Assembly: GCF_000305775.1 (NCBI RefSeq)
Contig: NC_018866.1
Coordinates: 310,001-374,000 of the forward strand
Source of the DNA: Dehalobacter sp. DCA
GTDB taxonomy: Bacteria; Bacillota; Desulfitobacteriia; Desulfitobacteriales; Syntrophobotulaceae
Reading direction: 5' to 3'
Length of the DNA: 64,000 bases
Below the pieces are notes generated by a model. It saw nothing but the letters and a program-made list of their open reading frames with translations. It did not search any database and was not told where the DNA came from. This document shows positions 1 through 64,000 of this stretch, piece by piece. The translations under genes and the position numbers were made by a program. Numbering within the stretch: the stretch's first letter is position 1; every line of letters begins with the position of its first letter.

Positions 1-58
1 ATGTACGCCTATGATTTTATAACGTTATCGTGAGCTTGTTGCTTAAAGAAAAGTAAGC

Positions 59-820
59 CTATTGTATAAGTACGACTTTACCAGAATCAATAAAGTAAAG
101 CTCAGAAATACCATCGATATAATTGATATCCGCTTTGGCTTTGACACTGTCGGTTTCCGCAGGCTGAGCACCTTGCTGTCCTTTATACGAAGGATCGTAG
201 AAAAGAATTTTAAACTTGCGAAGATTGCTGTTTGAAAGTTGATCCCGCTGTTCTCTAATAATACCGGTTAGAACATTCTCATCAATAGAAGGTGGCTGGA
301 TATATAAGACCTGAGATTTCACTTCAGACTGCGTATACAGGATAGTGTAAGTAAGCTTTGCAGAAGAGTTTACTGTAAAGTCCCCGTTAATCGTAAAATC
401 TGCACGATTTGCATTGGCTATGGCCAAGGATGTCAAGCTGGTACTGGATCTCGGTAATAAGTTTTTTATTAAAAGGGTATCTGTACCTTGATTTTTGTTG
501 TCGCTGTCCCGGTACGTAACATACACTTTTCCGGAGAATATATACTCTGAAGAGTTGGAAACTGATATGTTCACTTTTCTTTGATTTTTAGAATTTAAGT
601 ACTGAAAGTCTGCAGATGCTGAGATATCTTTGAGATTAGCTGATAATATCAGCTGCTGGCTGTTTTGATTGTTGGGCGTTGCTGGCTGAGTCTTTGAAGA
701 TAAGCTGGAACTGCTGGCCTTTGTTGAAGAATCAGTCTGTTGAGTTGTTGTCGGCGTATTTTTAGAACAACCAGATAACAATAGTAGGAAAAGGCAGGTT
801 AAGATTATCGTATTTTTCAT
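59..820 (-). CDS. Predicted lipoprotein of unknown function
   Basis: A 253-aa protein exported and lipid-anchored, judging from a hydrophobic N-terminal signal (about residues 4-16) ending in the lipobox LLSGC, so Cys18 would carry the lipid. Residues about 20-55 are a Ser/Thr/Gln-rich linker, followed by a mixed alpha/beta domain to the C-terminus that I do not recognise. The ATG at 820 is preceded by AGGAGC at good spacing. It lies downstream of the Tad pilus operon and the DUF192 gene on the same strand but behind a possible terminator hairpin (984-1005), so it may be its own unit. A role at the pilus or cell surface is guesswork. Confidence 0.75.
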   Translation of the reverse strand: MKNTIILTCLFLLLLSGCSKNTPTTTQQTDSSTKASSSSLSSKTQPATPNNQNSQQLILSANLKDISASADFQYLNSKNQRKVNISVSNSSEYIFSGKVYVTYRDSDNKNQGTDTLLIKNLLPRSSTSLTSLAIANANRADFTINGDFTVNSSAKLTYTILYTQSEVKSQVLYIQPPSIDENVLTGIIREQRDQLSNSNLRKFKILFYDPSYKGQQGAQPAETDSVKAKADINYIDGISELYFIDSGKVVLIQ

Positions 821-983
821 TGGAGCTCCTTTAGTACAAAGAATGAATTTGTTTGATTAATTCCATTATATAATAAAATTAATTTTGAAGCGAAATAACA
901 AGTGAATAAATTGCAATTGCATATAGTTAGGACAGAGCATTACGCTGCTCTGTTCTTTTGCGGCAAGGCAAGTGAAACTGAAA

Positions 984-1005
984 ATAGCTCTGAAAACAGA
1001 GCTAT
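984..1005 (-). terminator. Hairpin behind the DUF192 gene
   Basis: Perfect 9-bp inverted repeat (ATAGCTCTG / CAGAGCTAT) with a 4-nt loop, 87 bp downstream of the DUF192 stop codon. On the minus strand only TTT follows, so as a terminator it is weak. Confidence 0.45.
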
Positions 1006-1091
1006 AATTAATTACACTTTTGCAGAAACTTATTTCGTTTGATAAAGAGATATTCCTAAAGATAATAAGACAAGAGAGAAATATGAAAGAA

Positions 1092-1442
1092 TTAAAACTG
1101 TATTTCAAGCTTGTCGCCTTCCATGCTTCCAGTGAAATCTGCCCAGTTATGTGGGAACTCTAACACAAAAGCGGCATCCTTGATGCATGGGGAGACCTTT
1201 TTCGGAGAGAGATTATCAATGATTTTGACAATTTTCAGATCCTTGCTGACAAACCAGACAGAGAGGGGATAGCGCATCCCGATCATGTGGACCTGGTTGC
1301 AGGGATTAATCAACATACCATGAAAATCATCCAATTGCCTGGTTCCCAGCAGACCTCTCAGTCTGGTGAAAAAGGTGTCTGCCAGTAGAACCGTCCCAAG
1401 ATTCTTTTGTATTCTTTGGTTGAAAACAGTTAACTCTTTCAT
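1092..1442 (-). CDS. DUF192 family protein
   Basis: A 116-aa protein matching the DUF192 family over its full length: the early RLRGLLG segment, the central NPCNQVHMIGMRYPLSVWF strand region and the C-terminal VLEFPHNWA segment correspond to the usual family blocks. The function of DUF192 is not established; members are small beta-rich proteins, often exported, but this copy has no signal peptide. It follows tadC on the same strand after about 75 bp, and DUF192 genes commonly accompany tad loci, so an accessory role in pilus biogenesis is plausible. The ATG at 1442 has a GAGGAA ribosome site. Confidence 0.85.
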   Translation of the reverse strand: MKELTVFNQRIQKNLGTVLLADTFFTRLRGLLGTRQLDDFHGMLINPCNQVHMIGMRYPLSVWFVSKDLKIVKIIDNLSPKKVSPCIKDAAFVLEFPHNWADFTGSMEGDKLEIQF

Positions 1443-1518
1443 GAGACTGATTTCCTCGTTCTTCTTAGAGAGAATCTCAGATTATTCTTTGAATAGTCTT
1501 CATACCACAGACAAAAAA

Positions 1519-2460
1519 TTATTTACCTAAAATATCCATGATATTGATGATTGCCGGACCAAGTATGACAATGAAAAGGCTTGGAAAAACAAAGAAAACA
1601 AGCGGGATCATCATCTTAACGGGGGCTTTTTGCGCGGCTTCCTGCACGCGCTGTTTTCTTCTCAGACGGATTTGCGCGGACTGATTCCTGAGGACATTTC
1701 CCATAGAGATACCGAGCTGGTCAGCTTGAACCAAAGAGGCAATGACATTGCTTAAATCTTCTACGTCATTTTTTTTGGCCATGTCTCTCAAAGCCTCCCG
1801 GCGCGGTTTGCCAATTTTGATTTCCTGGAGAACCAAGTTAAACTCTTCAGCAAGAATGCCTTTTTGTTTTTCTACGACTTTCATCATGGCTGCATCAAAG
1901 CCAAGTCCGGCTTCAACACTGACCATAACGAGATCGAGGATGTCAGGAAGCGTACGAAGAATCTCACCCTTACGTTGTTTGATTTTTGATTTAAGCCAGA
2001 AACTGGGAGAAATATTTCCAATAACGAAACAAAATAATGGAAATTCAATTTTTGTTAGGATTGGAAAGCTTAAAATAAAGCTTAAAGCAGCAGCTGCTAT
2101 TGCAAAGCATAGGCCAAGGATGAACCTAAGCGCTTTCCATTCAGCTGATGACCAGCCCTTTAATCCGGCAGCAATTAATTCCGTGTCTTTCGGGTCTGTT
2201 TCTTTGCTGTTTTTTGAGAAGGCGATGATCAATCTGCGAAAAAAACTGTTCTCAGATTTTTCTTGCTTGTTTTTATCTTGCTTGCTTTTGTCTTTTTTGG
2301 ATTTTTCTTTTTGATTTTCTTCATTTTTTGTTGGCACTGAAGATCTTCCAAGGGAACGCATAATCCTGCTCTGGGAAAGAGAAGGCTGTTTCATGGACAG
2401 AATCGCCAGAACTAAGAAGAAAATAAGGCAAAAACCGCTGAAAACCAAGATTGACTCCAT
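1519..2460 (-). CDS. tadC: Tad pilus inner-membrane platform protein TadC
   Basis: A 313-aa type II secretion F-domain protein. There is one N-terminal membrane segment, a charged Lys/Glu/Asp-rich cytoplasmic stretch (about residues 45-75), two membrane segments near 110-150, the cytoplasmic T2SSF helix bundle (about 165-290, with DILDLVMVSVEAGLGFDAA) and a C-terminal membrane helix. TadC and TadB form the membrane platform on which the TadA ATPase drives Flp pilin assembly. It lies 11 bp behind tadB, consistent with co-transcription. The ATG at 2460 is preceded by GGGGAG. Confidence 0.93.
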   Translation of the reverse strand: MESILVFSGFCLIFFLVLAILSMKQPSLSQSRIMRSLGRSSVPTKNEENQKEKSKKDKSKQDKNKQEKSENSFFRRLIIAFSKNSKETDPKDTELIAAGLKGWSSAEWKALRFILGLCFAIAAAALSFILSFPILTKIEFPLFCFVIGNISPSFWLKSKIKQRKGEILRTLPDILDLVMVSVEAGLGFDAAMMKVVEKQKGILAEEFNLVLQEIKIGKPRREALRDMAKKNDVEDLSNVIASLVQADQLGISMGNVLRNQSAQIRLRRKQRVQEAAQKAPVKMMIPLVFFVFPSLFIVILGPAIINIMDILGK

Positions 2461-2471
2461 GACAATCTCCC

Positions 2472-3419
2472 CTAGAATTTAATATTAACAATCTTTCTGA
2501 TGGCGATAAAACCGATGATTTCCAGAACAGCTCCACAACATAATAACACAATTCCGAGTGGATCCTGGAACAGCGGCATCATAAATGAAGGCTGCATCAT
2601 CGTGATAACCAGGCCAATTAAGATAGGCAAAGCACCAATAATATATCCGGATAATCTACCTTGAGCAGTAAGTGTTTTGATCTCGCCTTGAATCTGTAAA
2701 CGTTCCTGAATTGTATCGTGAATATTAATTAAAATTTCGGCTAGATTACCACCAATTTGCCGTTGAATCAGGATGGCAGTTACCATTAATTCCAGGTCTT
2801 TGCTTTCAACCCGCTGCGAGAGATTTAGCAAAGCATTTTCGGTAGACTCCCCATAGGCCATCTCTTTCAGGGTAATTTTGATTTCGGAGGAGAGTGGATC
2901 TGGCATTTCCTGGGCAGCCATTTCCATGGCCTGAAATAAACTAAAACCGGCTTTTAAGGAATTGGCAAGGGTCAGAAGTATATCCGGCAGCTGGTTATTG
3001 AATTTCTTGATTTTTTTATTTTTAGCACTGCTGATATACAGCCTGGGAAAGATCAAACTTAACAGTGGCAGAATAATAAAAACAGCACTCAAAGGCAGAA
3101 GAATTAAGGCGATAAGGAAAGCAAGAATGAACAAGAAGATTTGCATCACGATGAATTCTCTGCCAGTTAACCCAATGTCACCGCTGTAAAGATCTTTATC
3201 AAGTTGTTTGCCCCATTTTCGAGGTGTATATTTGGACAGGGAAGTCAGATACTCTTTCCAGGAAGCAGCCTTCTTGGCTTTAACCGGGGTATCTTCTTTT
3301 TCTGCAACTAGTCGCTTAACTTTATCTTCGACGCTTTCATTTTTTGGTTTCAGGGCCATGATTAGGGAGTATATCAGGATAAATCCCATAATCGAGGCCA
3401 CAATGATGATCTTTGTCAT
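2472..3419 (-). CDS. tadB: Tad pilus inner-membrane platform protein TadB
   Basis: A 315-aa type II secretion F-domain protein with an N-terminal membrane helix, paired central helices (about residues 90-135), the F domain (about 145-270, with QLPDILLTLANSLKAGFSL) and C-terminal helices. It is the partner of TadC in the pilus platform. The longest frame starts 21 bp earlier, but the ATG at 3419 follows GGAGG by 7 nt and opens directly into the membrane segment, so I take it as the start. It sits between tadA and tadC in the operon. Confidence 0.93.
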   Translation of the reverse strand: MTKIIIVASIMGFILIYSLIMALKPKNESVEDKVKRLVAEKEDTPVKAKKAASWKEYLTSLSKYTPRKWGKQLDKDLYSGDIGLTGREFIVMQIFLFILAFLIALILLPLSAVFIILPLLSLIFPRLYISSAKNKKIKKFNNQLPDILLTLANSLKAGFSLFQAMEMAAQEMPDPLSSEIKITLKEMAYGESTENALLNLSQRVESKDLELMVTAILIQRQIGGNLAEILINIHDTIQERLQIQGEIKTLTAQGRLSGYIIGALPILIGLVITMMQPSFMMPLFQDPLGIVLLCCGAVLEIIGFIAIRKIVNIKF

Positions 3420-3450
3420 AAAAATACCTCCAACGGCCACGGATGACTAA

Positions 3451-4821
3451 TCAACTAACAAAAATATTGTCCGGCAGGATTTGGCCTGTGGCAGCCAGCG
3501 TATCCATAAAGCGGGGGCGGACACCAGTAGCCTTAAAGCCACCGAGGACATGGACATTGGAATCAACACCCTTTTGTTCAAATTTGTAGATATCCTGGGT
3601 GACGATGGTGTCTCCTTCCATACCAAGAACCTCCGTTATATGGGTAATCTTGCGGGTACCGTCCCTGAGACGGCTTTGCTGAACAATTAAATTGATTGCA
3701 CTCGAGATCTGCTCACGAATAGCCCGGATTGGAAGATCCATGCCGGCCATCAGGACCATTGTTTCAAGACGGGAGAGCATGTCCCTCGGGGTGTTAGCAT
3801 GACCTGTGGTCAGGGAACCATCGTGTCCAGTATTCATCGCCTGCAACATATCCAAGGCTTCTCCGCCGCGGACTTCACCGACGATGATCCGGTCAGGCCT
3901 CATACGCAGCGTGTTTCTAACCAAGTCACGAATGGTGATAGCACCTTTTCCTTCTATGTTTGGCGGCCGGGTTTCAAGCGTTACCAAGTGGCTTTGATCA
4001 AGCTGCAGTTCAGCAGCATCTTCGATGGTAATAATCCTTTCATGATCTGGAATAAAGGAAGATAGAACGTTTAATGTCGTGGTTTTACCGGAGCCGGTAC
4101 CACCAGAGACGACAATATTCAGTCTGGCTTTAACACAGGCTTCGAGGACAAGCGCCATATCACGGGTTAGCGTGCCAAAATTAATCAGGTCTTCGACACG
4201 GTAGGGGTCACGTGAAAATTTCCGAATCGTAATGGTAGGACCTTTAAGAGCCAAAGGCGGGATAATTGCATTTACCCTGGAACCGTCTGGCAGACGGGCG
4301 TCTACCATTGGCTGACTTTCGTCAATTCTGCGACCGATCGGCGCGACAATTTTTTCAATGATATGCTGGACGTGTTGGTCATCATTAAAGGTTACATTGG
4401 ATAATTCAACAATACCGTGACGCTCGACATAGACCTGGCTAGGTCCGTTGACCATAATTTCCGAAATACTGTCATCGTTTAGCAGTGGGGAAATGGGACC
4501 AAAACCGAGGATTTCATCAACCACTTCCTGGACGATTCTTTGTCTCTCATTACGGGGCAGAAGGGCACCGTTGGTTTCAACATACTGGTCTATGACCTTT
4601 TGAACGATCGGCTCGACTTCTTGAGGATCAACATCATTGAGTTGGATATTTTTGATGGTTTCCTTATGGATAATACTTTTGAGTTCCCTCCAGGGATCAA
4701 CGGGCTGAGTGGAAGGAGAAGGGGTAAAGGCTTGTCTGATTTCAATCAGGCTCTGTTTCTCTGATCCGGTTCTTTCGCGTTCTTTTCCTCTTTCCTGTTC
4801 TAAACGGCTAAGCAGCGACAT
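3451..4821 (-). CDS. tadA: Tad pilus assembly ATPase TadA/CpaF
   Basis: A 456-aa secretion ATPase of the CpaF/TadA family that powers Flp pilus extension as a cytoplasmic hexamer. Visible features are the N-terminal helical domain ending in [14 protein letters not shown], the [16 protein letters not shown] segment, Walker [13 protein letters not shown], the acidic [27 protein letters not shown] region (read in parts) and the [15 protein letters not shown] histidine box. I chose the ATG at 4821 because GGAGG lies 8 nt upstream, inside the end of cpaE; the longer frame begins with a TTG without a good site. Tight spacing suggests coupled translation with cpaE. Confidence 0.95.
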
Positions 4822-4825
4822 GCGT

Positions 4826-6046
4826 TCAACCTCCAAATCTTAAAAAGGAAAGACGGCTAGTTTCTTTGCTGTCCTGTCCTTTTTTAGTTATTTCCGAATT
4901 AACACCTAGCGTACTTACCATTTTTTTAATTTCCAGAGCGGGAGCCGAACGGGCTAAAGCCTCAACAAACGGTACACCTTTATTAAGCACCGATGTGAGC
5001 TGTTCTTCATAAGGAATAAGATAGGTTACATTCAGGCCGAGGCTGCTTTCAATATCCTTCATGCTGATGCCGATTTTCTTTTCAAATTTATTTAGAATCA
5101 ACTTGATTTTTGGGGAATAATCAAGCGTGTGCATGATTTCCAGCGCCAGCTTGGTATTTTTGATTGATGGAATATCCATGCCGGCCACAACCCAGATCTC
5201 GTTTGCGGCCTCTAAGCCGGCAAGGCTGATATCATCAAAACGGCTGGTATTGTCAAGAATAACAAAATCATAATGGATTTTTACCTCCTCCAGGATTTGC
5301 CCAATATGTTCCATGGTTACTTTTTCTGCATATTCGGGGCGATTCGTAGCCGCCAGGATCTCCAGTCCGGAAGAATGGCTCAGGGTATGAAGCCGGATAT
5401 CTTCTTCTTTGATCGAACCGGCCTGAACCAGATCGGTAATTGTCCTTTTCGGAACAAGATTTAAGAAGGAGGCGATGTCTCCAAATTGCAGGCTCAAGTC
5501 CAATAAAAGGACTTTGGATGACTTCGCCAATTCAACACCGAGGTTCACAGCGGTCGTCGTTTTGCCTACCCCTCCCTTGGCGCTGAAAATACTGATTACT
5601 TTTGCTGCAGTGTCGGATGTTTTCACAGCGGAATCGGGGGACAGAGGGGAATTGATCATTTCTCTTTTGCGGCTTTCCTTGTGATATACATTCAGGATCG
5701 TACTGGTAAGTTCTTTGCCGGTAAACGGTTTGACGATATAAGATTTGGCTCCGGCCATCATGGCTTTGGTCATATGGTCGGGGTCGTTTTCAACGGACAT
5801 CATAATAATGGAGGTATTTGGAACGCGGAAAGAAAGTAGTTCTGTTGTTTTTATCCCGTCAATGTCGGGCATGCTGATATCCATTAAAATAATTTCCGGT
5901 TTCAACAATTCTGCCAGACGGATTGCTTCTGAACCACAGCCCGCTTCGCCAATGACTTCAAAGCCGGAATCAAGAGCAAGGATTCGGCGAATGTTTTCTC
6001 GGGTATTTCTGATATCATCAACAATTAGAATCCGTATACCTTGCAT
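4826..6046 (-). CDS. cpaE: CpaE-like receiver-ParA pilus localisation protein
   Basis: A 406-aa fusion of a response-regulator receiver (residues about 3-120) and a MinD/ParA-type ATPase (about 145-385). The receiver keeps what phosphorylation needs: Asp10/Asp11, the phospho-acceptor Asp56 in ILMDISMPD, Ser84 and Lys106 in VKPF. The ATPase has the deviant Walker A KGGVGKTTT and the VILDNT switch strand. CpaE/TadZ proteins position Tad machines at the cell pole. Many CpaE receivers are degenerate, so an apparently intact one is unusual. It lies between cpaB and tadA in the operon. Confidence 0.92.
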   Translation of the reverse strand: MQGIRILIVDDIRNTRENIRRILALDSGFEVIGEAGCGSEAIRLAELLKPEIILMDISMPDIDGIKTTELLSFRVPNTSIIMMSVENDPDHMTKAMMAGAKSYIVKPFTGKELTSTILNVYHKESRKREMINSPLSPDSAVKTSDTAAKVISIFSAKGGVGKTTTAVNLGVELAKSSKVLLLDLSLQFGDIASFLNLVPKRTITDLVQAGSIKEEDIRLHTLSHSSGLEILAATNRPEYAEKVTMEHIGQILEEVKIHYDFVILDNTSRFDDISLAGLEAANEIWVVAGMDIPSIKNTKLALEIMHTLDYSPKIKLILNKFEKKIGISMKDIESSLGLNVTYLIPYEEQLTSVLNKGVPFVEALARSAPALEIKKMVSTLGVNSEITKKGQDSKETSRLSFLRFGG

Positions 6047-6062
6047 GCGCTATACCTCCTTT

Positions 6063-6809
6063 TTATTTATAATGACCGAAGTAATCGGCGTTTGTATAGA
6101 CATTGGGATCGATGGGTGCTTCGGTGTAAGTTTCTTTATTGGCGGGGTTTCTCAGCAGTAAGCGGATGGAACCTTTTTCACTGCCCAGTGTTACGGCCAT
6201 AGACTGGGAGACGCTCATAGCAAGGACATAAGAGCCGGGATTTTCGGCAGTTTCTCCTTCTTTGAGAATGGTGTCACCCGTGTTTAAGACCAAAACATCC
6301 TGGGCAGCTAAAGAAGTAATTGTTCTTTGATTTCCCTGGCTGTCCTTAATATCCATGGTAATCAGGACATCCACATGATCACCGGGCTTTACCTTATAGC
6401 TGACACTGCCAACCAGATCGACAGGAATAGCAACGGCTCTTTTACCTGAAGGAACAGTCAGTGAAAAGCTGTCGGCTGAGGCACCTGAACTGCTGCCGGT
6501 TTGGTACGGATCTCCAAGCATCGGACTCAGCAGTACATCACCCTGACTGACATCAACCAGGAGCACCCGGCCAGTTAATTCTTTCACGGTAGAGGCGCCT
6601 CCCTGAGGATAGCTTGAAAGCGGAATTTGTTTGATTTGGAGTTGATCAGCCTTTAGGATACTTCGGGAGGAAATATCCGCTGCTGCAACAACCAGTGGTT
6701 TCAATTCTTGACTTGATGCTCCCGAACCATAGTTCAGGTAGAAAAAGACAGCCAAGCTAAAAATCAGTCCTGAGATAATCGCCATAAAAACATAGAATTT
6801 TCTTTTCAC
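6063..6809 (-). CDS. cpaB: Flp pilus assembly protein CpaB
   Basis: A 248-aa protein with one N-terminal membrane helix (about residues 7-27) and an SAF domain (about 38-110, beginning PLVVAAADISSRSILKADQL), then the RcpC/CpaB domain (about 120-225). CpaB/RcpC is a periplasmic or extracytoplasmic assembly factor of Tad pili; without an outer membrane it would act on the outer face of the cell membrane. The start is a GTG at 6809 with GAGGGAT upstream. It is 10 bp behind tadG. Confidence 0.92.
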   Translation of the reverse strand: MKRKFYVFMAIISGLIFSLAVFFYLNYGSGASSQELKPLVVAAADISSRSILKADQLQIKQIPLSSYPQGGASTVKELTGRVLLVDVSQGDVLLSPMLGDPYQTGSSSGASADSFSLTVPSGKRAVAIPVDLVGSVSYKVKPGDHVDVLITMDIKDSQGNQRTITSLAAQDVLVLNTGDTILKEGETAENPGSYVLAMSVSQSMAVTLGSEKGSIRLLLRNPANKETYTEAPIDPNVYTNADYFGHYK

Positions 6810-6819
6810 CAGTTATCCC

Positions 6820-7764
6820 TCAATTCATTAGCAGTTTTATAGAATATAAGCCGTAATCCTGTACGGGGTTATTTCCGTCATCAATAATTGAACTTGTTTC
6901 TTTGCCGAGCGTGGAACAGGTCTTTAAAAAACGCCCGGTGATAAAACAGTCATTGCCATTGTGAGTTACATTTTCAATGAAAAAAGCGGCAAATCCTAAA
7001 ATTTTAACTTCCTGGATGGATTCACCTGATCGAGTGAGGACTTGTACGATTGGAATAAAGACAATCTCGGGAGCATTACTGTCATGATCAGTAAAAGTAT
7101 TCCCAGGGACACGAGTATCGGAAGCAAGCCGGGTATCAAGACCTTTTCGTGTCGGACCGCTCATATTACCGGTTTCTATCTGCAGGGTCTGACCCACAGA
7201 TAGCGGGGTATTATTTCCGTAGGAGAGTGCATCCTCATACGTACTTGCACCGGATCCATCTAGTCTAACAGGTCCGTACCAGCCGGTTTGACCTTCCGGT
7301 GGCGCATTCTTCAACGTATATTCCTGGCCATAGACAAAGTCCTGTATCGTAACACTTAAAGGAGCGGCTCCGGCGATACTGCGGACAGGGTAAACACCTG
7401 CCTTGGAACGTGCACCGACTTTTCCTTTGGTAATGCCAAGTACTTTGGCCAAAAACATAGAATGTTCTTCAGAAGCAGATACCTCAATTTCCCGGTTATG
7501 ATTGGATATCGAAATTGAGGGGAGGGAGACATTATTATTGGCCGCATATTCTGCAGCGGTTAGATAAGCGTCCTGCGGACTGTCCGGTAATTCTTGAGCA
7601 CCTGCTAACGCTGCTGCATCTACCGCATTCTGTAACTTTGCTTTTTCCACGTAGAGAACGGCCATATCTGTACATAGGGCACCAAAGCCCAGAAGAACGA
7701 CTAAAAGTACTGCCGTAAGAATGGCAATACTGCCTTTTTCATTTTTGAGTGGATGATTCTTCAT
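6820..7764 (-). CDS. tadG: TadG-like pilus assembly protein
   Basis: A 314-aa protein. The N-terminus KNEKGSIAILTAVLLVVLL is the TadG (Flp pilus assembly) motif, a short polar start and one membrane helix, followed by the typical VEKAKLQNAVDAAALAGAQE helix. The remainder is extracytoplasmic with no von Willebrand A domain evident, unlike long proteobacterial TadG. The ATG at 7764 is preceded by AGGAGT (overlapping the tadE stop); the longer frame from 7806 overlaps tadE and has no ribosome site. Likely a minor pseudopilin or anchoring component. Confidence 0.87.
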   Translation of the reverse strand: MKNHPLKNEKGSIAILTAVLLVVLLGFGALCTDMAVLYVEKAKLQNAVDAAALAGAQELPDSPQDAYLTAAEYAANNNVSLPSISISNHNREIEVSASEEHSMFLAKVLGITKGKVGARSKAGVYPVRSIAGAAPLSVTIQDFVYGQEYTLKNAPPEGQTGWYGPVRLDGSGASTYEDALSYGNNTPLSVGQTLQIETGNMSGPTRKGLDTRLASDTRVPGNTFTDHDSNAPEIVFIPIVQVLTRSGESIQEVKILGFAAFFIENVTHNGNDCFITGRFLKTCSTLGKETSSIIDDGNNPVQDYGLYSIKLLMN

Positions 7765-7777
7765 AGCAAAGTCACTC

Positions 7778-8173
7778 CTATTCAATGCGCATGGACAGGC
7801 TCGCATGGATCACAACCGGATTCGGAACAATATGATTTAATACCGGAGTCGTAAGAGACACAGGATAAGAGGCTGATACCGTAACATTTGAGCCGGAGTG
7901 TCTGCTAGACTCAATTGGAGTGATCTGAATGGTCAGCAGGTTGCGGTCTAATAAGGGGGCGGAATCAGCTACTGAAGCCTTAATTGTACTGTCCAGTCCG
8001 CTCAGGCTGGCTGTCCGCGCACCGCTTCGGACGGCGTTATTGAGGGTCACATAGGAATAGCCGAGCCGCCCGAACTCAACTACGCCAAAGACTAGAAGCA
8101 GAAAGATGGGCAGGACCAGAGCAAATTCGACAAGAGACTGGCCATTGGAGGATTTTATTAATTTTTTTAGCAT
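7778..8173 (-). CDS. tadE: TadE-like pseudopilin
   Basis: A 131-aa protein with the class IV-b prepilin-like leader: basic start, then NGQSLVEFALVLPIFLLL, where Gly is the expected cleavage residue and Glu the +5 residue. A single membrane helix is followed by the GRLGYSYVTLNNAVRSGAR segment typical of TadE. It would be processed by a TadV/CpaA-type peptidase, which is not in this window. The start ATG at 8173 has GGGAGGG upstream. It overlaps the tadG ribosome site, indicating co-transcription. Confidence 0.9.
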   Translation of the reverse strand: MLKKLIKSSNGQSLVEFALVLPIFLLLVFGVVEFGRLGYSYVTLNNAVRSGARTASLSGLDSTIKASVADSAPLLDRNLLTIQITPIESSRHSGSNVTVSASYPVSLTTPVLNHIVPNPVVIHASLSMRIE

Positions 8174-8309
8174 TTTCTATACCCTCCCAATGCAGATTAT
8201 AATAAACGTTCGCCCCATCAACTCAAATATCACTGAGCAGATATGGGATAATTAACAATTCAAAGACTGTTTTGAATACCTGATAAGAGAGGTAACTTTT
8301 CTTAGTTTA

Positions 8310-8345
8310 AGAAAGCCCTACTGTTCTCTGACAGTAGAGCTTTCT
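8310..8345 (-). terminator. Attenuating hairpin between flp and tadE
   Basis: A 15-bp inverted repeat with one mismatch (AGAAAGCCCTACTGT / ACAGTAGAGCTTTCT, loop 6 nt). On the minus strand the stem ends in TTTCTT. It sits just behind the major pilin gene and before tadE, a place where a partial terminator would let pilin outnumber the assembly proteins. Confidence 0.7.
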
Positions 8346-8362
8346 CTGAGAACCCACAAAGA

Positions 8363-8548
8363 TCATGCTGGTGGCTTGAGAGCAGCGCCAATTGACTCCA
8401 TAATACCATTCAAGTTTGTGCCGATAACTCCGACTGCAGCAATGACTACGATTGCAATTAAAGCGATTATAAGACCGTACTCTGTAAGTGCTTGACCCTT
8501 TTCATCTTTTTGGAATCTTTGAAGGAACTGAACGAGGTATAACATCAT
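8363..8548 (-). CDS. flp: Flp family major pilin
   Basis: A 61-aa Flp/Fap pilin. The leader ends KDEKG, and the mature protein would begin QALTEYGLIIALIAIVVIAA with the invariant Glu+5/Tyr+6 pair of Flp pilins and one hydrophobic helix; the C-terminus is short (GAALKPPA). Flp is the structural subunit of the Tad pilus used for adherence. The longer 95-residue frame is rejected because the ATG at 8548 follows GGGAGAG at good spacing and yields the canonical size. It is first in the operon. Confidence 0.95.
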   Translation of the reverse strand: MMLYLVQFLQRFQKDEKGQALTEYGLIIALIAIVVIAAVGVIGTNLNGIMESIGAALKPPA

Positions 8549-8895
8549 GATAATCTCTCCCTTTAATAATATATTTTTGTTTTTTAGTGTTCTGGTTTGT
8601 ATTACAAATTTACAACAGTTTGACAATTGAAACAATTCACCGTAAGTCACGATGTGATAGGACTAAAGACTTATTAATATCCTGTGCTTTTTAAGAATCT
8701 TATCAAATAAGGGTTGATTGTCCTGAGAATTTCTTGTTTTTAGGTGATAAATGTTTTACATTATATATACCATCATATAACCGTCATATAAAGGTAAGAA
8801 TTATTATCGAGGACTCAACAAGGAATCATTCAAAGGCCTTAAATGTTGAATAATTAAAGGAATTAGCTTAGAATTGTGGAAATATTACTGTTGTA
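8549..8895. promoter_or_regulatory. Divergent intergenic region flp / ftsK
   Basis: A 347-bp AT-rich stretch with no convincing gene. It must carry the promoters of the leftward pilus operon and the rightward ftsK. On the minus strand a TTGTCA element with TAATAC 16 nt on is a weak candidate for the pilin promoter; I cannot pick a clear ftsK promoter. Confidence 0.4.
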
Positions 8896-11376
8896 ATGTG
8901 TTACGAAGGCTATAAAGACCATGGAAATTGTAAAGACAGAAAAGACAGAAAAGACAGAATGAAAAGCTGGGGGTTTGGAACGTTGGCGACGAAGGCGACA
9001 AAAAAGAACCGACGGGGGTCACGTAAAAAAAGACAGTCCGTTCATGATACGATTCGAAATGAGATTATTGGAATCCTGGTGATGGGTTTGGCCTGTCTGG
9101 GATTTGTCATGCTATATTCCAACAGCAAGGGTGCTATTGTCACGCTGATTATTAAAGCACTCAGGATTGCGGCAGGCGATGGCAGTGTCGGGATTTTTAT
9201 CATCCTCGGCGTTATAGGGATCAGCCTGATGAGTAACAACCGGAGAAGTATAAAATCCAGGATAACCGGTGCGGTTTTATTATGGCTCGTAGCAGAAGGA
9301 TTCCTTCATCTCGGGTCATCTGCTGCGTATGATACTGCAGGGCTGCTTGAGCTTGGCAAAGCCGGATTAGGAGGTGGCCTCCTCGGCGCGGCGATCAGTA
9401 TCATGCTGGTCATGCTGGTCGGCGTGACAGGCAGCTATGTGATTCTGGCAGTGCTGGCCTTGATCGGCGCCATCCTGGCAATGAACCGCTCTCTGGTCGG
9501 GACGGTCAAAGACCTGTTGTCCCTCACAGCCAGTTTCGCACAGATGGTCGATCGTCACATCAGGGATTTTCTGCAGGTACTGGCGGACGGACGCCAAGAA
9601 AGACAGGAGCGTAAAGAGGATGCCCGGAACAGCGTGTTTCCTGCAGGAAAGAAAGGTGAGCCTGTAAAGTCCCCAACCCCAGATAATTACTTTGATTCAA
9701 GGCCGGGTACCCCGGTGATCGAAATTTTCGGGGAAGAACGGAATCGTGGAGAAGAACGGAATAAAAAAAACAAGCAGGTTCCGCAGTCGGAAACGGATCA
9801 TTACCTGATTAACACAAGGATCGATGATTTAGCCGAAAGAAAGGCTGGAAATATAGGAGATTATGCAGGAGGCAGGGAGACTGCGGCGGCACCGCCGGGC
9901 AAGCTTACCGGGACGCCTATTTCCAGACAGACCGAGAAGAACGAACATTACAGGCTGCCGCCTTTAAATCTTGTTCATAAATCAATGAAAAAAGGCCAAA
10001 AAAGCGGCAAGGACATTGCTGATAATGTCCGTCTGCTGGAAGATACGCTGGCCAGTTTTGGGGTCAGGGTCAAAGTCACAAGAGTCACACAGGGGCCGAC
10101 GATTACCCGCTATGAGGTTCAGCCTGCACCCGGTGTCAAAGTCAGTAAAATTACCAGCCTCTCAGATGATATTGCACTGAGTCTGGCAGCCTCCGATGTG
10201 CGGATGGAAGCGCCGATTCCGGGAAAGTCTGCAGTTGGGATAGAGGTACCGAATAAGGAGATTGCCATTGTTCATTTCCGGGAAGTGCTGGAAACGGAAG
10301 ATTTTCAGGACTCACCAAGCAAGCTTAGTTTGGCGCTCGGCAAAGATATTACCGGCACGCCGATTATCGGTGATCTTACGAGAATGCCGCATCTGCTGAT
10401 TGCCGGAGCGACCGGAGCAGGAAAATCGGTTTGCATCAATACGATTATTGGAAGTATCGTTTATAAAGCAAGACCGGATGAAGTAAAACTGCTGCTGATT
10501 GATCCCAAAGTTGTTGAACTGGCCAATTACAATGGAATTCCACATCTGATCTCTCCTGTGGTAACAGAGCCCCAGAGGGCTGCCGGAGCTTTGAAGTGGA
10601 TTGTTACCGAAATGGAGACAAGATATGAACTTTTTGCAGCTTCCGGAGTTCGCGATATCGTCAGATATAATTTCCTGGTTAGTGAAAAGAAGGATACTGA
10701 ATCGAAGCCGCTGCCGTATGTTGTCGTCATTATCGACGAGTTAGCCGATCTGATGATGGTTGCTCCTGGAGAGGTTGAAGAGTCTATCTGCCGGCTGGCC
10801 CAGATGGCCAGGGCAGCAGGTATTCATCTGATTGTTGCGACACAGAGACCCTCGGTTGATGTCATCACCGGTCTGATTAAAGCCAATATTTCTTCCAGGA
10901 TCGCTTTTGCGGTTTCTTCCCAGATCGATTCCAGAACCATTCTGGATATGGGCGGTGCAGAAAAACTGCTCGGCCGCGGGGACATGCTCTATCATCCAAT
11001 TGGGATCAGCAAGCCGATCCGGGTCCAAGGCTGTTTCCTGTCAGACAAGGAAGTCAAGAATATTGTCGATTATCTGCTGGAACAGGCCAAACCGGAGTAT
11101 TTTGAAATTCCGGAGGTAAGCTTGAGTTCCAGGAATTCTGAGGAGCCGGAAGATGAGCTTTTCTATAAGGCTGCGAACATCTTTATGGAGAGCAATACAG
11201 CATCCGTGTCCCTGCTTCAGCGCAGACTAAAGATTGGCTATTCCAGGGCGGCCAGAATCGTTGATATGCTTGAAGAAAAAGGGGTTGTCGGCCAGCATGA
11301 AGGCTCGAAACCCAGGGAAGTTTTGTTGACCAAGGGCCAATTTGAACAAAAATTCGGGAAAAACTTTAATTCTTAG
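8896..11376 (+). CDS. ftsK: DNA translocase FtsK/SpoIIIE
   Basis: An 826-aa septal DNA pump that clears chromosomes during division or into the forespore. It has a basic N-terminus, about four membrane helices (residues about 55-205), a charged linker (about 230-370), the RecA-like motor with Walker A GATGAGKS (about 504-511) and Walker [12 protein letters not shown] (about 608-618), [11 protein letters not shown], and a C-terminal winged-helix gamma domain (about 755-826) that reads polar DNA signals. The start is uncertain: the first 21 residues include a 9-nt tandem repeat coding KDR KDR KDR and lack a good ribosome site, so the Met at 8959 or later may be real. Confidence 0.95.
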
Positions 11377-11416
11377 TCATAATTACCAAATATTTGCGCT
11401 TTTTGGTTAATTTCAG

Positions 11417-11445
11417 GAAGGATTAGTTAAAATACTGTAGAATAA
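11417..11445 (+). promoter_or_regulatory. Sigma-H-like promoter upstream of selU
   Basis: GAAGGATTA, 11 nt, then GTAGAATAA fits the B. subtilis sigma-H pattern (RnAGGAwWW, 11-12 nt, RnnGAATww) at every specified position. It ends about 20 nt before the start codon. Confidence 0.6.
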
Positions 11446-11463
11446 AAAAGATTGGGGAAGATT

Positions 11464-12498
11464 ATGCTGCGTGAAATTTCCATCGATGAATGTTCTGAGC
11501 TATCAGATGCATTATATATAGATGTGAGGTCAGAAAACGAATTTGAGGAAGGAACGATTCCCGGAGCGATAAACATACCCATCTTCAATAATGAAGAGAG
11601 AGCCGTCATTGGAACGATATATACCAAAGAGTCTCCCCAAAAAGCCAGAGATATCGGGCTAGAGATTGTTAGCCGAAAACTGCCGGATCTATATAAGCAA
11701 GTCGTAGAGGCTGCCGGGAAAAGACCGATTCTGCTATTTTGCTGGCGCGGAGGTATGAGAAGCAAGTCTCTGGCGGCAGTACTTGACCTGATGGGGCTGC
11801 CGGTATTTCGGCTGATTGGCGGATATAAGGCCTACAGGCATTCGATTGTTTCCTTTTTTGAGACTGGATTTCATCATCAGGTTATCGTCCTGAAAGGGAA
11901 TACCGGAACTGGAAAAACAGAGTTGCTGAAAAAACTCAAGGAAGAGGGTTATCCGGTCATTGATCTTGAGGGGCTATCTAATAATCGCGGTTCAGTTTTT
12001 GGTTGCATCGGTCTTGGGGCTCAGCCTACCCAAAAAACGTTTGAGTCCTTGCTTTACGAGGAAATTCATCGCTATAATCAAAATCTGTATTTGTTGATGG
12101 AATGCGAAAGCCGGCGGATCGGCAGAATTACGCTCCCCGATAGAGTTTTTAAGGCCATGCAGCAGGGAATTTCTATTCTTGTTTATGATTCAGTGGACAA
12201 CAGAGCCAAACGATTGATGCTTGAGTATACGAATAACCCGGGAATAACTGTAGAACTTAAAACAGCTCTTGATAGACTGACGAAAAGACTGGGACGAAAG
12301 AAAATTGATCAGCTTTATGATTTTCTGCAGAAACAAGCTTACGAGGACTTTGCCCGGTATCTTATTATGGAATACTATGACCAGCTGTATGGCTATCCCA
12401 ATCAGGAATCTGAGGACTACGACTTATGTATTTCTCAGGAATCTATGTTATTATCGCTGAAAACACTGAAACAATTTTTGAATGAACGGTTTGCTTGA
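11464..12498 (+). CDS. selU: tRNA 2-selenouridine synthase SelU/MnmH
   Basis: A 344-aa enzyme that replaces sulfur by selenium at the wobble 2-thiouridine of tRNAs for Lys, Glu and Gln, using selenophosphate via a geranylated intermediate. The N-terminal rhodanese domain (about 1-130) has the active Cys93 in FCWRGGMRSKS; the C-terminal P-loop domain starts at GNTGTGKT (145-152). The ATG at 11464 follows GGGGA; the longer frame begins with a TTG 12 bp earlier. Its presence implies selenophosphate synthetase elsewhere in the genome. The next gene, rodZ-like, starts 53 bp on. Confidence 0.93.
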   Translation: MLREISIDECSELSDALYIDVRSENEFEEGTIPGAINIPIFNNEERAVIGTIYTKESPQKARDIGLEIVSRKLPDLYKQVVEAAGKRPILLFCWRGGMRSKSLAAVLDLMGLPVFRLIGGYKAYRHSIVSFFETGFHHQVIVLKGNTGTGKTELLKKLKEEGYPVIDLEGLSNNRGSVFGCIGLGAQPTQKTFESLLYEEIHRYNQNLYLLMECESRRIGRITLPDRVFKAMQQGISILVYDSVDNRAKRLMLEYTNNPGITVELKTALDRLTKRLGRKKIDQLYDFLQKQAYEDFARYLIMEYYDQLYGYPNQESEDYDLCISQESMLLSLKTLKQFLNERFA

Positions 12499-12551
12499 CA
12501 GTAATTAATTTAAAATAAAATTAAATTAAATATTAATAGGGTGGTGTAGAG

Positions 12552-13352
12552 ATGGCTGGTGAAGGGGCCGTTCTTAGGAAGGCCAGAGAAGAAAAAGGTT
12601 TAAGTTATCAGGAAGTTGAAGATAGTATTAAGATTAGAGTGAGGTATCTGGAAGCTCTGGAGAATGAGAACTACGGCGTGCTACCCGGAACCACCTATAC
12701 CAGAGGCTTTTTACGGACGTATGCTAAACATCTTGGCATTAATCCGCAGGAAATTATAGATAGCTATAATGCTTCTTTGGTCAAAGAAGCTGAGCCTGAC
12801 ATTCAGCCACGCTTAAGTCCGATTCCAAGCAATCAGGTATGGTTCAGACCTGTCGTCCTTGCAGGAATGGCTATCCTGGCTGTGATCATTGTCGTCGGGA
12901 TTATCTTTGTGTCAAACTTGGGCAACAAATCCGGTACTTTTCATTATACACCCACCCCTTTGCCGGCTGCACCGAAGGCGAGCGATCAAAATACTGCCGA
13001 TTCCGGTACGGTGCAGAATACGAATACTGCCGGGCAGGAACAAAATGCCGGGCAGCCGTCTCAGCAGCAAGCCGAACAATACAAGGGTATTGTTGCTGAG
13101 CTTACGTTTACTGCTGATTGCTGGGTCGTGGTCAATGTGGACGGCAAGCAGGCTTTAAGCGGAACGATCCCTGCAGGAACAACTCAAACCTTGCAGGCTG
13201 ACAAGCAAATTGAATTTGTATCGATCGGCAACGCCGGCGGACTGTCACTCAAAGTAAACGGACATAACGTCCCGCCGCTCGGGAAGACCGGTGATGTCCT
13301 TCAAAACTACATCATTGATGAGAATAAAGTGAAAGAGCTTGCGGGAAGTTAG
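12552..13352 (+). CDS. rodZ: RodZ-like HTH membrane protein
   Basis: A 266-aa protein with an N-terminal Xre/Cro-type helix-turn-helix (about 5-65, with LSYQEVEDSIKIRVRYLEALE and GTTYTRGFLRTYAKHLG in parts), one membrane helix (about 99-121), a Pro/Gln/Ala-rich linker and a C-terminal DUF4115 beta domain (about 180-262). RodZ links MreB filaments to the membrane in rod-shaped cells; the HTH is thought to be a protein-binding domain rather than DNA-binding. It sits next to ftsK and pgsA, as is common in Firmicutes. The ATG at 12552 has GGGTGG upstream. Confidence 0.85.
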   Translation: MAGEGAVLRKAREEKGLSYQEVEDSIKIRVRYLEALENENYGVLPGTTYTRGFLRTYAKHLGINPQEIIDSYNASLVKEAEPDIQPRLSPIPSNQVWFRPVVLAGMAILAVIIVVGIIFVSNLGNKSGTFHYTPTPLPAAPKASDQNTADSGTVQNTNTAGQEQNAGQPSQQQAEQYKGIVAELTFTADCWVVVNVDGKQALSGTIPAGTTQTLQADKQIEFVSIGNAGGLSLKVNGHNVPPLGKTGDVLQNYIIDENKVKELAGS

Positions 13353-13383
13353 TTTACACCAAGCTGATAAGATAAGATTGTTA

Positions 13384-13422
13384 AGAGGGTATACCGGAAG
13401 ACCAGGATACCCTCTTCCTATG
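13384..13422 (+). terminator. Terminator behind rodZ-like gene
   Basis: Perfect inverted repeat AGAGGGTAT / ATACCCTCT with a 14-nt loop, 31 bp after the stop codon; the following T-run is poor (TCCTATG). Confidence 0.55.
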
Positions 13423-13561
13423 TTTGCGAATCATGTCAAATCGATTTAGAATAAATACGAATTCAAAATATAGAACCCAAAAGACTAAATGAAGTTAGAA
13501 GTATATTTGAATAATCAGTTTAACTATGGCAGTTATCTAATAAAGTTAGGAGAAAAATCAA

Positions 13562-15733
13562 GTGTCTGTAAATTATCTGCCAGTGAACAGAGAAGACATG
13601 GAGTGCCGGGGATGGGACCAGGTGGACTTCGTCCTGGTCAGCGGGGATGCCTATGTCGATCATCCCAGTTTTGGTCCGGCTATCATTTCCAGGGTTCTTG
13701 AAGACGCAGGATACAAGGTTGGAATTATTCCTCAGCCGGATTGGAAAAAGACTGAAGACTTTCAGAGACTTGGGCGTCCCCGGCTCGGATTTTTGGTGTC
13801 AGCAGGCAATATGGATTCTATGGTCAACCATTATTCAGTCAATAAAAAAATACGCGAAAAAGACTCCTATTCACCCGGCTGCAAAATGGGTTTACGGCCG
13901 GACCGGGCGACGATTGTCTATTGCAATAAAATCCGGGAAGCCTATAAGAACGTTCCAATCATCATTGGCGGTGTAGAAGCCAGTTTGCGGAGATTTGCCC
14001 ATTATGACTATTGGAGCGATACCGTCAGAAAATCAATTCTGATTGACAGCAGTGCGGACTTGTTGGTCTATGGCATGGCGGAAAAGCAGATTGTGGAGAT
14101 TGCCGCGTATCTGAATGACGGTTTGGAAGTGAAATATATCCGCCATATCCCCGGAACCTGCTATATGGCGGATTCTCTGGACGAGGTAAGCAACGGCTAT
14201 ATCGAGATACCTTCCTTCAAAAAGACGGTAGAAGACAAAGCCAAGTATGCGGAGGCTTTCAAGATTCAATATCAGGAGCAGGACCCGGTCAGAGGAAAAA
14301 CCATTGTCCAGCAGCACGGCATAAAATATTTGGTGCAGAATAAACCGGAAATGCCTTTGTCTCAGGCGGAGCTGGATAAAGTCTATGGTCTTTCCTATCT
14401 GAAAAACGCGCATCCAATGTATGATAGAGACGGGGGAATACCCGCGCTGGAGGAAGTTAAATTCAGTATTGTCAGCTCCCGGGGATGTTTTGGAAGCTGT
14501 GCTTTCTGCTCGCTGACCTTTCATCAGGGCAGAATCGTTCAGAGCAGGAGCGAGGAATCGATCTTGCACGAAGCTGTGGGAATCACCAATTTGGAAGACT
14601 TTAAAGGATATATTCATGACGTTGGCGGACCGACAGCTAACTTTCGTCAGCCAGCCTGTCTTAAGCAATTGAAAACTGGCGCATGTAAGGAAAAACAATG
14701 CCTGCATCCCTCGCCATGCAAAAGCCTGCATATCGACCATCAGGAATACCTCGGGATTTTACGGAAACTCAGAAAACTGCCCAAAGTCAAGAAAGTATTT
14801 GTGCGCTCGGGGATTCGCTATGACTATATCATGGCGGATAAAAGCGAGCATTTTCTTAAAGAATTGCTCGAACACCATGTCAGCGGTCAACTAAAGGTAG
14901 CTCCGGAGCATATCTCACCTAAGGTCCTGCACGATATGCGTAAACCGGCCGGGAAAACCTTTGAACAGTTTAGGGAAAAATTCTTTAAAATGAACGAGCG
15001 TCTTGGCAAGAAGCAGTTTATTGTTCCTTACTTTATGTCCAGCCACCCAGGGAGTACGCTGGAAGCAGCCGTTGAACTGGCCGAATACTTGCGGGACATT
15101 CATTATCAGCCGGAACAGGTCCAGGATTTTTATCCGACTCCGGGAACGCTGTCTACGGCAATGTTTTATACAGGGCTCGATCCGCTGACTATGCAGAAGG
15201 TTTATGTTCCAAAAAGCAAAACGGAAAAAGCAATGCAGAGAGCGTTGCTGCAATTCAGAGAACCAAAAAAATATGCCCTGGTCCACGCTGCCCTTGTTGA
15301 AGCCGATAGGACGGATTTGATAGGGTTCGGCCCCAAATGTCTGATCAGGCCCAAAGGAAGAACCGCCTATTCCGATCAGAACAAGGAACAAGATTCCGGT
15401 TATAACCAAAATAAACAGAAAAATTTTGTTAAAGGCAAGCTCAATAAAGAGCAAGTAAATAAAGACCTTTTATCTAAGGCACGAATAAATAAGGAACATA
15501 AAAAAAAGATTACAGAGGACAGCGGAAAATCTCGGGGAACCGTAAAAAACGAAAAGATGGAAAAAGAAAGACAACAAAGAAGTCTGGGGAATAAGAAAAA
15601 AAATCTCAAAGAAAATCAAAAAGAAAAGCACCAGGGAAGTCGCACAGAGGCGTCAGGCAAGGCGACAGGGAACGTCAAAAGGATGTCTCCGGGGAAGCCA
15701 TCAGGGAAGGTAAAGGGAAAGCATTCGTTTTGA
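13562..15733 (+). CDS. ygiQ: YgiQ-family radical SAM protein (UPF0313)
   Basis: A 723-aa protein of the UPF0313/YgiQ family. The N-terminal domain resembles a B12-binding fold (about 20-180), followed by the radical SAM core with Cys309, Cys313 and Cys316 in CFGSCAFC, then the conserved [11 protein letters not shown]-like and APEHIS blocks. From about residue 605 the tail becomes a low-complexity Lys/Gln/Asn/Gly-rich region of about 115 residues, probably disordered and often nucleic-acid binding. The reaction is not known. The start is a GTG at 13562 preceded by AGGAGA. It lies ahead of rimO, another radical SAM gene. Confidence 0.88.
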
Positions 15734-15793
15734 CAGCAGGTCGGAACCTGATATATACTAAAGTGATAAAAAACGATTTCAGAGGGTTGAAAA

Positions 15794-17119
15794 GTGAAGA
15801 AAAAAGTTGCAGTGATTAACCTTGGGTGCCCGAAGAACCAGGTTGACAGTGAAGTAATAACCGGCATGCTGGCGAAAGGCTTCGAGATAACAGCCGAACC
15901 GTCTGAAGCCGATATGATTGTTGTAAATACCTGCGGTTTTATTGAAGATGCCAAAGCAGAATCGATTGACACCCTTTGTGAAATGATCAATTTGAAAAAT
16001 AGCGGTGCTCAGAAGAAGGTCTATGCTGTGGGATGTCTGGCTCAGCGTTATGGTGAAGAGCTGTTTAAAGAATTTCCTGAGCTTGATGGTGTGCTCGGGG
16101 ACGGGGATCTGGATAAAATCCCCGGGGTCCTGGAAAGCTCCGGCAGCGAGAGAGTATACAGGAAAAAGGAAAAGCAGGACTATCTTTATGACAATGAGAC
16201 GCCGAGGGTCCGTTTCAGCCCTTCTTTTTTTGCATATGTCAAAATAGCCGAAGGCTGTGATAACCGCTGCAGCTATTGTGTCATTCCGCAGATCAAAGGC
16301 AGCTACCGTAGCAGGACAATGGAGTCAATCGTACAAGAAGTAAGGAAGCTCGCCGGCGAGGGTGTGAAGGAAATTGCACTGGTAGCCCAGGATACAACCC
16401 GTTACGGTATTGATCTGTATCAGGCTTACCGGCTGCCCGATCTTCTACGGGAACTAGTGGAAATAGACGGTATACAATGGATTCGGCTGATGTATTGTTA
16501 CCCTGAGGCAGTATCTGATGAACTGATTGACCTGATTGCGACGGAACCCAAGATATGTAACTATATCGATTTGCCTCTTCAACATGCCGATAATGCCATA
16601 CTTTCGAAAATGAACCGCAGAAATACAGCCGAAGAAGCAGAAACGCTGATCGGAAAGCTCCGCGAGGCTGTACCGGGTATCTTTATTCGTTCAACGTTCA
16701 TTACCGGATTCCCTGGGGAAACCGAAGAACAGTTTCAGCATTTATTGTCATTTGTCAATAAAATGAAATTAGACCGTATTGGGGTTTTTGCTTATTCCCA
16801 GGAGGAAAATACTCCTGCTGCGAACATGGCGAACCAGGTACCGCCTGAGGTTCGGGAAGCTCGCAAAAATGCTGTCATGGCAGCCCAAACGGAAATCGCG
16901 GATCAGATCCAGCAGCAAAGGGTCGGACAAATCATCCGGGTCATTCTCGAAGAACAGACTGCCCCTGATGAATGGGTCGGACGGAGCGAAGGGGATGCCC
17001 CGGAGATTGACGGTCAGATTTACCTCAAGGTTCAGAAGAAGCATTTGGCTGGTGAAATCATACAGACCAGAATTACAGAAGCGGATAGCTATGATATGGG
17101 AGGGGAGGAGCTCGAGTGA
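15794..17119 (+). CDS. rimO: Ribosomal protein S12 methylthiotransferase RimO
   Basis: A 441-aa radical SAM methylthiotransferase that modifies the conserved aspartate of ribosomal protein S12. It has the N-terminal MTTase domain with cysteines in NLGCPKNQVDSE, NTCGFIEDA and VGCLAQRYG, the radical SAM cysteines 155, 159 and 162 in CDNRCSYC, and a C-terminal TRAM domain (about 375-435). The NLGCPKNQVDSE opening and IPQIKGSYRSR distinguish RimO from MiaB. The start is a GTG at 15794. The stop overlaps the start of pgsA (GTGA), so the two are translationally coupled. Confidence 0.95.
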   Translation: MKKKVAVINLGCPKNQVDSEVITGMLAKGFEITAEPSEADMIVVNTCGFIEDAKAESIDTLCEMINLKNSGAQKKVYAVGCLAQRYGEELFKEFPELDGVLGDGDLDKIPGVLESSGSERVYRKKEKQDYLYDNETPRVRFSPSFFAYVKIAEGCDNRCSYCVIPQIKGSYRSRTMESIVQEVRKLAGEGVKEIALVAQDTTRYGIDLYQAYRLPDLLRELVEIDGIQWIRLMYCYPEAVSDELIDLIATEPKICNYIDLPLQHADNAILSKMNRRNTAEEAETLIGKLREAVPGIFIRSTFITGFPGETEEQFQHLLSFVNKMKLDRIGVFAYSQEENTPAANMANQVPPEVREARKNAVMAAQTEIADQIQQQRVGQIIRVILEEQTAPDEWVGRSEGDAPEIDGQIYLKVQKKHLAGEIIQTRITEADSYDMGGEELE

Positions 17120-17679
17120 ATCTACCTAACACGCTGACTCTGATTCGAATTGCCATGATACCTTTGTTTATGGCCTTTTTATTGGTAAAAATGCCTGACG
17201 GCACTGCTTATTTTCCTTATCAGGACTTTGTAGCCGCGGGGATATTTATCCTGGCGTCTGCGACAGACGGTTTGGACGGTTATTTCGCACGCAAGCTGAA
17301 ACAAGTGACCAATCTCGGTAAATTTCTGGATCCGCTTGCCGACAAGCTTCTGGTTTCAGCCGCGCTGATTGCCCTAGTCGAGTTAAATCTCGTTTCAGCC
17401 TGGATTGTCTGGATTATCCTGGCCCGAGAGTTTGCGGTCACAGGGTTAAGAGCGATTGCTGCCGCCGAAGGCGTAGTGATCAGTGCCAGCAAGCTTGGCA
17501 AACTGAAGACGGTCACTCAGATCATTGCCATAGCACTGTTGATTTTGAGAGATTGGCCATTATCAACTCTTAACATACATATTGCCCAGCCTATGATCTA
17601 TCTTGCGCTGATCATAACCATCATCTCCGGCGTGGACTATATCATGAAATCAAAACAGCTGTTTGTGCATTCTAAATAA
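17116..17679 (+). CDS. pgsA: CDP-diacylglycerol-glycerol-3-phosphate 3-phosphatidyltransferase PgsA
   Basis: A 187-aa integral membrane enzyme making phosphatidylglycerol phosphate, the first committed step to phosphatidylglycerol and cardiolipin. It carries the CDP-alcohol phosphatidyltransferase motif D-x2-DG-x2-AR-x8-G-x3-D-x3-D, seen as DGLDGYFARK followed by GKFLDPLADK, near residues 53-80, and about five membrane helices. The GTG start overlaps the rimO stop by 4 bp. Confidence 0.95.
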   Translation: MNLPNTLTLIRIAMIPLFMAFLLVKMPDGTAYFPYQDFVAAGIFILASATDGLDGYFARKLKQVTNLGKFLDPLADKLLVSAALIALVELNLVSAWIVWIILAREFAVTGLRAIAAAEGVVISASKLGKLKTVTQIIAIALLILRDWPLSTLNIHIAQPMIYLALIITIISGVDYIMKSKQLFVHSK

Positions 17680-17727
17680 AACGACTTCAAGATTTTCCTT
17701 TTACCCAGGGGGGAATCTTTTTATCTG

Positions 17728-17793
17728 TATATCAGAAAGTATAAGTAATTGGAGTGACCGCCAAAGGCTTGGCGCCAGCCATGTTTTCTTTAT
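17728..17793 (+). repeat. Dispersed intergenic repeat, copy A
   Basis: Begins TATATCAGAAAGTATAAG and ends with GGCGCCAGCCATGTTTTCTT. Compared with copies C and D the middle part (second hairpin arm and TATCTAAGTGCA) is missing. It follows pgsA in the direction of transcription. Confidence 0.75.
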
Positions 17794-17873
17794 CAATTTT
17801 AGCGTGACAAGATACCGGTACTGGGATATAAATCTGCCCGCGGTGAGATAATGACTGAGGGAGTGTGAAAAAA

Positions 17874-19118
17874 ATGAAGGCCGAAATTATTTCCACGGGA
17901 ACAGAATTACTGCTCGGAAAAACGCTGAATACGAGTGCCCATTATCTTACAGGACAGCTTTCGGATCTCGGGATAGAAGTTCTCTACCATACGACGGTAG
18001 GGGACAACAAAGAACGGCTGACCGAAACACTAAAGAATGCGTTGCAGCGTTCCGGGCTTGTGCTTGTCAGCGGAGGGCTTGGACCGACGGTAGATGACCT
18101 ATCCAAAGAAATTGCTGCTGAAGTCTTTGGCCTGAAAATGAGCTATGATCCTGAAAGCATGCAGTCCCTGACGCAGTTTTATATCAATGACCGGATGCCA
18201 CCAAGTACGGAAAAACAGGCTTATTTTCCGGAAGGTTCGATTCTGCTGCCGAACGATAAAGGAACTGCACTGGGGGCCCTTATCTGCAAAAATGACCAGT
18301 TTTGCGCGATCCTTCCCGGACCTCCTTCCGAAATGGAGGTTATGTTCCAAAAGTATTTGCTGCCCAAATTAGAGCAGATCATGCTTCAGGATTCCGGACG
18401 GATGCAGGTGCGTATTCTAAAAATATTTGGACTCGGGGAACCGGAACTGGAACGGGAACTAACCATTCTGATGCAGCGTAAATCCCCGTCTCTCACTTTG
18501 CTGGACAGGCATACCTACATGGATGTCAGGCTTACGGTCCGAAGCGGGGATGTCAGTCAGGCTGTCCGGCTCCTGGATCAGACGGAAGCAGAGATCCGCA
18601 GCAGGCTTGGGGACGGGGTATTCGGAACCGGTACGGATACCCCAGCCGGTATTGTTGGAAAACTGCTTCTGAAAAACAACCTGACGCTGGCAACAGCTGA
18701 ATCCTGTACCGGCGGTCTTCTGGGCGGAAGAATCACCGCCGAAGCCGGAAGCTCGGCGTATTATCTTGGCGGCGTTGTGAGTTATGCGAATTCAGCCAAA
18801 GAAACTTTGCTCGGAGTGAAAAGCAGCAGTCTGCTGCAGGAAGGTGCGGTCAGTGAACTTGTAGCCGGGGAAATGGCTGAAGGGACGAGGAAGGCCCTCG
18901 GCGCAGATATTGGGATTGCGACGACCGGAGTCGCGGGACCCGGAGGCGGAACCGCGGATAAACCCGTCGGTCTGGTCTATATCGCCCTGGCTCATCCGGA
19001 AGGTATCGAGATCACTAAAAACCAGTTTGTCGGGAGCAGGGAATCCGTCAGAAATATGATCGTAGAAACTGCCTTGAATATGCTGCGGCTGTATTTACTT
19101 AGGAAATGCAAGCAGTAA
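17874..19118 (+). CDS. cinA: Competence/damage-inducible protein CinA
   Basis: A 414-aa two-domain protein: N-terminal molybdopterin-binding-like COG1058 domain (about 1-170, ADP-ribose/NMN-related pyrophosphatase in characterised members) and C-terminal nicotinamide-nucleotide amidase domain (about 250-410, with TAESCTGGLLGGRIT and TTGVAGPGGGTADKPVG). It takes part in pyridine nucleotide recycling. The cinA-recA order is widespread in Firmicutes. I prefer the ATG at 17874 over the GTG at 17865, which is too close to the AGGGAG site. Confidence 0.93.
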   Translation: MKAEIISTGTELLLGKTLNTSAHYLTGQLSDLGIEVLYHTTVGDNKERLTETLKNALQRSGLVLVSGGLGPTVDDLSKEIAAEVFGLKMSYDPESMQSLTQFYINDRMPPSTEKQAYFPEGSILLPNDKGTALGALICKNDQFCAILPGPPSEMEVMFQKYLLPKLEQIMLQDSGRMQVRILKIFGLGEPELERELTILMQRKSPSLTLLDRHTYMDVRLTVRSGDVSQAVRLLDQTEAEIRSRLGDGVFGTGTDTPAGIVGKLLLKNNLTLATAESCTGGLLGGRITAEAGSSAYYLGGVVSYANSAKETLLGVKSSSLLQEGAVSELVAGEMAEGTRKALGADIGIATTGVAGPGGGTADKPVGLVYIALAHPEGIEITKNQFVGSRESVRNMIVETALNMLRLYLLRKCKQ

Positions 19119-19175
19119 GTTCTTGCCAAATGAGACAAGACCAGCCGCTATGTAAAAATTTTACTTTTAAACGGA

Positions 19176-19205
19176 TTGACAATAGACAGTCAGAAAAAGT
19201 ATAAT
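19176..19205 (+). promoter_or_regulatory. Sigma-A promoter of recA
   Basis: Perfect TTGACA (19176-19181), 18-nt spacer, perfect TATAAT (19200-19205). Transcription would begin around 19212. Confidence 0.85.
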
Positions 19206-19211
19206 AGAAAC

Positions 19212-19225
19212 CGAACATATGTTTT
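19212..19225 (+). promoter_or_regulatory. LexA (SOS) operator of recA
   Basis: CGAACATATGTTTT matches the Gram-positive SOS box CGAAC-N4-GTTCG in the GAAC/GTT core, with mismatches in the right half. It covers the expected transcription start of the adjacent promoter, an ideal place for repression. Confidence 0.75.
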
Positions 19226-19251
19226 GTATAATCAAGAGGAGGCACGAAAAG

Positions 19252-20292
19252 ATGGCTACTCCAGATAAACTGAAAGCATTGGATATTGCGCTGAGCCAAA
19301 TTGAAAAGCAGTTTGGCAAGGGAGCGATTATGAAACTCGGCGAAGCTTCGGACAGAATGGCTGTTGAGACGATTTCAACAGGTTCATTGGCACTGGATTT
19401 GGCTTTAGGCGTTGGCGGAGTTCCCAGAGGCCGGGTAATAGAGGTATATGGACCGGAGTCTTCGGGGAAAACCACCGTAACGCTGCATATTATTGCTGAG
19501 GCACAAAAAACAGGCGGCGTTGCAGCTTTTATTGATGCAGAGCATGCCCTTGACCCAGTATATGCCCGTGCGCTGGGTGTGAATGTCGACGATCTGCTGG
19601 TTTCTCAGCCCGACACCGGCGAGCAGGCGCTGGAAATCTGTGAAGCCCTTGTCCGTAGCGGCGCGGTTGATGTCGTTGTTATTGACTCGGTGGCGGCACT
19701 CGTGCCACGGGCTGAAATCGAAGGGGAGATGGGCGATTCCCATATGGGGCTGCATGCCCGTCTGATGTCCCAGGCGTTGCGCAAACTTACCGGGTGCATC
19801 AGTAAAAGCCATACCTGTGTCATCTTTATTAATCAGATCAGGGAGAAAGTCGGCGTGATGTTCGGCAACCCGGAGACGACGACCGGGGGACGGGCGCTGA
19901 AATTTTATGCTTCAGTCCGGCTGGAAGTCAAAAAGCAGGATGTCATCAAGCAGGGGCAGGAAATCATCGGCAACCGGACTCGCGTAAAGGTCGTCAAAAA
20001 TAAGGTTGCACCGCCGTTTAACTTTGCTGATTTCGACCTGGTTTATGGCGAAGGGATATCCAGGGAAGGCAGTATTGTCGATATGGGATCGGAAACAGGT
20101 ATCCTAATGAAATCGGGCGCCTGGTATTCCTACAATGGCGAAAGGCTTGGACAGGGAAGAGAGAATGTCAAGGACTTTCTGCGTCAGCATCCAGATATTG
20201 CTGCAGAGATTGAGAGCAAAGTGCGCAATCTGGTTCTGGTCTCGAAAGACAAGACCAAGGGCGCTCAGGACGACAGCATGAATGATGAGTAG
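19252..20292 (+). CDS. recA: Recombinase RecA
   Basis: A 346-aa ATP-dependent strand-exchange protein that also activates LexA self-cleavage. It has Walker [10 protein letters not shown] at residues 67-75, the [21 protein letters not shown] segment (Walker B and loop L1 region, read in parts), loop L2 around [20 protein letters not shown] and the [17 protein letters not shown] block. The longer frame from 19219 is rejected since AGAGGAGG precedes the ATG at 19252 and the protein then starts [11 protein letters not shown]. Expression should be LexA-controlled. recX overlaps its end. Confidence 0.98.
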
Positions 20293-20812
20293 AAAGCAGG
20301 CCTCACCGAAAAAAAGTGTGCTAGGTGCTGCGCTGGATTTCTTAAGCCGCAGGCGGCTGTCTGCCAGCCAGCTTGCCGGCAGACTGGAGGCTAAAGGCTA
20401 TTCCGCAGAGGAAAATGCTGAAGCTCTCCGAAAGCTAGAAGAATGGAAATATATTGATGACCGGCAATATGCCTTGTCTTATATTAAAAGTAAGGAAACA
20501 AGGTTTTCCCGGACCAGAATATGTATTGAACTGCAAAAAGCCGGTCTGGACGATCGGATGATCTCTCGCGTCATGGATGAATACTTTCCCGAGCAGCAGG
20601 AGGTTGAAAACTGCCTGCTGCTTGGCCGTAAAATGTTTGAGCAGGAGTATAGGAAATATCAAAAAAAATCCCTAAACGATCCAAACAGAAGTATCCCTCC
20701 AAAAGAGTTATACTTAAGGAAAAAGGTCGGGGACAAGCTTTTAGCGAAGGGCTATCAATTGGATATAGTCAAAAAAGTACTTGGAGAGATTATTATTTTC
20801 GATAATCTATAA
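20282..20812 (+). CDS. recX: Regulatory protein RecX
   Basis: A 176-aa modulator of RecA filaments. It shows the RecX three-helix repeats: [20 protein letters not shown], then [14 protein letters not shown] and [18 protein letters not shown]. There is a charged insertion around residues 115-140 ([18 protein letters not shown]) before the last repeat. The start overlaps the recA stop by 11 bp, so it is made from the same SOS-controlled transcript. Confidence 0.92.
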
Positions 20813-20842
20813 GTATTTAGTATACTTTGTTATCCCACCAAC

Positions 20843-20871
20843 TTGACATTATTTGCACATTTCATTAAACT
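20843..20871 (+). promoter_or_regulatory. Possible promoter for the rny leader
   Basis: TTGACA, 17 nt, TAAACT (4 of 6 match to the -10 consensus), just behind recX. It would start a leader of about 160 nt ending at the terminator at 21015-21036. Confidence 0.45.
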
Positions 20872-20940
20872 AATATTAAATGGATCTGTTTCTAGTAAAT
20901 TTTTAACCTTTCAAGGTTTTCTCTTATATTAAACTGAACA

Positions 20941-21036
20941 TCTCAGCTGCACCGGGTATCGGTGTAGCTATATTTAAGGGAAAAATAATCGAACGAGGGT
21001 TATAGATTTTACGGAACTGGTCTGACCAGTTTTTTG
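20941..21036 (+). terminator. Structured leader and terminator before rny
   Basis: Two hairpins. One is AGCTGCACCG / CGGTGTAGCT (about 20945-20969). The second is a clear intrinsic terminator, AACTGG / CCAGTT with loop TCTGA and a T-run at 21030-21035. It stops transcription 47 bp before rny, so it either ends the recX transcript or attenuates rny. I do not recognise a riboswitch class. Confidence 0.6.
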
Positions 21037-21082
21037 TTATTTTCACGAAATATTTAATACTATAATTGAAGGAGGTGAAGCT

Positions 21083-22630
21083 TTGGAAATATCAGGCTTA
21101 ATTGCAGTTGTTATTGTACTCGCCGGATTGGCGATTGGCAGTCTGATCGGCTGGTTTATCCGCAAATCATCTGCGGAAAAAATGATTGGATCTGCTGAAA
21201 TAGAAGCAAAAAGGCTTTTAAAGAATGCTGAGGCAGAGGCTGAAGCCAAAAAAAGGGAAAAAATCGTTGCAGCTAAAGAAGAGGTTATGCAGCTTCGCAA
21301 TGATATTGAAAAAGAGACCAGAGAAAGACGTAGCGAAATCCAACGTATGGAAAGACGCAATCTTCAGAAGGAAGAAACCCTTGAAAGAAAAACCGAAGCT
21401 CTGGAACGTAAGGAAGAAAATTTACATCGCAGAGAATCAGACGTTGAAAAACAAAAACTTGATTTAAATGAACTCCTGGCTAAACAGGTAGCTGAGCTGG
21501 AGAGGCTTTCCGGTCTGACTCCTGAAGAAGCCAAACAATTGCTGCTAAAAAGTGTCGAGGAAGAAGTACGTTACGAATCGGCAATCATGATTAAGGAATA
21601 TGAGACCCGGACAAAAGAAGAAGCTGAAAAACGCGCTAAAGATATTATTTCTTTGGCTATACATCGTTGTGCGGCAGACCATGTCGTTGAAAGCACAGTT
21701 TCAGTGGTTGCCCTGCCGAACGATGAAATGAAAGGCCGTATCATTGGCCGAGAGGGCCGGAATATCAGAGCTCTTGAGACTTTAACGGGTATTGATTTGA
21801 TTATTGACGATACGCCTGAGGCCGTTATTCTGTCAGGATTTGATCCGATCAGAAGAGAAGTTGCCAGAGTCGCTCTGGAAAAACTGATTTTGGACGGACG
21901 TATTCATCCGGCCAGAATTGAAGAAATGGTTGAGAAGGCGCAGAAGGAAGTTGACCAGAAAATCAGGGAAGAAGGGGAACAGGCCACCTTCGAAACCGGG
22001 GTTCACGGTATACATCCAGAACTGATTAGACTGCTTGGCCGGCTGCGTTTCAGAACCAGTTACGGACAAAATGTTTTGAGACACTCTATCGAGGTATCCC
22101 ATCTGGCCGGGTTAATGGCTTCCGAACTTGGTGTTGATGTCCAGACCGCAAAACGCGCCGGACTTTTGCATGACATCGGCAAAGCCGTTGACCATGATAC
22201 CGAAGGCACGCATGTCGAGATTGGCGTTGATCTCTGCAAAAAGTACAAGGAATCATGGGATATCATTCACGCGATTGAGGCCCATCACGGCGACACTGAA
22301 CCCAAGACAATTGTCGCAGTACTTGTTGCCGCTGCAGATGCGGTATCGGCTGCCAGACCTGGTGCCAGACGCGAAACTTTGGAATCCTACATTAAAAGGC
22401 TTCAGAAGCTTGAGGAAATTGCCGAGACATTTGAAGGCGTTGAAAAATCCTACGCGATTCAGGCCGGCAGAGAGATTCGCATTATTGTGAATCCGGAGAA
22501 GATTGATGATGCACTTGCACCAAGGTTCGCGCATGATATTGCAAAGAGAATTGAAGAAGAACTGGAATACCCCGGACAGATCAAGGTTGTCGTAATGCGG
22601 GAGACCCGCGCAGTAGATTACGCGAAGTAA
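21083..22630 (+). CDS. rny: Ribonuclease Y
   Basis: A 515-aa membrane-anchored endoribonuclease that starts mRNA decay in Firmicutes. It has an N-terminal membrane helix (about 4-26), a long coiled coil rich in Glu/Lys/Arg (about 30-190), a KH RNA-binding domain with [15 protein letters not shown] (about 210-270) and an HD phosphohydrolase domain with [12 protein letters not shown] (His363/Asp364). The start is a TTG at 21083 behind a strong GGAGGTG. It is followed by a 10-bp-stem terminator. ymdB, a known genetic neighbour of rny, comes after the next gene. Confidence 0.97.
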
Positions 22631-22713
22631 TCTGTCGCAACGTCGGTTCCACAGAGATACCATGCGTATAAGATGATGATGATGTTCAAATTTTGATACG
22701 TTACGGATAGCGA

Positions 22714-22747
22714 ACAAAGCAGGTGTTAGGCCTGCTTTGTTTATGTA
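22714..22747 (+). terminator. Terminator behind rny
   Basis: Perfect 10-bp stem ACAAAGCAGG / CCTGCTTTGT with a 7-nt loop, followed by TTTA. Confidence 0.8.
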
Positions 22748-22790
22748 TCAGAAAGTTAAGTACTTTCTGAACCAGCCAAGTTTTCTTTAT
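22746..22790 (+). repeat. Dispersed intergenic repeat, copy B
   Basis: A 45-bp copy: TATCAGAAAGTTAAGTACTT and TCTGA form the hairpin part, then ACCAGCCAAGTTTTCTTTAT. The middle (TATCTAAGTGCA to GGCTTGGCG) is missing. It abuts the rny terminator. Confidence 0.75.
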
Positions 22791-22791
22791 A

Positions 22792-22821
22792 TTGGTATGT
22801 TGGGACAAAATAGGTTATAAT
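22792..22821 (+). promoter_or_regulatory. Possible promoter for the 195-aa gene
   Basis: TTGGTA, 18 nt, TATAAT; the -10 is perfect, the -35 is 4 of 6. It lies 25 bp before the start codon. Confidence 0.45.
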
Positions 22822-22845
22822 TGCTAGGGCACCCAGGGAAGGACT

Positions 22846-23433
22846 TTGCGTCTCCTTGAAGAATTACTATATGTTTTGGAGAAAGCTCTATTATTTCACA
22901 TTCGGGAAAGGATTATCAAGATGGCCGCTTCAGAAGTCATAACTGCTGAATCAAATTATCTGAATTACAGTACGGGATTACTTGTTTCTATTTTGCTGTG
23001 CTATCCGGAAGTTGTAACGATCAGCTGCAATCAGGAGCAGCAGACCATGATACTTAAATTCCTGGTCGTCAAGGAGTGCGGCTTTGAAGCGCTTCAGAAT
23101 AAACTTCGGCAGGCCTTGGAATTGTTTCATCAGATTGAAGGTCGGAAAATTCAGCTTTTAAGTATTGAAAAATTTGAACAGGAACTGGACCTGATTGTGA
23201 TCAGCAGAGATTTAAGCAGTATTACCCACCCCGAAATCAACCTCATAGTAGAAATCATGAAAAGCGAGCTTGGCGCTAAGATGATTGCTGATGAATGCAG
23301 CCTGCCTGAAGAAGAGGTCATACTGCAGGAAGAAATCATTATTCATATGATGGCAGCTATACGTTCTAACGGAACAGAAAAAAACATTACAGCTGTACGG
23401 GAAGACGGCAGAGTACTTGTTTTCAATGGTTGA
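22846..23433 (+). CDS. Conserved-looking protein of unknown function between rny and ymdB
   Basis: A 195-aa soluble protein that I do not recognise. It is acidic, predicted mostly helical with a beta segment VVTISCNQEQQTMILKFLVV (about 60-80), and two acidic clusters (CSLPEEEVILQEEIIIHMM). It has no signal peptide and no membrane helix. The start is a TTG at 22846 following GGAAGGA. It lies 33 bp before ymdB on the same strand with no terminator between, so the two are probably co-transcribed; a link to RNA turnover or cyclic nucleotide signalling is only suggested by position. Confidence 0.75.
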   Translation: MRLLEELLYVLEKALLFHIRERIIKMAASEVITAESNYLNYSTGLLVSILLCYPEVVTISCNQEQQTMILKFLVVKECGFEALQNKLRQALELFHQIEGRKIQLLSIEKFEQELDLIVISRDLSSITHPEINLIVEIMKSELGAKMIADECSLPEEEVILQEEIIIHMMAAIRSNGTEKNITAVREDGRVLVFNG

Positions 23434-23466
23434 ACCAAGGGGTTAGTGCAAGTAAAGGAGTACCTT

Positions 23467-24237
23467 ATGCAGATTCTTTTTATCGGTGATATCGTCGGCA
23501 GACCGGGAAGAGAAGCGGTGGCTGCTTTTCTTCCCGAACTCCAGAAAGAGCATAAACTTGATCTGGTGATTGCCAATGCTGAAAATGCCTCAGGCGGGCG
23601 GGGACTTACCAAAGAAGTCGCCTATGAGCTATATAATTACGGAATCCACTTTTTGACGATGGGCAACCATGTCTGGGACCAAAAGGAAATTATAAAGTTT
23701 ATCGATGATGAAACCAAGCTGATCCGGCCTGCCAATTACCCGAAAGGGGCACCGGGAAAAGGCTATGGTTTTGTTATTCGTAACGGAATAAAGACGGGAA
23801 TTATCAATCTATCAGGAAGAATCTTTCTGCCGCCGCTGGAAAATCCTTTCACGATGGTCAATCAGATCATCAATATGATGGCTGTGGAGACCCCGGTGAT
23901 CATTGTCGATTTTCATGCCGAGGCGACCTCAGAAAAAGTTGCGCTTGGCTGGTTTCTTAACGGCAAAGTAAGTGCAGTTCTTGGTACGCATACCCATATC
24001 CAGACTGCGGATGCCAGGGTACTGGACCAGGGCACGGCATATATTACAGACGTTGGAATGACTGGCCCGCGAGATTCGGTCTTGGGAGTCAAAAAAGAGA
24101 TCATTATCAATAATTTTCTGACGCAGATGCCGGCGAGATTTGAAGTGGCCAACGGGGTGAACCAGCTGAATGCTGTGGTGCTTCAAATAGATGAAAAAAC
24201 CGGCAAAACACAGCGTATTATTCCTATCCAAAAATAG
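23467..24237 (+). CDS. ymdB: YmdB-type metallophosphoesterase
   Basis: A 256-aa calcineurin-like phosphodiesterase (TIGR00282 family). Metal-binding motifs are GDIVGRPG (Asp8), NAENASGG, GNHVWD, the DFHAEATSEK block and GTHTHIQT. B. subtilis YmdB hydrolyses 2',3'-cyclic nucleotides and affects biofilm and motility gene expression, and is co-transcribed with rny in many Firmicutes. The ATG at 23467 is preceded by AAAGGAG; the frame open 21 bp further upstream is less likely. A strong terminator follows. Confidence 0.95.
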   Translation: MQILFIGDIVGRPGREAVAAFLPELQKEHKLDLVIANAENASGGRGLTKEVAYELYNYGIHFLTMGNHVWDQKEIIKFIDDETKLIRPANYPKGAPGKGYGFVIRNGIKTGIINLSGRIFLPPLENPFTMVNQIINMMAVETPVIIVDFHAEATSEKVALGWFLNGKVSAVLGTHTHIQTADARVLDQGTAYITDVGMTGPRDSVLGVKKEIIINNFLTQMPARFEVANGVNQLNAVVLQIDEKTGKTQRIIPIQK

Positions 24238-24239
24238 AC

Positions 24240-24271
24240 ATCCTGCGCCAAATAAGGTGCAGGATTTTTTT
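24240..24271 (+). terminator. Terminator behind ymdB
   Basis: 10-bp stem ATCCTGCGCC / GGTGCAGGAT (one G-T pair), 6-nt loop, then a run of seven T. Confidence 0.9.
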
Positions 24272-24304
24272 ACACAGAAAATACCAAATCAGACATTTCT
24301 AAAA

Positions 24305-24333
24305 AGAGGATTTTTTTACTATTACGCGAATAG
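24305..24333 (+). promoter_or_regulatory. Sigma-H-like promoter of spoVS
   Basis: AGAGGATTT, 11 nt, CGCGAATAG. This matches the sigma-H pattern RnAGGAwWW, 11-12 nt, RnnGAATww except for C at the first -10 position and G at the last. B. subtilis spoVS is a known sigma-H target, which supports the assignment. Confidence 0.7.
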
Positions 24334-24390
24334 TATATAGCATCAAAGTGGAAATACATGTAAAAAGGATCGATTGGGAGGTATTAGATA

Positions 24391-24651
24391 ATGGATGTGT
24401 TAAAAGTCTCAGCAAAATCAAGTCCTAATTCAGTAGCTGGAGCATTAGCAGGCGTACTCAGGGAAAAAGGCGGAGCTGAATTGCAGGCAATTGGCGCAGG
24501 CGCATTAAACCAGGCAGTAAAAGCAGTTGCTATTGCCAGAGGTTTCGTTGCTCCGAGTGGTCTTGACCTGGTTTGTATTCCAGCTTTCACCGATATCCTA
24601 ATTGAAGGAGAAGAGAGGACTGCGATCAAACTGATTGTCGAACCCAGATAA
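24391..24651 (+). CDS. spoVS: Stage V sporulation protein SpoVS
   Basis: An 86-aa Alba-like protein, full length and highly typical: MDVLKVSAKSSPNSVAGALA at the start, GAGALNQAVKAVAIARG in the middle and ERTAIKLIVEP at the end. SpoVS is needed for spore coat assembly and normal septation in B. subtilis; the molecular role is probably nucleic-acid binding. The start has GGGAGG upstream. It stands alone between a sigma-H-like promoter and a terminator. Confidence 0.97.
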   Translation: MDVLKVSAKSSPNSVAGALAGVLREKGGAELQAIGAGALNQAVKAVAIARGFVAPSGLDLVCIPAFTDILIEGEERTAIKLIVEPR

Positions 24652-24665
24652 ACCCAATGATTCTA

Positions 24666-24694
24666 AACCTGCCTGCTTGGGGGCGGGTTTTTTT
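24666..24694 (+). terminator. Terminator behind spoVS
   Basis: 8-bp stem AACCTGCC / GGCGGGTT with one wobble, 8-nt loop, then seven T. Confidence 0.88.
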
Positions 24695-24696
24695 AA

Positions 24697-24780
24697 TATA
24701 TCAGAAAATATTCGTACTTTCTGATTTATCTAAGTGCAACTAAGGAAGTTGCCAAAGGATTGGCATCAGTCAAGCTTTCC
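24697..24780 (+). repeat. Dispersed intergenic repeat, copy C
   Basis: Nearly full-length copy: TATATCAGAAAATATTCGTA, then CTTTCTGATTTATCTAAGTG, CAACTAAGGAAGTTGCCAAA and GGATTGGCATCAGTCAAGCT. It holds two successive hairpins (CAGAAA/TTTCTG and GCAACT.../AGTTGC). It abuts the spoVS terminator. Confidence 0.8.
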
Positions 24781-24835
24781 AAATGATTAGCCTTCTGCCC
24801 GATTATCCTTTAGAATATAAATAAAGGAGCAAAAT

Positions 24836-25795
24836 TTGACCATGAAAAACATATGGATTGCCGACGGTCATTGTGACAGCATTGGAGATTTTGCTGCCGG
24901 AAAAAGAAATTTGAAAGAAACAGCAAAATTTGGGCACTGGGATTTGGCCAGGGCAAAACAGGCCAATCTCGGTCTGCAGTTTCTGGCTGCCTATATTGAA
25001 AGTGAATACAAACCGTTTCAGGCGGCCTGGAGAGGGCTGGAATTACTCGAAGCCGCACTTAGGTTTATTGATAATAATTCCAGTGATGTATTTTTAGTAA
25101 GAACCCAAGAAGACGCAGCCCAATTAGGCCGGACCAATAAGCTGGGCCTGCTTATCAATATCGAGGGCGGAGAAATTCTTGGAGAAAACGTTTTTATGCT
25201 TGATCTTATTTTCAGGCTCGGAGTCAGAAGCATTGGCCTTACCTGGAATGAAAGGAATGCGATCGGCAACGGCGTCGGTGAAAGCGAAGGAAGCGGCGGT
25301 TTATCTAGTTTTGGCTTTCAGGTAATCGAAAGAATGAACCAGCTTGGGATGGTGATCGACGTTTCCCACCTGAATGAGGCCGGTTTTTGGGATGTGCTGC
25401 GGCATTCTGAACGTCCGGTCATCGCTTCCCATTCCTGTGCCAAAGCGTTATGCGGCCATCGCCGGAACCTGACTGACCATCAGCTGTGTGCGCTAGGAGA
25501 CAAGAAAGGTCTGGTCGGGATCAATTTCTGTGAAGATTTCCTGAGTGAGACCGGAAAAGCAACTATGGATGACGTTGTCCGGCACATTTGCCACATCGCA
25601 GAAGTAGCGGGAGTCGATACGGTTGGTTTCGGATCGGATTTTGACGGAATTGAGACGACGCCGAAAGGTCTGGAGAATGTCGGGACATTCCCGTATCTAG
25701 TGGAAAAATTGTCTCAGTGCGGTTTTAATCAGAACGAAATAGCCAAAATATGTTACGGGAATTATGTCAGGTTTTTGAGCGATGTCTTAATGTGA
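24836..25795 (+). CDS. Membrane-dipeptidase-type peptidase (M19)
   Basis: A 319-aa zinc dipeptidase of family M19 (renal dipeptidase fold). Metal ligands can be read in ADGHCDS (His/Asp), NIEGGE (bridging Glu), VIDVSHLNEAGFWDV and ASHSCAKALCGHRRN; the C-terminal GFGSDFDGIE block is also typical. It cleaves dipeptides, sometimes D-amino-acid dipeptides. It is cytoplasmic since no signal peptide is present. The TTG at 24836 lies 6 nt from AAAGGAG; the ATG at 24842 is the alternative. The PHP gene begins 23 bp after its stop. Confidence 0.9.
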   Translation: MTMKNIWIADGHCDSIGDFAAGKRNLKETAKFGHWDLARAKQANLGLQFLAAYIESEYKPFQAAWRGLELLEAALRFIDNNSSDVFLVRTQEDAAQLGRTNKLGLLINIEGGEILGENVFMLDLIFRLGVRSIGLTWNERNAIGNGVGESEGSGGLSSFGFQVIERMNQLGMVIDVSHLNEAGFWDVLRHSERPVIASHSCAKALCGHRRNLTDHQLCALGDKKGLVGINFCEDFLSETGKATMDDVVRHICHIAEVAGVDTVGFGSDFDGIETTPKGLENVGTFPYLVEKLSQCGFNQNEIAKICYGNYVRFLSDVLM

Positions 25796-25818
25796 AAATT
25801 CTTAGAGGTAAACATATC

Positions 25819-26661
25819 ATGAAATACCAGACAAGATTTGAGGCCGACCTGCATTGTCATACGACTGCTTCAGACGGGATCCTTACACCGGAAGAAGTCG
25901 TTAAGTCTGCGGCAGAAGTCGGATTGAAAGCTTTGGCCATCACGGACCATGATACCATTAATGGCTGGGCGGAGGCAGAACAGGCTGTAGCTGAGACGGG
26001 GCTCTGTCTGGTTAAAGGCATAGAGATCAACACCGACTGGGCGGGCAAGGAAGTCCATATCCTCGGGTATGAGTTACAGGAGGGCAATGAGGTTCTTCAT
26101 ACCAGGTTGCAGGAACTGCGGGAAAAAAGAGTGCAAAGAATAAGAAAGATACTTCAGAAGCTGGAACAGCTCGGAATCACCCTGACATTTGAGGAAGTAA
26201 GTCAGTTTGTCAATGGGGATTCTGTCGGCCGCCCCCATGTGGCTCAGGCCATGATCAGGCACGGGTATGCCGCCAATCTGAAAGACGCTTTTGAGAGATT
26301 TTTAAAGATAGGAAGGCCAGCTTACGTTCCCCGATATAAGCTTGATCCTGTCGAAGCTATTACAATTATAAGAGAAGCCGGAGGCGTAGCCGTGCTTGCG
26401 CATCCGGGCAGCCAATGTACAGAACCCGAGATTGCCGCCTGGGTCGACTCCGGGCTGCAGGGGATTGAAGTCTATCATCCCGACCACGGTGCGGAGGAAC
26501 GAAATTACTTTAAAGCACTGGCAGAAAGAAAGAGCCTTCTGATTACAGGCGGATCTGATTTTCATGGTCATGCGATTAAGCCTGGCATAGAATTAGGCTC
26601 TTGGGGAGTTGGTATGGGGGTCATTCAACAAATTGAGCAGCTGAGGAGGAAGAAGACATGA
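25819..26661 (+). CDS. PHP-domain phosphoesterase
   Basis: A 280-aa PHP protein of the TrpH/YciV (RNase AM) type. Metal-binding motifs: ADLHCHTTASDG, AITDHDT, GIEINTDW, HVAQAM, VLAHPGSQ, GIEVYHPDH and GGSDFHGH. Characterised relatives hydrolyse 3',5'-nucleoside bisphosphates and trim RNA 5' ends. The ATG at 25819 follows GAGGT; the longer frame overlaps the dipeptidase gene by 46 bp. The end overlaps the next start (ATGA), so coupling to the aminotransferase is likely. Confidence 0.88.
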   Translation: MKYQTRFEADLHCHTTASDGILTPEEVVKSAAEVGLKALAITDHDTINGWAEAEQAVAETGLCLVKGIEINTDWAGKEVHILGYELQEGNEVLHTRLQELREKRVQRIRKILQKLEQLGITLTFEEVSQFVNGDSVGRPHVAQAMIRHGYAANLKDAFERFLKIGRPAYVPRYKLDPVEAITIIREAGGVAVLAHPGSQCTEPEIAAWVDSGLQGIEVYHPDHGAEERNYFKALAERKSLLITGGSDFHGHAIKPGIELGSWGVGMGVIQQIEQLRRKKT

Positions 26662-27827
26662 AGCTCGCAGTAAGAATGGGAAGTCTGCAAACATCCATTT
26701 TTTCACAATTGGCGTCATTGAAAGAAGAGGTCAAACGTGAAGGCAAAACGCTAATTGATCTAAGTGTAGGGAGCCCTGATTTGCCTCCGTCCCTTGAGAT
26801 CAGAAAAATAATTAGTGAGCAGAGCCTCGATGAAAAGGCGTATGGTTATACACTGACCAGAGGAATTCCGGAGTTCCGGGAAGCTTGCTCATTATGGTAT
26901 AAAAGAAGATTTAACGTCGATATTGATCCTGCGACGGAAGTGCTTCCGGTCATGGGCTCCCAGGACGGTCTAACGCATATTTTCTGGGCGTTTATTGATA
27001 AAGGCGACGCTGCTTTCATCCCTGATCCTGGTTATCCGATTTATTCAGACGGATTGGCGCTGGTCGAAGGTGAAAAGGTTGTACTGCCGTTATTGGAAAC
27101 GAACGATTTTCTGCCGGACCTTAATCGGATCGCCCCCCAGACCGCTGACCGGGCTAAACTGATGGTCCTTAACTATCCTAATAATCCAACCGCTGCAGTT
27201 GCACCGGAGACTTTCTTTAATGAAGTCGTCAGGTTTGCCTCCAAACATGAAATTGTGGTTTGTCATGATGCGGCCTATACGGAACTGGCTTTTGACGGCT
27301 ACAGGCCATCAAGCTTCCTGCAGGCCAAAGGAGCAAAGGACGTAGGGGTAGAGTTTCATTCCCTTTCCAAGTCGTATAATATGGCCGGAGTGAGACTTGG
27401 CTTTGTGGTAGGCAATAAAGAAGTCATCAGAGCACTGGAAACCATCAAATCCAATATTGACTATGGGAGTTTTCAGCCTGTATTGAAGGCCGGAGCTGCG
27501 GTCTTAAGCGGCGGTGATCAGACCATCCTCGCCAATCAGCAGACTTATAAAAACAGAAGGGATATCTGGGTCGACGGATGTGCCAGAGCCGGCTGGAAGA
27601 TGAACAGGCCCAAAGGATCCATGTTCGTCTGGGCCCCGGTGCCCACGAAGCAGGATTCATTATCCTTTGCGTTTGAACTGGCCAGCGAGGCTGGCGTTCT
27701 TGTCGTGCCGGGCATTGCCTTTGGCCGGTATGGCGAGGGATATGTCAGGGTTGGCCTGGTTCAGGATGAGACGAAGCTTCAGGAAGCGGTTCAGAGGGTT
27801 GGAACTTTTTTAGCCGGGAAGGATTAA
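26658..27827 (+). CDS. Class I/II aminotransferase, LL-diaminopimelate-aminotransferase-like
   Basis: A 389-aa PLP enzyme of fold type I. The PLP lysine is Lys238 in HSLSKSYNMAGVRLG, the Asn/Asp/Tyr cofactor contacts are in NYPNNPTAAVA and CHDAAYTELAFDG, and the C-terminal arginine is in EGYVRVGL. The LSVGSPDLPPS opening and PDPGYPIYSDG block are those of the DapL/alanine transaminase group, so a role in lysine and peptidoglycan precursor supply is possible, though the substrate cannot be read off. It overlaps the PHP gene by 4 bp. Confidence 0.88.
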   Translation: MKLAVRMGSLQTSIFSQLASLKEEVKREGKTLIDLSVGSPDLPPSLEIRKIISEQSLDEKAYGYTLTRGIPEFREACSLWYKRRFNVDIDPATEVLPVMGSQDGLTHIFWAFIDKGDAAFIPDPGYPIYSDGLALVEGEKVVLPLLETNDFLPDLNRIAPQTADRAKLMVLNYPNNPTAAVAPETFFNEVVRFASKHEIVVCHDAAYTELAFDGYRPSSFLQAKGAKDVGVEFHSLSKSYNMAGVRLGFVVGNKEVIRALETIKSNIDYGSFQPVLKAGAAVLSGGDQTILANQQTYKNRRDIWVDGCARAGWKMNRPKGSMFVWAPVPTKQDSLSFAFELASEAGVLVVPGIAFGRYGEGYVRVGLVQDETKLQEAVQRVGTFLAGKD

Positions 27828-27890
27828 AAACAATCTGAAGCGTATAGAATAGTTGTATAAGAATATAATTCTGTTCCGGGAGATGAAAGT

Positions 27891-28145
27891 TTGAGTACGA
27901 ATGAGGAAACCGTCCTGTTGACTCATAGAATTATGGAACTGGAAAAACAGCTTGATAATCTGCGTTTAAGCAGGAGAGTCCTCATGGACCTGCTTGAGCA
28001 GATTGAAAAGGAAAATAAGATCCTTACGCAAAAGCTAGATCAAAAAAGCAGACATCTTCAGAAATATAAAAAAATAAACCAGCATAAATCGGTTTATTCG
28101 CAGGATTTTGAATTATATGAATTTAAGGATTATTTGAAAGAATAA
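27891..28145 (+). CDS. Small coiled-coil protein of unknown function
   Basis: An 84-aa protein, almost entirely a predicted coiled coil: Leu and Ile recur at heptad spacing from residue 10 to about 60 (HRIMELEKQLDNLRLSRRVL). The C-terminus is Tyr/Lys-rich. No domain recognised. The start is a TTG at 27891 preceded by GGGAGATG. It follows the aminotransferase gene by 63 bp. Confidence 0.6.
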   Translation: MSTNEETVLLTHRIMELEKQLDNLRLSRRVLMDLLEQIEKENKILTQKLDQKSRHLQKYKKINQHKSVYSQDFELYEFKDYLKE

Positions 28146-28174
28146 GCAGTATAAAGTCTTTGCTCGGGTTAGTC

Positions 28175-28248
28175 TCCGTAATGGATGGCTGCTTTCGGCA
28201 AGTTGCATCATCCTCCGTGGCTTGTCGCTCCTTGCCATCCATTGCGGA
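28175..28248. repeat. Hairpin repeat, second family, copy 1
   Basis: Outer arms TCCGTAATGGATGGC and GCCATCCATTGCGGA (15 bp, one wobble) enclose a 44-bp core containing GCTTTCGGCAAGTTGC and CCTCCGTGGC. The core resembles the inverted core of the element at 63514-63620. It lies between the coiled-coil gene and the convergent HD gene. Confidence 0.55.
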
Positions 28249-28325
28249 AACGTAGTCTGTAGTTTGTGAAAGCTTGTTTTAATAGTTCAAGTTACTTTGG
28301 AATTGCTGTACAGGTAACTTTAAAA

Positions 28326-28841
28326 CTAGTGCCGGTTGTCGGCTTGGTGAAGGATTTCTTCCATAGAATTTTGTGGGGTATGGTGGTTTTGGATTAAGCG
28401 CTGGATTTCCGGAGAGAGTCCTGCCCGGGCAGCCAGCCGTTTCCCCCAGGCAGGATGCTGTGTGTAAATCACCAGCGTCTTGACGAAAACTGATTTGCTT
28501 TGGCGGATGATGTTTTTGATCCGTTCCGGTAAATAATCAAAGACAACAATAAATATCCTCTGCCACAGAAGCAGATGGATCACTGATTTTCCGCAGTCAT
28601 GGAGAAGCGCACCACTTAATAGGTTACGGTAAATTTCTTTTCCATAACCATTTTCTATAAGACTGCTTTGTTCCTGAATATCCCGAGCGACATCGAGTGC
28701 ATGCCTCTGCTCTGTAAGGGTCTGCTTCAGAAACAGCTGTCTTTCCCGCTCCGACAGTACGGTATTTAGCCAGGAGTATTCATTCTCATTTACAACCGGG
28801 TGCAGCGCACTGCGTAATTGTTTGATCCGATAGAACATCAT
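28326..28841 (-). CDS. HD-domain phosphohydrolase
   Basis: A 171-aa protein with an HD domain: the metal ligands are in EQRHALDVARDI, GALLHDCGKSV (His-Asp) and the later IQNHHTPQ. The family covers nucleotide phosphohydrolases and HDIG regulators, and the substrate is unknown. The LLLWQRIFIVVFDYLP segment could be a membrane-associated helix. It is monocistronic and convergent with the preceding genes. An ATG-ATG pair opens the frame at 28841, following AAAGGAAC. Confidence 0.8.
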   Translation of the reverse strand: MMFYRIKQLRSALHPVVNENEYSWLNTVLSERERQLFLKQTLTEQRHALDVARDIQEQSSLIENGYGKEIYRNLLSGALLHDCGKSVIHLLLWQRIFIVVFDYLPERIKNIIRQSKSVFVKTLVIYTQHPAWGKRLAARAGLSPEIQRLIQNHHTPQNSMEEILHQADNRH

Positions 28842-28982
28842 TCAGTTCCTTTTTATTTTGACTTTAATCTCATTCTTATTCTTATTCTATTATACCCTTA
28901 CGATTTATAATTTCTAGTGCCTTAATAAGCTTAGGCATAATCATGGATCATCCTAGATAGCTTTCTTTTTAAGTAAATTCTA

Positions 28983-29011
28983 TTGTCATCATTTGGACAT
29001 TAGGTTATGCT
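28983..29011 (+). promoter_or_regulatory. Possible phoU promoter
   Basis: TTGTCA, 17 nt, TATGCT; moderate match on both hexamers, 54 bp before the phoU start. Confidence 0.35.
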
Positions 29012-29064
29012 ATTTTGTATTACATTACACATTTTGCAGATGAAGTCACACCCGGGGGGATACG

Positions 29065-29718
29065 ATGCGCCATAAATTTGAAGCCCAGCTTCAGGAGCTG
29101 AAGAAAAAAATAGTAGAGATGAGCGTGTTAGTTGAGAAAGCGCTAGAACAGGCCATGGAAAGCTTGAAGAATAGGGATATGGCTCTGGCGGAAAAGGTCA
29201 TCAGCGATGACGGCCAGATCAATGATTCTGAGCAGGATATCGAACTGCTCTGTACCCACCTTGTTGCAACCCAGCAGCCGTTTGCCTCAGATCTCCGTAA
29301 TATTGTTGCAAGCTATAAAATCATTTCCTCTCTGGAAAGAATGGGCGATTTATCTGTCGATATTGCCAAAGTATCCTTGCGGATCGGACCAGATCCACTG
29401 ATCAAGCCGTTGATTGACATGCCGAAAATGGCTGAGATAGCAGTCCAAATGATGCGTACGGCCGTCCAGGCTTTTATCTGTGAAGATGTTGAACTTGCAC
29501 GGTCTCTGGCTGAGACTGACCACAAAGTGGATCATTACTATAAATTGATTTTTAACGAATTGAATGAGATGATGGCGAAAGACTCGGCAATATCGGGCCA
29601 GGCGGTCTACCTGCTTCTAGCGACCCGCTATATCGAAAGAATCGGCGATTACTGTACGAATATCGGGGAAGAAGTCATTTATATGCAATTAGGTGTTAGA
29701 GAAAATTTAAACAAATAG
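29065..29718 (+). CDS. phoU: Phosphate transport regulator PhoU
   Basis: A 217-aa two-bundle helical protein, typical of PhoU: each half carries the acidic metal-binding signature (ALAEKVISDDGQINDSEQDI in the first; ARSLAETDHKVDHYYKLIFN in the second), with the ERMGDLSVDIAKVS and ERIGDYCTNIGEEV helices. PhoU damps Pst phosphate uptake and PhoR signalling. No pst genes are beside it here; it is a single gene with its own terminator. Confidence 0.95.
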   Translation: MRHKFEAQLQELKKKIVEMSVLVEKALEQAMESLKNRDMALAEKVISDDGQINDSEQDIELLCTHLVATQQPFASDLRNIVASYKIISSLERMGDLSVDIAKVSLRIGPDPLIKPLIDMPKMAEIAVQMMRTAVQAFICEDVELARSLAETDHKVDHYYKLIFNELNEMMAKDSAISGQAVYLLLATRYIERIGDYCTNIGEEVIYMQLGVRENLNK

Positions 29719-29766
29719 ATAGAAATATACATGAGTTCTATATTCTATCTTGATCATCAGCTAAAG

Positions 29767-29796
29767 AACCCGGGGGTTGCCGGGTTAATTTTTTTT
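29767..29796 (+). terminator. Terminator behind phoU
   Basis: 7-bp GC-rich stem AACCCGG / CCGGGTT, 6-nt loop, then AA and eight T. Confidence 0.9.
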
Positions 29797-29885
29797 ATAA
29801 TTTTATGATTGAAAAGATACCTTGTCATTTCCTGCCTTTATCAAGCGTAATAATAAAAAAACAGCTTGTAAAGGGAGGATTTGAC

Positions 29886-31109
29886 TTGAACATAAAATGG
29901 AAGGAATTATGGGATGCTAATCCGGACATTTTCAGTGTATCCGGATGGGAAGAATGTCCAGAAGAAGTCAGGAAAGGTTGGCATCTGCCTTCCCAGTTTG
30001 ATTATTTCAGTGCCGGGGATATCAGTTTCAGAGTTGGAATCATCGCTGCGCAGGGAGTCTACAGGGAGGAAGACTTTCTTTTGGGCGGGATTCTGTGGGG
30101 AGGACATCTAGGAAATGGCAGCAGGACTTTGATTTATTATGTGGCAAAAGAATTTTCTCCTGTATTTTTAGGTGCGGTTTCTCAAATAGGAGGCATGCTG
30201 TTTGCCAGGACGGTTTTTTGGCGGGAAAAATTGACCCCAAATTTGTATGTTCTGGCAGAAAAAGATTACGATAAAGGTTTTTTTCGGTTGGATACAGGAG
30301 AACTGCGCCCCGGTTGGGAACACTGGCAAAGAGAATTAAATCCAGTGGCCTGGAATCATCTGACGGTGATCAACCACTATTTTGAAAGCCTGGCCAAGAG
30401 AAGAGTCCGGGCAGTATCCGAAAAGAACAAAATCACCTATTGCTGGGGAAATATTCAAATTGCCGAGTTTAAAAAGAAAGGGAACAAGTTTGAACTGTCT
30501 ACCAAAGTAAAATGGACCAGGAATAAAAATATTGCTTCCAAATTTCTAAAGTTGGGGTGGGTCGATTTCTCCGGAAATCTTAATGATGAATTTTGCAGAG
30601 CCATTAACGGGATACTGGAACTGCTGGAGAATATGGAGATAAATGGTAGCCTTGATTCCAGGGAATTATTAGATCTTAAGATAATCTATGACAGGGAATT
30701 CATCCCCCAATATTTTGGAAAGTACCTGGAAGTTCCCTGGTATCCAAGAGACTTCAGTGATTTGATTGAAAGCCGGCAACTGTATTTTTTCCAACGGGAT
30801 CAATCTATTAGGATTATTAAGCCTGTTCTGGAGAAACCATCGCTAAAAGTTGTACAAACGCTGCTGGTATTTTCAGCTTTTGAAAACTATGCGAAGCATC
30901 ATCAAGGTTTCCCGGGATATCCGCAACTGGAGTGGAACTACAAAATATTCCTTTTTTGCGAAGCCGATTACATGGAAGAATTGCGTCTGTGCCAATCCTG
31001 GCTGAAGCAGCCCGATAAATATCCATTGATCATCATGCCCAAAGAATGGCGGACGGAGGGCTTTAAAGGAGTAAAAGATAACTTCATTGCATTCGGCATG
31101 GATGCATAG
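29886..31109 (+). CDS. Unknown 407-aa protein
   Basis: I do not recognise this protein. It is soluble, with no signal peptide or membrane helix, and rich in aromatic residues (WEECPEEVRKGWHLPSQFDY, NHLTVINHYFESLAKRRVR). The N-terminal half (to about 170) looks beta-rich; a Lys-rich patch follows near residues 180-225. There are few cysteines and no nucleotide-binding motif. I take the TTG at 29886 as start because GGGAGG lies 7 nt upstream, whereas the longer frame from 29805 begins beside the phoU terminator without a ribosome site. thpR follows after about 48 bp. Confidence 0.75.
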   Translation: MNIKWKELWDANPDIFSVSGWEECPEEVRKGWHLPSQFDYFSAGDISFRVGIIAAQGVYREEDFLLGGILWGGHLGNGSRTLIYYVAKEFSPVFLGAVSQIGGMLFARTVFWREKLTPNLYVLAEKDYDKGFFRLDTGELRPGWEHWQRELNPVAWNHLTVINHYFESLAKRRVRAVSEKNKITYCWGNIQIAEFKKKGNKFELSTKVKWTRNKNIASKFLKLGWVDFSGNLNDEFCRAINGILELLENMEINGSLDSRELLDLKIIYDREFIPQYFGKYLEVPWYPRDFSDLIESRQLYFFQRDQSIRIIKPVLEKPSLKVVQTLLVFSAFENYAKHHQGFPGYPQLEWNYKIFLFCEADYMEELRLCQSWLKQPDKYPLIIMPKEWRTEGFKGVKDNFIAFGMDA

Positions 31110-31157
31110 TAAGATTGTTGTAAGGAGAAAATGCCACATACGATGGAGTTATGCTGC

Positions 31158-31697
31158 ATGCGATTATTTATCAGCCTGAATTTTAGTGAACAGAGTCTTG
31201 AACAATTCGAAAAATGGCAGGATGAACTTAAGGTTAAAGGTCTTCGCGGCTATTGGCGCAGACGTGATAACTTGCACCTGACGCTGCGTTTTTTAGAAGA
31301 AGTGGAAGAAAAGGATCTTGATGCTTTGAAACAGACCCTGGCGGGTGTTTCGGGACATATCGGTGAATTTGCGATTGCTTTTGATTCCCTTGGTGTATTC
31401 CCGAATATCATACAGCCCCGGATACTATGGGCCGGGATAAGAAAAGAACCGAAGCTGATTCAGCTGCAAAAGCAGATCCAGCAGGCGACGAGCCAATTTG
31501 GAGCACCGCCTGATACCAGACCTTTTAAACCTCATCTTACCTTAGCGAGCGGCGGCATCAAGGGTATCGACCAAAATATCCTAAATTGGGGCAATACGCT
31601 TGATCTTAAAGAGATTGCCGTCCATTATGCTTTAATGCAAAGCAAAGTGGAGAATGGCATTCGGCAATACCTGACAGTTGCCCGGTACCGGATCTGA
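31158..31697 (+). CDS. thpR: RNA 2',3'-cyclic phosphodiesterase ThpR
   Basis: A 179-aa member of the 2H phosphoesterase superfamily (formerly 2'-5' RNA ligase). Both catalytic H-x-T-x motifs are present: NLHLTLRFL and KPHLTLAS. It opens RNA 2',3'-cyclic phosphates. The family normally starts MRLFIxL, which corresponds to the ATG at 31158 with GGAG 9 nt upstream; a 27-bp longer frame exists but places its ribosome site too close. Its last codons overlap the leader of the GNAT gene. Confidence 0.92.
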   Translation: MRLFISLNFSEQSLEQFEKWQDELKVKGLRGYWRRRDNLHLTLRFLEEVEEKDLDALKQTLAGVSGHIGEFAIAFDSLGVFPNIIQPRILWAGIRKEPKLIQLQKQIQQATSQFGAPPDTRPFKPHLTLASGGIKGIDQNILNWGNTLDLKEIAVHYALMQSKVENGIRQYLTVARYRI

Positions 31698-31743
31698 TCA
31701 TTCCATCATTTGTCGGGAAACATGGACAGATAAAGGAGAAAAG

Positions 31744-32202
31744 ATGGTAACCTATAGACATGCAAAGCTAAGTGATGTGGAAGACATTATTAGCCTGATC
31801 AATTATTATGCAGAACAGGGACTCATGCTCCCCAGAACCCGAAGTGCGCTGTATGAAGGAATCAGGGAGGTCATTGTAGCGGTAGAGGATGACCGGATCG
31901 TCGGAACCGGCGCTTTACATATAACCTGGGACGATCTCGCTGAGATCAGGGCACTGGCGGTTGAGGAAAGCTACAGGGGGAAAGGGTTAGGCCGCAAGAT
32001 TGTTGAGCTTCTTTTGGAGGAGGCCAGAGAGCTTCATTGCCCCAAGGTATTTACCCTGACGTATCAGGTAGATTTCTTCAAGCATATGGGATTCGAAATT
32101 ACTGAAAAGGATTCAATGCCCCATAAGGTCTGGAAAGAATGCATCAATTGTGTTAAGTTTCCTAATTGTGATGAAAATGCTCTGATTCTTTACTTAAAAT
32201 AG
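31744..32202 (+). CDS. GNAT N-acetyltransferase, ArgA-like
   Basis: A 152-aa GNAT protein. The acetyl-CoA pyrophosphate loop is RALAVEESYRGKGLGRKIVE, preceded by the strand GTGALHITWDDLAEI. The ending KECINCVKFPNCDENALIL with clustered Cys, plus the whole length, resembles short ArgA-type N-acetylglutamate synthases of clostridia, but substrate identity cannot be proved from sequence. The ATG at 31744 follows AAAGGAG. It lies 8 bp before rnhA. Confidence 0.85.
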   Translation: MVTYRHAKLSDVEDIISLINYYAEQGLMLPRTRSALYEGIREVIVAVEDDRIVGTGALHITWDDLAEIRALAVEESYRGKGLGRKIVELLLEEARELHCPKVFTLTYQVDFFKHMGFEITEKDSMPHKVWKECINCVKFPNCDENALILYLK

Positions 32203-32210
32203 GGGGTTCA

Positions 32211-32657
32211 ATGGCTGTAAAAAGTGTAAAGATTTATACGGACGGAGCATGTTCAGGCAATCCCGGGCCGGGGGGTTGGGCGGCAGTCCTGAAGTATGGT
32301 GAACATGAAAGAGAGATCAGCGGCTTTGAAGGCAATACAACCAATCAGCGCATGGAGCTGACAGCGGCAGTCCAAGGACTGGCCGCCCTGAAAGAAAGCT
32401 GCAGTGTCCAGGTTCACAGTGACAGTGCCTATTTAATTAATGCATTTGAACAAGACTGGCTTTCCCGCTGGCTAAAGAATGGCTGGCAGAGTTCGCAAAA
32501 GAAACCGGTTGAAAACCGTGATCTCTGGGTATCGCTTCTGGAACTCACGGCAAAGCATGACGTTGTCTGGGTTAAAGTCAAAGGTCATTCAGGACATCCC
32601 GAGAACGAACGATGTGACGAACTTGCCCGTAAAGCGATCGCCGAAGCTTTGGCCTGA
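32211..32657 (+). CDS. rnhA: Ribonuclease HI
   Basis: A 148-aa type 1 RNase H that degrades RNA in RNA-DNA hybrids. All catalytic acidic residues are visible: Asp11 in IYTDGACSGNPGPGGWA, Glu in NQRMELTAAV, Asp in VHSDSAYLINAF, and the C-terminal KVKGHSGHPENERCDELAR block with the His loop and last Asp. The basic protrusion WLKNGWQSSQKKPV is present. Confidence 0.96.
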   Translation: MAVKSVKIYTDGACSGNPGPGGWAAVLKYGEHEREISGFEGNTTNQRMELTAAVQGLAALKESCSVQVHSDSAYLINAFEQDWLSRWLKNGWQSSQKKPVENRDLWVSLLELTAKHDVVWVKVKGHSGHPENERCDELARKAIAEALA

Positions 32658-32715
32658 TCAAATTCTTTAAGATTGGTTTTTCCCTAATAAATCATGCAAT
32701 TCGGCTTATTTAGTC

Positions 32716-32743
32716 TTGTTTTTGCAAATAATTTCGTTATAAT
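32716..32743 (+). promoter_or_regulatory. Promoter of the acyl-CoA cluster
   Basis: TTGTTT, 16 nt, perfect TATAAT. It would start a leader of about 85 nt that runs into the hairpin at 32799-32834. Confidence 0.6.
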
Positions 32744-32798
32744 AATTCATAAGGCAAGTTAATAGCGATACATAAGATTACTTTAATAATGAACAATC

Positions 32799-32834
32799 AA
32801 TTAAAGGAATAACCATATATTCCTTTAATTTTTT
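32799..32834 (+). terminator. Terminator/attenuator in the leader of the acyl-CoA cluster
   Basis: Perfect 13-bp stem AATTAAAGGAATA / TATTCCTTTAATT, 6-nt loop, followed by a T-run. It is 141 bp behind rnhA but only about 50 bp behind the putative promoter and 62 bp before the first gene, which fits transcription attenuation better than simple rnhA termination. Confidence 0.8.
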
Positions 32835-32896
32835 GAGTTTTCATTCAGTATATACAAGGTACTAGAATCAATATGACGATATGGAAGGGATTATGG

Positions 32897-34171
32897 ATGG
32901 CAAAATTTCTAGAGTATCAAGGTAAGGAATGGCTTGCCAAAGCGGGAATACCCGTACCGAAGGGCAGGTCGGCATCTTCTCCGGAAGAAGCGCAGCAAGC
33001 GGCAGAATGGATTGGCAAGTCCGTAGCTGTCAAAGGTCAGGTCCAGGCAGGAGGACGAGGAAAAGCCGGTATTGTAAAACTGGTCGTGACTCCGTCCGAA
33101 GCTTCGGCAGCAGCAGCTGAAATACTGGCAAAGACAGTCAAAGGACTCCCTGTCAGGCAAGTTTTAATTGAGGAGAAACTGGCGATCAAAAAAGAATACT
33201 ATTGTTCATTTGTCATTAACAATGCAAGAGACGCCCGCTGCCCGATGCTGATGTTCAGCTCAGAAGGCGGTATGGATATTGAAAGTGTTCCTGAAGAACT
33301 AATTTTTAAGATGAATATCGACCCTATTTTTGGTCTGCAGATTTACGATGCGATCGATTTTTGTGTCCGAGCTGGCATTCCAAATAAAGAATTGAGTAAG
33401 TTTGCTTCTTTCCTGACGAAGCTGTCCCAAGTCTACAAAAAGTATGACTGCCAGACCCTGGAGATCAATCCGTTTGTCATGACGGAGGATGGAAGCCTGA
33501 TCTGTGCGGACTGCAAAATGGAGATTGATAACAGCTCTGTGGGCCGTCATCCGGAATTTGGCATTAAAATTGCCCGCGATTTGCCTGGTGAAGTCACCGA
33601 ACTCGATATGATCGGCTGGAGCATTGAAGAAACAGATGCCCGTGGAACCGGCTTCCTGATGAATATGGGTTATGACGAAGTAAGCCCCGGCTATATTGGC
33701 TATCACCCGATCGGCGGCGGTTCGGCGATGATGGGACTTGATGCGCTGAATCAGGTAGGACTCAAGCCTGCCAACTATGCCGATACGAGCGGCAATCCTG
33801 TTGGATCAAAAATCTATCGCGTTGCCAAGTGCGTACTATCGCAGCCCAATATTGACGGTTATCTTCTTGGCGGCTTTATGATGGCGAATCAGGAGCAATG
33901 GCACCATGCCAATGCGATTGTCAAAGTACTGTGGGAAGAGCTTCCGAAGAGGCCCGGCCTGCCTTGCGTTCTGTTACTCTGCGGCAATCGCGAGGATGAA
34001 TCCATGGAGATTCTACGCAAGGGTCTGGCAGAGCTGATGACTCCGGACGGAATTGGCAAAAGAATTGAAATATACGGAAAAGAGCATGTCACGGATACTA
34101 AATTTATTGGTCAAAGACTTCTGGCTCTAGCCAAAGAATACAGGGCAGAAAAAGATGCTCAAGGAAAGTAG
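32897..34171 (+). CDS. Acyl-CoA ligase beta subunit, SucC-like (possible malate-CoA ligase)
   Basis: A 424-aa ADP-forming acyl-CoA synthetase beta-type subunit. The N-terminal ATP-grasp domain is clear (FLEYQGKEWLAKAGIPVPKG, then VAVKGQVQAGGRGKAGIV, and EINPFVMTEDGSLICADCKME for the metal site), followed by the CoA-ligase flavodoxin-like domain (about 250-415, with GTGFLMNMGYDE and GGGSAMMGLDALN). It is longer than E. coli SucC (388 aa). It should pair with the alpha subunit encoded at 34576. Next to a CitE-type lyase and malic enzyme, malate rather than succinate is a plausible substrate. The ATG at 32897 follows GGAAGGG. Confidence 0.85.
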   Translation: MAKFLEYQGKEWLAKAGIPVPKGRSASSPEEAQQAAEWIGKSVAVKGQVQAGGRGKAGIVKLVVTPSEASAAAAEILAKTVKGLPVRQVLIEEKLAIKKEYYCSFVINNARDARCPMLMFSSEGGMDIESVPEELIFKMNIDPIFGLQIYDAIDFCVRAGIPNKELSKFASFLTKLSQVYKKYDCQTLEINPFVMTEDGSLICADCKMEIDNSSVGRHPEFGIKIARDLPGEVTELDMIGWSIEETDARGTGFLMNMGYDEVSPGYIGYHPIGGGSAMMGLDALNQVGLKPANYADTSGNPVGSKIYRVAKCVLSQPNIDGYLLGGFMMANQEQWHHANAIVKVLWEELPKRPGLPCVLLLCGNREDESMEILRKGLAELMTPDGIGKRIEIYGKEHVTDTKFIGQRLLALAKEYRAEKDAQGK

Positions 34172-34180
34172 GGAAATGCC

Positions 34181-34471
34181 ATGCTGGAAATTAAAGAAAA
34201 AAGTATTACCATAAGCATCGATACCAGCAAGTGTGACACATGTGAAACCAAAGCATGCGCAGCAGCTTGTAAAAAATATGCCAGAGGATTGCTTCAAATT
34301 GTTGACGGGAAACCATCCGTCGAGTATCTGAGCGCAGGGGAAGTTCTCCGGCTTGGAACAGAATGTCTGGCTTGTGAGATCGCCTGTAAGTTCGAAGGGA
34401 ATAAGGCTTTGACCATCGATGTTCCGATTACGGGTATTGATGTCTATCTAGCCAAACGCGGTTTACAATAG
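34181..34471 (+). CDS. Small ferredoxin-like 7-Cys protein
   Basis: A 96-aa protein with two cysteine clusters: Cys18, 21, 26 and 30 in CDTCETKACAAACKK, and Cys62, 65 and 69 in CLACEIACKFEG. The spacing resembles a two-cluster ferredoxin of the FixX/dicluster kind, but the usual prolines are absent and one of eight ligands is missing, so one cluster might be 3Fe-4S or lost. It is placed between the beta and alpha ligase subunits, 9 bp after the first, and so is surely co-transcribed. The role is unknown: electron transfer, redox sensing or a structural subunit of the ligase. Confidence 0.8.
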   Translation: MLEIKEKSITISIDTSKCDTCETKACAAACKKYARGLLQIVDGKPSVEYLSAGEVLRLGTECLACEIACKFEGNKALTIDVPITGIDVYLAKRGLQ

Positions 34472-34480
34472 TTTATTTAC

Positions 34481-34552
34481 ATATCAGAAAGTATAAATTA
34501 CTTTCTGATATATCTAAGTGCAGTAAAGGCTGTCACCAGCCAAGTTTCTTTA
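34481..34552 (+). repeat. Dispersed intergenic repeat, copy D
   Basis: Contains a perfect 13-bp hairpin (ATATCAGAAAGTA / TACTTTCTGATAT, loop TAAAT), then TATCTAAGTGCAGTAAAGGC and CACCAGCCAAGTTTCTTTAC. It sits inside the operon, between the ferredoxin-like and SucD-like genes. Confidence 0.85.
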
Positions 34553-34575
34553 CAAAATTTAAATGAGGGATAAGA

Positions 34576-35472
34576 ATGGGTATTTTAATCAGTAACCAGT
34601 CTAAAGTCATTATCCAGGGAATTACCGGCCGTGAAGGATCTGTAAGAACCAAATACATGAAAGAATATGGCACCAAAGTCATCGGCGGAACCAGCCCAGG
34701 AAAAAAAGGGGACGAGGTTCATGGCATCCCCGTCTATAATACGGTTAAGGAAATTGCCAGAGAACAGGGTGAGATTGACTTTAGCGTTATCTTTGTGCCG
34801 GGCAGTGTTCTGAAAACCGCTGTTTTTGAAGCTGCCGACGCGGGTGTCAAAAATATTATTCCGTGTGTTGAAGGAACACCCATCCATGATATTATGGAAA
34901 TGGTCGCTTATTGCAAGCTGAGAGGAACCCGCTTAATCGGCCCCGGATCCATTGGCATTTTGACACCGGGAGAAGCAGTCGTCGGCTGGCTTGGCGGCAA
35001 TGTCGAGTGGGCTAACAAGTTCTTCAAGAAAGGCAATATTGGTGTCTTTTCGCGCAGTGGCGGACAATCAGGGACCATCCCTTGGGTATTAAGAGAAGGT
35101 GGCTTCGGCGTAAGTACAGTCGTACATACCGGAACCGAACCTGTACTTGGAACATCTATGGCTGATTTGCTGCCCTTATTTGAAGCAGATCCTGAAACAA
35201 AAGGTGTAGCCGTCTATGCCGAGATCGGCAGCTCTCAGGAAGAGGAATGTGCCGATACTATTGCGGAAGGCAAATTCACAAAACCTTTTGTGATCTACGT
35301 GGCCGGAGCCTGGGCTCCCGAAGGCCAACGTTTTTCCCATGCTTCAAATATTGTGGAACGCGGACGTGGCTCAGCGAAGAGCAAAATTGAAGCGGTCCTT
35401 AAAGCGGGTGGTTTTGTCGCCGAAACGCCAATAGATATCCCGATTATTTTGAAGGAGAAAATTAAGGAATAA
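34576..35472 (+). CDS. Acyl-CoA ligase alpha subunit, SucD-like (possible malate-CoA ligase)
   Basis: A 298-aa partner of the 32897 product. The CoA-binding Rossmann domain starts VIIQGITGREGS, and the ligase domain has FSRSGGQSGTIPW and the histidine loop QRFSHASNIVERGRGSAKSK, where His255 corresponds to the phosphohistidine of SucD. The SHASNI loop differs from the GHAGAI of succinyl-CoA synthetase. It catalyses ATP-dependent formation of an acyl-CoA; the identity of the acid is inferred from neighbours only. The ATG follows GAGGGA. Confidence 0.86.
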   Translation: MGILISNQSKVIIQGITGREGSVRTKYMKEYGTKVIGGTSPGKKGDEVHGIPVYNTVKEIAREQGEIDFSVIFVPGSVLKTAVFEAADAGVKNIIPCVEGTPIHDIMEMVAYCKLRGTRLIGPGSIGILTPGEAVVGWLGGNVEWANKFFKKGNIGVFSRSGGQSGTIPWVLREGGFGVSTVVHTGTEPVLGTSMADLLPLFEADPETKGVAVYAEIGSSQEEECADTIAEGKFTKPFVIYVAGAWAPEGQRFSHASNIVERGRGSAKSKIEAVLKAGGFVAETPIDIPIILKEKIKE

Positions 35473-35569
35473 TGATTGATTCTTGGAATTAATATCTTTG
35501 CTTGATGAAAATAATCTTGGCATAGTTGCCAAAATTCTTAAAGGTAAAATAAAAGGAGGCATACTTAAA

Positions 35570-36451
35570 ATGGCTGTTATGAGATCTATTCTCTACGTAC
35601 CGGGAAATAACCCGAAGATGGTTGAGAAAGCGCCAAGCTTTCCTGCTGATATCATCACACTGGATCTGGAGGATTCCGTACCACCGGCTGAAAAGGAAAA
35701 TGCACGCAAAATTATTGCCGAGAATCTGAAATATGCCGGTTCCAATGGTTCCCAGATTTATGTCAGAATCAACAACTGGGAAACAGAATTAACCAACGAT
35801 GACCTTGAGGCTGTCGTTTGGGAAGGTCTTCATGGCGTAACGCTTGCCAAGACTGGACATCCTGATGATGTCAAACGTCTGGACTGGAAGCTCGAAGAGC
35901 TGGAGCGCCGCCGTGGTCTGGAAGTTGGTTCCATCAAAATTTCTATGCTGCTGGAAACAGCAAAAGGAATCATGAATGCGTATGAGTGCTGTATGGCTAG
36001 CAAACGTAACGTGAATGCTATTTTTGGCGCTGTAGATTATTGCCGCGACATGCGGATCAAACTAACCTCCGAAGCGAATGAGCAGCTGTGGGGACGCGCC
36101 AAAGTCGGTGTTGCCTGCCGTGCAGCCGGTATTGTCGCAATTGACGCACCGTTTGTTGCTTATCAGGATATTCCCGCTTTCGAAAAGAACGTTGCCGATG
36201 GCAAACAGATGGGCTATGAAGGCCGTATGATTATTCATCCGGGCCAGGTTGAGCCGTCCAACCGTCTGTATGCTCCGGATCCGGCCGATGTAGAATGGGC
36301 TAACGGCGTTGTCAAAGTGTTTGAAGAAGAGGGTATTGCCAAAGGAAAAGCAGCCGTATCCTACAACGGTAAAATGGTGGATACTCCCGTATACCTGAAT
36401 GCCAAAGATATTCTGGCTGCTCAGGCTGAGATTGAAGCGAAAGAAGCTTGA
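35570..36451 (+). CDS. CitE/HpcH-type CoA-ester lyase (possible malyl- or citramalyl-CoA lyase)
   Basis: A 293-aa TIM-barrel aldolase of the HpcH/HpaI-CitE family. Motifs: RSILYVPGNNPKMVEKA, DIITLDLEDSVPPAEKENAR (metal-binding acids), YVRINNW, SMLLETAKGIMNAYECC (metal Glu) and GRMIIHPGQVEPSNRLYAP. No citrate lyase alpha or gamma subunits are nearby, so a stand-alone lyase acting on malyl-CoA, citramalyl-CoA or a similar thioester is more likely than citrate lyase. The ATG at 35570 has AAAGGAGG upstream; the longer frame is discarded. The stop codon merges into repeat copy E. Confidence 0.85.
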   Translation: MAVMRSILYVPGNNPKMVEKAPSFPADIITLDLEDSVPPAEKENARKIIAENLKYAGSNGSQIYVRINNWETELTNDDLEAVVWEGLHGVTLAKTGHPDDVKRLDWKLEELERRRGLEVGSIKISMLLETAKGIMNAYECCMASKRNVNAIFGAVDYCRDMRIKLTSEANEQLWGRAKVGVACRAAGIVAIDAPFVAYQDIPAFEKNVADGKQMGYEGRMIIHPGQVEPSNRLYAPDPADVEWANGVVKVFEEEGIAKGKAAVSYNGKMVDTPVYLNAKDILAAQAEIEAKEA

Positions 36452-36472
36452 CGCCAGCCAAGTTTGCTTTAA
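36449..36472 (+). repeat. Dispersed intergenic repeat, partial copy E
   Basis: Only the 3' end of the repeat: TGACGCCAGCCAAGTTTGCT and TTA. The stop codon of the lyase gene lies within it. Confidence 0.6.
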
Positions 36473-36801
36473 AGTTTTATATGACTCGAGTCACACAATG
36501 TCTGACTGCCCCTGTAGGGGCAGTCAGACATTGTGATATCCGCTATTTAACCCGTTCAAATCAATACAACGTATTGATCCCAATATCAGAGGGCAATTTT
36601 TAACAATTCTGATACTTACTTTCAAAAACAAAATGGTTGATTTTTTGTTTTCATTCATGAGATAATTTAAAGAAACGCTTTTATAATTTGTTTACATAAG
36701 CAATGTGTCAAATAACGACAATGTATTACTAAAAAAAATTTACTGAATAAAAAGACTTAAGCCAAAAACCAAATAAACCACAAAGTGAGAGGAAGATGTG
36801 A
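36473..36801. other. Gene-free region before the malic enzyme gene
   Basis: No coding sequence seen. It holds the perfect palindrome at 36494-36535, a short one at 36483-36492 (GACTCGAGTC), and a smaller inverted repeat at 36560-36578 (ATCAATAC / GTATTGAT). The rest is AT-rich and probably contains the malic enzyme promoter, which I cannot fix with confidence. Confidence 0.5.
36494..36535. repeat. Perfect 19-bp-arm palindrome
   Basis: Arms CACAATGTCTGACTGCCCC and GGGGCAGTCAGACATTGTG with loop TGTA. No T-run follows on either strand, so it is not a standard terminator. Confidence 0.85.
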
Positions 36802-38058
36802 ATGTCCCGAATTAAAAACCTGCGTGAAGAGGCTTTGGCGTTCCACGCCGTAAGGCCTGGTAAACTTGAAGTAAAAGTAACGGTTTCGGCCAATGACAGG
36901 GACGATTTGACGCTCGCCTATTCCCCCGGAGTGGCCGAGCCTGTGAAAGAGATTGCGAAAGATTTAGCGAATCTCGATGTTTACACCAATCATGCCAACT
37001 ATGTCTGTATCGTTTCTGATGGAACAGCCATTCTCGGGCTTGGCAACCTTGGTCCAGCAGCGGCTATGCCTGTCATGGAAGGAAAAGCTCTTCTGTTTAA
37101 AGCCTTTGCCGACGTTGACGCATTCCCGATTTGTGTAAATACGAATGATATTGATAAAATTGTTGAGCTTGTCGAGTTAATAGCGCCGACCTTTGGCGGT
37201 GTTAATCTTGAGGATATCAAAGCTCCAGAATGTTTTGAAATTGAAGGAAAGTTAAAAGCCCGCAATATTTTCAAAGGCCCGATCTTCCATGATGATCAGC
37301 ATGGAACAGCTGTCGTTACTTTGGCGGGTCTTTTTAATGCGCTGAAAGTCGTCGGCAAGAGTATAGATGAAATCAAAGTCGTAACGAACGGCGCCGGAGC
37401 CGCCGGGATTGCAATCATCAAGCTGATGATGAGTATGGGACTGAAGAACGTTATCATGTGCGATACCAAAGGTGCGATCTATAAAGGACGCCCTGAAGGT
37501 ATGAATAAATATAAGGACGAAATCGCTGAAAAGACAAATTATGAAATGTGTAGAGGTAGCCTCAGAGATGCGATCAAGGGTGCGGACGTCTTTATCGGCG
37601 TATCGGCTCCAGATTCCATTGACGAAGAGATGATTAAATCCATGGCCAAAGATCCGATCGTCTTTGCTCAGGCCAATCCGATTCCGGAAATCTGGCCGAT
37701 TGAAAGAGCCCTCGATGCCGGCGCTGCTGTCATCTCGACTGGGCGCTCCGACGTTATCAATCAGATCAACAACGTTCTGGCTTTCCCGGGCATGTTTCGC
37801 GGTGCGATTGATGTCCGCGCAACCGATATCAACGATGCAATGAAAATTGCTGCCGCTCAAGCGATTGCCAACTGCGTTAAACCGGAAGAATTGTGTGCCG
37901 ACTACATCATCCCAAGTGCCTTTAATCCTGAAGTTGCCGCTGCTGTCGCTGCAGCAACAGCTAGAGCGGCAATTGAATCCGGTATTGCCAGAAATCCGAT
38001 TGATCCTGCGCTGGTTGCGGAGAATCTGAAGAAAAGACTGGCAAATCAGTATAAGTAG
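36802..38058 (+). CDS. Malic enzyme (malate dehydrogenase, decarboxylating)
   Basis: A 418-aa short-type malic enzyme converting malate to pyruvate and CO2 with NAD(P)H formation. It shows TLAYSPGVAEPVKEI, YVCIVSDGTAILGLGNLGP, VNLEDIKAPECFEIE, IFHDDQHGTAVVTLAG and the nucleotide-binding VTNGAGAAGIAII; cofactor preference is not decided by eye. The length is normal for bacterial enzymes. The ATG has GAGGAAG upstream. It is the last metabolic gene before the intron and has its own terminator. It probably shares malate with the preceding CoA-ligase/lyase genes. Confidence 0.95.
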   Translation: MSRIKNLREEALAFHAVRPGKLEVKVTVSANDRDDLTLAYSPGVAEPVKEIAKDLANLDVYTNHANYVCIVSDGTAILGLGNLGPAAAMPVMEGKALLFKAFADVDAFPICVNTNDIDKIVELVELIAPTFGGVNLEDIKAPECFEIEGKLKARNIFKGPIFHDDQHGTAVVTLAGLFNALKVVGKSIDEIKVVTNGAGAAGIAIIKLMMSMGLKNVIMCDTKGAIYKGRPEGMNKYKDEIAEKTNYEMCRGSLRDAIKGADVFIGVSAPDSIDEEMIKSMAKDPIVFAQANPIPEIWPIERALDAGAAVISTGRSDVINQINNVLAFPGMFRGAIDVRATDINDAMKIAAAQAIANCVKPEELCADYIIPSAFNPEVAAAVAAATARAAIESGIARNPIDPALVAENLKKRLANQYK

Positions 38059-38116
38059 GAATTGGAATTCAAGCAAAGGACTGTAAAACGGAATAAGAAA
38101 CTTCAATGAGTGCTTG

Positions 38117-38154
38117 ATAAGCTGCTGGCCAATTCTTGGCGGGCGGCTTATTTT
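38117..38154 (+). terminator. Terminator behind the malic enzyme gene
   Basis: Imperfect 14-bp stem ATAAGCTGCTGGCC / GGCGGGCGGCTTAT, 7-nt loop, then TTTT. The group II intron begins 3 bp after the T-run. Confidence 0.85.
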
Positions 38155-38156
38155 AA

Positions 38157-40055
38157 GTGCGCCCGGCATGGGCAACAACTCGGCGGTGAGAGTCCGCTGC
38201 ACGCTTGGTAGTAGGAAGTGCTAGCCGAACGGCAAGGGTGTCCATCGTGAGGTGGAATCTAAAGGAAGCCGTAAGCAAAGTCCTGAACCGACGAACAGAA
38301 ACCGCATATAAGGCTGAATCAGGGTGGACGAGTTTGCTTAATAAAACAAAGTCCAATACTACCCGAACCCTGTACAGTAAATGCGGCGGTTACATGGGAT
38401 GAAGGTTGTTGTTCTTACCCGGGGAGATCTCATACCACGCTCCCGACAAGAGGGACGCATTCGACGACCCACAGGAGCAAACCGCGCAGTGATGTGTAGC
38501 TGAGGCATGAGAAGTCAGCAGAAGCTATAGTACCGCGGAAACGCGGGAAGGGCTGAACAGTAGTAGTCTTTTGAAGAAGGAAGAAGGTGGACGATGTGAA
38601 GAAGGCAGAATACGAGGGAAACCTTGGCTGCCGCCCGGAAGATAGGGTGGAACCCGAAGACAACGGCGGAGCGCGGAGCATCGTTGAACGAGAAACCAAG
38701 GAAAAAGACGGTGCAGTCGACCTAATGAAAAGACTTCTGGACAGAGAAAACCTGAACAGGGCTTTCAAAAGGGTTAAGTCAAACGGTGGAGCAGCAGGAG
38801 TCGACGGAATGACCGTGGATGAAATGCTGCCCTGGCTCAGGAAACACAGAGAGGAGTTGCTACAGAGTTTAGGAAACGGGATGTACAGGCCTCAACTGGT
38901 TAGGAGAGTAGAGATACCCAAACCGGATGGAGGAGTACGAAAACTTGGTGTGCCAACGGTCATTGATCGGATGGTGCAACAGGCATTGGTGCAGATATTG
39001 CAACCAATCTTTGAACCGCTGTTTTCGGAGGCAAGCTACGGCTATCGACCGGGGCGCAGCGCACAGCAAGCCATGAAGGAAGCGAAAGAGTACTACGAAC
39101 AGGGATATACCCGCGCAGCGGATATCGATCTGTCAAAATACTTCGATACGATGAATCATGAACTGCTGATGAATATAATACGCAAAGAAGTAAAAGATAA
39201 GCGGATTATAGACCTCATCAAGAAGTTTCTGAAAAGCGGAGTCATGGAGAATGGAGTGAAAAGCAAGACGGAGGAAGGCAGCCCACAGGGAGGCCCGTTA
39301 TCTCCGTTACTTTCGAATATCTACCTCAATGAATTCGACAAGGAAATGGAAAGACGGGGGCACAAGCATTTGCGATACGCGGATGACATTGCTGTCTACA
39401 CCAAGAGCCGCAGAGCAGCAGAACGTGTATTAGAAAGCTGTAAGCAGTACCTTGAGAAGAAACTAAAGCTGAAAGTGAACTCGGAAAAGAGTAAAGCGGG
39501 ATCACCGCTGAAGCTTAAGTTCCTTGGCTTTGCCTTGTACAGGACGGGCAAAGGTACGGGAATACGGGTGCATGAAAAGTCAATGAAGAAATTCAAGGAA
39601 AAGCTCAAAGGCATCACAAAACGGAATCGCGGAAGGGCCATTCAACAGATTCTGAAGGAACTGAAGCTATAGTACAACGGGGTGGCTTAATTATTACGCT
39701 ATTGCCGGTATGAAGAGCAGAATTCAGGAACTGAACAGGTGGCTGAAACGACGGATACGGATGTATATCTGGAAGCAGTGGAAGAAACCAAAAACCCGAA
39801 TCGGGAACTTGATAGCACTCGGCATGTCGGTTTACTGGGCACACAAGAATGGGTACACTGGCAAAGGCTACTGGAGAGTAGCCGGGAGCGGGATACTTAA
39901 TCATACGTTGACTGACAAATACCTCGAATCCCTCGGCTATGATGACATAGCCAAGAAATACGAGGTACTGCACTTAAACTATTGAACCGCCGTACGCGGA
40001 ACCGCACATACGGTGGTGTGAGAGGCCGGGGGCGAGACGCCCCCTCCTACTCGAT
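38157..40055 (+). mobile_element. Group II intron
   Basis: The 5' end GTGCGCCCGGCATGGGC has the GUGYG start of group II introns, and about 430 nt of ribozyme domains I-III precede the maturase ORF. Downstream of the ORF, GAACCGCCGTACGCGG and CCGCACATACGGTGG form a domain V-like hairpin, and GGGGGCGAGACGCCCCC a domain VI-like one, with the 3' end near CTCGAT (an AY end). Total length about 1.9 kb. The boundaries are approximate, especially at the 3' side. The insertion site right behind an intrinsic terminator is typical of class IIC introns. Confidence 0.82.
38587..39985 (+). pseudogene. ltrA: Group II intron reverse transcriptase/maturase, frameshifted
   Basis: The intron-encoded protein in two frames. 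Part 1 (38587-39672, GTG start) holds the reverse transcriptase domain with ASYGYRPGRSAQQAM, EGSPQGGPLSPLLSNIYL-type motif and the catalytic LRYADDIAVY. Part 2 (from about 39671, in the next frame, to 39985) continues with GWLNYYAIAGMKSRIQELNR and the maturase (X) domain to the end. Joining needs a +1 shift at about 39667-39671, so one extra base is present. No endonuclease domain is seen. The catalytic residues are intact, but the maturase domain would not be made from one frame. Confidence 0.85.
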
Positions 40056-40161
40056 TGCCGGGACTTCAGCTTTTCATTACTAAAGGGTCAGACAAGGTAA
40101 ACGGATAGCTTAAAAAATATAAAAGATTAATGATAGAGATTAATGCCCAAATCAATTATAA

Positions 40162-40209
40162 TTTACCTCAGATATCCAATATCACAAAATCCAAATTAAT
40201 TGAGGTAAA
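40162..40209 (+). promoter_or_regulatory. Possible ribosome-site-sequestering hairpin
   Basis: TTTACCTCA (40162-40170) is a perfect complement of TGAGGTAAA (40201-40209), which contains the Shine-Dalgarno site of the next gene. Pairing would hide the ribosome site. Confidence 0.4.
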
Positions 40210-40211
40210 AA

Positions 40212-42248
40212 ATGGATAGAAGCATTGTAATTAATTTGATTTATAACATAACAATTCTATTGACTTTGGCTTTTATTTCTTCTGCATTCCAAAATATAAA
40301 GCGAATAAACAATACTTTATATAAAATGATACTTGGATTTTTTATAGGCGCATCCGGATTGTTGATTATGTCGGCGGCATTTAGGTTGGACAGTGGCGTT
40401 ATCTTTGATGCAAGATCCATTCTTCTAAGTGTTTCGGGTATGTTCTTTGGCGCACTGCCGACATTGATTGCCGGTATTATCATGATTGCTTATCGAGTCA
40501 TCATCGGTGGACCAGGCATGTACATGGGGGTTGCGGTGATTCTTACGACATCGGTAATGGGTGTCCTTTGGCATAAGTTCCGTTTTCAGAAGATTCTCCA
40601 TCGTAAATATCCTTATATTATAGAGTTTCTTATTTTTGGTCTGATTGTACATATCGATATGCTTTTATGCATGCTCTTTTTGCCCGAAGGCCTTTTTCAA
40701 ATTACGTTACACGATATATTCTTGCCGGTTATTATCCTTTATCCAATTGGGACGTATCTTCTATGTATCATTTTTTTAAGTCAATTTGAGAGAAATCGTT
40801 TATTAAAGAAACTGATGGATAGTGAAGAGAAATATCGGAAAATTGCTGAAAATACCTCTGATGTCATATGGACGGCAGACTTAGATCTCAATCTTACATA
40901 TTTAAGCCCATCAGTTGAGCGTTTATTTGGCAGAAACAGCGCTGATTATATCAATATAAGCCTGGAAGACAAGTATCCTATTGATGATTTAAATAAGTTA
41001 AGATCTATTTTGAGGGAAGAACTTGAGAAAGAAACAGAAGAAACCTGTGATAAATACAGGTCAAGAATCATTGAGGTGAAGCATTACCATGCTTCCGGTT
41101 CTCTGCTCTGGATTTCAATGCATGTATCCTTTATGCGTGACGAACAAGAACAAATTTGTGGTGTGACCGGCATTATGCGGGATATCACAGAACGAAAACA
41201 AAAGGAAGAAGAAATCTTTCGTCTTGCATACTATGATCATCTTACCGGTCTGTATAACCGAAGATTTTATGAAGAAGAACTGCAGCGGATGGATGTAAAA
41301 AGAAATCTGCCTTTCACAGTTGTCATGGGCGATGTCAATGGTTTGAAACTGATTAATGATTCGTTTGGTCACCATGTTGGTGATGAACTCCTTAAGAAAG
41401 TAGCTGAAATGATAAAAAAAAGCTGCAGAGCAGATGACATTATTGCCAGATTTGGTGGAGATGAATTTGGTATTTTATTGCCTCATACGAGCGCGCCTGA
41501 AGCAGATGGAATCATTGAGCGTATCCAGGTGCTTTCATTAAACGAAAAAATCAATGGTCTGGACATTTCTATCTCATTTGGCCATGAGACGAAGGAAAAA
41601 AACACAGAAAACATCAATGATATTATTAAAAAGGCTGAAGACAATATGTATCGGAATAAGCTTTTTGAAAGCACAAGTATGAGGAGTAAGACCATAGACT
41701 TCATCATGAATGCACTGTACGAGAAAAACAATAGGGAAATGCTTCATTCCAAAAGAGTCAGCAAACTTTGTAAAGAAATTGCACTTTTATTGAAGCTTGG
41801 TAAAGAGGCTGTCGAACAGGTTGCTTTAGCCGGATTGGTGCATGATATTGGGAAAATCGGAATAGATGAGAAAATCCTTAACAGTCCGGACAAATTGAAT
41901 GATGATGAATGGAATGAGATGAAGAAGCATTCTGAAATCGGTTACCGAATATTATCTTCGGCAAATGAATTTTCTGATATAGCAAGGTTTGTTCTCGAGC
42001 ATCAAGAAAAGTGGGATGGGTCTGGATATCCAAAAGGTTTAGTAGGGAAGGAAATCTCATTTGAGGCCAGAATTATATCCATTGCTGACGCCTATGATGC
42101 AATGACAGGTGAAAGAACCTATGGAAAAGTATTCACGAGACAAGAAGCTTTAGAAGAAATAGAGAGATGCGCCTGTATTCATTTTGACCCTGATATTGTT
42201 GATATTTTTGTTACAAAAATGCGTAATGAAGCAAATGATGTATGTTAA
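40212..42248 (+). CDS. Membrane GGDEF/HD-GYP c-di-GMP signalling protein
   Basis: A 678-aa sensor. The N-terminus has about six membrane helices resembling the 5TM LytS-like sensor domain (residues about 8-195, with SGMFFGALPTLIAGIIM). A PAS domain follows (about 210-335, ending DITERKQKEEE), then a GGDEF diguanylate cyclase with an intact RFGGDEFGIL (415-419) and a C-terminal HD-GYP phosphodiesterase with LVHDIGKIGI (His544/Asp545) and EHQEKWDGSGYPKG. Both synthesis and breakdown of c-di-GMP thus look possible. It is a single gene bracketed by the intron and a terminator. Confidence 0.92.
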   Translation: MDRSIVINLIYNITILLTLAFISSAFQNIKRINNTLYKMILGFFIGASGLLIMSAAFRLDSGVIFDARSILLSVSGMFFGALPTLIAGIIMIAYRVIIGGPGMYMGVAVILTTSVMGVLWHKFRFQKILHRKYPYIIEFLIFGLIVHIDMLLCMLFLPEGLFQITLHDIFLPVIILYPIGTYLLCIIFLSQFERNRLLKKLMDSEEKYRKIAENTSDVIWTADLDLNLTYLSPSVERLFGRNSADYINISLEDKYPIDDLNKLRSILREELEKETEETCDKYRSRIIEVKHYHASGSLLWISMHVSFMRDEQEQICGVTGIMRDITERKQKEEEIFRLAYYDHLTGLYNRRFYEEELQRMDVKRNLPFTVVMGDVNGLKLINDSFGHHVGDELLKKVAEMIKKSCRADDIIARFGGDEFGILLPHTSAPEADGIIERIQVLSLNEKINGLDISISFGHETKEKNTENINDIIKKAEDNMYRNKLFESTSMRSKTIDFIMNALYEKNNREMLHSKRVSKLCKEIALLLKLGKEAVEQVALAGLVHDIGKIGIDEKILNSPDKLNDDEWNEMKKHSEIGYRILSSANEFSDIARFVLEHQEKWDGSGYPKGLVGKEISFEARIISIADAYDAMTGERTYGKVFTRQEALEEIERCACIHFDPDIVDIFVTKMRNEANDVC

Positions 42249-42294
42249 CAAACAGACACATCATGATTGAATGAACATATCATAAATTGTTTAA

Positions 42295-42326
42295 AAGCCC
42301 GCTGTTCATGCGGGCTTGCTCTTTTA
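42295..42326 (+). terminator. Terminator behind the GGDEF/HD-GYP gene
   Basis: 8-bp stem AAGCCCGC / GCGGGCTT, 7-nt loop, followed by GCTCTTTT. Confidence 0.82.
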
Positions 42327-42347
42327 AGTAGGAATTTTTCCTGCTTT

Positions 42348-42478
42348 TTTAGCGGCGTTTTATGGTCATGATATAACTGTCTTTGAAAACGCCATTCCCA
42401 GGCCAGCGGTATGATGCGTTATGAAATACCGGAATACCATTTGCCTAAAGTGATCTTGGACCAGGAGATCAAACTGAC
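42348..42478 (+). pseudogene. Decayed fragment of a GltD-like pyridine nucleotide oxidoreductase
   Basis: Translation in two frames gives LAAFYGHDITVFENAIP and, after a shift, MRYEIPEYHLPKVILDQEIK. These correspond to the FAD/NAD-binding AA-x(n)-G-H-x-V-T-V-F-E and GGMLRYGIPEYRLPK-type blocks of glutamate synthase small subunit relatives. Only about 43 codons remain, with a frameshift and no start region, so it is a relic. Confidence 0.65.
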
Positions 42479-42516
42479 GGCTAGCTACGACAGAATTCCA
42501 AGTTAATTGGCGATTA

Positions 42517-42570
42517 TTTCATAAGTCCGAAACAATTGAATACATATTCAATTGTTTCGGACTTATGAAA
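42517..42570. repeat. Perfect 26-bp-arm palindrome
   Basis: Arms 42517-42542 (start TTTCATAAGTCCGAAACAAT) and 42545-42570 are exact reverse complements with a 2-nt loop (CA). No gene overlaps it. No dominant T-run follows. Confidence 0.9.
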
Positions 42571-42649
42571 ATTAAGTATTACGAAATTTCACCGGAAAAG
42601 TTTTGATACCATATGATACAGAATATAGTCAACCGAAAGGAACATAAAA

Positions 42650-42775
42650 ATGGAGAGCACGCCAACTGAAAGAACGCCGGCTGTCGTCGCCGGGGAAATC
42701 GCTGCCATCAAAGCACAAACAAGAAAAGATATTGCTTGTCAGCGCGGTTGAAGTCGGACGGCGCTTAATTCCGGC
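42650..42775 (+). pseudogene. Decayed DUF3102-like fragment
   Basis: An ATG with GAAAGGAA upstream opens MESTPTERTPAVVAGEIAAI and KAQTRKD, then stops; the next frame continues ILLVSAVEVGRRLIPA. Together they read like the N-terminus of DUF3102 proteins (RTP-x-V-I-A-x-E-I ... EVGRRL), which occur in mobile elements. A frameshift and loss of the remainder mark it as a relic. Confidence 0.55.
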
Positions 42776-43056
42776 TTGTCCAGCTTGTCGGTTTATTTTA
42801 TACCAATGTTTGTCCGATGGTGACAGCCGGATTATGTCATAAGTTGTTTACGTTCATCCATTTATAGGTATCTAAAGTAATAGGTATTAATGGGGATTTG
42901 ATTAAACTAATCTTGATTTTGATCAAGATCTTATTATGATCTTTATATATTATTTATACTTTTAGAGTAATTTTTAAGACTTAATTTATGAGATTTAAGG
43001 ATATAATAGGCAATATTAAGAAATGAAGTTATTTTTGGATCCGGGGATGGATTTCC
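42776..43056. other. Gene-free region upstream of the kdpD-like gene
   Basis: No coding sequence seen. AT-rich; contains the FNR-type palindrome described separately. Confidence 0.5.
42913..42926. promoter_or_regulatory. FNR-type operator
   Basis: TTGATTTTGATCAA is an exact match to the FNR consensus TTGAT-N4-ATCAA. It lies 131 bp upstream of the kdpD-like start. Distance to the promoter is unknown, so sign of regulation cannot be said. Confidence 0.55.
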
Positions 43057-44604
43057 TTGAAAAAGATGAATGAACGGGGTAATTTAGCTACACCCTATCT
43101 GATGTCAACTATATTGACATCGGCCTTAACACTTCTCCTTTCTCCAATGAAAGAAATTCTAGGGCAGGTCAATATATCCATGCTCTATCTTCTGCCAGTT
43201 CTTTTAAGTGCTGCCTGTTGGGGCAGATGGCCAGCTGTTTTTACAGCAGGGATAGGTGTTATTACTTTTGACTACTTTTTTGTTCCACCCTATTTTACGT
43301 TTACAGTTGATGATTTTCGTTATTTAATCAGCTTTACCATATTAATGCTGGTTGGTTTTTCAACAGGTACGCTTTCTGCCCGGCTCAAGGATCAGATTAT
43401 AAATTCCCGGCAACGTGAGCAGCAAGTTTCCACCCTATATTCCCTTAGTCGGGAACTTACAGCAGTTGATAATCTGGAGGTAGTTTTAGATAACATTGCC
43501 CGAAAAATCGCAGATACTTTGGACGCGCAGGTTGTTATACTACTGCCGGATGAAAGAGGAGAACTCATACTGCGGCAGAGCTCAAATCCCGAACATTTTT
43601 TGAATGAAAATGAATTGGCAGCCGCTGCCTGGGTGTATGCAAAAGGACTAAAAGCCGGGTTGGGAACAGAAGTATTCGAATCTCCAAGCTCTCTATATCT
43701 GCCGTTATTAATGGAACAAGGGAACCAAGGCGTTTTAGGAATTAGCTTGAATCACATAAATAGAGGAGAACATATAAATGCTGAGCTAATACGTTTTTTA
43801 GAAGCGTTTGCAGGTTTGACGGCTATCGCTGTCAATAGAATCAAGCTGGCTGATGAAGCAAAAAAGGCTCATACCCTAGCAGAATCAGAGCGTTTGCGAA
43901 CAGCATTATTTAATTCGCTATCCCACGATTTGCGTACACCCCTTTCGTCTATTATTGGAGCCGCTACAGGATTAATCGAGGATCATGATGGTTTGTACTC
44001 CTCTGATGCGCGACATGACTTATTGCAAACAATTCTTCAAGGCGCCGAAAGAATGAAGCGATTTGTAAATAACCTGTTGGATATGGCGCGTCTAGAGAGC
44101 GGAATGATCAAATTAAATAAGGACTGGTGTGATATGCAAGATATTATGGGCGTGGCGGTAAGCAGTTTAGGGACGATGCTGACAGGTCGTAAACTGGAGA
44201 TTAATATTCCCGAAGATCTGCCCCTGGTTCAAGCAGACTGTGTATTAATTGAGCAAGTCATTGTTAATGTACTGGATAATGCGGTAAAGTACTCCGAACA
44301 AGACAGTGCGATAACCATCCATGTCAGGCTGCAGTCAAACAATTTGGAAATTGCCATAGCCAATAGAGGAAATCCAATACCGGAAGCTGATCTTAGTAAG
44401 GTGTTTCATAAGTTCTACCGGCTTAGTTCACCGCTTCAAGTCAGTGGAAGTGGCTTGGGCTTATCGATCTGTAAAGGAATTATTGAAGCACATCATGGAA
44501 ATATATGGGCAGAAAATAATAAACTAAGTGGCGTAACGATTACGTTCAGCTTGCCCTTGAGCAACGAATGCTCCGAAAAAGTGCCACTTTATGAAGGAGG
44601 CTAA
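43057..44604 (+). CDS. KdpD-like sensor histidine kinase, N-terminally short
   Basis: A 515-aa kinase corresponding to the C-terminal half of KdpD: a DUF4118 four-helix membrane domain (about 15-110, with FDYFFVPPYFTFTVDD), a GAF domain (about 125-265), HisKA with phospho-acceptor His290 in SLSHDLRTPLSSIIGAATGL (N-terminal half), and HATPase_c with NVLDNAVKYSE and GSGLGLSICKG. The cytoplasmic KdpD sensor and USP domains of the 900-aa form are missing. The start is a TTG behind GGGATGGA; an ATG lies 9 bp on. It overlaps the regulator's ribosome site. Confidence 0.9.
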   Translation: MKKMNERGNLATPYLMSTILTSALTLLLSPMKEILGQVNISMLYLLPVLLSAACWGRWPAVFTAGIGVITFDYFFVPPYFTFTVDDFRYLISFTILMLVGFSTGTLSARLKDQIINSRQREQQVSTLYSLSRELTAVDNLEVVLDNIARKIADTLDAQVVILLPDERGELILRQSSNPEHFLNENELAAAAWVYAKGLKAGLGTEVFESPSSLYLPLLMEQGNQGVLGISLNHINRGEHINAELIRFLEAFAGLTAIAVNRIKLADEAKKAHTLAESERLRTALFNSLSHDLRTPLSSIIGAATGLIEDHDGLYSSDARHDLLQTILQGAERMKRFVNNLLDMARLESGMIKLNKDWCDMQDIMGVAVSSLGTMLTGRKLEINIPEDLPLVQADCVLIEQVIVNVLDNAVKYSEQDSAITIHVRLQSNNLEIAIANRGNPIPEADLSKVFHKFYRLSSPLQVSGSGLGLSICKGIIEAHHGNIWAENNKLSGVTITFSLPLSNECSEKVPLYEGG

Positions 44605-44605
44605 A

Positions 44606-45289
44606 ATGGAGAAGAGGGGGCAGCGTATATTAATTATTGATGATGAAATTCAAATCCGCAGATTTCTGCGCGTCAGTCTAACCAGCCATGGCTATGACGT
44701 GCAAGATACAGGAATGGGTAAAGCAGGTTTCGATAAGGTTTTTACATTCCATCCGGAACTGGTGATTTTAGATTTAGGGCTGCCTGATATGAGTGGCATT
44801 GAGGTGCTAAGCAGGATACGGGAATGGTCCAAAGTTCCAATCATTATTCTTTCAGTTCAGGAACAAGAAACGGATAAGGTTACGGCACTTGACAATGGAG
44901 CCGATGACTATGTTACAAAACCTTTTGGCATGGGTGAATTACTTGCCCGGATGAGGGCGACATTACGTCATGCCACCGGCGTTGAAGAGGAACCAATATT
45001 GAGGTTCGATGATTTGGTTATCGACTTCTCACATCGCCAAATTAAAGTTAATCAAAGAGAAATCAAACTTACGCCTACAGAATATGAACTGATGAAAAGT
45101 TTAGCACTGAATGCCGGCAAAGTTCTGACTCACAAGTATTTATTACGAACGGTTTGGGGACCGGAATACGAAACGAGTATTCAATATTTACGCGTCTTTA
45201 TGGGACAAATCAGACGGAAAATTGAGACTGATCCATCACGTCCCCGCCATATCATTACTGAACCGGGGGTTGGGTTCAGGTTATTGTAG
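44606..45289 (+). CDS. kdpE: KdpE-like response regulator
   Basis: A 227-aa OmpR-family regulator. Receiver with acidic pocket in IIDDE, phospho-acceptor Asp56 in VILDLGLPD and Lys in YVTKPFG; winged-helix DNA-binding domain (about 130-225) with KLTPTEYELMKSLALNAGKV (first 20) and the RVFMGQIRRKIE recognition helix. The ATG at 44606 follows GGAGG, inside the kinase gene's end. It forms a two-component system with the 43057 kinase and directly precedes the transporter gene, its likely target. Confidence 0.93.
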   Translation: MEKRGQRILIIDDEIQIRRFLRVSLTSHGYDVQDTGMGKAGFDKVFTFHPELVILDLGLPDMSGIEVLSRIREWSKVPIIILSVQEQETDKVTALDNGADDYVTKPFGMGELLARMRATLRHATGVEEEPILRFDDLVIDFSHRQIKVNQREIKLTPTEYELMKSLALNAGKVLTHKYLLRTVWGPEYETSIQYLRVFMGQIRRKIETDPSRPRHIITEPGVGFRLL

Positions 45290-45322
45290 AAAATATAAAA
45301 ATGAAGAAAAGAGTGTATAACG

Positions 45323-47233
45323 ATGTCTGGGGTCAACAATAAATTGGTGTGGTTAAGATTAAGAACAATGATATTTGGGCATCCCCTTGCCACGAAAAGC
45401 GCAGAAAACCAAAAGGTTGGGGTCTTTGGCGGCATTCCGGTATTTGGTTCGGATGTTATATCTTCTCAAGGTTATGCTCCGGATGCAATTTTATACATTT
45501 TAATTTTAGCGGGAACTGCAGGGTATGCAGCATCCATGAAGGTAACAGCAGCAATTGTACTATTGTTGTTTAGTATTTTAATGCTCTATCGCCGTACAAT
45601 CCAAAAATATGCCAGAGGTGGCGGATCTTATACTGTTGCACATGCGTATTTAGGAGAAAAAATGGGCCTGCTGGCAGGCGCCAGTCTGAGCATTGACTAT
45701 ATTTTAACAGTAGCTGTTAGTGTCAGCTCGGCAGTTGAGAATCTCACCGGTATATTTAGCTGGCTGGAACCAACGCCACATAAAGTATTGGCTGATTGTC
45801 TGATCATTGTATTTATGACTTTTGTAAATTTGCGTGGGATGAAAGAATCTGCCCGTCTTTTCGCCTTGCCGGTGTACACCTATATTCTCAGTATTTTAGC
45901 GCTTGTCGGGCTTGGCGTCTTTAAATATTTGATGTATGGAGTTTCTGTCCTGCCGGATTCTCAGGCCTTGATTGCAGCGAATACCCAAAGTGTGACCCTA
46001 TTTGTATTTTTGCGGGCAATGGCAGCCGGTACTACCGCGCTTACTGGAACTGAAGCTGTGAGTAACGGAGTATCAGCCTTTAAAGCCCCTGCCCAAAAGA
46101 GAGCCATTAATACACTATTTGTCCTTGGCTTGATTGTTGCGATAGGTCTTGTCGGGCTGGTATTTCTGGCAAGTCAGTATCAACTTGTTCCAAGCGATGA
46201 TAATACCATCATCAACCAGCTTGGATTACTGGTTTTTGGCAAATCGTTGATGTACTATCTATTAATGGCAGGAATAGCCTTGATTTTAATGATTGCCGCG
46301 AATACGCCTTTTGTAGGACTGCCCATTCTCTTAAGTCTCATGGCCCGCGATGGGTATGCCCCACGCTATTTCAAAAACCTTGGAGATCGATTGGTATACA
46401 GTTCAGGGATTTGGACCTTGAGTATTATCGGACTGCTTTTGATTATCATTTTTCACGGGAATACGCACAGTATGCTCCCTTTGTATGCTATCGGCGTGTT
46501 TATCAGTTTCTCTCTTACGGGTTTTGGTCTGGCAAGACATTGTATCAAGGATAAACCCAAGAATTTCCGCAGCGATTTTATCATTTTTGCATTCGGTGGA
46601 GCGATATCTTTTTTGATGTTTTTGGTATTCTTAGTTACAAAGTTTACTGAAGGGGCATGGTTAGTTGCTATTATTATTCCATTGCTTATGGTATTCTTCC
46701 ATATCGTCTCAAAAGTATACAAGCGGGAAATCATGCTCATTAAAGCGACAAAAAATGATATGGATGAATTTAATCATCAAATTGCCAGAATATCTGAGCG
46801 TCGTTCCAATGTGAACCTTTCGGAGTATAAAAGTAAGATTGTTGTTCCAGTGTTTGATCTGAACAAAATTGTTCTTAAATCACTCCTCTATGGTTATGAG
46901 CAAACGCCTCTCATTACAGCACTGCACGTAGCATCAGATAGGGAGAGGACAGAAAAACTGCAGAGACACTGGAAGGAAAACAATATACAAGTTGAGTTAG
47001 AGATCGTCGATTCACCTTATAGGGCTACTGTCCATGACTTGCTGCAATACCTTGATAAACTAGAAAATGACCCGCGTTATACTACGATCACTCTGGTTAT
47101 TCCCGAATTTGTTCCACCAAGGCTATGGCAGAACTTCCTACACAACCAAACCGGTCAATTAATGAAACTGTTACTTTTATTACGTAAGAGTATTTTAGTT
47201 ACCAGCGTACCTTATCATCCAGAGGAAAAATGA
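45323..47233 (+). CDS. KimA-type potassium/APC-superfamily transporter
   Basis: A 636-aa permease with about 12 membrane helices (residues about 45-465) and a cytoplasmic C-terminal domain of about 170 residues. The opening FGHPLATKSAENQKVGVFGG, the SSQGYAPDAIL helix break, YARGGGSYTVAHAYLGEK and SLSIDYILTVAVSVSS follow the B. subtilis KimA (YdaO) pattern, a K+/H+ symporter inhibited by c-di-AMP. Amino-acid transport remains an alternative for this superfamily. It starts 33 bp after the KdpE-like gene, so potassium control is the natural reading. Confidence 0.85.
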   Translation: MSGVNNKLVWLRLRTMIFGHPLATKSAENQKVGVFGGIPVFGSDVISSQGYAPDAILYILILAGTAGYAASMKVTAAIVLLLFSILMLYRRTIQKYARGGGSYTVAHAYLGEKMGLLAGASLSIDYILTVAVSVSSAVENLTGIFSWLEPTPHKVLADCLIIVFMTFVNLRGMKESARLFALPVYTYILSILALVGLGVFKYLMYGVSVLPDSQALIAANTQSVTLFVFLRAMAAGTTALTGTEAVSNGVSAFKAPAQKRAINTLFVLGLIVAIGLVGLVFLASQYQLVPSDDNTIINQLGLLVFGKSLMYYLLMAGIALILMIAANTPFVGLPILLSLMARDGYAPRYFKNLGDRLVYSSGIWTLSIIGLLLIIIFHGNTHSMLPLYAIGVFISFSLTGFGLARHCIKDKPKNFRSDFIIFAFGGAISFLMFLVFLVTKFTEGAWLVAIIIPLLMVFFHIVSKVYKREIMLIKATKNDMDEFNHQIARISERRSNVNLSEYKSKIVVPVFDLNKIVLKSLLYGYEQTPLITALHVASDRERTEKLQRHWKENNIQVELEIVDSPYRATVHDLLQYLDKLENDPRYTTITLVIPEFVPPRLWQNFLHNQTGQLMKLLLLLRKSILVTSVPYHPEEK

Positions 47234-47485
47234 TAAGATGCCGTTTAACCTGGAGTGATAAATCTTACGGTTCTTTTCTTATGCCGAAGTATTTTAGGGA
47301 ATTTTTACGGGCATATTAGTTTTAAGAGTGTGATGAAGAAAAAAATTCTTAACTATTTTACTTTATCTGTCGAAACGCTCAAACGGGATTACTCAAGTTT
47401 GAGAGAAATATTTAGGAATAAAAACGTCTCTTTCAAAAAACAGGGAATTCGTTATAAGGAGAAACGGTTTAAGGAGATGTTTACT

Positions 47486-48481
47486 TTGCACCCCGATAAA
47501 ATTTTCTACGAACCTGCTGTCTTGGACTTTGAGCTCGGGAGACAGCTTAAAGAAAAATTTGGCAGTGTTCCATGGCTGCCAATTGAAAACCACAACAATA
47601 TTGAGCAGCTGCGCAATAATCCTAACCAAGCATTTGCTAAAATGAAACGGCATCTTATTATCGGCGTACGGAAATCCTTAAACTACACGCCTAACCGTAA
47701 GGTCTCGGATTTCCTGGTACCATACACTTCTTCCGGCTGTAGCGCGATGTGCCTTTATTGCTATTTGGTATGCAATTACAACAAATGCTCATATCTCAGA
47801 TTATTTGTCAATCGCGAGCAAATGATGGCTAAACTGCTGAAAACCGCAAGCCGTTCGGAAAAAGACATTGTTTTTGAGATCGGCAGCAATAGTGATCTTG
47901 TTTTGGAAAATACAATTACGGGGAATCTGGAATGGACGATCGAACGCTTCAGTAAAAGCGAAAAAAGCTATCTTACATTTCCTACAAAGTTTGATATGGT
48001 GGAACCGATCCTTCCTCTTGACCACAGGGGGAGAATCATTATGCGTATGAGTGTGAACCCGGAGGAGATTATCCGGAAAATTGAGTTTGGCACAGCTTCT
48101 CTAAAAGCTAGGATCGGGGCAATCAACCGGATGTGCGACGCGGGATACCAGGTAGGGATGCTGATCGCTCCCGTTGTCCTAACCGAGAACTGGATGAAGC
48201 TTTACGAGGATTTGATAGAACAGTTAGCTGCGGAGCTTACGCCAAAAGTAAAAGAACAATTATTTATTGAAATTATTTTTATGACTTACAGCTTTGTACA
48301 TCGCGCAATCAATAAGGATGCGTTCCCAAATGCCGTTGAGCTGTTTGACAAATCTCTTATGACAGGGCGGGGACGGGGGAAATACTGCTACCGGGAAGAT
48401 GTCAGGGCAATGGGTGAACAATTTCTGAGAAAACAGCTTTCTAAAAAACTAAATCGCGTTCCAATTATCTATGTAGTCTAA
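47486..48481 (+). CDS. Spore photoproduct lyase-like radical SAM protein
   Basis: A 331-aa radical SAM protein aligning along its length with SplB: HPDKIFYEPAVLDFELGRQL start, HLIIGVRKSLNYTP, Cys85/89/92 in CSAMCLYCYL and the terminal GRGKYCYREDVRAMGEQFL. SplB repairs the spore thymine dimer. However, the hydrogen-donor cysteine (Cys141 of B. subtilis, in EASCTSD) is replaced here by Ser134 (EIGSNSD). The frame is open upstream to 47255; I chose the TTG at 47486 because AAGGAG lies 9 nt before it and the size then fits, but the ATG at 47333 or 47477 is possible. Confidence 0.8.
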   Translation: MHPDKIFYEPAVLDFELGRQLKEKFGSVPWLPIENHNNIEQLRNNPNQAFAKMKRHLIIGVRKSLNYTPNRKVSDFLVPYTSSGCSAMCLYCYLVCNYNKCSYLRLFVNREQMMAKLLKTASRSEKDIVFEIGSNSDLVLENTITGNLEWTIERFSKSEKSYLTFPTKFDMVEPILPLDHRGRIIMRMSVNPEEIIRKIEFGTASLKARIGAINRMCDAGYQVGMLIAPVVLTENWMKLYEDLIEQLAAELTPKVKEQLFIEIIFMTYSFVHRAINKDAFPNAVELFDKSLMTGRGRGKYCYREDVRAMGEQFLRKQLSKKLNRVPIIYVV

Positions 48482-48861
48482 AATTAGATTACCCACTGGG
48501 CTTTGAGTACCACAAGCATAGGGATAACAACGGTTGCCCTTGCTTATCTGAGTATGCCGGAAGAGCTTGGCGTTAAGAAAATAGAGTCAAAAAACAGGAT
48601 AAAGGGGACGGCTAAGACTGTACAGCTTGTCCCAAATTCATCAACGTTGATGAATTTGGGACAAGCTGTTTGTTTTCTTCTGTTTGTTTTCTTATTGTTC
48701 ACGATGCATTTCTCTATCAGGATGCCGGAATAGTCTGCATATCCATAAAAAAACTTCATATATTTCCATAGGTCATCATCAAGTGGAGCAAATCTTTTTA
48801 AAAAGTTTATACCTAATGGTGATGGATCATCAATCTCTAAGAATAGGTTAGGTGGTGGATT
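48482..48861. other. Gene-free region between splB-like and ubiD genes
   Basis: No convincing gene. The short open frames here have no ribosome site and no recognisable domain. It contains the 48-bp palindrome and, just before it, GGGGACGG with a matching TGTCCC 22 bp on, reminiscent of REP-type elements. Confidence 0.5.
48622..48669. repeat. Perfect 48-bp palindrome without loop
   Basis: Arms 48622-48645 (start ACAGCTTGTCCCAAATTCAT) and 48646-48669 are exact reverse complements with no spacer. TTTGTTTTCTTC follows on the plus strand, so it may also end the splB-like transcript. Confidence 0.9.
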
Positions 48862-50203
48862 ATGGCCGTTAAATCGTTGCGCAGTTGGCTGCATTTATTA
48901 GAACAGAAAGGAATTTTGCGGTATGTCAACAGGGAAGTTGACCGCCGCTACGAGTTGGCAGCCGTATCCAAAGTTTCAGATGGGCGATATACGCTTCAGT
49001 TCAATCATGTCAAAGGATCTAATATCCCTGTAGTAACCAATATTGCCCATAGCCGTGAGCTTTTGGCTTTGGCGCTTGGCGTCCGCAAAGAAAAGCTCGC
49101 TGAACATTTTGCCTGGGCACAAGGACATCCAGGAAAATGTATTATGGTTTCTACTGGGAAGGCCCCGGTAAAAAGCAAGATTTTACGTCCTGATCTGACC
49201 GGGTTACCGATTATTATTCATCATGAAAAGGACGGAGGAGCTTTTATAACCGCCGGATTAGTCATAGCCAAAGACCCTGAAACAGGAATACAAAATGTTT
49301 CAATTCATCGGCTGCTGCAAATGTTTTCTCCCCGTCACCTTGGCATTCTCATGCTCCCCCGACATCTCCAGCAAATATACAGAAAAGCTGAAGCGATGAA
49401 TGTCCCGTTGGATATCGCCGTTGTAATCGGAGTCGACCCGATACCATTGCTAGCCTCTCAAGCACAAGTTCCCTTGGGTTATGACGAAATATCTGTTGCA
49501 GCCGCCTTGTATGGGGAACCTCTTCCGCTGGTAAAATGTGAAACGGTAAATCTTGCAGTGCCGGCTCAGGCTGAAATAAATCCTTGAAGGCCATATGCTC
49601 CCGCATGTTCGTCATATGGAAGGCCCTTTTGGTGAGTTTCCCAAAACATATACGCCACCTTATCCCAAACCAATGATTGAACTTACGGCAATAACGACCC
49701 GGCAGGACCCAATCTACCATACAATTGTTCCTGCCAGCAATGAACACTTTCTGATTGGCGGGATTCCTCGTGAGGGTGGTTTGTTGGAAACAATGCGTAA
49801 AACTGTCTCCAACGTCAAACATGTCCGTTTTACGAGCGAAAGTTCCTGTCGTTTCCATGCAGTCGTTTCGATTGATAAAAAATCTGAGGACGAACCGAAA
49901 AATGCCATCGTCGCTGCCATTAACAGCAGCCAGGATATCAAGCATATTGTTATTGTCGATCAGGATATTAATATCTTTGATTCTAGGGACGTCGAATGGG
50001 CTATCGCTACCCGGACCCAGGCCGGCCGCGATGTCATTATCGCTCACGATCTGCCTGGCAACCTTCTGGATCCTTCAGCTACAAACTCCATAAGTGATAA
50101 AATGGGTATTGATGCGACCATGCCACTTGGACAATACGGACGTTTTGCTAAAATGCGCATTCCCGGCGAAGAAAAAATTTATCTTGATGATTATCTAAGG
50201 TGA
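48862..50203 (+). pseudogene. ubiD: UbiD-family decarboxylase, frameshifted
   Basis: A prenyl-FMN-dependent decarboxylase in two frames. Part 1 (48862-49587) covers the N-terminal and substrate regions up to NLAVPAQAEI; part 2 (in frame from about 49583 to 50203) continues LEGHMLPHVRHMEGPFGEFP and the C-terminal domain to IYLDDYLR. The joined product would be about 446 aa, close to normal. One extra base between 49576 and 49583 breaks it. Apart from that, the coding quality is good and the glutamate-rich active region is kept, so either a very young mutation or a sequencing error. No ubiX lies nearby. Confidence 0.85.
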
Positions 50204-50722
50204 CTAAAATCTTCCCATCTCATTTTGCAGGAGGTCAAGGCAGTAAGATGCCCTTTCCGTTTCGACAAACTTAGAAACAATATGAAACTATTTGACCAAG
50301 GAATTCAAAGCAATACAGAGAATATCTTTACCGTTAGAGTAAAGCCTTTTTCTGAATGACGTATGACAATGCGTTGTCATGGCTGGCGACCAGATCGCCT
50401 GGAACAGAAAAAGGGCCCAAGTCAGGACAGGAAGATTGAAAGGAGGTATGTCAGGCGGTCAGGAAGTGCTTAAGCGGCCGGGAGTCATCAATAGCAGCAA
50501 ACGAGCAATTTCTTGCAGGAGTGGTATTTGGCTGAATACTGCTGGTCGTAAGAGCCTGAGTGTCGGGCAGTCAATCTTCAGAATTGGTTTGGTTAGGAAA
50601 GATTCAAAACTAAAAAAGTCTGCCTGAGGTTAATCCGGTCGGAAATGGCAGACTCAACAAAAGGAGCCCTAAAACGGCTCCTCTTTTTGACGACCACGAA
50701 GGGCACGGAGCGGCAAGGCAGC
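50204..50722. other. Gene-poor region between ubiD and the helicase gene
   Basis: No gene can be supported. There are two short ATG frames with fair ribosome sites (one at 50282-50359, 25 codons), but neither shows a recognisable domain. The right end carries two hairpin terminators for the leftward helicase gene: AGTCTGCC / GGCAGACT (50617-50654, T-run on the minus strand) and the one at 50662. Confidence 0.5.
50662..50688. terminator. Bidirectional terminator
   Basis: 7-bp stem AGGAGCC / GGCTCCT, 7-nt loop, with CTTTTTG on the plus side and TTTTG on the minus side. It serves the leftward helicase gene and anything transcribed from the left. Confidence 0.8.
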
Positions 50723-52987
50723 TTAATTTAACTCTTGGATCGAAGCCTCATCTCTGTCCAGTTTCTTGATGCAGACGCTGAAGCGTTCTCTTAACGACTG
50801 GTCTGTTACGGCTTCCCGCATCTGGCGCAGTAAATCGATGGTCCGCCTTAAGACCGCGATAATATCTCCTTCATCGAGGGTGCAGAGCAGCTGAAGCTCG
50901 ATTAATGCGGCGCCTTTGCTCCAATAATACGCAAGGACGGCCGCCTTGGATTCAAAGCGCACAGCGTCAGGCCCGCAGATGCTCTGAATATAATTCAGGA
51001 TTTCCCTGACAGGCTTAAAATCAATTTGGTCAAACTTCTGGAAATACTCATTACGTTTGCTTTCATAATCAATACAGGAAATCAGCGCAGTCAGCTGGTC
51101 ATCATCCAGCTGTTCGATGATTCCTGAGTAAATCAATTCGGTTACCAGGATTTCCTGCACATAAATATATCTGGCGAGCTCCCCACGCGGCAAAAGCTTG
51201 TCATTTCCGATATAGCCTATTTGCTGCAGCAGGGCTTTTTTTCTTTCAAATTCGGAATTAAATGTGTTGTAATCCGGCATTGAGAACAATTGATTCTTGA
51301 GGTCCGTGATTTCTTTTTCGAGGTTCATCCAGTTTCCGGCGAAGGATTTACAGCTGTCGTTTTGTTTTCTGGTACATTTCTGGGGAACAGTCTTAAGGAT
51401 CTTCTCCCATTTCATGATTTTTCGGTGCATCTGACGCCCGAAAATCTTATTGCGGCGTCGCGGGTCCAATTTGGCATAGGCTTTGTGAAGCCTGTCCAAT
51501 TCTTTCTTTTTCGGGTAGTAATTCAGCGGACACCGATAGGTCCCGACATGCTCACAAAGGTTCTCTTTGGCTTGGGCTGATTGCTCGGACAGAAGACGAA
51601 TCTCTTCTTCTGTTTTTTGTGCGGTCAAGATATAGGAATGAGCAGCAAAACTTTTTTTGAAATAGGTTTCGATTTGCTCCGGCGATAATGTTGCCAGGAG
51701 ATTCAAAACTGTATTATAGGAAAGCCGAAACTGACTGGTCAGAGGTTCTAACTTGGCAATATCAAATTTTACCGGCGGTTCTTTTTCAAAGTAATTCAAA
51801 TCAACAATCGCAAAGGAATAACCGATCTCGTCAATACCGCGTCGGCCGGCTCTGCCGGACATCTGAAAAAATTCGTGGTTTGCCAGAGCCCTGAAACTGC
51901 GTCCGTCGTATTTGTTTAGGGAATCAAAGCAGACGGCCTTGACAGGATAGTTGATCCCGACACTGAAGGTCTCGGTACAGTACAGAACTGAGATCGTCTT
52001 GGCCAGGAAAAGATCCTCTACGACGGATTTCTGCAAAGGCAGCAGCCCGGCATGGTGATAGGCAATACCTTTCCGGCAGACCCTGAATAACTTGCGCGTG
52101 GAAGAGGACCAAGTATCTTCAGCACCAAAATGCTCCAAAAAAATGTTTTTCACTTCTTTGCTTTGTTCCGACGACAGGTAGTTTTTGATATTGGCCAGTT
52201 CATGCGCTTTATCGGCGCATTGCTTTCTACTGAATACAAAATAGAGGGTAGGAAGATATTGTTTATCAACAGTTTTGATCAGGTCAAGATGTGACGTCGG
52301 TTTAAACAGCGGGGAATTATCGGTTCTGTCCGTGGATTTAAGCTTCTGATAATAGAACCTGATCAGGTCATCATAGCCGATGATGCCGGTGTCCTGACAA
52401 AAATAATAATATTCCAGAGGAACGATCCTTTGCTGTTCCTCGATCAACACAACGGTGTCTTTGCGGATGGCCTCGATCCAGCCCTTCAGTTCCGCAGCAT
52501 TGGCAATTGTCGCACTTAAGCCCAGAATCTTAATATTTGGCGGAGCGAGAATGATGGATTCTTCCCAGACTGTACCTCTGTCCTCATCATTGAGCCAGTG
52601 AATTTCGTCAAAGATGATATAGGAAACGTGCTCCAGTTCCGGATCATTGGTGATAACCTGGTTGCGGAAGATCTCTGTCGTCATGATCAGTAGCGGGGCG
52701 CCAGGATTGATCACAACATCCCCGGTCATGATTCCAATGGTCTTGCTGCCAAATTGCCGGGAAAAGTCTTTAAACTTCTGATTGCTTAAGGCTTTGATAG
52801 GCGCGGTATAGATGATCCGTTGGCCTTCGCGGATCGATTTCTCGACCAGATAATCTGCTACCATTGTTTTTCCTGTCCCGGTAGGGGCTGAGACAATGAC
52901 GGAATGCCCGTGATTGATTGCTTCAATCGCATCCATTTGAAATTGGTCGAGTTTTAGTCCCTGATACTCGGAAATCACGCTGATCAC
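50723..52987 (-). CDS. Ski2-like DEAD/DEAH-box helicase
   Basis: A 754-aa superfamily 2 helicase of the Ski2/Mtr4 group. Motifs in order: Q-like DQFQMDAIEAIN, Walker A SAPTGTGKT (about 34-42), IYTAPIKALSNQK, DEIH box YIIFDEIHW, motif III LGLSATIAN, motif IV region FVFSRKQC, YHHAGLLP, and motif VI QMSGRAGRRG. The C-terminal part is helical with a Cys-containing stretch (ENLCEHVGTYRCPLNYYPKK). It probably remodels RNA; the bacterial function is not established. It stands alone, behind comFB in the same direction with a terminator between. Confidence 0.9.
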   Translation of the reverse strand: MISVISEYQGLKLDQFQMDAIEAINHGHSVIVSAPTGTGKTMVADYLVEKSIREGQRIIYTAPIKALSNQKFKDFSRQFGSKTIGIMTGDVVINPGAPLLIMTTEIFRNQVITNDPELEHVSYIIFDEIHWLNDEDRGTVWEESIILAPPNIKILGLSATIANAAELKGWIEAIRKDTVVLIEEQQRIVPLEYYYFCQDTGIIGYDDLIRFYYQKLKSTDRTDNSPLFKPTSHLDLIKTVDKQYLPTLYFVFSRKQCADKAHELANIKNYLSSEQSKEVKNIFLEHFGAEDTWSSSTRKLFRVCRKGIAYHHAGLLPLQKSVVEDLFLAKTISVLYCTETFSVGINYPVKAVCFDSLNKYDGRSFRALANHEFFQMSGRAGRRGIDEIGYSFAIVDLNYFEKEPPVKFDIAKLEPLTSQFRLSYNTVLNLLATLSPEQIETYFKKSFAAHSYILTAQKTEEEIRLLSEQSAQAKENLCEHVGTYRCPLNYYPKKKELDRLHKAYAKLDPRRRNKIFGRQMHRKIMKWEKILKTVPQKCTRKQNDSCKSFAGNWMNLEKEITDLKNQLFSMPDYNTFNSEFERKKALLQQIGYIGNDKLLPRGELARYIYVQEILVTELIYSGIIEQLDDDQLTALISCIDYESKRNEYFQKFDQIDFKPVREILNYIQSICGPDAVRFESKAAVLAYYWSKGAALIELQLLCTLDEGDIIAVLRRTIDLLRQMREAVTDQSLRERFSVCIKKLDRDEASIQELN

Positions 52988-53087
52988 CTGCTTTTATTTT
53001 GAAGTCGCAATCATTGTAACAGAGTAAATAGCGATAATCAAATCCAAGATTGGAAATCATTCAGCGGATAGCTACAACCATCCATAC

Positions 53088-53121
53088 AAAAGTAAAGACG
53101 CCTCATATCATTTGAAGCGCC
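53088..53121 (-). terminator. Terminator behind comFB
   Basis: 9-bp stem (GACGCCTCA / TGAAGCGCC, two imperfect pairs) followed on the minus strand by TTTACTTTTG. Confidence 0.65.
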
Positions 53122-53150
53122 TTCGTAACTGTCATTATTCCCATGCGGGT

Positions 53151-53438
53151 TTATTCTTCTTTCTGGTCAAGCGGATGGGACGGGAAAGAAGCAACTATCT
53201 GGGCAGCGCCAACGACTTCTGCCAAAACTCGGGCTTTGTCCGGAAACATTTGTGATTCAAAGTGCGTCATGACTTCGCCTTTTAAGGAAACATAATATCT
53301 CGGAGGGAAGCGGTTCAGTACAAAAGCCATTATGTCGGCCTGACACCGTTCGCATTTGCAAGGGATATTGGCGACGGGCAGATAATCTTCCAGTGTTTTC
53401 TTCACAATGACTTCACTAAAATTTTTTAGTTCATACAT
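53151..53438 (-). CDS. comFB: ComFB-like late competence protein
   Basis: A 95-aa protein matching ComFB: NFSEVIVKKTLEDYL at the start, a zinc-finger-like CKCERCQADIMAFVLNRFPP (Cys27, 29, 32) and PRYYVS. ComFB is encoded in the B. subtilis comF operon but its role is unclear; some ComFB proteins in other phyla bind c-di-nucleotides. It stands alone between the helicase and thiamine transporter genes, without comFA or comFC. The ATG at 53438 follows a GGGAGGATAAG region. Confidence 0.85.
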   Translation of the reverse strand: MYELKNFSEVIVKKTLEDYLPVANIPCKCERCQADIMAFVLNRFPPRYYVSLKGEVMTHFESQMFPDKARVLAEVVGAAQIVASFPSHPLDQKEE

Positions 53439-53566
53439 TAGTCTTATCCTCCCTGGGAAAAAATGCTTACCCTATTTTAACATATCGCGCCAAAGGGTAA
53501 AAGAACCCAGCGAGATTTCGAAAAAGTTTTTCAGGTATTGAAACATCTTCAAACGTTCTTTGAATA

Positions 53567-54316
53567 TCAAGTTCCCAGCAAGTGAAACAGTTTTGTCTTC
53601 AAAGGCAATATCCCGGAAGAAAAAATCAGCTCCGGATCACGCGGCCGGGGAAACGGAACGTCGATGACCTCGACAATTTTTGCCGGGTATTTGCTGAGTA
53701 CAAAAATTTTATCCGAAAGCAGGATTGCTTCTTCAATATCATGGGTAATAAAGAGCACGGTATGCTTGGTTTCAATCCAGATTGACAGCAGCCAAAGCTG
53801 CATTTCTCTGCGGGTCAGGGCATCAAGCGCCCCGAAAGGCTCATCCAAAAGTAGCGTGGACTGTCCGAATAGGATGGTTCGGAGCAGGGCGCCGCGCTGT
53901 TTCATGCCGCCGGAAAGCTGATGAGGATAGTAATCGGCAAAATCGAGCAGTCCAAAATGTTCCAAACCCTTGATGGCCTCGACTGAAGAGATTTTTTTAT
54001 CCTGGCGTATGAGATCGCAGCCCAGCGTTACATTTTCCCGAAGAGTCCGCCACGGAAGAAGCAGGTCTTTTTGAAACATGTAGCCGACATGTCCTGGCAT
54101 TCCGGTGATTTCTTGGTCATCGAGAAGGATTTGCCCCTGGTCGGGCTTTTCAATACCGGCGATAAGATTGCACAGCGTACTCTTGCCGGAACCGGAAGGC
54201 CCGATCAGGGAGACGAAAGAACCGCTCTCAATGGTCAGATTCAAATCCCGGAAAATCTCCATGGACTGACCGTTTTCGATATAGGTTTTCGAAAGGTTTT
54301 TTAAGGCAAGTGTCAA
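53567..54316 (-). CDS. thiZ: ABC transporter ATPase for thiamine precursor (ThiZ-like)
   Basis: A 249-aa ABC ATPase of the SsuB/TauB/ThiZ type. Walker A GPSGSGKST (about 39-47), signature LSGGMKQRGALLRTILF, Walker B TLLLDEPFGALDALTR and the H-loop LFITHDIEEA are all intact. It energises uptake with the permease at 55431 and binding protein at 54332. The TPP riboswitch upstream of the set, rather than the ATPase itself, identifies the substrate as a thiamine-related pyrimidine. It is the last gene of the operon. Confidence 0.92.
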   Translation of the reverse strand: MTLALKNLSKTYIENGQSMEIFRDLNLTIESGSFVSLIGPSGSGKSTLCNLIAGIEKPDQGQILLDDQEITGMPGHVGYMFQKDLLLPWRTLRENVTLGCDLIRQDKKISSVEAIKGLEHFGLLDFADYYPHQLSGGMKQRGALLRTILFGQSTLLLDEPFGALDALTRREMQLWLLSIWIETKHTVLFITHDIEEAILLSDKIFVLSKYPAKIVEVIDVPFPRPRDPELIFSSGILPLKTKLFHLLGT

Positions 54317-54331
54317 GGCGTCTGACCTCCG

Positions 54332-55345
54332 TTATCTGGTCGGAAGAAAGTCATTGGTAAAAGCTTTGGATGAATCCATCATTTTGGTGACGAGCTTATT
54401 GTCATAGAGCCACTTGCTGTAGTTTTCCCAGACAGTTGCTTTCTGGACACCCCATTGTTTCGCATCGGCTTCGTACTGCGGGCTCAGCCAGGCCTGGCTG
54501 CGTTTGATCATTTCCGGATCGGATTCAGGAGCATATTTGATCAAGATTTTAGCTGATTCTTCCGGATTTTCAATTGCAAATTCGTAGCCGGCACTGATTG
54601 CCTGCATCATTTTGCGGACAGTATCGGGGTTACTCTGAATCATTTTCTCGTTCGAGACAATGACCGGTGTGTAATAATCGAGGGCAGGGTCGATATCTTT
54701 CAGCCAGATCATATTAAGTTCCTGTCCTCTGATTTCAGCCTGGATACCTGTCCAACCATAGAAAATCCAGGTCAGATCAATATTGCTATTCAAAGAGGCC
54801 AACTGATCGGTTTCCCCGATATTGACCATGTTGATTTTGCTGAAGTCGGCATTTTCTTTTTGCATCAGCGCTGTAAGGATCGCGGTCTCCGAAGGCAACC
54901 CCCAGCCGCCGTATGTTTTCCCTTCAAAATCCTTGGCTGTCAGGATATTCTTGCTTCTCAGCGAGACAAAACCAGAGGTGTTGTGCTGAATGATGGTTGC
55001 CAGAGAGACAAGTGGCAAGTCACTGAGGCGGGCAGATGTAACCTGTTCCTGTGCACTGATACCAAAATCTACCTTTCCGGTTGCAACAAGCTGCTCGAGT
55101 GTTCCTTGGCTCGATGGGTTGACAATGCTGACTTCGAGTCCCTGGTCTTTGAAATAGCCTTTATCCTGAGCAACAAATAGTCCGGTATGATTCGTATTCG
55201 GTGTCCAGTCCAGCATAAGCGTTAGTTTAACCGACTGGTTATTCTGGCCGGAGTTCTGTTCAGCCTGTTTGCTGCAACCCGAAAGAGTCACAGTGAGAAT
55301 CAGAAGGAGCACAATAAACGTAACCAATATCTTTTTCGTTTTCAT
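54332..55345 (-). CDS. thiY: Substrate-binding lipoprotein, NMT1/THI5-like (ThiY)
   Basis: A 337-aa lipoprotein: signal helix then LTVTLSGCSK lipobox, short Gln/Asn linker, and a periplasmic-binding fold of the NMT1/THI5 family starting LTLMLDWTPNTNHTGLFVAQ. The WTPNTNHTG and YGGWGLPSE segments are typical of ThiY, which binds N-formyl-4-amino-5-aminomethyl-2-methylpyrimidine, a salvage precursor of thiamine. It lies 15 bp before thiZ on the same strand. Confidence 0.92.
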   Translation of the reverse strand: MKTKKILVTFIVLLLILTVTLSGCSKQAEQNSGQNNQSVKLTLMLDWTPNTNHTGLFVAQDKGYFKDQGLEVSIVNPSSQGTLEQLVATGKVDFGISAQEQVTSARLSDLPLVSLATIIQHNTSGFVSLRSKNILTAKDFEGKTYGGWGLPSETAILTALMQKENADFSKINMVNIGETDQLASLNSNIDLTWIFYGWTGIQAEIRGQELNMIWLKDIDPALDYYTPVIVSNEKMIQSNPDTVRKMMQAISAGYEFAIENPEESAKILIKYAPESDPEMIKRSQAWLSPQYEADAKQWGVQKATVWENYSKWLYDNKLVTKMMDSSKAFTNDFLPTR

Positions 55346-55368
55346 TTCTATACCTCACTTGTATTTTT

Positions 55369-55428
55369 TGGGGGGCGAAGGAACGTATCTTTTTCTCCTT
55401 GTTTAAGGGGACGAAAGATACGTCCCTG
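55369..55428. repeat. REP-like hairpin between thiX and thiY
   Basis: ACGTATCTTT and AAAGATACGT (10-bp perfect arms) flank CTCCTTGTTTAAGGGGACG-type sequence. GGGGACG and CGTCCC pieces echo the element near 48600. It sits within the operon. Confidence 0.5.
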
Positions 55429-55430
55429 GG

Positions 55431-56270
55431 TCAGCTTGTCCGCCTGTATCGGGAATACCAGGGAAGCACTAGCCTGGTCAGAATAATAATGATTGCATAA
55501 TAAAAGAAGCTGAGAGCAGTGATTGCAATGATTGCTGCAAATACTCTGTCGGTAAGGAAATTATTCGAAGAACGCAGCAGATAGACACCGAGCCCCTGGC
55601 TTGCTCCAAGCCATTCACTGATGACAGCCGTCATGACACTGTAGGCAGCAGCAATCTTCAAGCCTGAAAACAGTGCAGGCATAGCGTGAGGCCAACGGAT
55701 TAGGGAGAATACCTGCCATTTGGATGCGCCCATGCTTTGCAGCAGATGCAGAAGATCCAAATCGCTTAATTCAAGGCCTTCAAGCAAACTGATCGCGATC
55801 GGAAAAAAACAGACCAGAACGACAATCAAGATTTTAGGCAGTACCCCATACCCCAGCCAGAGCAACAGCAGCGGTGCGACCGCTATCAAGGGGATCGTCT
55901 GGGAAATGATCAGAAATGGATAAAACACCCGCCGGGACAGCGGAAACAGCGTCATCAGTGTGCTGACCGTCATGCCCAGAGCAACAGCGAGCCCTAAGCC
56001 CAACGTCGTCTCAATGATCGTTGCTTTGGTATGGCCCCAGATCATGTCCTTCGTATTCCAGAGAGCTTTCCCGATCTGAGAAGGAGAGGGAAGAAGCCAG
56101 CGGGGGATGCTGAAGTAATTTACCGTAAGCTGCCAGACTGCCAGCAGCACAACCAAAAAGAAAAGGGCAGGGGCATACCTCAGCAATACAGCCGGTGGTC
56201 GGAATCTCCGGCTATTGTTTTTCAGCAATGGGAATCCCTTCTTTTCAGCGGTACTTGGCAATTTTTTCAT
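55431..56270 (-). CDS. thiX: ABC transporter permease for thiamine precursor (ThiX-like)
   Basis: A 279-aa binding-protein-dependent permease with about six membrane helices and the EAA loop SMGASKWQVFSLIRWPHAMPA (read as two pieces; cytoplasmic, contacts the ATPase). The N-terminus LPSPSQIGKALW is typical for the SsuC/ThiX group. I chose the ATG at 56270 (MKKLPSTAEKK), giving a 26-bp overlap with the upstream gene; the frame open to 56300 has a poorer start. Confidence 0.88.
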   Translation of the reverse strand: MKKLPSTAEKKGFPLLKNNSRRFRPPAVLLRYAPALFFLVVLLAVWQLTVNYFSIPRWLLPSPSQIGKALWNTKDMIWGHTKATIIETTLGLGLAVALGMTVSTLMTLFPLSRRVFYPFLIISQTIPLIAVAPLLLLWLGYGVLPKILIVVLVCFFPIAISLLEGLELSDLDLLHLLQSMGASKWQVFSLIRWPHAMPALFSGLKIAAAYSVMTAVISEWLGASQGLGVYLLRSSNNFLTDRVFAAIIAITALSFFYYAIIIILTRLVLPWYSRYRRTS

Positions 56271-56550
56271 TGATCGTGGAACCCTGGGGTACATAGTCAA
56301 TTTTTACATTGGTCATTACTCTGGAAGCCCCGGCTTTGATACAAGCCTCCATAGCATCTTTGATGACCTGCCAGATTTCATCGGGCTCTCCTTCAAGTGC
56401 TGTTTCCATCGGACCGACTTCGTAGGGAAGGCCGCTTTGGGCGACAACTTTGATTGCTTCATCAACAACCGGATAGATTCTGGATTCCTCCACTTTTGGA
56501 ATGACCTGAAAGGCCATTGTTATCTTCGCCAAAATACATTTCTCCTTCAC
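56245..56550 (-). CDS. Thiamine-binding YkoF/MTH1187-like protein (DUF77)
   Basis: A 101-aa protein of the MTH1187/YkoF-like (DUF77) family: AKITMAFQVIPKVEE, then GLPYEVGPMETALEGEPDEI and GASRVMTNVKIDYV. Related proteins bind thiamine or its pyrimidine. As the first gene behind the TPP riboswitch, and overlapping the permease gene, it is probably a soluble precursor-binding or sensing partner for the transporter. The ATG follows AAGGAG (minus strand). Confidence 0.88.
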   Translation of the reverse strand: MKEKCILAKITMAFQVIPKVEESRIYPVVDEAIKVVAQSGLPYEVGPMETALEGEPDEIWQVIKDAMEACIKAGASRVMTNVKIDYVPQGSTINEKIAKYR

Positions 56551-56616
56551 GTATTTTATAAATTACTGTCCGTGACTTTGTAAATAATAAGACACTGCTT
56601 ATCGACGATGACCGAC

Positions 56617-56642
56617 AAACAAAAAACGCTGCAAAGGCAGCG
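56617..56642 (-). terminator. Riboswitch-controlled terminator
   Basis: Stem CGCTGC / GCAGCG with loop AAAG; six T follow on the minus strand. It lies between the TPP aptamer and the first gene. Confidence 0.88.
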
Positions 56643-56664
56643 CAGTTATTAAAGTTTTTTATTA

Positions 56665-56745
56665 TTACTACGCTGGCATTACCCAGATCAGTTTTAAGGG
56701 TCGGATACGTGATATCCCTCTCAGCCAGCATCCCCAGCTCCCCAT
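56665..56745 (-). promoter_or_regulatory. TPP riboswitch (THI element)
   Basis: On the minus strand: GGGGAGCTGGGGATGCTGGC, then CTGAGAGGGA, ACCCTTAAAACTGATCTGGG and TAATGCCAGCGTAGT. CTGAGA and the CTGATCTGGGTAATGCCAGCG-type sequence (in parts) are diagnostic of the thiamine pyrophosphate aptamer. With the terminator behind it, TPP should switch off the four downstream transport genes. Confidence 0.96.
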
Positions 56746-56940
56746 ACTATTAAATTAGTTTTATCCTACCATAGTTGAAAATCATTAGCAATAGTGTTTT
56801 AGATTACTGTTTGCTTTTCATCAGATCATTTGCTTCTCAGGTGAGATATTCTAGATAGTTCTTAAATTGGACAATTTGGGTTAATTATCATATGATAGTA
56901 CTGACCATATACTGGGCAAGATGGTACAAGGAGAGAGAAA

Positions 56941-57660
56941 ATGGATTTTGCAGGCAAAGATAAATCAGAATACGTCAAGGAAACGTTTAACGCAATTGCC
57001 GGGAAATATGATCTAATGAATTCCCTGATGAGTATGGGGATGGATAACGCCTGGCGGGCCAAAGCAGTCAGGATTGTCGAGGCTAAACCCGGAATGAAGA
57101 TGATTGACCTGTGCTGCGGAACCGGCAAGCTTACCAGAGAAATTGCCGTCGCCGTCGGGGATTCTGGCAGAGTCATCGGAGTCGATTTTTCAGAGGAAAT
57201 GCTGGCTGTCGGCGGGAAAAATATTGAAAATGACCGTTACAAAGCGAGTATTGAGCTTTTGCAGGGCAATGCGATGAGCTTGCCTTTTACCGACAACAGT
57301 TTTGACGGAGCGACCGTTGGCTGGGGACTCAGGAATCTTCCTGATCTGCGCCGCGGAATCCGGGAAATGATCCGTGTTGTCAAACCTGGTTCGATGGTCG
57401 TATCTCTGGATATGGGAAAACCGACTATGCCGGTTTTCAAACAGCTTTACTGGCTGTATTTTGAGAAGATCGTTCCGTGGCTGGGAAAAATTCACGGCGG
57501 AAAACAAAAAGAATACACGTATCTTTTTGATTCGGCCTGTGAATTTGAATCTCAGCGACAGCTCGCCCAGATCTTTGCTGAATGCGGACTTCAGGATACG
57601 GGATATAAAAATCTTGTCGGCGGTGTTGTGGCGATCGTGTATGGCCGAAAATCAAAATGA
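56941..57660 (+). CDS. menG: Demethylmenaquinone methyltransferase MenG/UbiE
   Basis: A 239-aa SAM-dependent methyltransferase for the last step of menaquinone synthesis. SAM motif I MIDLCCGTGKLTREIA (about 60-75), motif II region VDFSEEML, and the family blocks GWGLRNLPDLRRGIREMIRV (20) and SLDMGKPTMPVFKQLYWLYF are present. It implies a menaquinone-dependent respiratory chain. The ATG follows AAGGAGAG. It is monocistronic with a strong terminator. Confidence 0.95.
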   Translation: MDFAGKDKSEYVKETFNAIAGKYDLMNSLMSMGMDNAWRAKAVRIVEAKPGMKMIDLCCGTGKLTREIAVAVGDSGRVIGVDFSEEMLAVGGKNIENDRYKASIELLQGNAMSLPFTDNSFDGATVGWGLRNLPDLRRGIREMIRVVKPGSMVVSLDMGKPTMPVFKQLYWLYFEKIVPWLGKIHGGKQKEYTYLFDSACEFESQRQLAQIFAECGLQDTGYKNLVGGVVAIVYGRKSK

Positions 57661-57727
57661 ATCAAACAAATAGAATTAAAATAAAGAATTAAATTAACAA
57701 ACAACAATTATAGCAGTAAATAACGTA

Positions 57728-57771
57728 ATAGAATTATCCCCGGGTCAACACCGAGGATAATTCTATTTTTT
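57728..57771 (+). terminator. Terminator behind menG
   Basis: Perfect 12-bp stem ATAGAATTATCC / GGATAATTCTAT, then six T. Confidence 0.92.
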
Positions 57772-57905
57772 CAGCAAAAGATAATACAGATAATCATTTC
57801 TCTTTAATTAAAATCAACGTTTTACGAAGGGATTATTTACTGACATAATTCATTCGTTTCAGTGAAAAACTAGTGCTGAGATATTAAAACGGAGGTGTTT
57901 TTTAT

Positions 57906-58328
57906 ATGCGGGTCATGGATATTATGTCAACGGATGTAAGCTGGGTGGACCCAGCAGCTAAAGTTACGGATATCGCTAAAATGATGAGAGATAAAAATAT
58001 TGGTGCTGTTCCGGTCGTTCAGGTCGGCAAAGTATTGGGAATTATTACAGATCGGGATATCGTTCTGAGAGTCATCGCTTCGAACAAGGATGTCAACCAG
58101 GTGACGGCCGAGCAGTGTATGACGGCAGATCCAATCTGTATCGATGGCACGCAGGATATCGATACCGTTGCTGAAACCATGGCTGAATACCAGGTAAAAC
58201 GTCTTCCTGTACTGAACAAGGGGCAAATTATTGGGGTCATTGCGTTAGGTGACCTTGCGATTGAAGACATTCATATCAATGAGGCTGGAGAGGCTTTAAA
58301 CGGTATATCGCGAGGTATTAGCCATTAA
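57906..58328 (+). CDS. CBS-domain pair protein
   Basis: A 140-aa stand-alone pair of CBS domains (about 1-60 and 70-125): MRVMDIMSTDVSWVDPAAKV, then GAVPVVQVGKVLGIITDRDI and AEQCMTADPICI, then LPVLNKGQIIGVIALGDLA. Such proteins bind adenine nucleotides as energy sensors; the partner is unknown. The ATG follows GGAGGTG at long spacing. A stem-loop follows the gene. Confidence 0.9.
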   Translation: MRVMDIMSTDVSWVDPAAKVTDIAKMMRDKNIGAVPVVQVGKVLGIITDRDIVLRVIASNKDVNQVTAEQCMTADPICIDGTQDIDTVAETMAEYQVKRLPVLNKGQIIGVIALGDLAIEDIHINEAGEALNGISRGISH

Positions 58329-58360
58329 TGCCAACGTAGGGAAGATACTTCAATCATATG

Positions 58361-58389
58361 TGGGATATGCTTTACAATAGCATATCCCA
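58361..58389 (+). terminator. Hairpin behind the CBS gene
   Basis: 11-bp perfect stem TGGGATATGCT / AGCATATCCCA, 7-nt loop; only TTCTT follows. Confidence 0.6.
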
Positions 58390-58689
58390 TTCTTAACGGA
58401 TACCCAGTGGATTTTTTAGGGGATGTTAAGCTTACTGTATTGTACACAAAAATAGATGGTGTTTGGCGAAAGCTAGGACGTCCGCCTCCTGGATATTTAG
58501 CGAGAAATTGAGAATAATTAGCCCAACTTTTGGCTACTTGATTGAGTAACGCTGATAAAACAGTGATGTTATTAATGATCTAAATATTTTTGAACATTAA
58601 AAAAATTCTGATATAGTTAATTCATATTAAATTTAATAAGTGTATTTTTTGATACAGTTACTTGTATACACAGATTAATGGGAGGATGA
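58390..58689. other. Upstream region of the corrinoid operon
   Basis: No gene seen. The left part has GGCGAAAGCTAGGACG, which I looked at as a riboswitch but could not support. The right part is AT-rich and contains the TTAAT-N4-ATTAA palindrome. Confidence 0.45.
58617..58630. promoter_or_regulatory. Dehalobox-like CRP/FNR-family operator
   Basis: TTAATTCATATTAA is an exact TTAAT-N4-ATTAA palindrome, the consensus bound by the halophenol-responsive regulator CprK of Desulfitobacterium. It is 59 bp upstream of the corrinoid protein start. Confidence 0.55.
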
Positions 58690-59334
58690 TTGAAAGTGGT
58701 GGATTTGAAAGTCCTGACTCAAGCGATGTCCGATTTGGACGAAGACGTGTTAAACATGGCGATTGATGAAGTACTAAGCAAAGACGACAACGCCGCCGAA
58801 GCTCAAGAAGTTGTTAAAGCCTGTCAGCAAGGTATGACACTCGTAGGTGAACGCTATGATTCGGGCGAGTACTTTATCGGGGACTTAGTCTTCGCCGGGG
58901 AAGTGCTGCAAAGTGTTATGGACAAGCTCCAACCGGCTTTAAGTGCAGGATCCTCCGCAAAAGGCGGGAAAATTGTCCTGGCTACTGTTTTCGGAGATCT
59001 TCATGACATCGGCAAAAATATTTTCAGATCCATGGTGGAAGCCGCAGGTTTTGAGGTACTTGACCTGGGGATCAATGTTCCGGTTAACCAGATCGTGGAC
59101 AAGGTTAAAGAAGTTAACCCTGATATTATCGGATTAAGCGGCGTACTCACTTTGGCGCTGGACAGTATGAAAGAAACGGTTGATACGCTTAATGAAGCAG
59201 GCCTTAGAAATTCAGTCAAGGTGATTATCGGCGGAGTACCCGTTAATGAGAATGTATGTAAAAGCATAGGGGCCGACGCTTTTTCGACAAACGCCGCTGA
59301 AGGCGTAAAAATATGCCAAAGATGGGTGGGTTGA
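58690..59334 (+). CDS. Corrinoid (B12-binding) methyl carrier protein
   Basis: A 214-aa MtaC/MtmC-type corrinoid protein. A helical cap domain (about 1-85) is followed by the B12-binding Rossmann domain with GDLHDIGKNI, where His105 is the lower axial cobalt ligand, and the later GLSGVLTLALDSMKETVDTL and IIGGVPVNE loops. It carries a methyl group between a methyltransferase and an acceptor. The start is a TTG behind GGAGG; a GTG 6 bp on is an alternative. The URO-D methyltransferase gene starts 3 bp after its stop. Confidence 0.94.
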   Translation: MKVVDLKVLTQAMSDLDEDVLNMAIDEVLSKDDNAAEAQEVVKACQQGMTLVGERYDSGEYFIGDLVFAGEVLQSVMDKLQPALSAGSSAKGGKIVLATVFGDLHDIGKNIFRSMVEAAGFEVLDLGINVPVNQIVDKVKEVNPDIIGLSGVLTLALDSMKETVDTLNEAGLRNSVKVIIGGVPVNENVCKSIGADAFSTNAAEGVKICQRWVG

Positions 59335-59337
59335 TCA

Positions 59338-60507
59338 ATGAGTGAAGCTGCGAATCTATACCAAGAACGTCTGGACCGTGTTTTTAAAACCTTAAGGCTC
59401 GAACAAGCAGACCGCGTTCCTGTGTTAGGGACTTATGGGTCTTGGAGTTCGTACTTTGCGGGGTATACCGATTCTGAAACCAATTGGGACATGGACAAAT
59501 GCGGTAAAGCCCTAATGAAAGTAGCAGATGAGCTTTCATTAGATATGATCCATATGATTTACAACAGGCCGGCTGGCATGTATCAGGCGTTGGGGAGCAG
59601 TGCATACCACTACTTAAGTGACAGCAATATCCTTCAGTATTCCGACAAGTCTGCCCAAATAATGAAAGATGATGAATATCCCGAACTTACCAAAGATCCG
59701 TTCAAGTTTTTTGTAGAAAAGGTTCTGCCGCGAAAATATACCGAACTGGCTAAAAATTCCCCGATGAAGGATTTAGCATTTGCCAAAGGTGCCATGAACT
59801 TTGGAATGTTTGGGGCCCAGAAGGGAGCCGTTGAGGGCACGCTTGCCGCGCAATACGGAATGCCCTTGCTGGTTGACGGCCTTCTTTTACACCCATTGGA
59901 TTGGATTGCCGATTTCTTCCGGGGAATTAAAGGCGCGTTCATGGATATCCGCCGCCGTCCGGCCGAATTCGCTGAGGCTATTCAGGCGCTTACGCCGTTG
60001 ATGATCAGGTTTGGCATGGGTCAGGTGCACATGGGACCGCCGAAACCAAACCCCAAAGTTCTTCTTATGCCGCTGCATTTGCCTCCAATGCTTAAAACAG
60101 CGGATTTTGATAAGTTTTACTGGCCATCATTTAAAATGATCATGGAATTTTTCGCTGCCCATAATGTCTATGTGATACCGTTTTACGAAGGTGATTGGTC
60201 GCGTTATTACAATCATCTTCAAGAGCTTCCAGCTAAGAAATCAGGGGGCTGGTTTGAACACGGCGATCCCAAGGAACTTAAACAAAAACTAACAGACACT
60301 TTATGTGTCATTGGACTTTTTCCTGCGACCCTGCTGCAATATGGGACCAAGCAGGAATGTATCGCCAAAGCAAAAGAAATAATGGACGGAATGGAAGGCG
60401 GCGGCTACATTTTTGCTACTGATAAGGAGCTTCTTGCGCCGCAGGATGGTAAGGCGGAGAACATTATCGCCGTAAATAAATTCGTCATGGAGTATGGTAT
60501 TTATTAA
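59338..60507 (+). CDS. URO-D family corrinoid methyltransferase
   Basis: A 389-aa protein of the uroporphyrinogen decarboxylase superfamily, the group containing MtaA/CmuA-type and O-demethylase methyltransferases. The barrel starts RLDRVFKTLRLEQADRVPVL. Where MtaA-type enzymes have the zinc motif H-x-C, this protein reads YVIPFYEGDWSRYYNHLQEL, followed by GGWFEHGDPKELKQ, so zinc binding would have to use other residues. Substrate unknown: methoxylated aromatics, methylamines or others. It is paired with the corrinoid protein and probably coupled in translation. Confidence 0.88.
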   Translation: MSEAANLYQERLDRVFKTLRLEQADRVPVLGTYGSWSSYFAGYTDSETNWDMDKCGKALMKVADELSLDMIHMIYNRPAGMYQALGSSAYHYLSDSNILQYSDKSAQIMKDDEYPELTKDPFKFFVEKVLPRKYTELAKNSPMKDLAFAKGAMNFGMFGAQKGAVEGTLAAQYGMPLLVDGLLLHPLDWIADFFRGIKGAFMDIRRRPAEFAEAIQALTPLMIRFGMGQVHMGPPKPNPKVLLMPLHLPPMLKTADFDKFYWPSFKMIMEFFAAHNVYVIPFYEGDWSRYYNHLQELPAKKSGGWFEHGDPKELKQKLTDTLCVIGLFPATLLQYGTKQECIAKAKEIMDGMEGGGYIFATDKELLAPQDGKAENIIAVNKFVMEYGIY

Positions 60508-60524
60508 ATAGGAGGTGCCTCACG

Positions 60525-60668
60525 ATGGAAGAACAATTGTTGATCTCTTGGAGTGATATCCTTAAAGAGCATCCGGAACTCGCAGACAAGGACCCCGCAA
60601 TGGGAATGAATTGGGATATCGGACAGGAAATGATTTTTGCTTATGTCATTTTGCTGTCAGTCTTTTAA
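60525..60668 (+). CDS. Small ORF (47 aa) at the end of the corrinoid operon
   Basis: Reads MEEQLLISWSDILKEHPELA and continues to LLSVF. It is preceded by a near-perfect AGGAGGTG ribosome site and lies 17 bp behind the methyltransferase gene, before the operon terminator. The C-terminus EMIFAYVILLSVF is hydrophobic. No family recognised; it could be a genuine small subunit or the truncated start of a longer gene. Confidence 0.55.
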   Translation: MEEQLLISWSDILKEHPELADKDPAMGMNWDIGQEMIFAYVILLSVF

Positions 60669-60737
60669 AATAAATGATCCGTGCTACCCGGAAGTTTGCC
60701 AGTACCTATCGGCAGGGGGAAATATAGAATCAACTGT

Positions 60738-60765
60738 AAGCCAGGAGAAGATCCTGGCTTTTTTA
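60738..60765 (+). terminator. Terminator of the corrinoid operon
   Basis: 9-bp perfect stem AAGCCAGGA / TCCTGGCTT, 5-nt loop, then a T-run. Confidence 0.9.
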
Positions 60766-60887
60766 TGTTCGGTCCTAGTGTAAAAAAGGAGTTAAAGGAT
60801 ATTAAAGGATATAAGTTGAAATCTATGTTAATATTAGAACATAGGCGCTGACTGAAACTATAATTAAGTTAATGGTGGGGACGAGAA

Positions 60888-61514
60888 GTGGAAACATTTA
60901 AAATAATTGAGAGAGAGACAGAGGCCGAAAAAGTCATTGAGAAATCAAGGTTTATCGCTTTGGTCAAATATATTGAAAGCACGGCCGAAGCTGAAAAAAA
61001 TATCAAGGAAATCCGGGAAGCCCTTCCGAATGCCCGCCATTATGTCTACGCTTACCGTATTCACGAAGGCAGGATTGAGAAAGCCTCAGATGACGGCGAA
61101 CCGCAGGGTACAGGGGGAAGGCCTGTCATGGAGCTGCTCCAGCACCGGCAGCTCTGGAACATCCAGATCATTGTTGTGCGTTATTTTGGCGGGATCCTGC
61201 TTGGTACCGGTGGACTTACAAGAGCCTATGGCGGGACAGCCCGCCTCGCATTGGAGAACACAGCGATTGCCCAGCTCGTTCCGCACCGGATCTATGTACT
61301 CCGGATTCCGTACTCCTGGTTTGAACAGATCCGGTACGGCCTGAAGCAAAAGGGCATAGAAAGCGGCAATGAAAAGTTTAGTGAAGAAATTGATCTTGAA
61401 GTATATATCCGGGATGGAGATCAGGATACTTTTATCAGCTGGCTGGATGAATTCACCAACGGGCAGGTTTCCTGGAAGGATGCTGGGGCTGTATTAAAGC
61501 CGGTTACCGTATAG
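60888..61514 (+). CDS. YigZ/IMPACT family protein
   Basis: A 208-aa protein of UPF0029/YigZ type. The N-terminal Impact domain has KSRFIALVKYIES, ARHYVYAYRI, KASDDGEPQGTGGRPVMELL and VVRYFGGILLGTGGLTRAYG; the C-terminal DUF1949 domain follows from about 140. Proteins of this fold may bind nucleic acids or regulate translation factors; the function is not settled. The start is a GTG at 60888 behind GGGGACG. Single gene. Confidence 0.93.
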   Translation: METFKIIERETEAEKVIEKSRFIALVKYIESTAEAEKNIKEIREALPNARHYVYAYRIHEGRIEKASDDGEPQGTGGRPVMELLQHRQLWNIQIIVVRYFGGILLGTGGLTRAYGGTARLALENTAIAQLVPHRIYVLRIPYSWFEQIRYGLKQKGIESGNEKFSEEIDLEVYIRDGDQDTFISWLDEFTNGQVSWKDAGAVLKPVTV

Positions 61515-61908
61515 AAAATTATCAGGTAAATTTGCCGGTATTGCTCATTTCTTCGCCTTTATGATACAAAAATTTTTCTCGGAGGTTTATATGAATTAGT
61601 GTTGATAAGGTACGAGAGACCCTCAGGGGCCTTTTTTTTACGCAAAATATGCAGGTGCTGAGAACGCGTGGATCAATCTACTAGTACTATTGGGAAACAA
61701 AAATAGTCCGAAAGTATCAATTTCTTGCAGAAGACATCATTTCGACAAATTTCCTCTTGAGGGTCTGAGTTTTTACAGATAGAATCCATATAAAACCAAA
61801 TGTAAAATGATTGTAAACTAAACGTAAATATATTGTAAAAATAGAGCAAGGCTTAACAAATGGCAGCATATGGCAGAAGCTGATTATATTGATGCTGGGC
61901 GGTAAAAT
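61515..61908. other. Gene-free region before the second pseudopilin cluster
   Basis: No gene. A weak hairpin with eight T (ACCCTCAGGGGCC then T-run, about 61617-61640) may end transcription from the YigZ gene. A GGAGG-ATG at about 61580 is followed at once by a stop. The right part is AT-rich and should hold the promoter for the pseudopilin genes. Confidence 0.45.
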
Positions 61909-62409
61909 ATGAAGATCAGAGAATTTATAAGTTTAAGAAAAATACGGGGATGCAAAAAAGGTCAGGCTATGGTGGAATTTGCACTGGTTTTACCTATTTT
62001 ACTGCTGTTTCTTGGTTTTATTCTGGATGCCGGACGAATTGTCGATGCGCAAGTATTGGTACAGAGTGCAGCAAATGAGGGAATCCGGCAAGTTACCAGT
62101 AAGACAAATATCAATCAACAAATTAAAAATTCCATTAGTGATTATACAGACAGATTGGATTTTGATCAGTTAACCATTGAGGCCAAAGCTGGAGAAACAA
62201 AACGAAAAAATTATACGTATCATGCGAACAAAGGATCTCGATTTCAAGAATTACCAAGCTATTATACCTATTTTAACGCGACAGTAACCTTGGAATATGA
62301 CGTACCGGTGCTCATGCCGCAGTCAAAATTGTTTTTTGGTGATGAATTTAGGGTATTGTCAACATTTACTTCACAGGTGTTTTTAGAGGGGTATCCTGAG
62401 GATGGTTAG
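61909..62409 (+). CDS. TadE-like pseudopilin
   Basis: A 166-aa protein with the prepilin-like leader CKKGQAMVEFALVLPILLLF: Gly before the cleavage point, Glu at +5, then one membrane helix. The mature domain begins DAGRIVDAQVLVQSAANEGI, as in TadE. It differs from the operon-encoded TadE at 7.8 kb in length and sequence. The end overlaps the next gene by 8 bp. Confidence 0.87.
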   Translation: MKIREFISLRKIRGCKKGQAMVEFALVLPILLLFLGFILDAGRIVDAQVLVQSAANEGIRQVTSKTNINQQIKNSISDYTDRLDFDQLTIEAKAGETKRKNYTYHANKGSRFQELPSYYTYFNATVTLEYDVPVLMPQSKLFFGDEFRVLSTFTSQVFLEGYPEDG

Positions 62410-62956
62410 AGATATGGAACAGATACGTTTGAAGGGAAGGGTGTTCAATTTGATGCGGGTGCTAAAAAATAAAAATGGACAGGCACTTGTTGAATTTGCC
62501 CTGGTACTTCCTTTATTTCTAATGTTAACGTTTGCTGTGATAGATTTAGGGTGGATGATGAATAAGTATCTTACTTTTGATTATGCTTATCGCAATGCGT
62601 CTTGGACAATGAGTATAAGCTATGATAGTGATTATTCCCAAACAATCAGTGGAGAATCTGCCAAAAAAGCAATAAAAGAGGCAATGAAAAAGACATCGGC
62701 GCTGGTTGATGAGGAAGCATTGTCTGTGAGTGATGCCAAGTTAAAATGTTGGACTGAAAAGAAAGACTACTACACGCCCAAAAGTGGCGGCGGTACAGAT
62801 CAAAATACAAAAAAATGGAGATTTGCGCAGATCACAGCCAGTTTAGTTTATACAGTTGAACCGTTGACTCCGGTAGGAAAAGTGATATTCGGAGAACAGC
62901 TGACATTTACGAAAAACCTTGAAAAAAATCGACTGATTATGACAAAAGAAGGTTAG
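62402..62956 (+). CDS. Second TadE-like pseudopilin
   Basis: A 184-aa protein with leader NKNGQALVEFALVLPLFLML, again Gly and Glu+5, one membrane helix, then a variable extracytoplasmic domain with a Lys/Ser/Gly-rich segment near 115-135. An alternative start is the Met at 62414. The overlap with the previous gene indicates coupled translation. Confidence 0.85.
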   Translation: MVRDMEQIRLKGRVFNLMRVLKNKNGQALVEFALVLPLFLMLTFAVIDLGWMMNKYLTFDYAYRNASWTMSISYDSDYSQTISGESAKKAIKEAMKKTSALVDEEALSVSDAKLKCWTEKKDYYTPKSGGGTDQNTKKWRFAQITASLVYTVEPLTPVGKVIFGEQLTFTKNLEKNRLIMTKEG

Positions 62957-62997
62957 CAAATTAAGCGTGTTAGGTCAGAAAGTAGGTGGGTGGCAAT

Positions 62998-63480
62998 ATG
63001 CCTAAAAGCGTTTGCTTGCCGATGCGTAAACTGTTAAAAAATGAAGATGGAAATATCACAATTCTATTTGCTGTCCTGTTAATTGTATTGTTTGGATTTA
63101 CAGGACTTGTTGTGGATATTGGCGGGATGTACTTAAATCGTTTACACCTGTTTGAGGTTGGACAAATAATCAGAGATGCGCGTTTTAATGAAACATTGGC
63201 GATCGATCATTCAGAAAATCCTGAAGCAACGCTAAATGATATTGCTGACACCTATGCAGTATTAAATGGACTGGATGAAGGCCAGGTAAACGTAGATTAT
63301 TATCAGACAAAACTGACGGAAACAGAACGAAATTACGAATTGGATATTAATCTTACAGATACCTATGATTGCGTATTTATAAAAATCTTCGGCATTGATA
63401 CCCAAACAATTAATGTGACCATACATGGAACCAGTACAGCTGCAAAATCACCCAGAATATGGGCTCCCGGCAGAAAGTAA
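62998..63480 (+). CDS. TadG-like pilus-associated protein
   Basis: A 160-aa protein opening with the TadG-type motif NEDGNITILFAVLLIVLFG (no Glu+5), one membrane helix and VVDIGGMYLNRLHLFEVGQI, then an extracytoplasmic domain with two Cys-poor beta regions. The ATG at 62998 lies 7 nt behind AGGTGGG; the longer GTG start is less likely. It completes a three-gene set that mirrors tadE and tadG of the main locus but has no motor genes. Confidence 0.8.
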   Translation: MPKSVCLPMRKLLKNEDGNITILFAVLLIVLFGFTGLVVDIGGMYLNRLHLFEVGQIIRDARFNETLAIDHSENPEATLNDIADTYAVLNGLDEGQVNVDYYQTKLTETERNYELDINLTDTYDCVFIKIFGIDTQTINVTIHGTSTAAKSPRIWAPGRK

Positions 63481-63513
63481 CTAAAAAAATCTGCTAATAA
63501 AAGCCAGAGATTA

Positions 63514-63620
63514 GGCTATGCAATATATAACCAGCGTAAGCGGAGCATGGATTGCGCAGCGCGGCTGTTTGCGCCAAGGAGGGCGCAACATGCCGGAAGC
63601 GGCTTATATATTGCGTAGCC
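63514..63620. repeat. Hairpin repeat, second family, copy 2
   Basis: Outer arms GGCTATGCAATATATA and TATATATTGCGTAGCC (16 bp, one wobble) enclose a core with the inner hairpin TTGCGCC / GGCGCAA. The inverted core GCTTCCGGCATGTTGC with CCTCCTTGGC resembles the core of the element at 28175-28248. Confidence 0.6.
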
Positions 63621-63761
63621 CTACCTTGTTAGGTTTTATTAAGTCATACATAAAACGATTCATTTATCAAAAATTCTGAGATTATTAGAAAAATGAATGA
63701 TATAATCAGAACATATGAAATTGGGTTAAACATTAGGCTAAGAAAGGAACAGGCACAGAGG

Positions 63762-64000
63762 ATGAATCAAAGAGATCCGTACTTCGACAACCTGAAATTC
63801 GTGCTGATTGTTTTGGTGGTTGTCGGTCATATGATTGAACCGCTCATTTATATTCCAATCTTCAAATCCATTTATGCGTTCATTTATTCGTTTCATATGC
63901 CGTTGTTTGTTTTTATTTCCGGCTATTTTGCCAAGAATATTGATGATCCGAAATATGAGATAAAAATTATCAGCAAGCTGGTAATACCCTATGTTATTTT
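63762..64000 (+). CDS. Acyltransferase family 3 protein, partial
   Basis: The first 79 codons of a membrane acyltransferase cut by the window edge. MNQRDPYFDNLKFVLIVLVV and VGHMIEP hold the family's early Arg-Asp/Asn-Lys and His motifs, and SFHMPLFVFISGYFAKN the second helix typical of acyltransferase 3 (OatA/NodX-like). Such enzymes O-acetylate cell-wall or surface sugars. The ribosome site is not ideal (AGAGG touches the ATG). Confidence 0.8.
   Translation, partial: MNQRDPYFDNLKFVLIVLVVVGHMIEPLIYIPIFKSIYAFIYSFHMPLFVFISGYFAKNIDDPKYEIKIISKLVIPYVI

Follow-up and report, generated by a model that had tools for sequence, protein, structure and literature searches.

A probable iron-sulfur subunit in a distinct clade of ADP-forming acyl-CoA ligases

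A 64,000-nucleotide stretch of the genome of Dehalobacter sp. DCA (NCBI RefSeq assembly GCF_000305775.1, contig NC_018866.1, positions 310,001 to 374,000 of the forward strand; the window) contains a gene for a small ferredoxin-like protein between the genes for the beta and alpha subunits of an acyl-CoA ligase. A preliminary description of the locus stated that no known ADP-forming acyl-CoA synthetase needs an iron-sulfur (Fe-S) subunit. This agrees with searches of both sequences and the open-licence literature: no Fe-S protein was found by sequence among solved SCS, CCS and ACLY relatives, and no Fe-S or ferredoxin domain on citryl-CoA synthetase was found in the open-licence literature. 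The locus raises the question of whether the small protein belongs to the ligase and, if so, what a cluster would do there.

The small gene and its conservation

The 96-residue reading frame with Cys18/21/26/30 and Cys62/65/69 was found exactly as previously claimed (Table 1). It starts 9 nt past the stop codon of the SucC-like beta gene, and the SucD-like alpha gene begins 104 nt past its end. The ATG codons at 32897 and 35570 were taken as the starts of the beta and lyase genes; the beta ORF opens at 32873, and the lyase start lies inside the ORF that opens at 35483.

Table 1. Coordinates of the operon genes and of motifs in the small protein
Feature	Position	Strand	Evidence
Beta subunit, ATP-grasp, divergent succinyl-CoA-synthetase/citryl-CoA-synthetase-like, 424 aa	32897..34171	+	PF08442 1.7e-51
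Proposed Fe-S (gamma) subunit, ferredoxin-like 7-Cys protein, 96 aa	34181..34471	+	ORF, orthologues, ferredoxin-type model
Cys motif 1, C18-x2-C21-x4-C26-x3-C30	34232..34270	+	36/36 invariant
Basic insert K31-[KT]-[YF]-A34-R35 after Cys30, 7-Cys clade only	34271..34285	+	core comparison
Gly59, where motif 2 lacks its Cys I	34355..34357	+	core comparison
Cys motif 2, C62-x2-C65-x3-C69	34364..34387	+	36/36 invariant
Alpha subunit (CoA-binding, Ligase_CoA), phosphohistidine-type motif FSHAS	34576..35472	+	PF02629 2.6e-22, PF00549 4.4e-08
CitE-like acyl-CoA C-C lyase, probable malyl-CoA lyase	35570..36451	+	PF03328 5.7e-44
NAD(P)-dependent malic enzyme	36802..38058	+	PF00390/PF03949; present in most long loci

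The translation has seven cysteines, with a spacing of 2-4-3 in motif 1, rather than the two complete CxxCxxCxxxC motifs of a 2[4Fe-4S] ferredoxin, and no proline stands behind Cys30 or Cys69. Matches to Fer4-type profiles were below the Pfam gathering scores (Fer4_7, 21.2 against 27, E = 0.0004). The closed genome (3,069,953 bases) holds no second copy of the small gene, and a second copy was dropped as an explanation; no relatives of the small protein were found among viral contigs. Between the small gene and the alpha gene (34481-34511) lies a perfect palindrome, ATATCAGAAAGTA-TAAAT-TACTTTCTGATAT, which may be an operator, a processing site or a small dispersed repeat. Its core occurs three times in the genome, where a reversed control pattern is absent, and a second genome of the genus has it too.

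Orthologues of the small protein, 58-93% identical to it, were found in about 48 of 199 related genomes. With beta as the query in the same genomes, the small gene adjoined every one of the 47 full-length betas with at least 62% identity, within about 300 bases. Partial betas lacking the small gene were fragments outside these 47; two (G013:C9 and G018:C10) are apparently at contig ends, and a third (G033:C13) adjoins an exceptionally long frame, suggestive of a stretch of N. As a control, 20 other SucC-like beta/alpha pairs (32-37% identity) were sampled, none of which has the small gene. The order beta, Fe-S, alpha, lyase was kept in all Bacillota loci that were long enough, with the malic enzyme next in most; among the loci read from named species were those of Candidatus Dichloromethanomonas, Desulfosporosinus and a Desulfitobacterium MAG. 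None of the seven cysteines varies across 36 distinct proteins, and dN/dS was about 0.08-0.12 over larger distances, where it could be computed, within-genus dS being too small for such a judgement.

The small ORF is real, and its adjacency to the ligase genes is more than chance, which was rejected on the 47 of 47 count. The preliminary description had proposed that a conserved trio with invariant cysteines in other genomes would make the link to the ligase real. Both were found: the order is kept wherever a contig is long enough, the small gene is present in every homologous cluster, and natural fusions of beta and the Fe-S domain (below) likewise indicate that it belongs to the ligase. In one locus (L077 6722-7975, genome G094) the beta gene is interrupted near codon 80 by an in-frame TAG, possibly reflecting a pseudogene or a sequencing error, and the Fe-S and alpha genes are intact. 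The trio occurs twice in the bin of MAG SKS1.bin106 (G060; L043 and L056), which could be a mixed bin.

Fused and eight-cysteine relatives

The distribution was sampled among Bacillota relatives and in candidate phylum WOR-3, where 12 of 147 genomes carry the domain. All twelve encode it in a single ORF of 517-570 aa, as beta followed by the Fe-S domain at the C-terminus. The linker and both parts are conserved, and a frameshift or assembly artefact was rejected as the origin of the fusion, given the conserved linker residues in 12 genomes.

The WOR-3 fusions, and the separate genes of two other Bacillota (G190 and G420), have all eight ferredoxin cysteines in the ferredoxin-type set CxxCx4CxxxC...CxxCxxCxxxC. 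A cysteine stands in these relatives where Gly59 stands in the small protein, giving a full CxxCxxCxxxC second motif. The earlier claim that one ligand and the usual prolines are missing was borne out and could be refined: the ligand that is lacking is the first cysteine (Cys I) of motif 2, because the eight-cysteine relatives have a cysteine at this position. Among cores gathered with a pattern that requires the seven cysteines, which therefore bear on Gly59 and the basic insert only (invariance of the cysteines rests on the 36 proteins), Gly59 was found in 35 of 35 distinct seven-cysteine cores and cysteine in 14 of 14 eight-cysteine cores; K31, A34 and R35 were present in all 35 of the former and none of the 14 latter. 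Gly59, the insert and the CitE-type operon are perfectly linked, which suggests that the cluster of the malate branch has been altered, but the linkage probably reflects a single evolutionary event.

In the usual ferredoxin wiring, Cys30, Cys62 and Cys65 would share one cluster. By this analogy, the putative cluster held by these three residues would be the one short of a ligand, and we infer that the small protein would bind one [4Fe-4S] cluster and a second at a three-cysteine site, as a [3Fe-4S] or labile [4Fe-4S] cluster.

In a tree of 40 betas, a single branch (95/94) separates all 20 that are associated with an Fe-S partner from the rest, with the label changing once, the G420 beta forming a long branch whose exact place is unsure. 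Betas with an Fe-S partner form one clade, and, judged from the constant gene adjacency and the fusion, these ATP-linked beta/alpha ligases, which would activate malate or citrate, very probably carry a previously undescribed Fe-S subunit.

Ligase family, lyase neighbours and probable substrate

PF08442, PF02629 and PF00549 were all matched above their gathering scores, which places the enzyme in the SCS-type ADP-forming acyl-CoA synthetase superfamily, and the alpha translation reads GQRFSHAS, a phosphohistidine-type motif by sequence. Beta scored 219 against a curated cut-off of 375.6 (TIGR01016) and 239.7 against 370 (NF001913) with the succinate-CoA ligase models, and 170.9 against 604 with the malate-CoA ligase MtkA model (NF010647); alpha scored 259.6 against 353.2 (TIGR01019, succinate-CoA ligase). 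As the curated cut-offs of both types were missed, the ligase was filed under neither succinate-CoA ligase nor MtkA. Beta also has weak similarity to a citrate-binding domain (PF16114) and aligns with citryl-CoA synthetase 6hxq.

The gene next to alpha was informative about the substrate. In the window it encodes a protein with the HpcH/HpaI domain (PF03328, 150.5 bits over 25) that falls below the cut-off of the citrate lyase CitE equivalog (TIGR01588, 205.8 against 443.4) and whose best solved relative is malyl-CoA/beta-methylmalyl-CoA lyase 5ugr (E = 1e-35). A CitE-like lyase follows alpha in those seven-cysteine Bacillota loci that reach that far. In the G190 and WOR-3 loci the neighbour is a citryl-CoA lyase above the NCBIfam cut-off (NF004869/NF004866; 285.7 against 212 in L074, 259.4 against 245 in L059 and 286.3 against 212 in L109), and in G420 it is an HMG-CoA-lyase-like lyase, also above cut-off. 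One WOR-3 contig (L112), read beyond the frame adjoining alpha, instead has aconitase-family and isocitrate-dehydrogenase-like genes there, and another contig (L115) shows no lyase within its 4.3 kb. The G420 locus (L075, 804-17914) holds an apparent catabolic cluster with a TctABC-like transporter, an aconitase/IPMI-family hydratase, the Fe-S ligase, the HMG-CoA-lyase-like lyase and MmgE/PrpD-like proteins. Wherever it could be read, the gene next to alpha encodes an acyl-CoA C-C lyase, and the common substrate is therefore probably a hydroxy-di- or tricarboxylate.

Malate is the best guess for the window because of the CitE-like lyase and malic enzyme, the presence of the operon in genome G010 and genus g39, and the published malyl-CoA pathway. 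Syntrophobotulus glycolicus and Moorella ferment glyoxylate via this pathway (PMC8092247, PMC6313629); G010 is taken to be S. glycolicus and g39 to be Moorella, so that the operon occurs in genomes assigned to both, whereas those papers name no Fe-S subunit in the pathway. From the operon and published host physiology, the ligase of the window is probably a malate-CoA ligase and not the annotated succinate-CoA ligase. Candidatus Dichloromethanomonas elyunquensis strain RM is reported to be without a canonical gene for malyl-CoA lyase (PMC8092247), and the operon lyase is a candidate for it. The full ligase-FeS-lyase-malic enzyme operon was found in this strain (L034, 8717-13692).

Published data on related hosts bear on the role of the operon. 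In Desulfitobacterium hafniense DCB-2, ACL21108-21112 are listed as malic enzyme, 'citryl-CoA lyase', SCS alpha, 'hypothetical protein' and SCS beta (PMC9888536, Table 1), and all rise 5-30-fold in pyruvate-only culture relative to five respiratory conditions (PMC9888536). Because this order matches that of the window's operon, the 'hypothetical protein' is very probably an orthologue of the small ORF. The pyruvate-only culture also shows higher levels of a DUF224 protein and an FAD-linked oxidase, which may together make up a glycolate oxidase (PMC9888536). No glcD-like glycolate oxidase was found in the window's own genome at 1e-30, and glycolate oxidation or fermentation is an unlikely role there.

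Models of Dehalobacter CF assign p393 and p395 to succinate:CoA ligase and p397 to malic enzyme (PMC4751268); the small ORF would be p394. The operon published as the Dehalobacter succinate:CoA ligase is reassigned here to probable malyl-CoA chemistry. How Dehalobacter makes glycine and serine is a recognised gap (PMC4751268), and alanine-glyoxylate aminotransferase ranks in the top 10% of proteins by expression level in related strains (PMC12542780). We hypothesize that conversion of malate via malyl-CoA to glyoxylate and acetyl-CoA, followed by transamination, fills this gap. If the pathway runs in the cleavage direction, glyoxylate would be a candidate source of glycine and serine. If the hypothesis is right, the oxidative half-cycle to succinate would be left without the ligase annotated for it, except in the case of a promiscuous enzyme.

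The predicted cluster and its role

The AlphaFold2 model of the small protein (pLDDT 79.6) has its elements in ferredoxin-type order. VIA-align placed ferredoxin modules on top, with moderate matches to CpI hydrogenase (Z 6.4, 86 residues, 4.5 Å) and ABCE1 (Z 4.9, 64 residues, 3.2 Å). Foldseek returned no match below 0.001 (best E = 0.09), a single-sequence search against solved structures found none, and a profile search found only an NrfC-type protein (E = 0.015). The beta fold of the fused WOR-3 model matched 3ufx (Z 31.0, 372 residues, 4.8 Å) and 6hxq (Z 27.8, 379 residues, 5.8 Å), and as modelled the fused protein is clearly an SCS/citryl-CoA-synthetase beta.

The explanation we consider probable is that the small protein is an obligate third, ferredoxin-fold Fe-S subunit of a distinct clade of hydroxy-di/tricarboxylate ADP-forming CoA-ligases, the ligase here acting on malate and the cluster being structural or redox-regulatory. 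The predicted subunit would bind the C-terminal end of beta; the ligase would interconvert malate, CoA and ATP with malyl-CoA, ADP and Pi, the CitE-like lyase would interconvert malyl-CoA with acetyl-CoA and glyoxylate, and malic enzyme would connect malate with pyruvate. The cluster would gate or stabilise the ligase according to redox state, and a regulatory role at the acetyl-CoA node, beside pyruvate synthase, would make sense. The redox-responsive ligase suggested in the preliminary description is plausible. Counting against a third subunit, the citryl-CoA synthetase of Hydrogenobacter and ATP-citrate lyase work without an Fe-S part. To our knowledge malate thiokinase (MtkAB) also works without one, and we know of no Fe-S subunit associated with it. 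Catalysis by the cluster is unlikely because these three enzymes perform such reactions without it, and by analogy its role is probably structural or redox-regulatory. ABCE1 (RLI) is an ATP-using enzyme with a two-cluster ferredoxin-like domain without a known redox reaction. It shares ATP use, such a domain and the fold match noted above, and serves as a precedent only, its ATPase fold and function being unrelated to the ligase.

As in SucCD (ADP-forming), an ATP-grasp beta is paired, in the same gene order, with a CoA-binding alpha whose sequence has a phosphohistidine-type motif, but the present ligase scores under the SCS cut-offs, has an extra Fe-S subunit or domain and a fixed linkage to an acyl-CoA C-C lyase, and its betas form a clade apart from the sampled SCS-like betas. 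With CcsAB and citryl-CoA lyase of Hydrogenobacter and Aquifex it shares a two-step scheme in which a hydroxy-polycarboxylate is activated and then cleaved; the CcsAB-like arrangement of ligase and citryl-CoA lyase is present in the WOR-3 and G190 loci, and 6hxq is among the closest solved structures. CcsAB, however, is known as a two-subunit enzyme without Fe-S, whereas here there is an Fe-S domain, either as a separate protein or, in WOR-3, as part of beta, and the lyase encoded in the window is CitE-like rather than a citryl-CoA lyase. MtkAB and malyl-CoA lyase of the serine cycle probably share the reaction and the pathway logic, but the window's ligase scores below the cut-off of the MtkA model (171 against 604 bits).

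Other explanations were weighed against the third-subunit reading. The Fe-S subunit could carry electrons, with the ligase, perhaps together with the lyase, malic enzyme or pyruvate synthase, docking to or exchanging electrons with ferredoxin-dependent partners. The best structural matches are indeed electron-transfer ferredoxin modules, the hosts are strict anaerobes as far as they are named, and the reactions adjoin the acetyl-CoA node used by pyruvate synthase. However, both the ligase and the lyase reaction are redox-neutral, neither the trio nor the fusion contains a conserved oxidoreductase subunit, and a two-cluster wire is less likely because the seven-cysteine clade has lost a cluster ligand, all of which makes this explanation unlikely. 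The unrecognised electron-transfer step of the preliminary description was set aside as unsupported: the trio has no conserved redox partner, the reactions require no redox chemistry, and a like product is made by homologous ligases that have no cluster. It also appears improbable that the three-cysteine cluster has an open iron site at which, in the manner of aconitase, malate or some other anion is bound to deliver substrate or exert allosteric control, with K31-x-x-A-R35 helping to hold the anion. The loss of Cys59 does coincide with the gain of the basic insert (35 of 35 against 0 of 14), which follows Cys30, a residue that would ligate the same cluster, and both accompany the change of lyase from citryl-CoA or HMG-CoA type to CitE-like; yet these traits probably arose once, which makes the coincidence a single event, and homologues with a four-cysteine cluster act on similar substrates.

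The enzyme might instead be a succinyl-CoA synthetase, as annotated in Dehalobacter CF (p393 and p395; PMC4751268), with an Fe-S accessory protein. Its beta is the sole SucC-like match in its own genome at E<=1e-20, and T. aquaticus SucC scores highest among the solved structures. Against this, its scores of 219-260 compare with SCS equivalog cut-offs of 336-376 bits, the operon with a C-C lyase is fixed, and the genomes of several relatives hold both an Fe-S-clade beta and other SucC-like betas, so this assignment is quite improbable. Least credible is a structural clip on beta whose cysteines bind another metal or no Fe-S cluster: the sub-threshold Fer4 matches and the missing ligand would fit, but the eight-cysteine relatives keep the full ferredoxin-type set and the seven cysteines are invariant.

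An extension of the third-subunit reading, which we regard as possible rather than probable, is that the whole clade of malate-, citrate- and HMG/citramalate-type ligases consists of Fe-S enzymes in which a redox-reporting cluster switches the ligase, matching the making or cleaving of acetyl-CoA to reduced ferredoxin; loss of a ligand in the malate branch would have turned the cluster there into a labile or ligand-binding site. As far as has been searched, the ligase with its Fe-S subunit would be the first iron-sulfur NDP-forming acyl-CoA synthetase, and split and fused natural forms exist for structural work.

Two further features of the window were recorded. A 434-aa protein (29805-31109) has no Pfam match at E 10, and an ORF similar to it adjoins phoU in G010 and in G003. 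Directly downstream of the malic enzyme gene, positions 38587-39672 encode a group II intron reverse transcriptase/maturase (TIGR04416, above cut-off).
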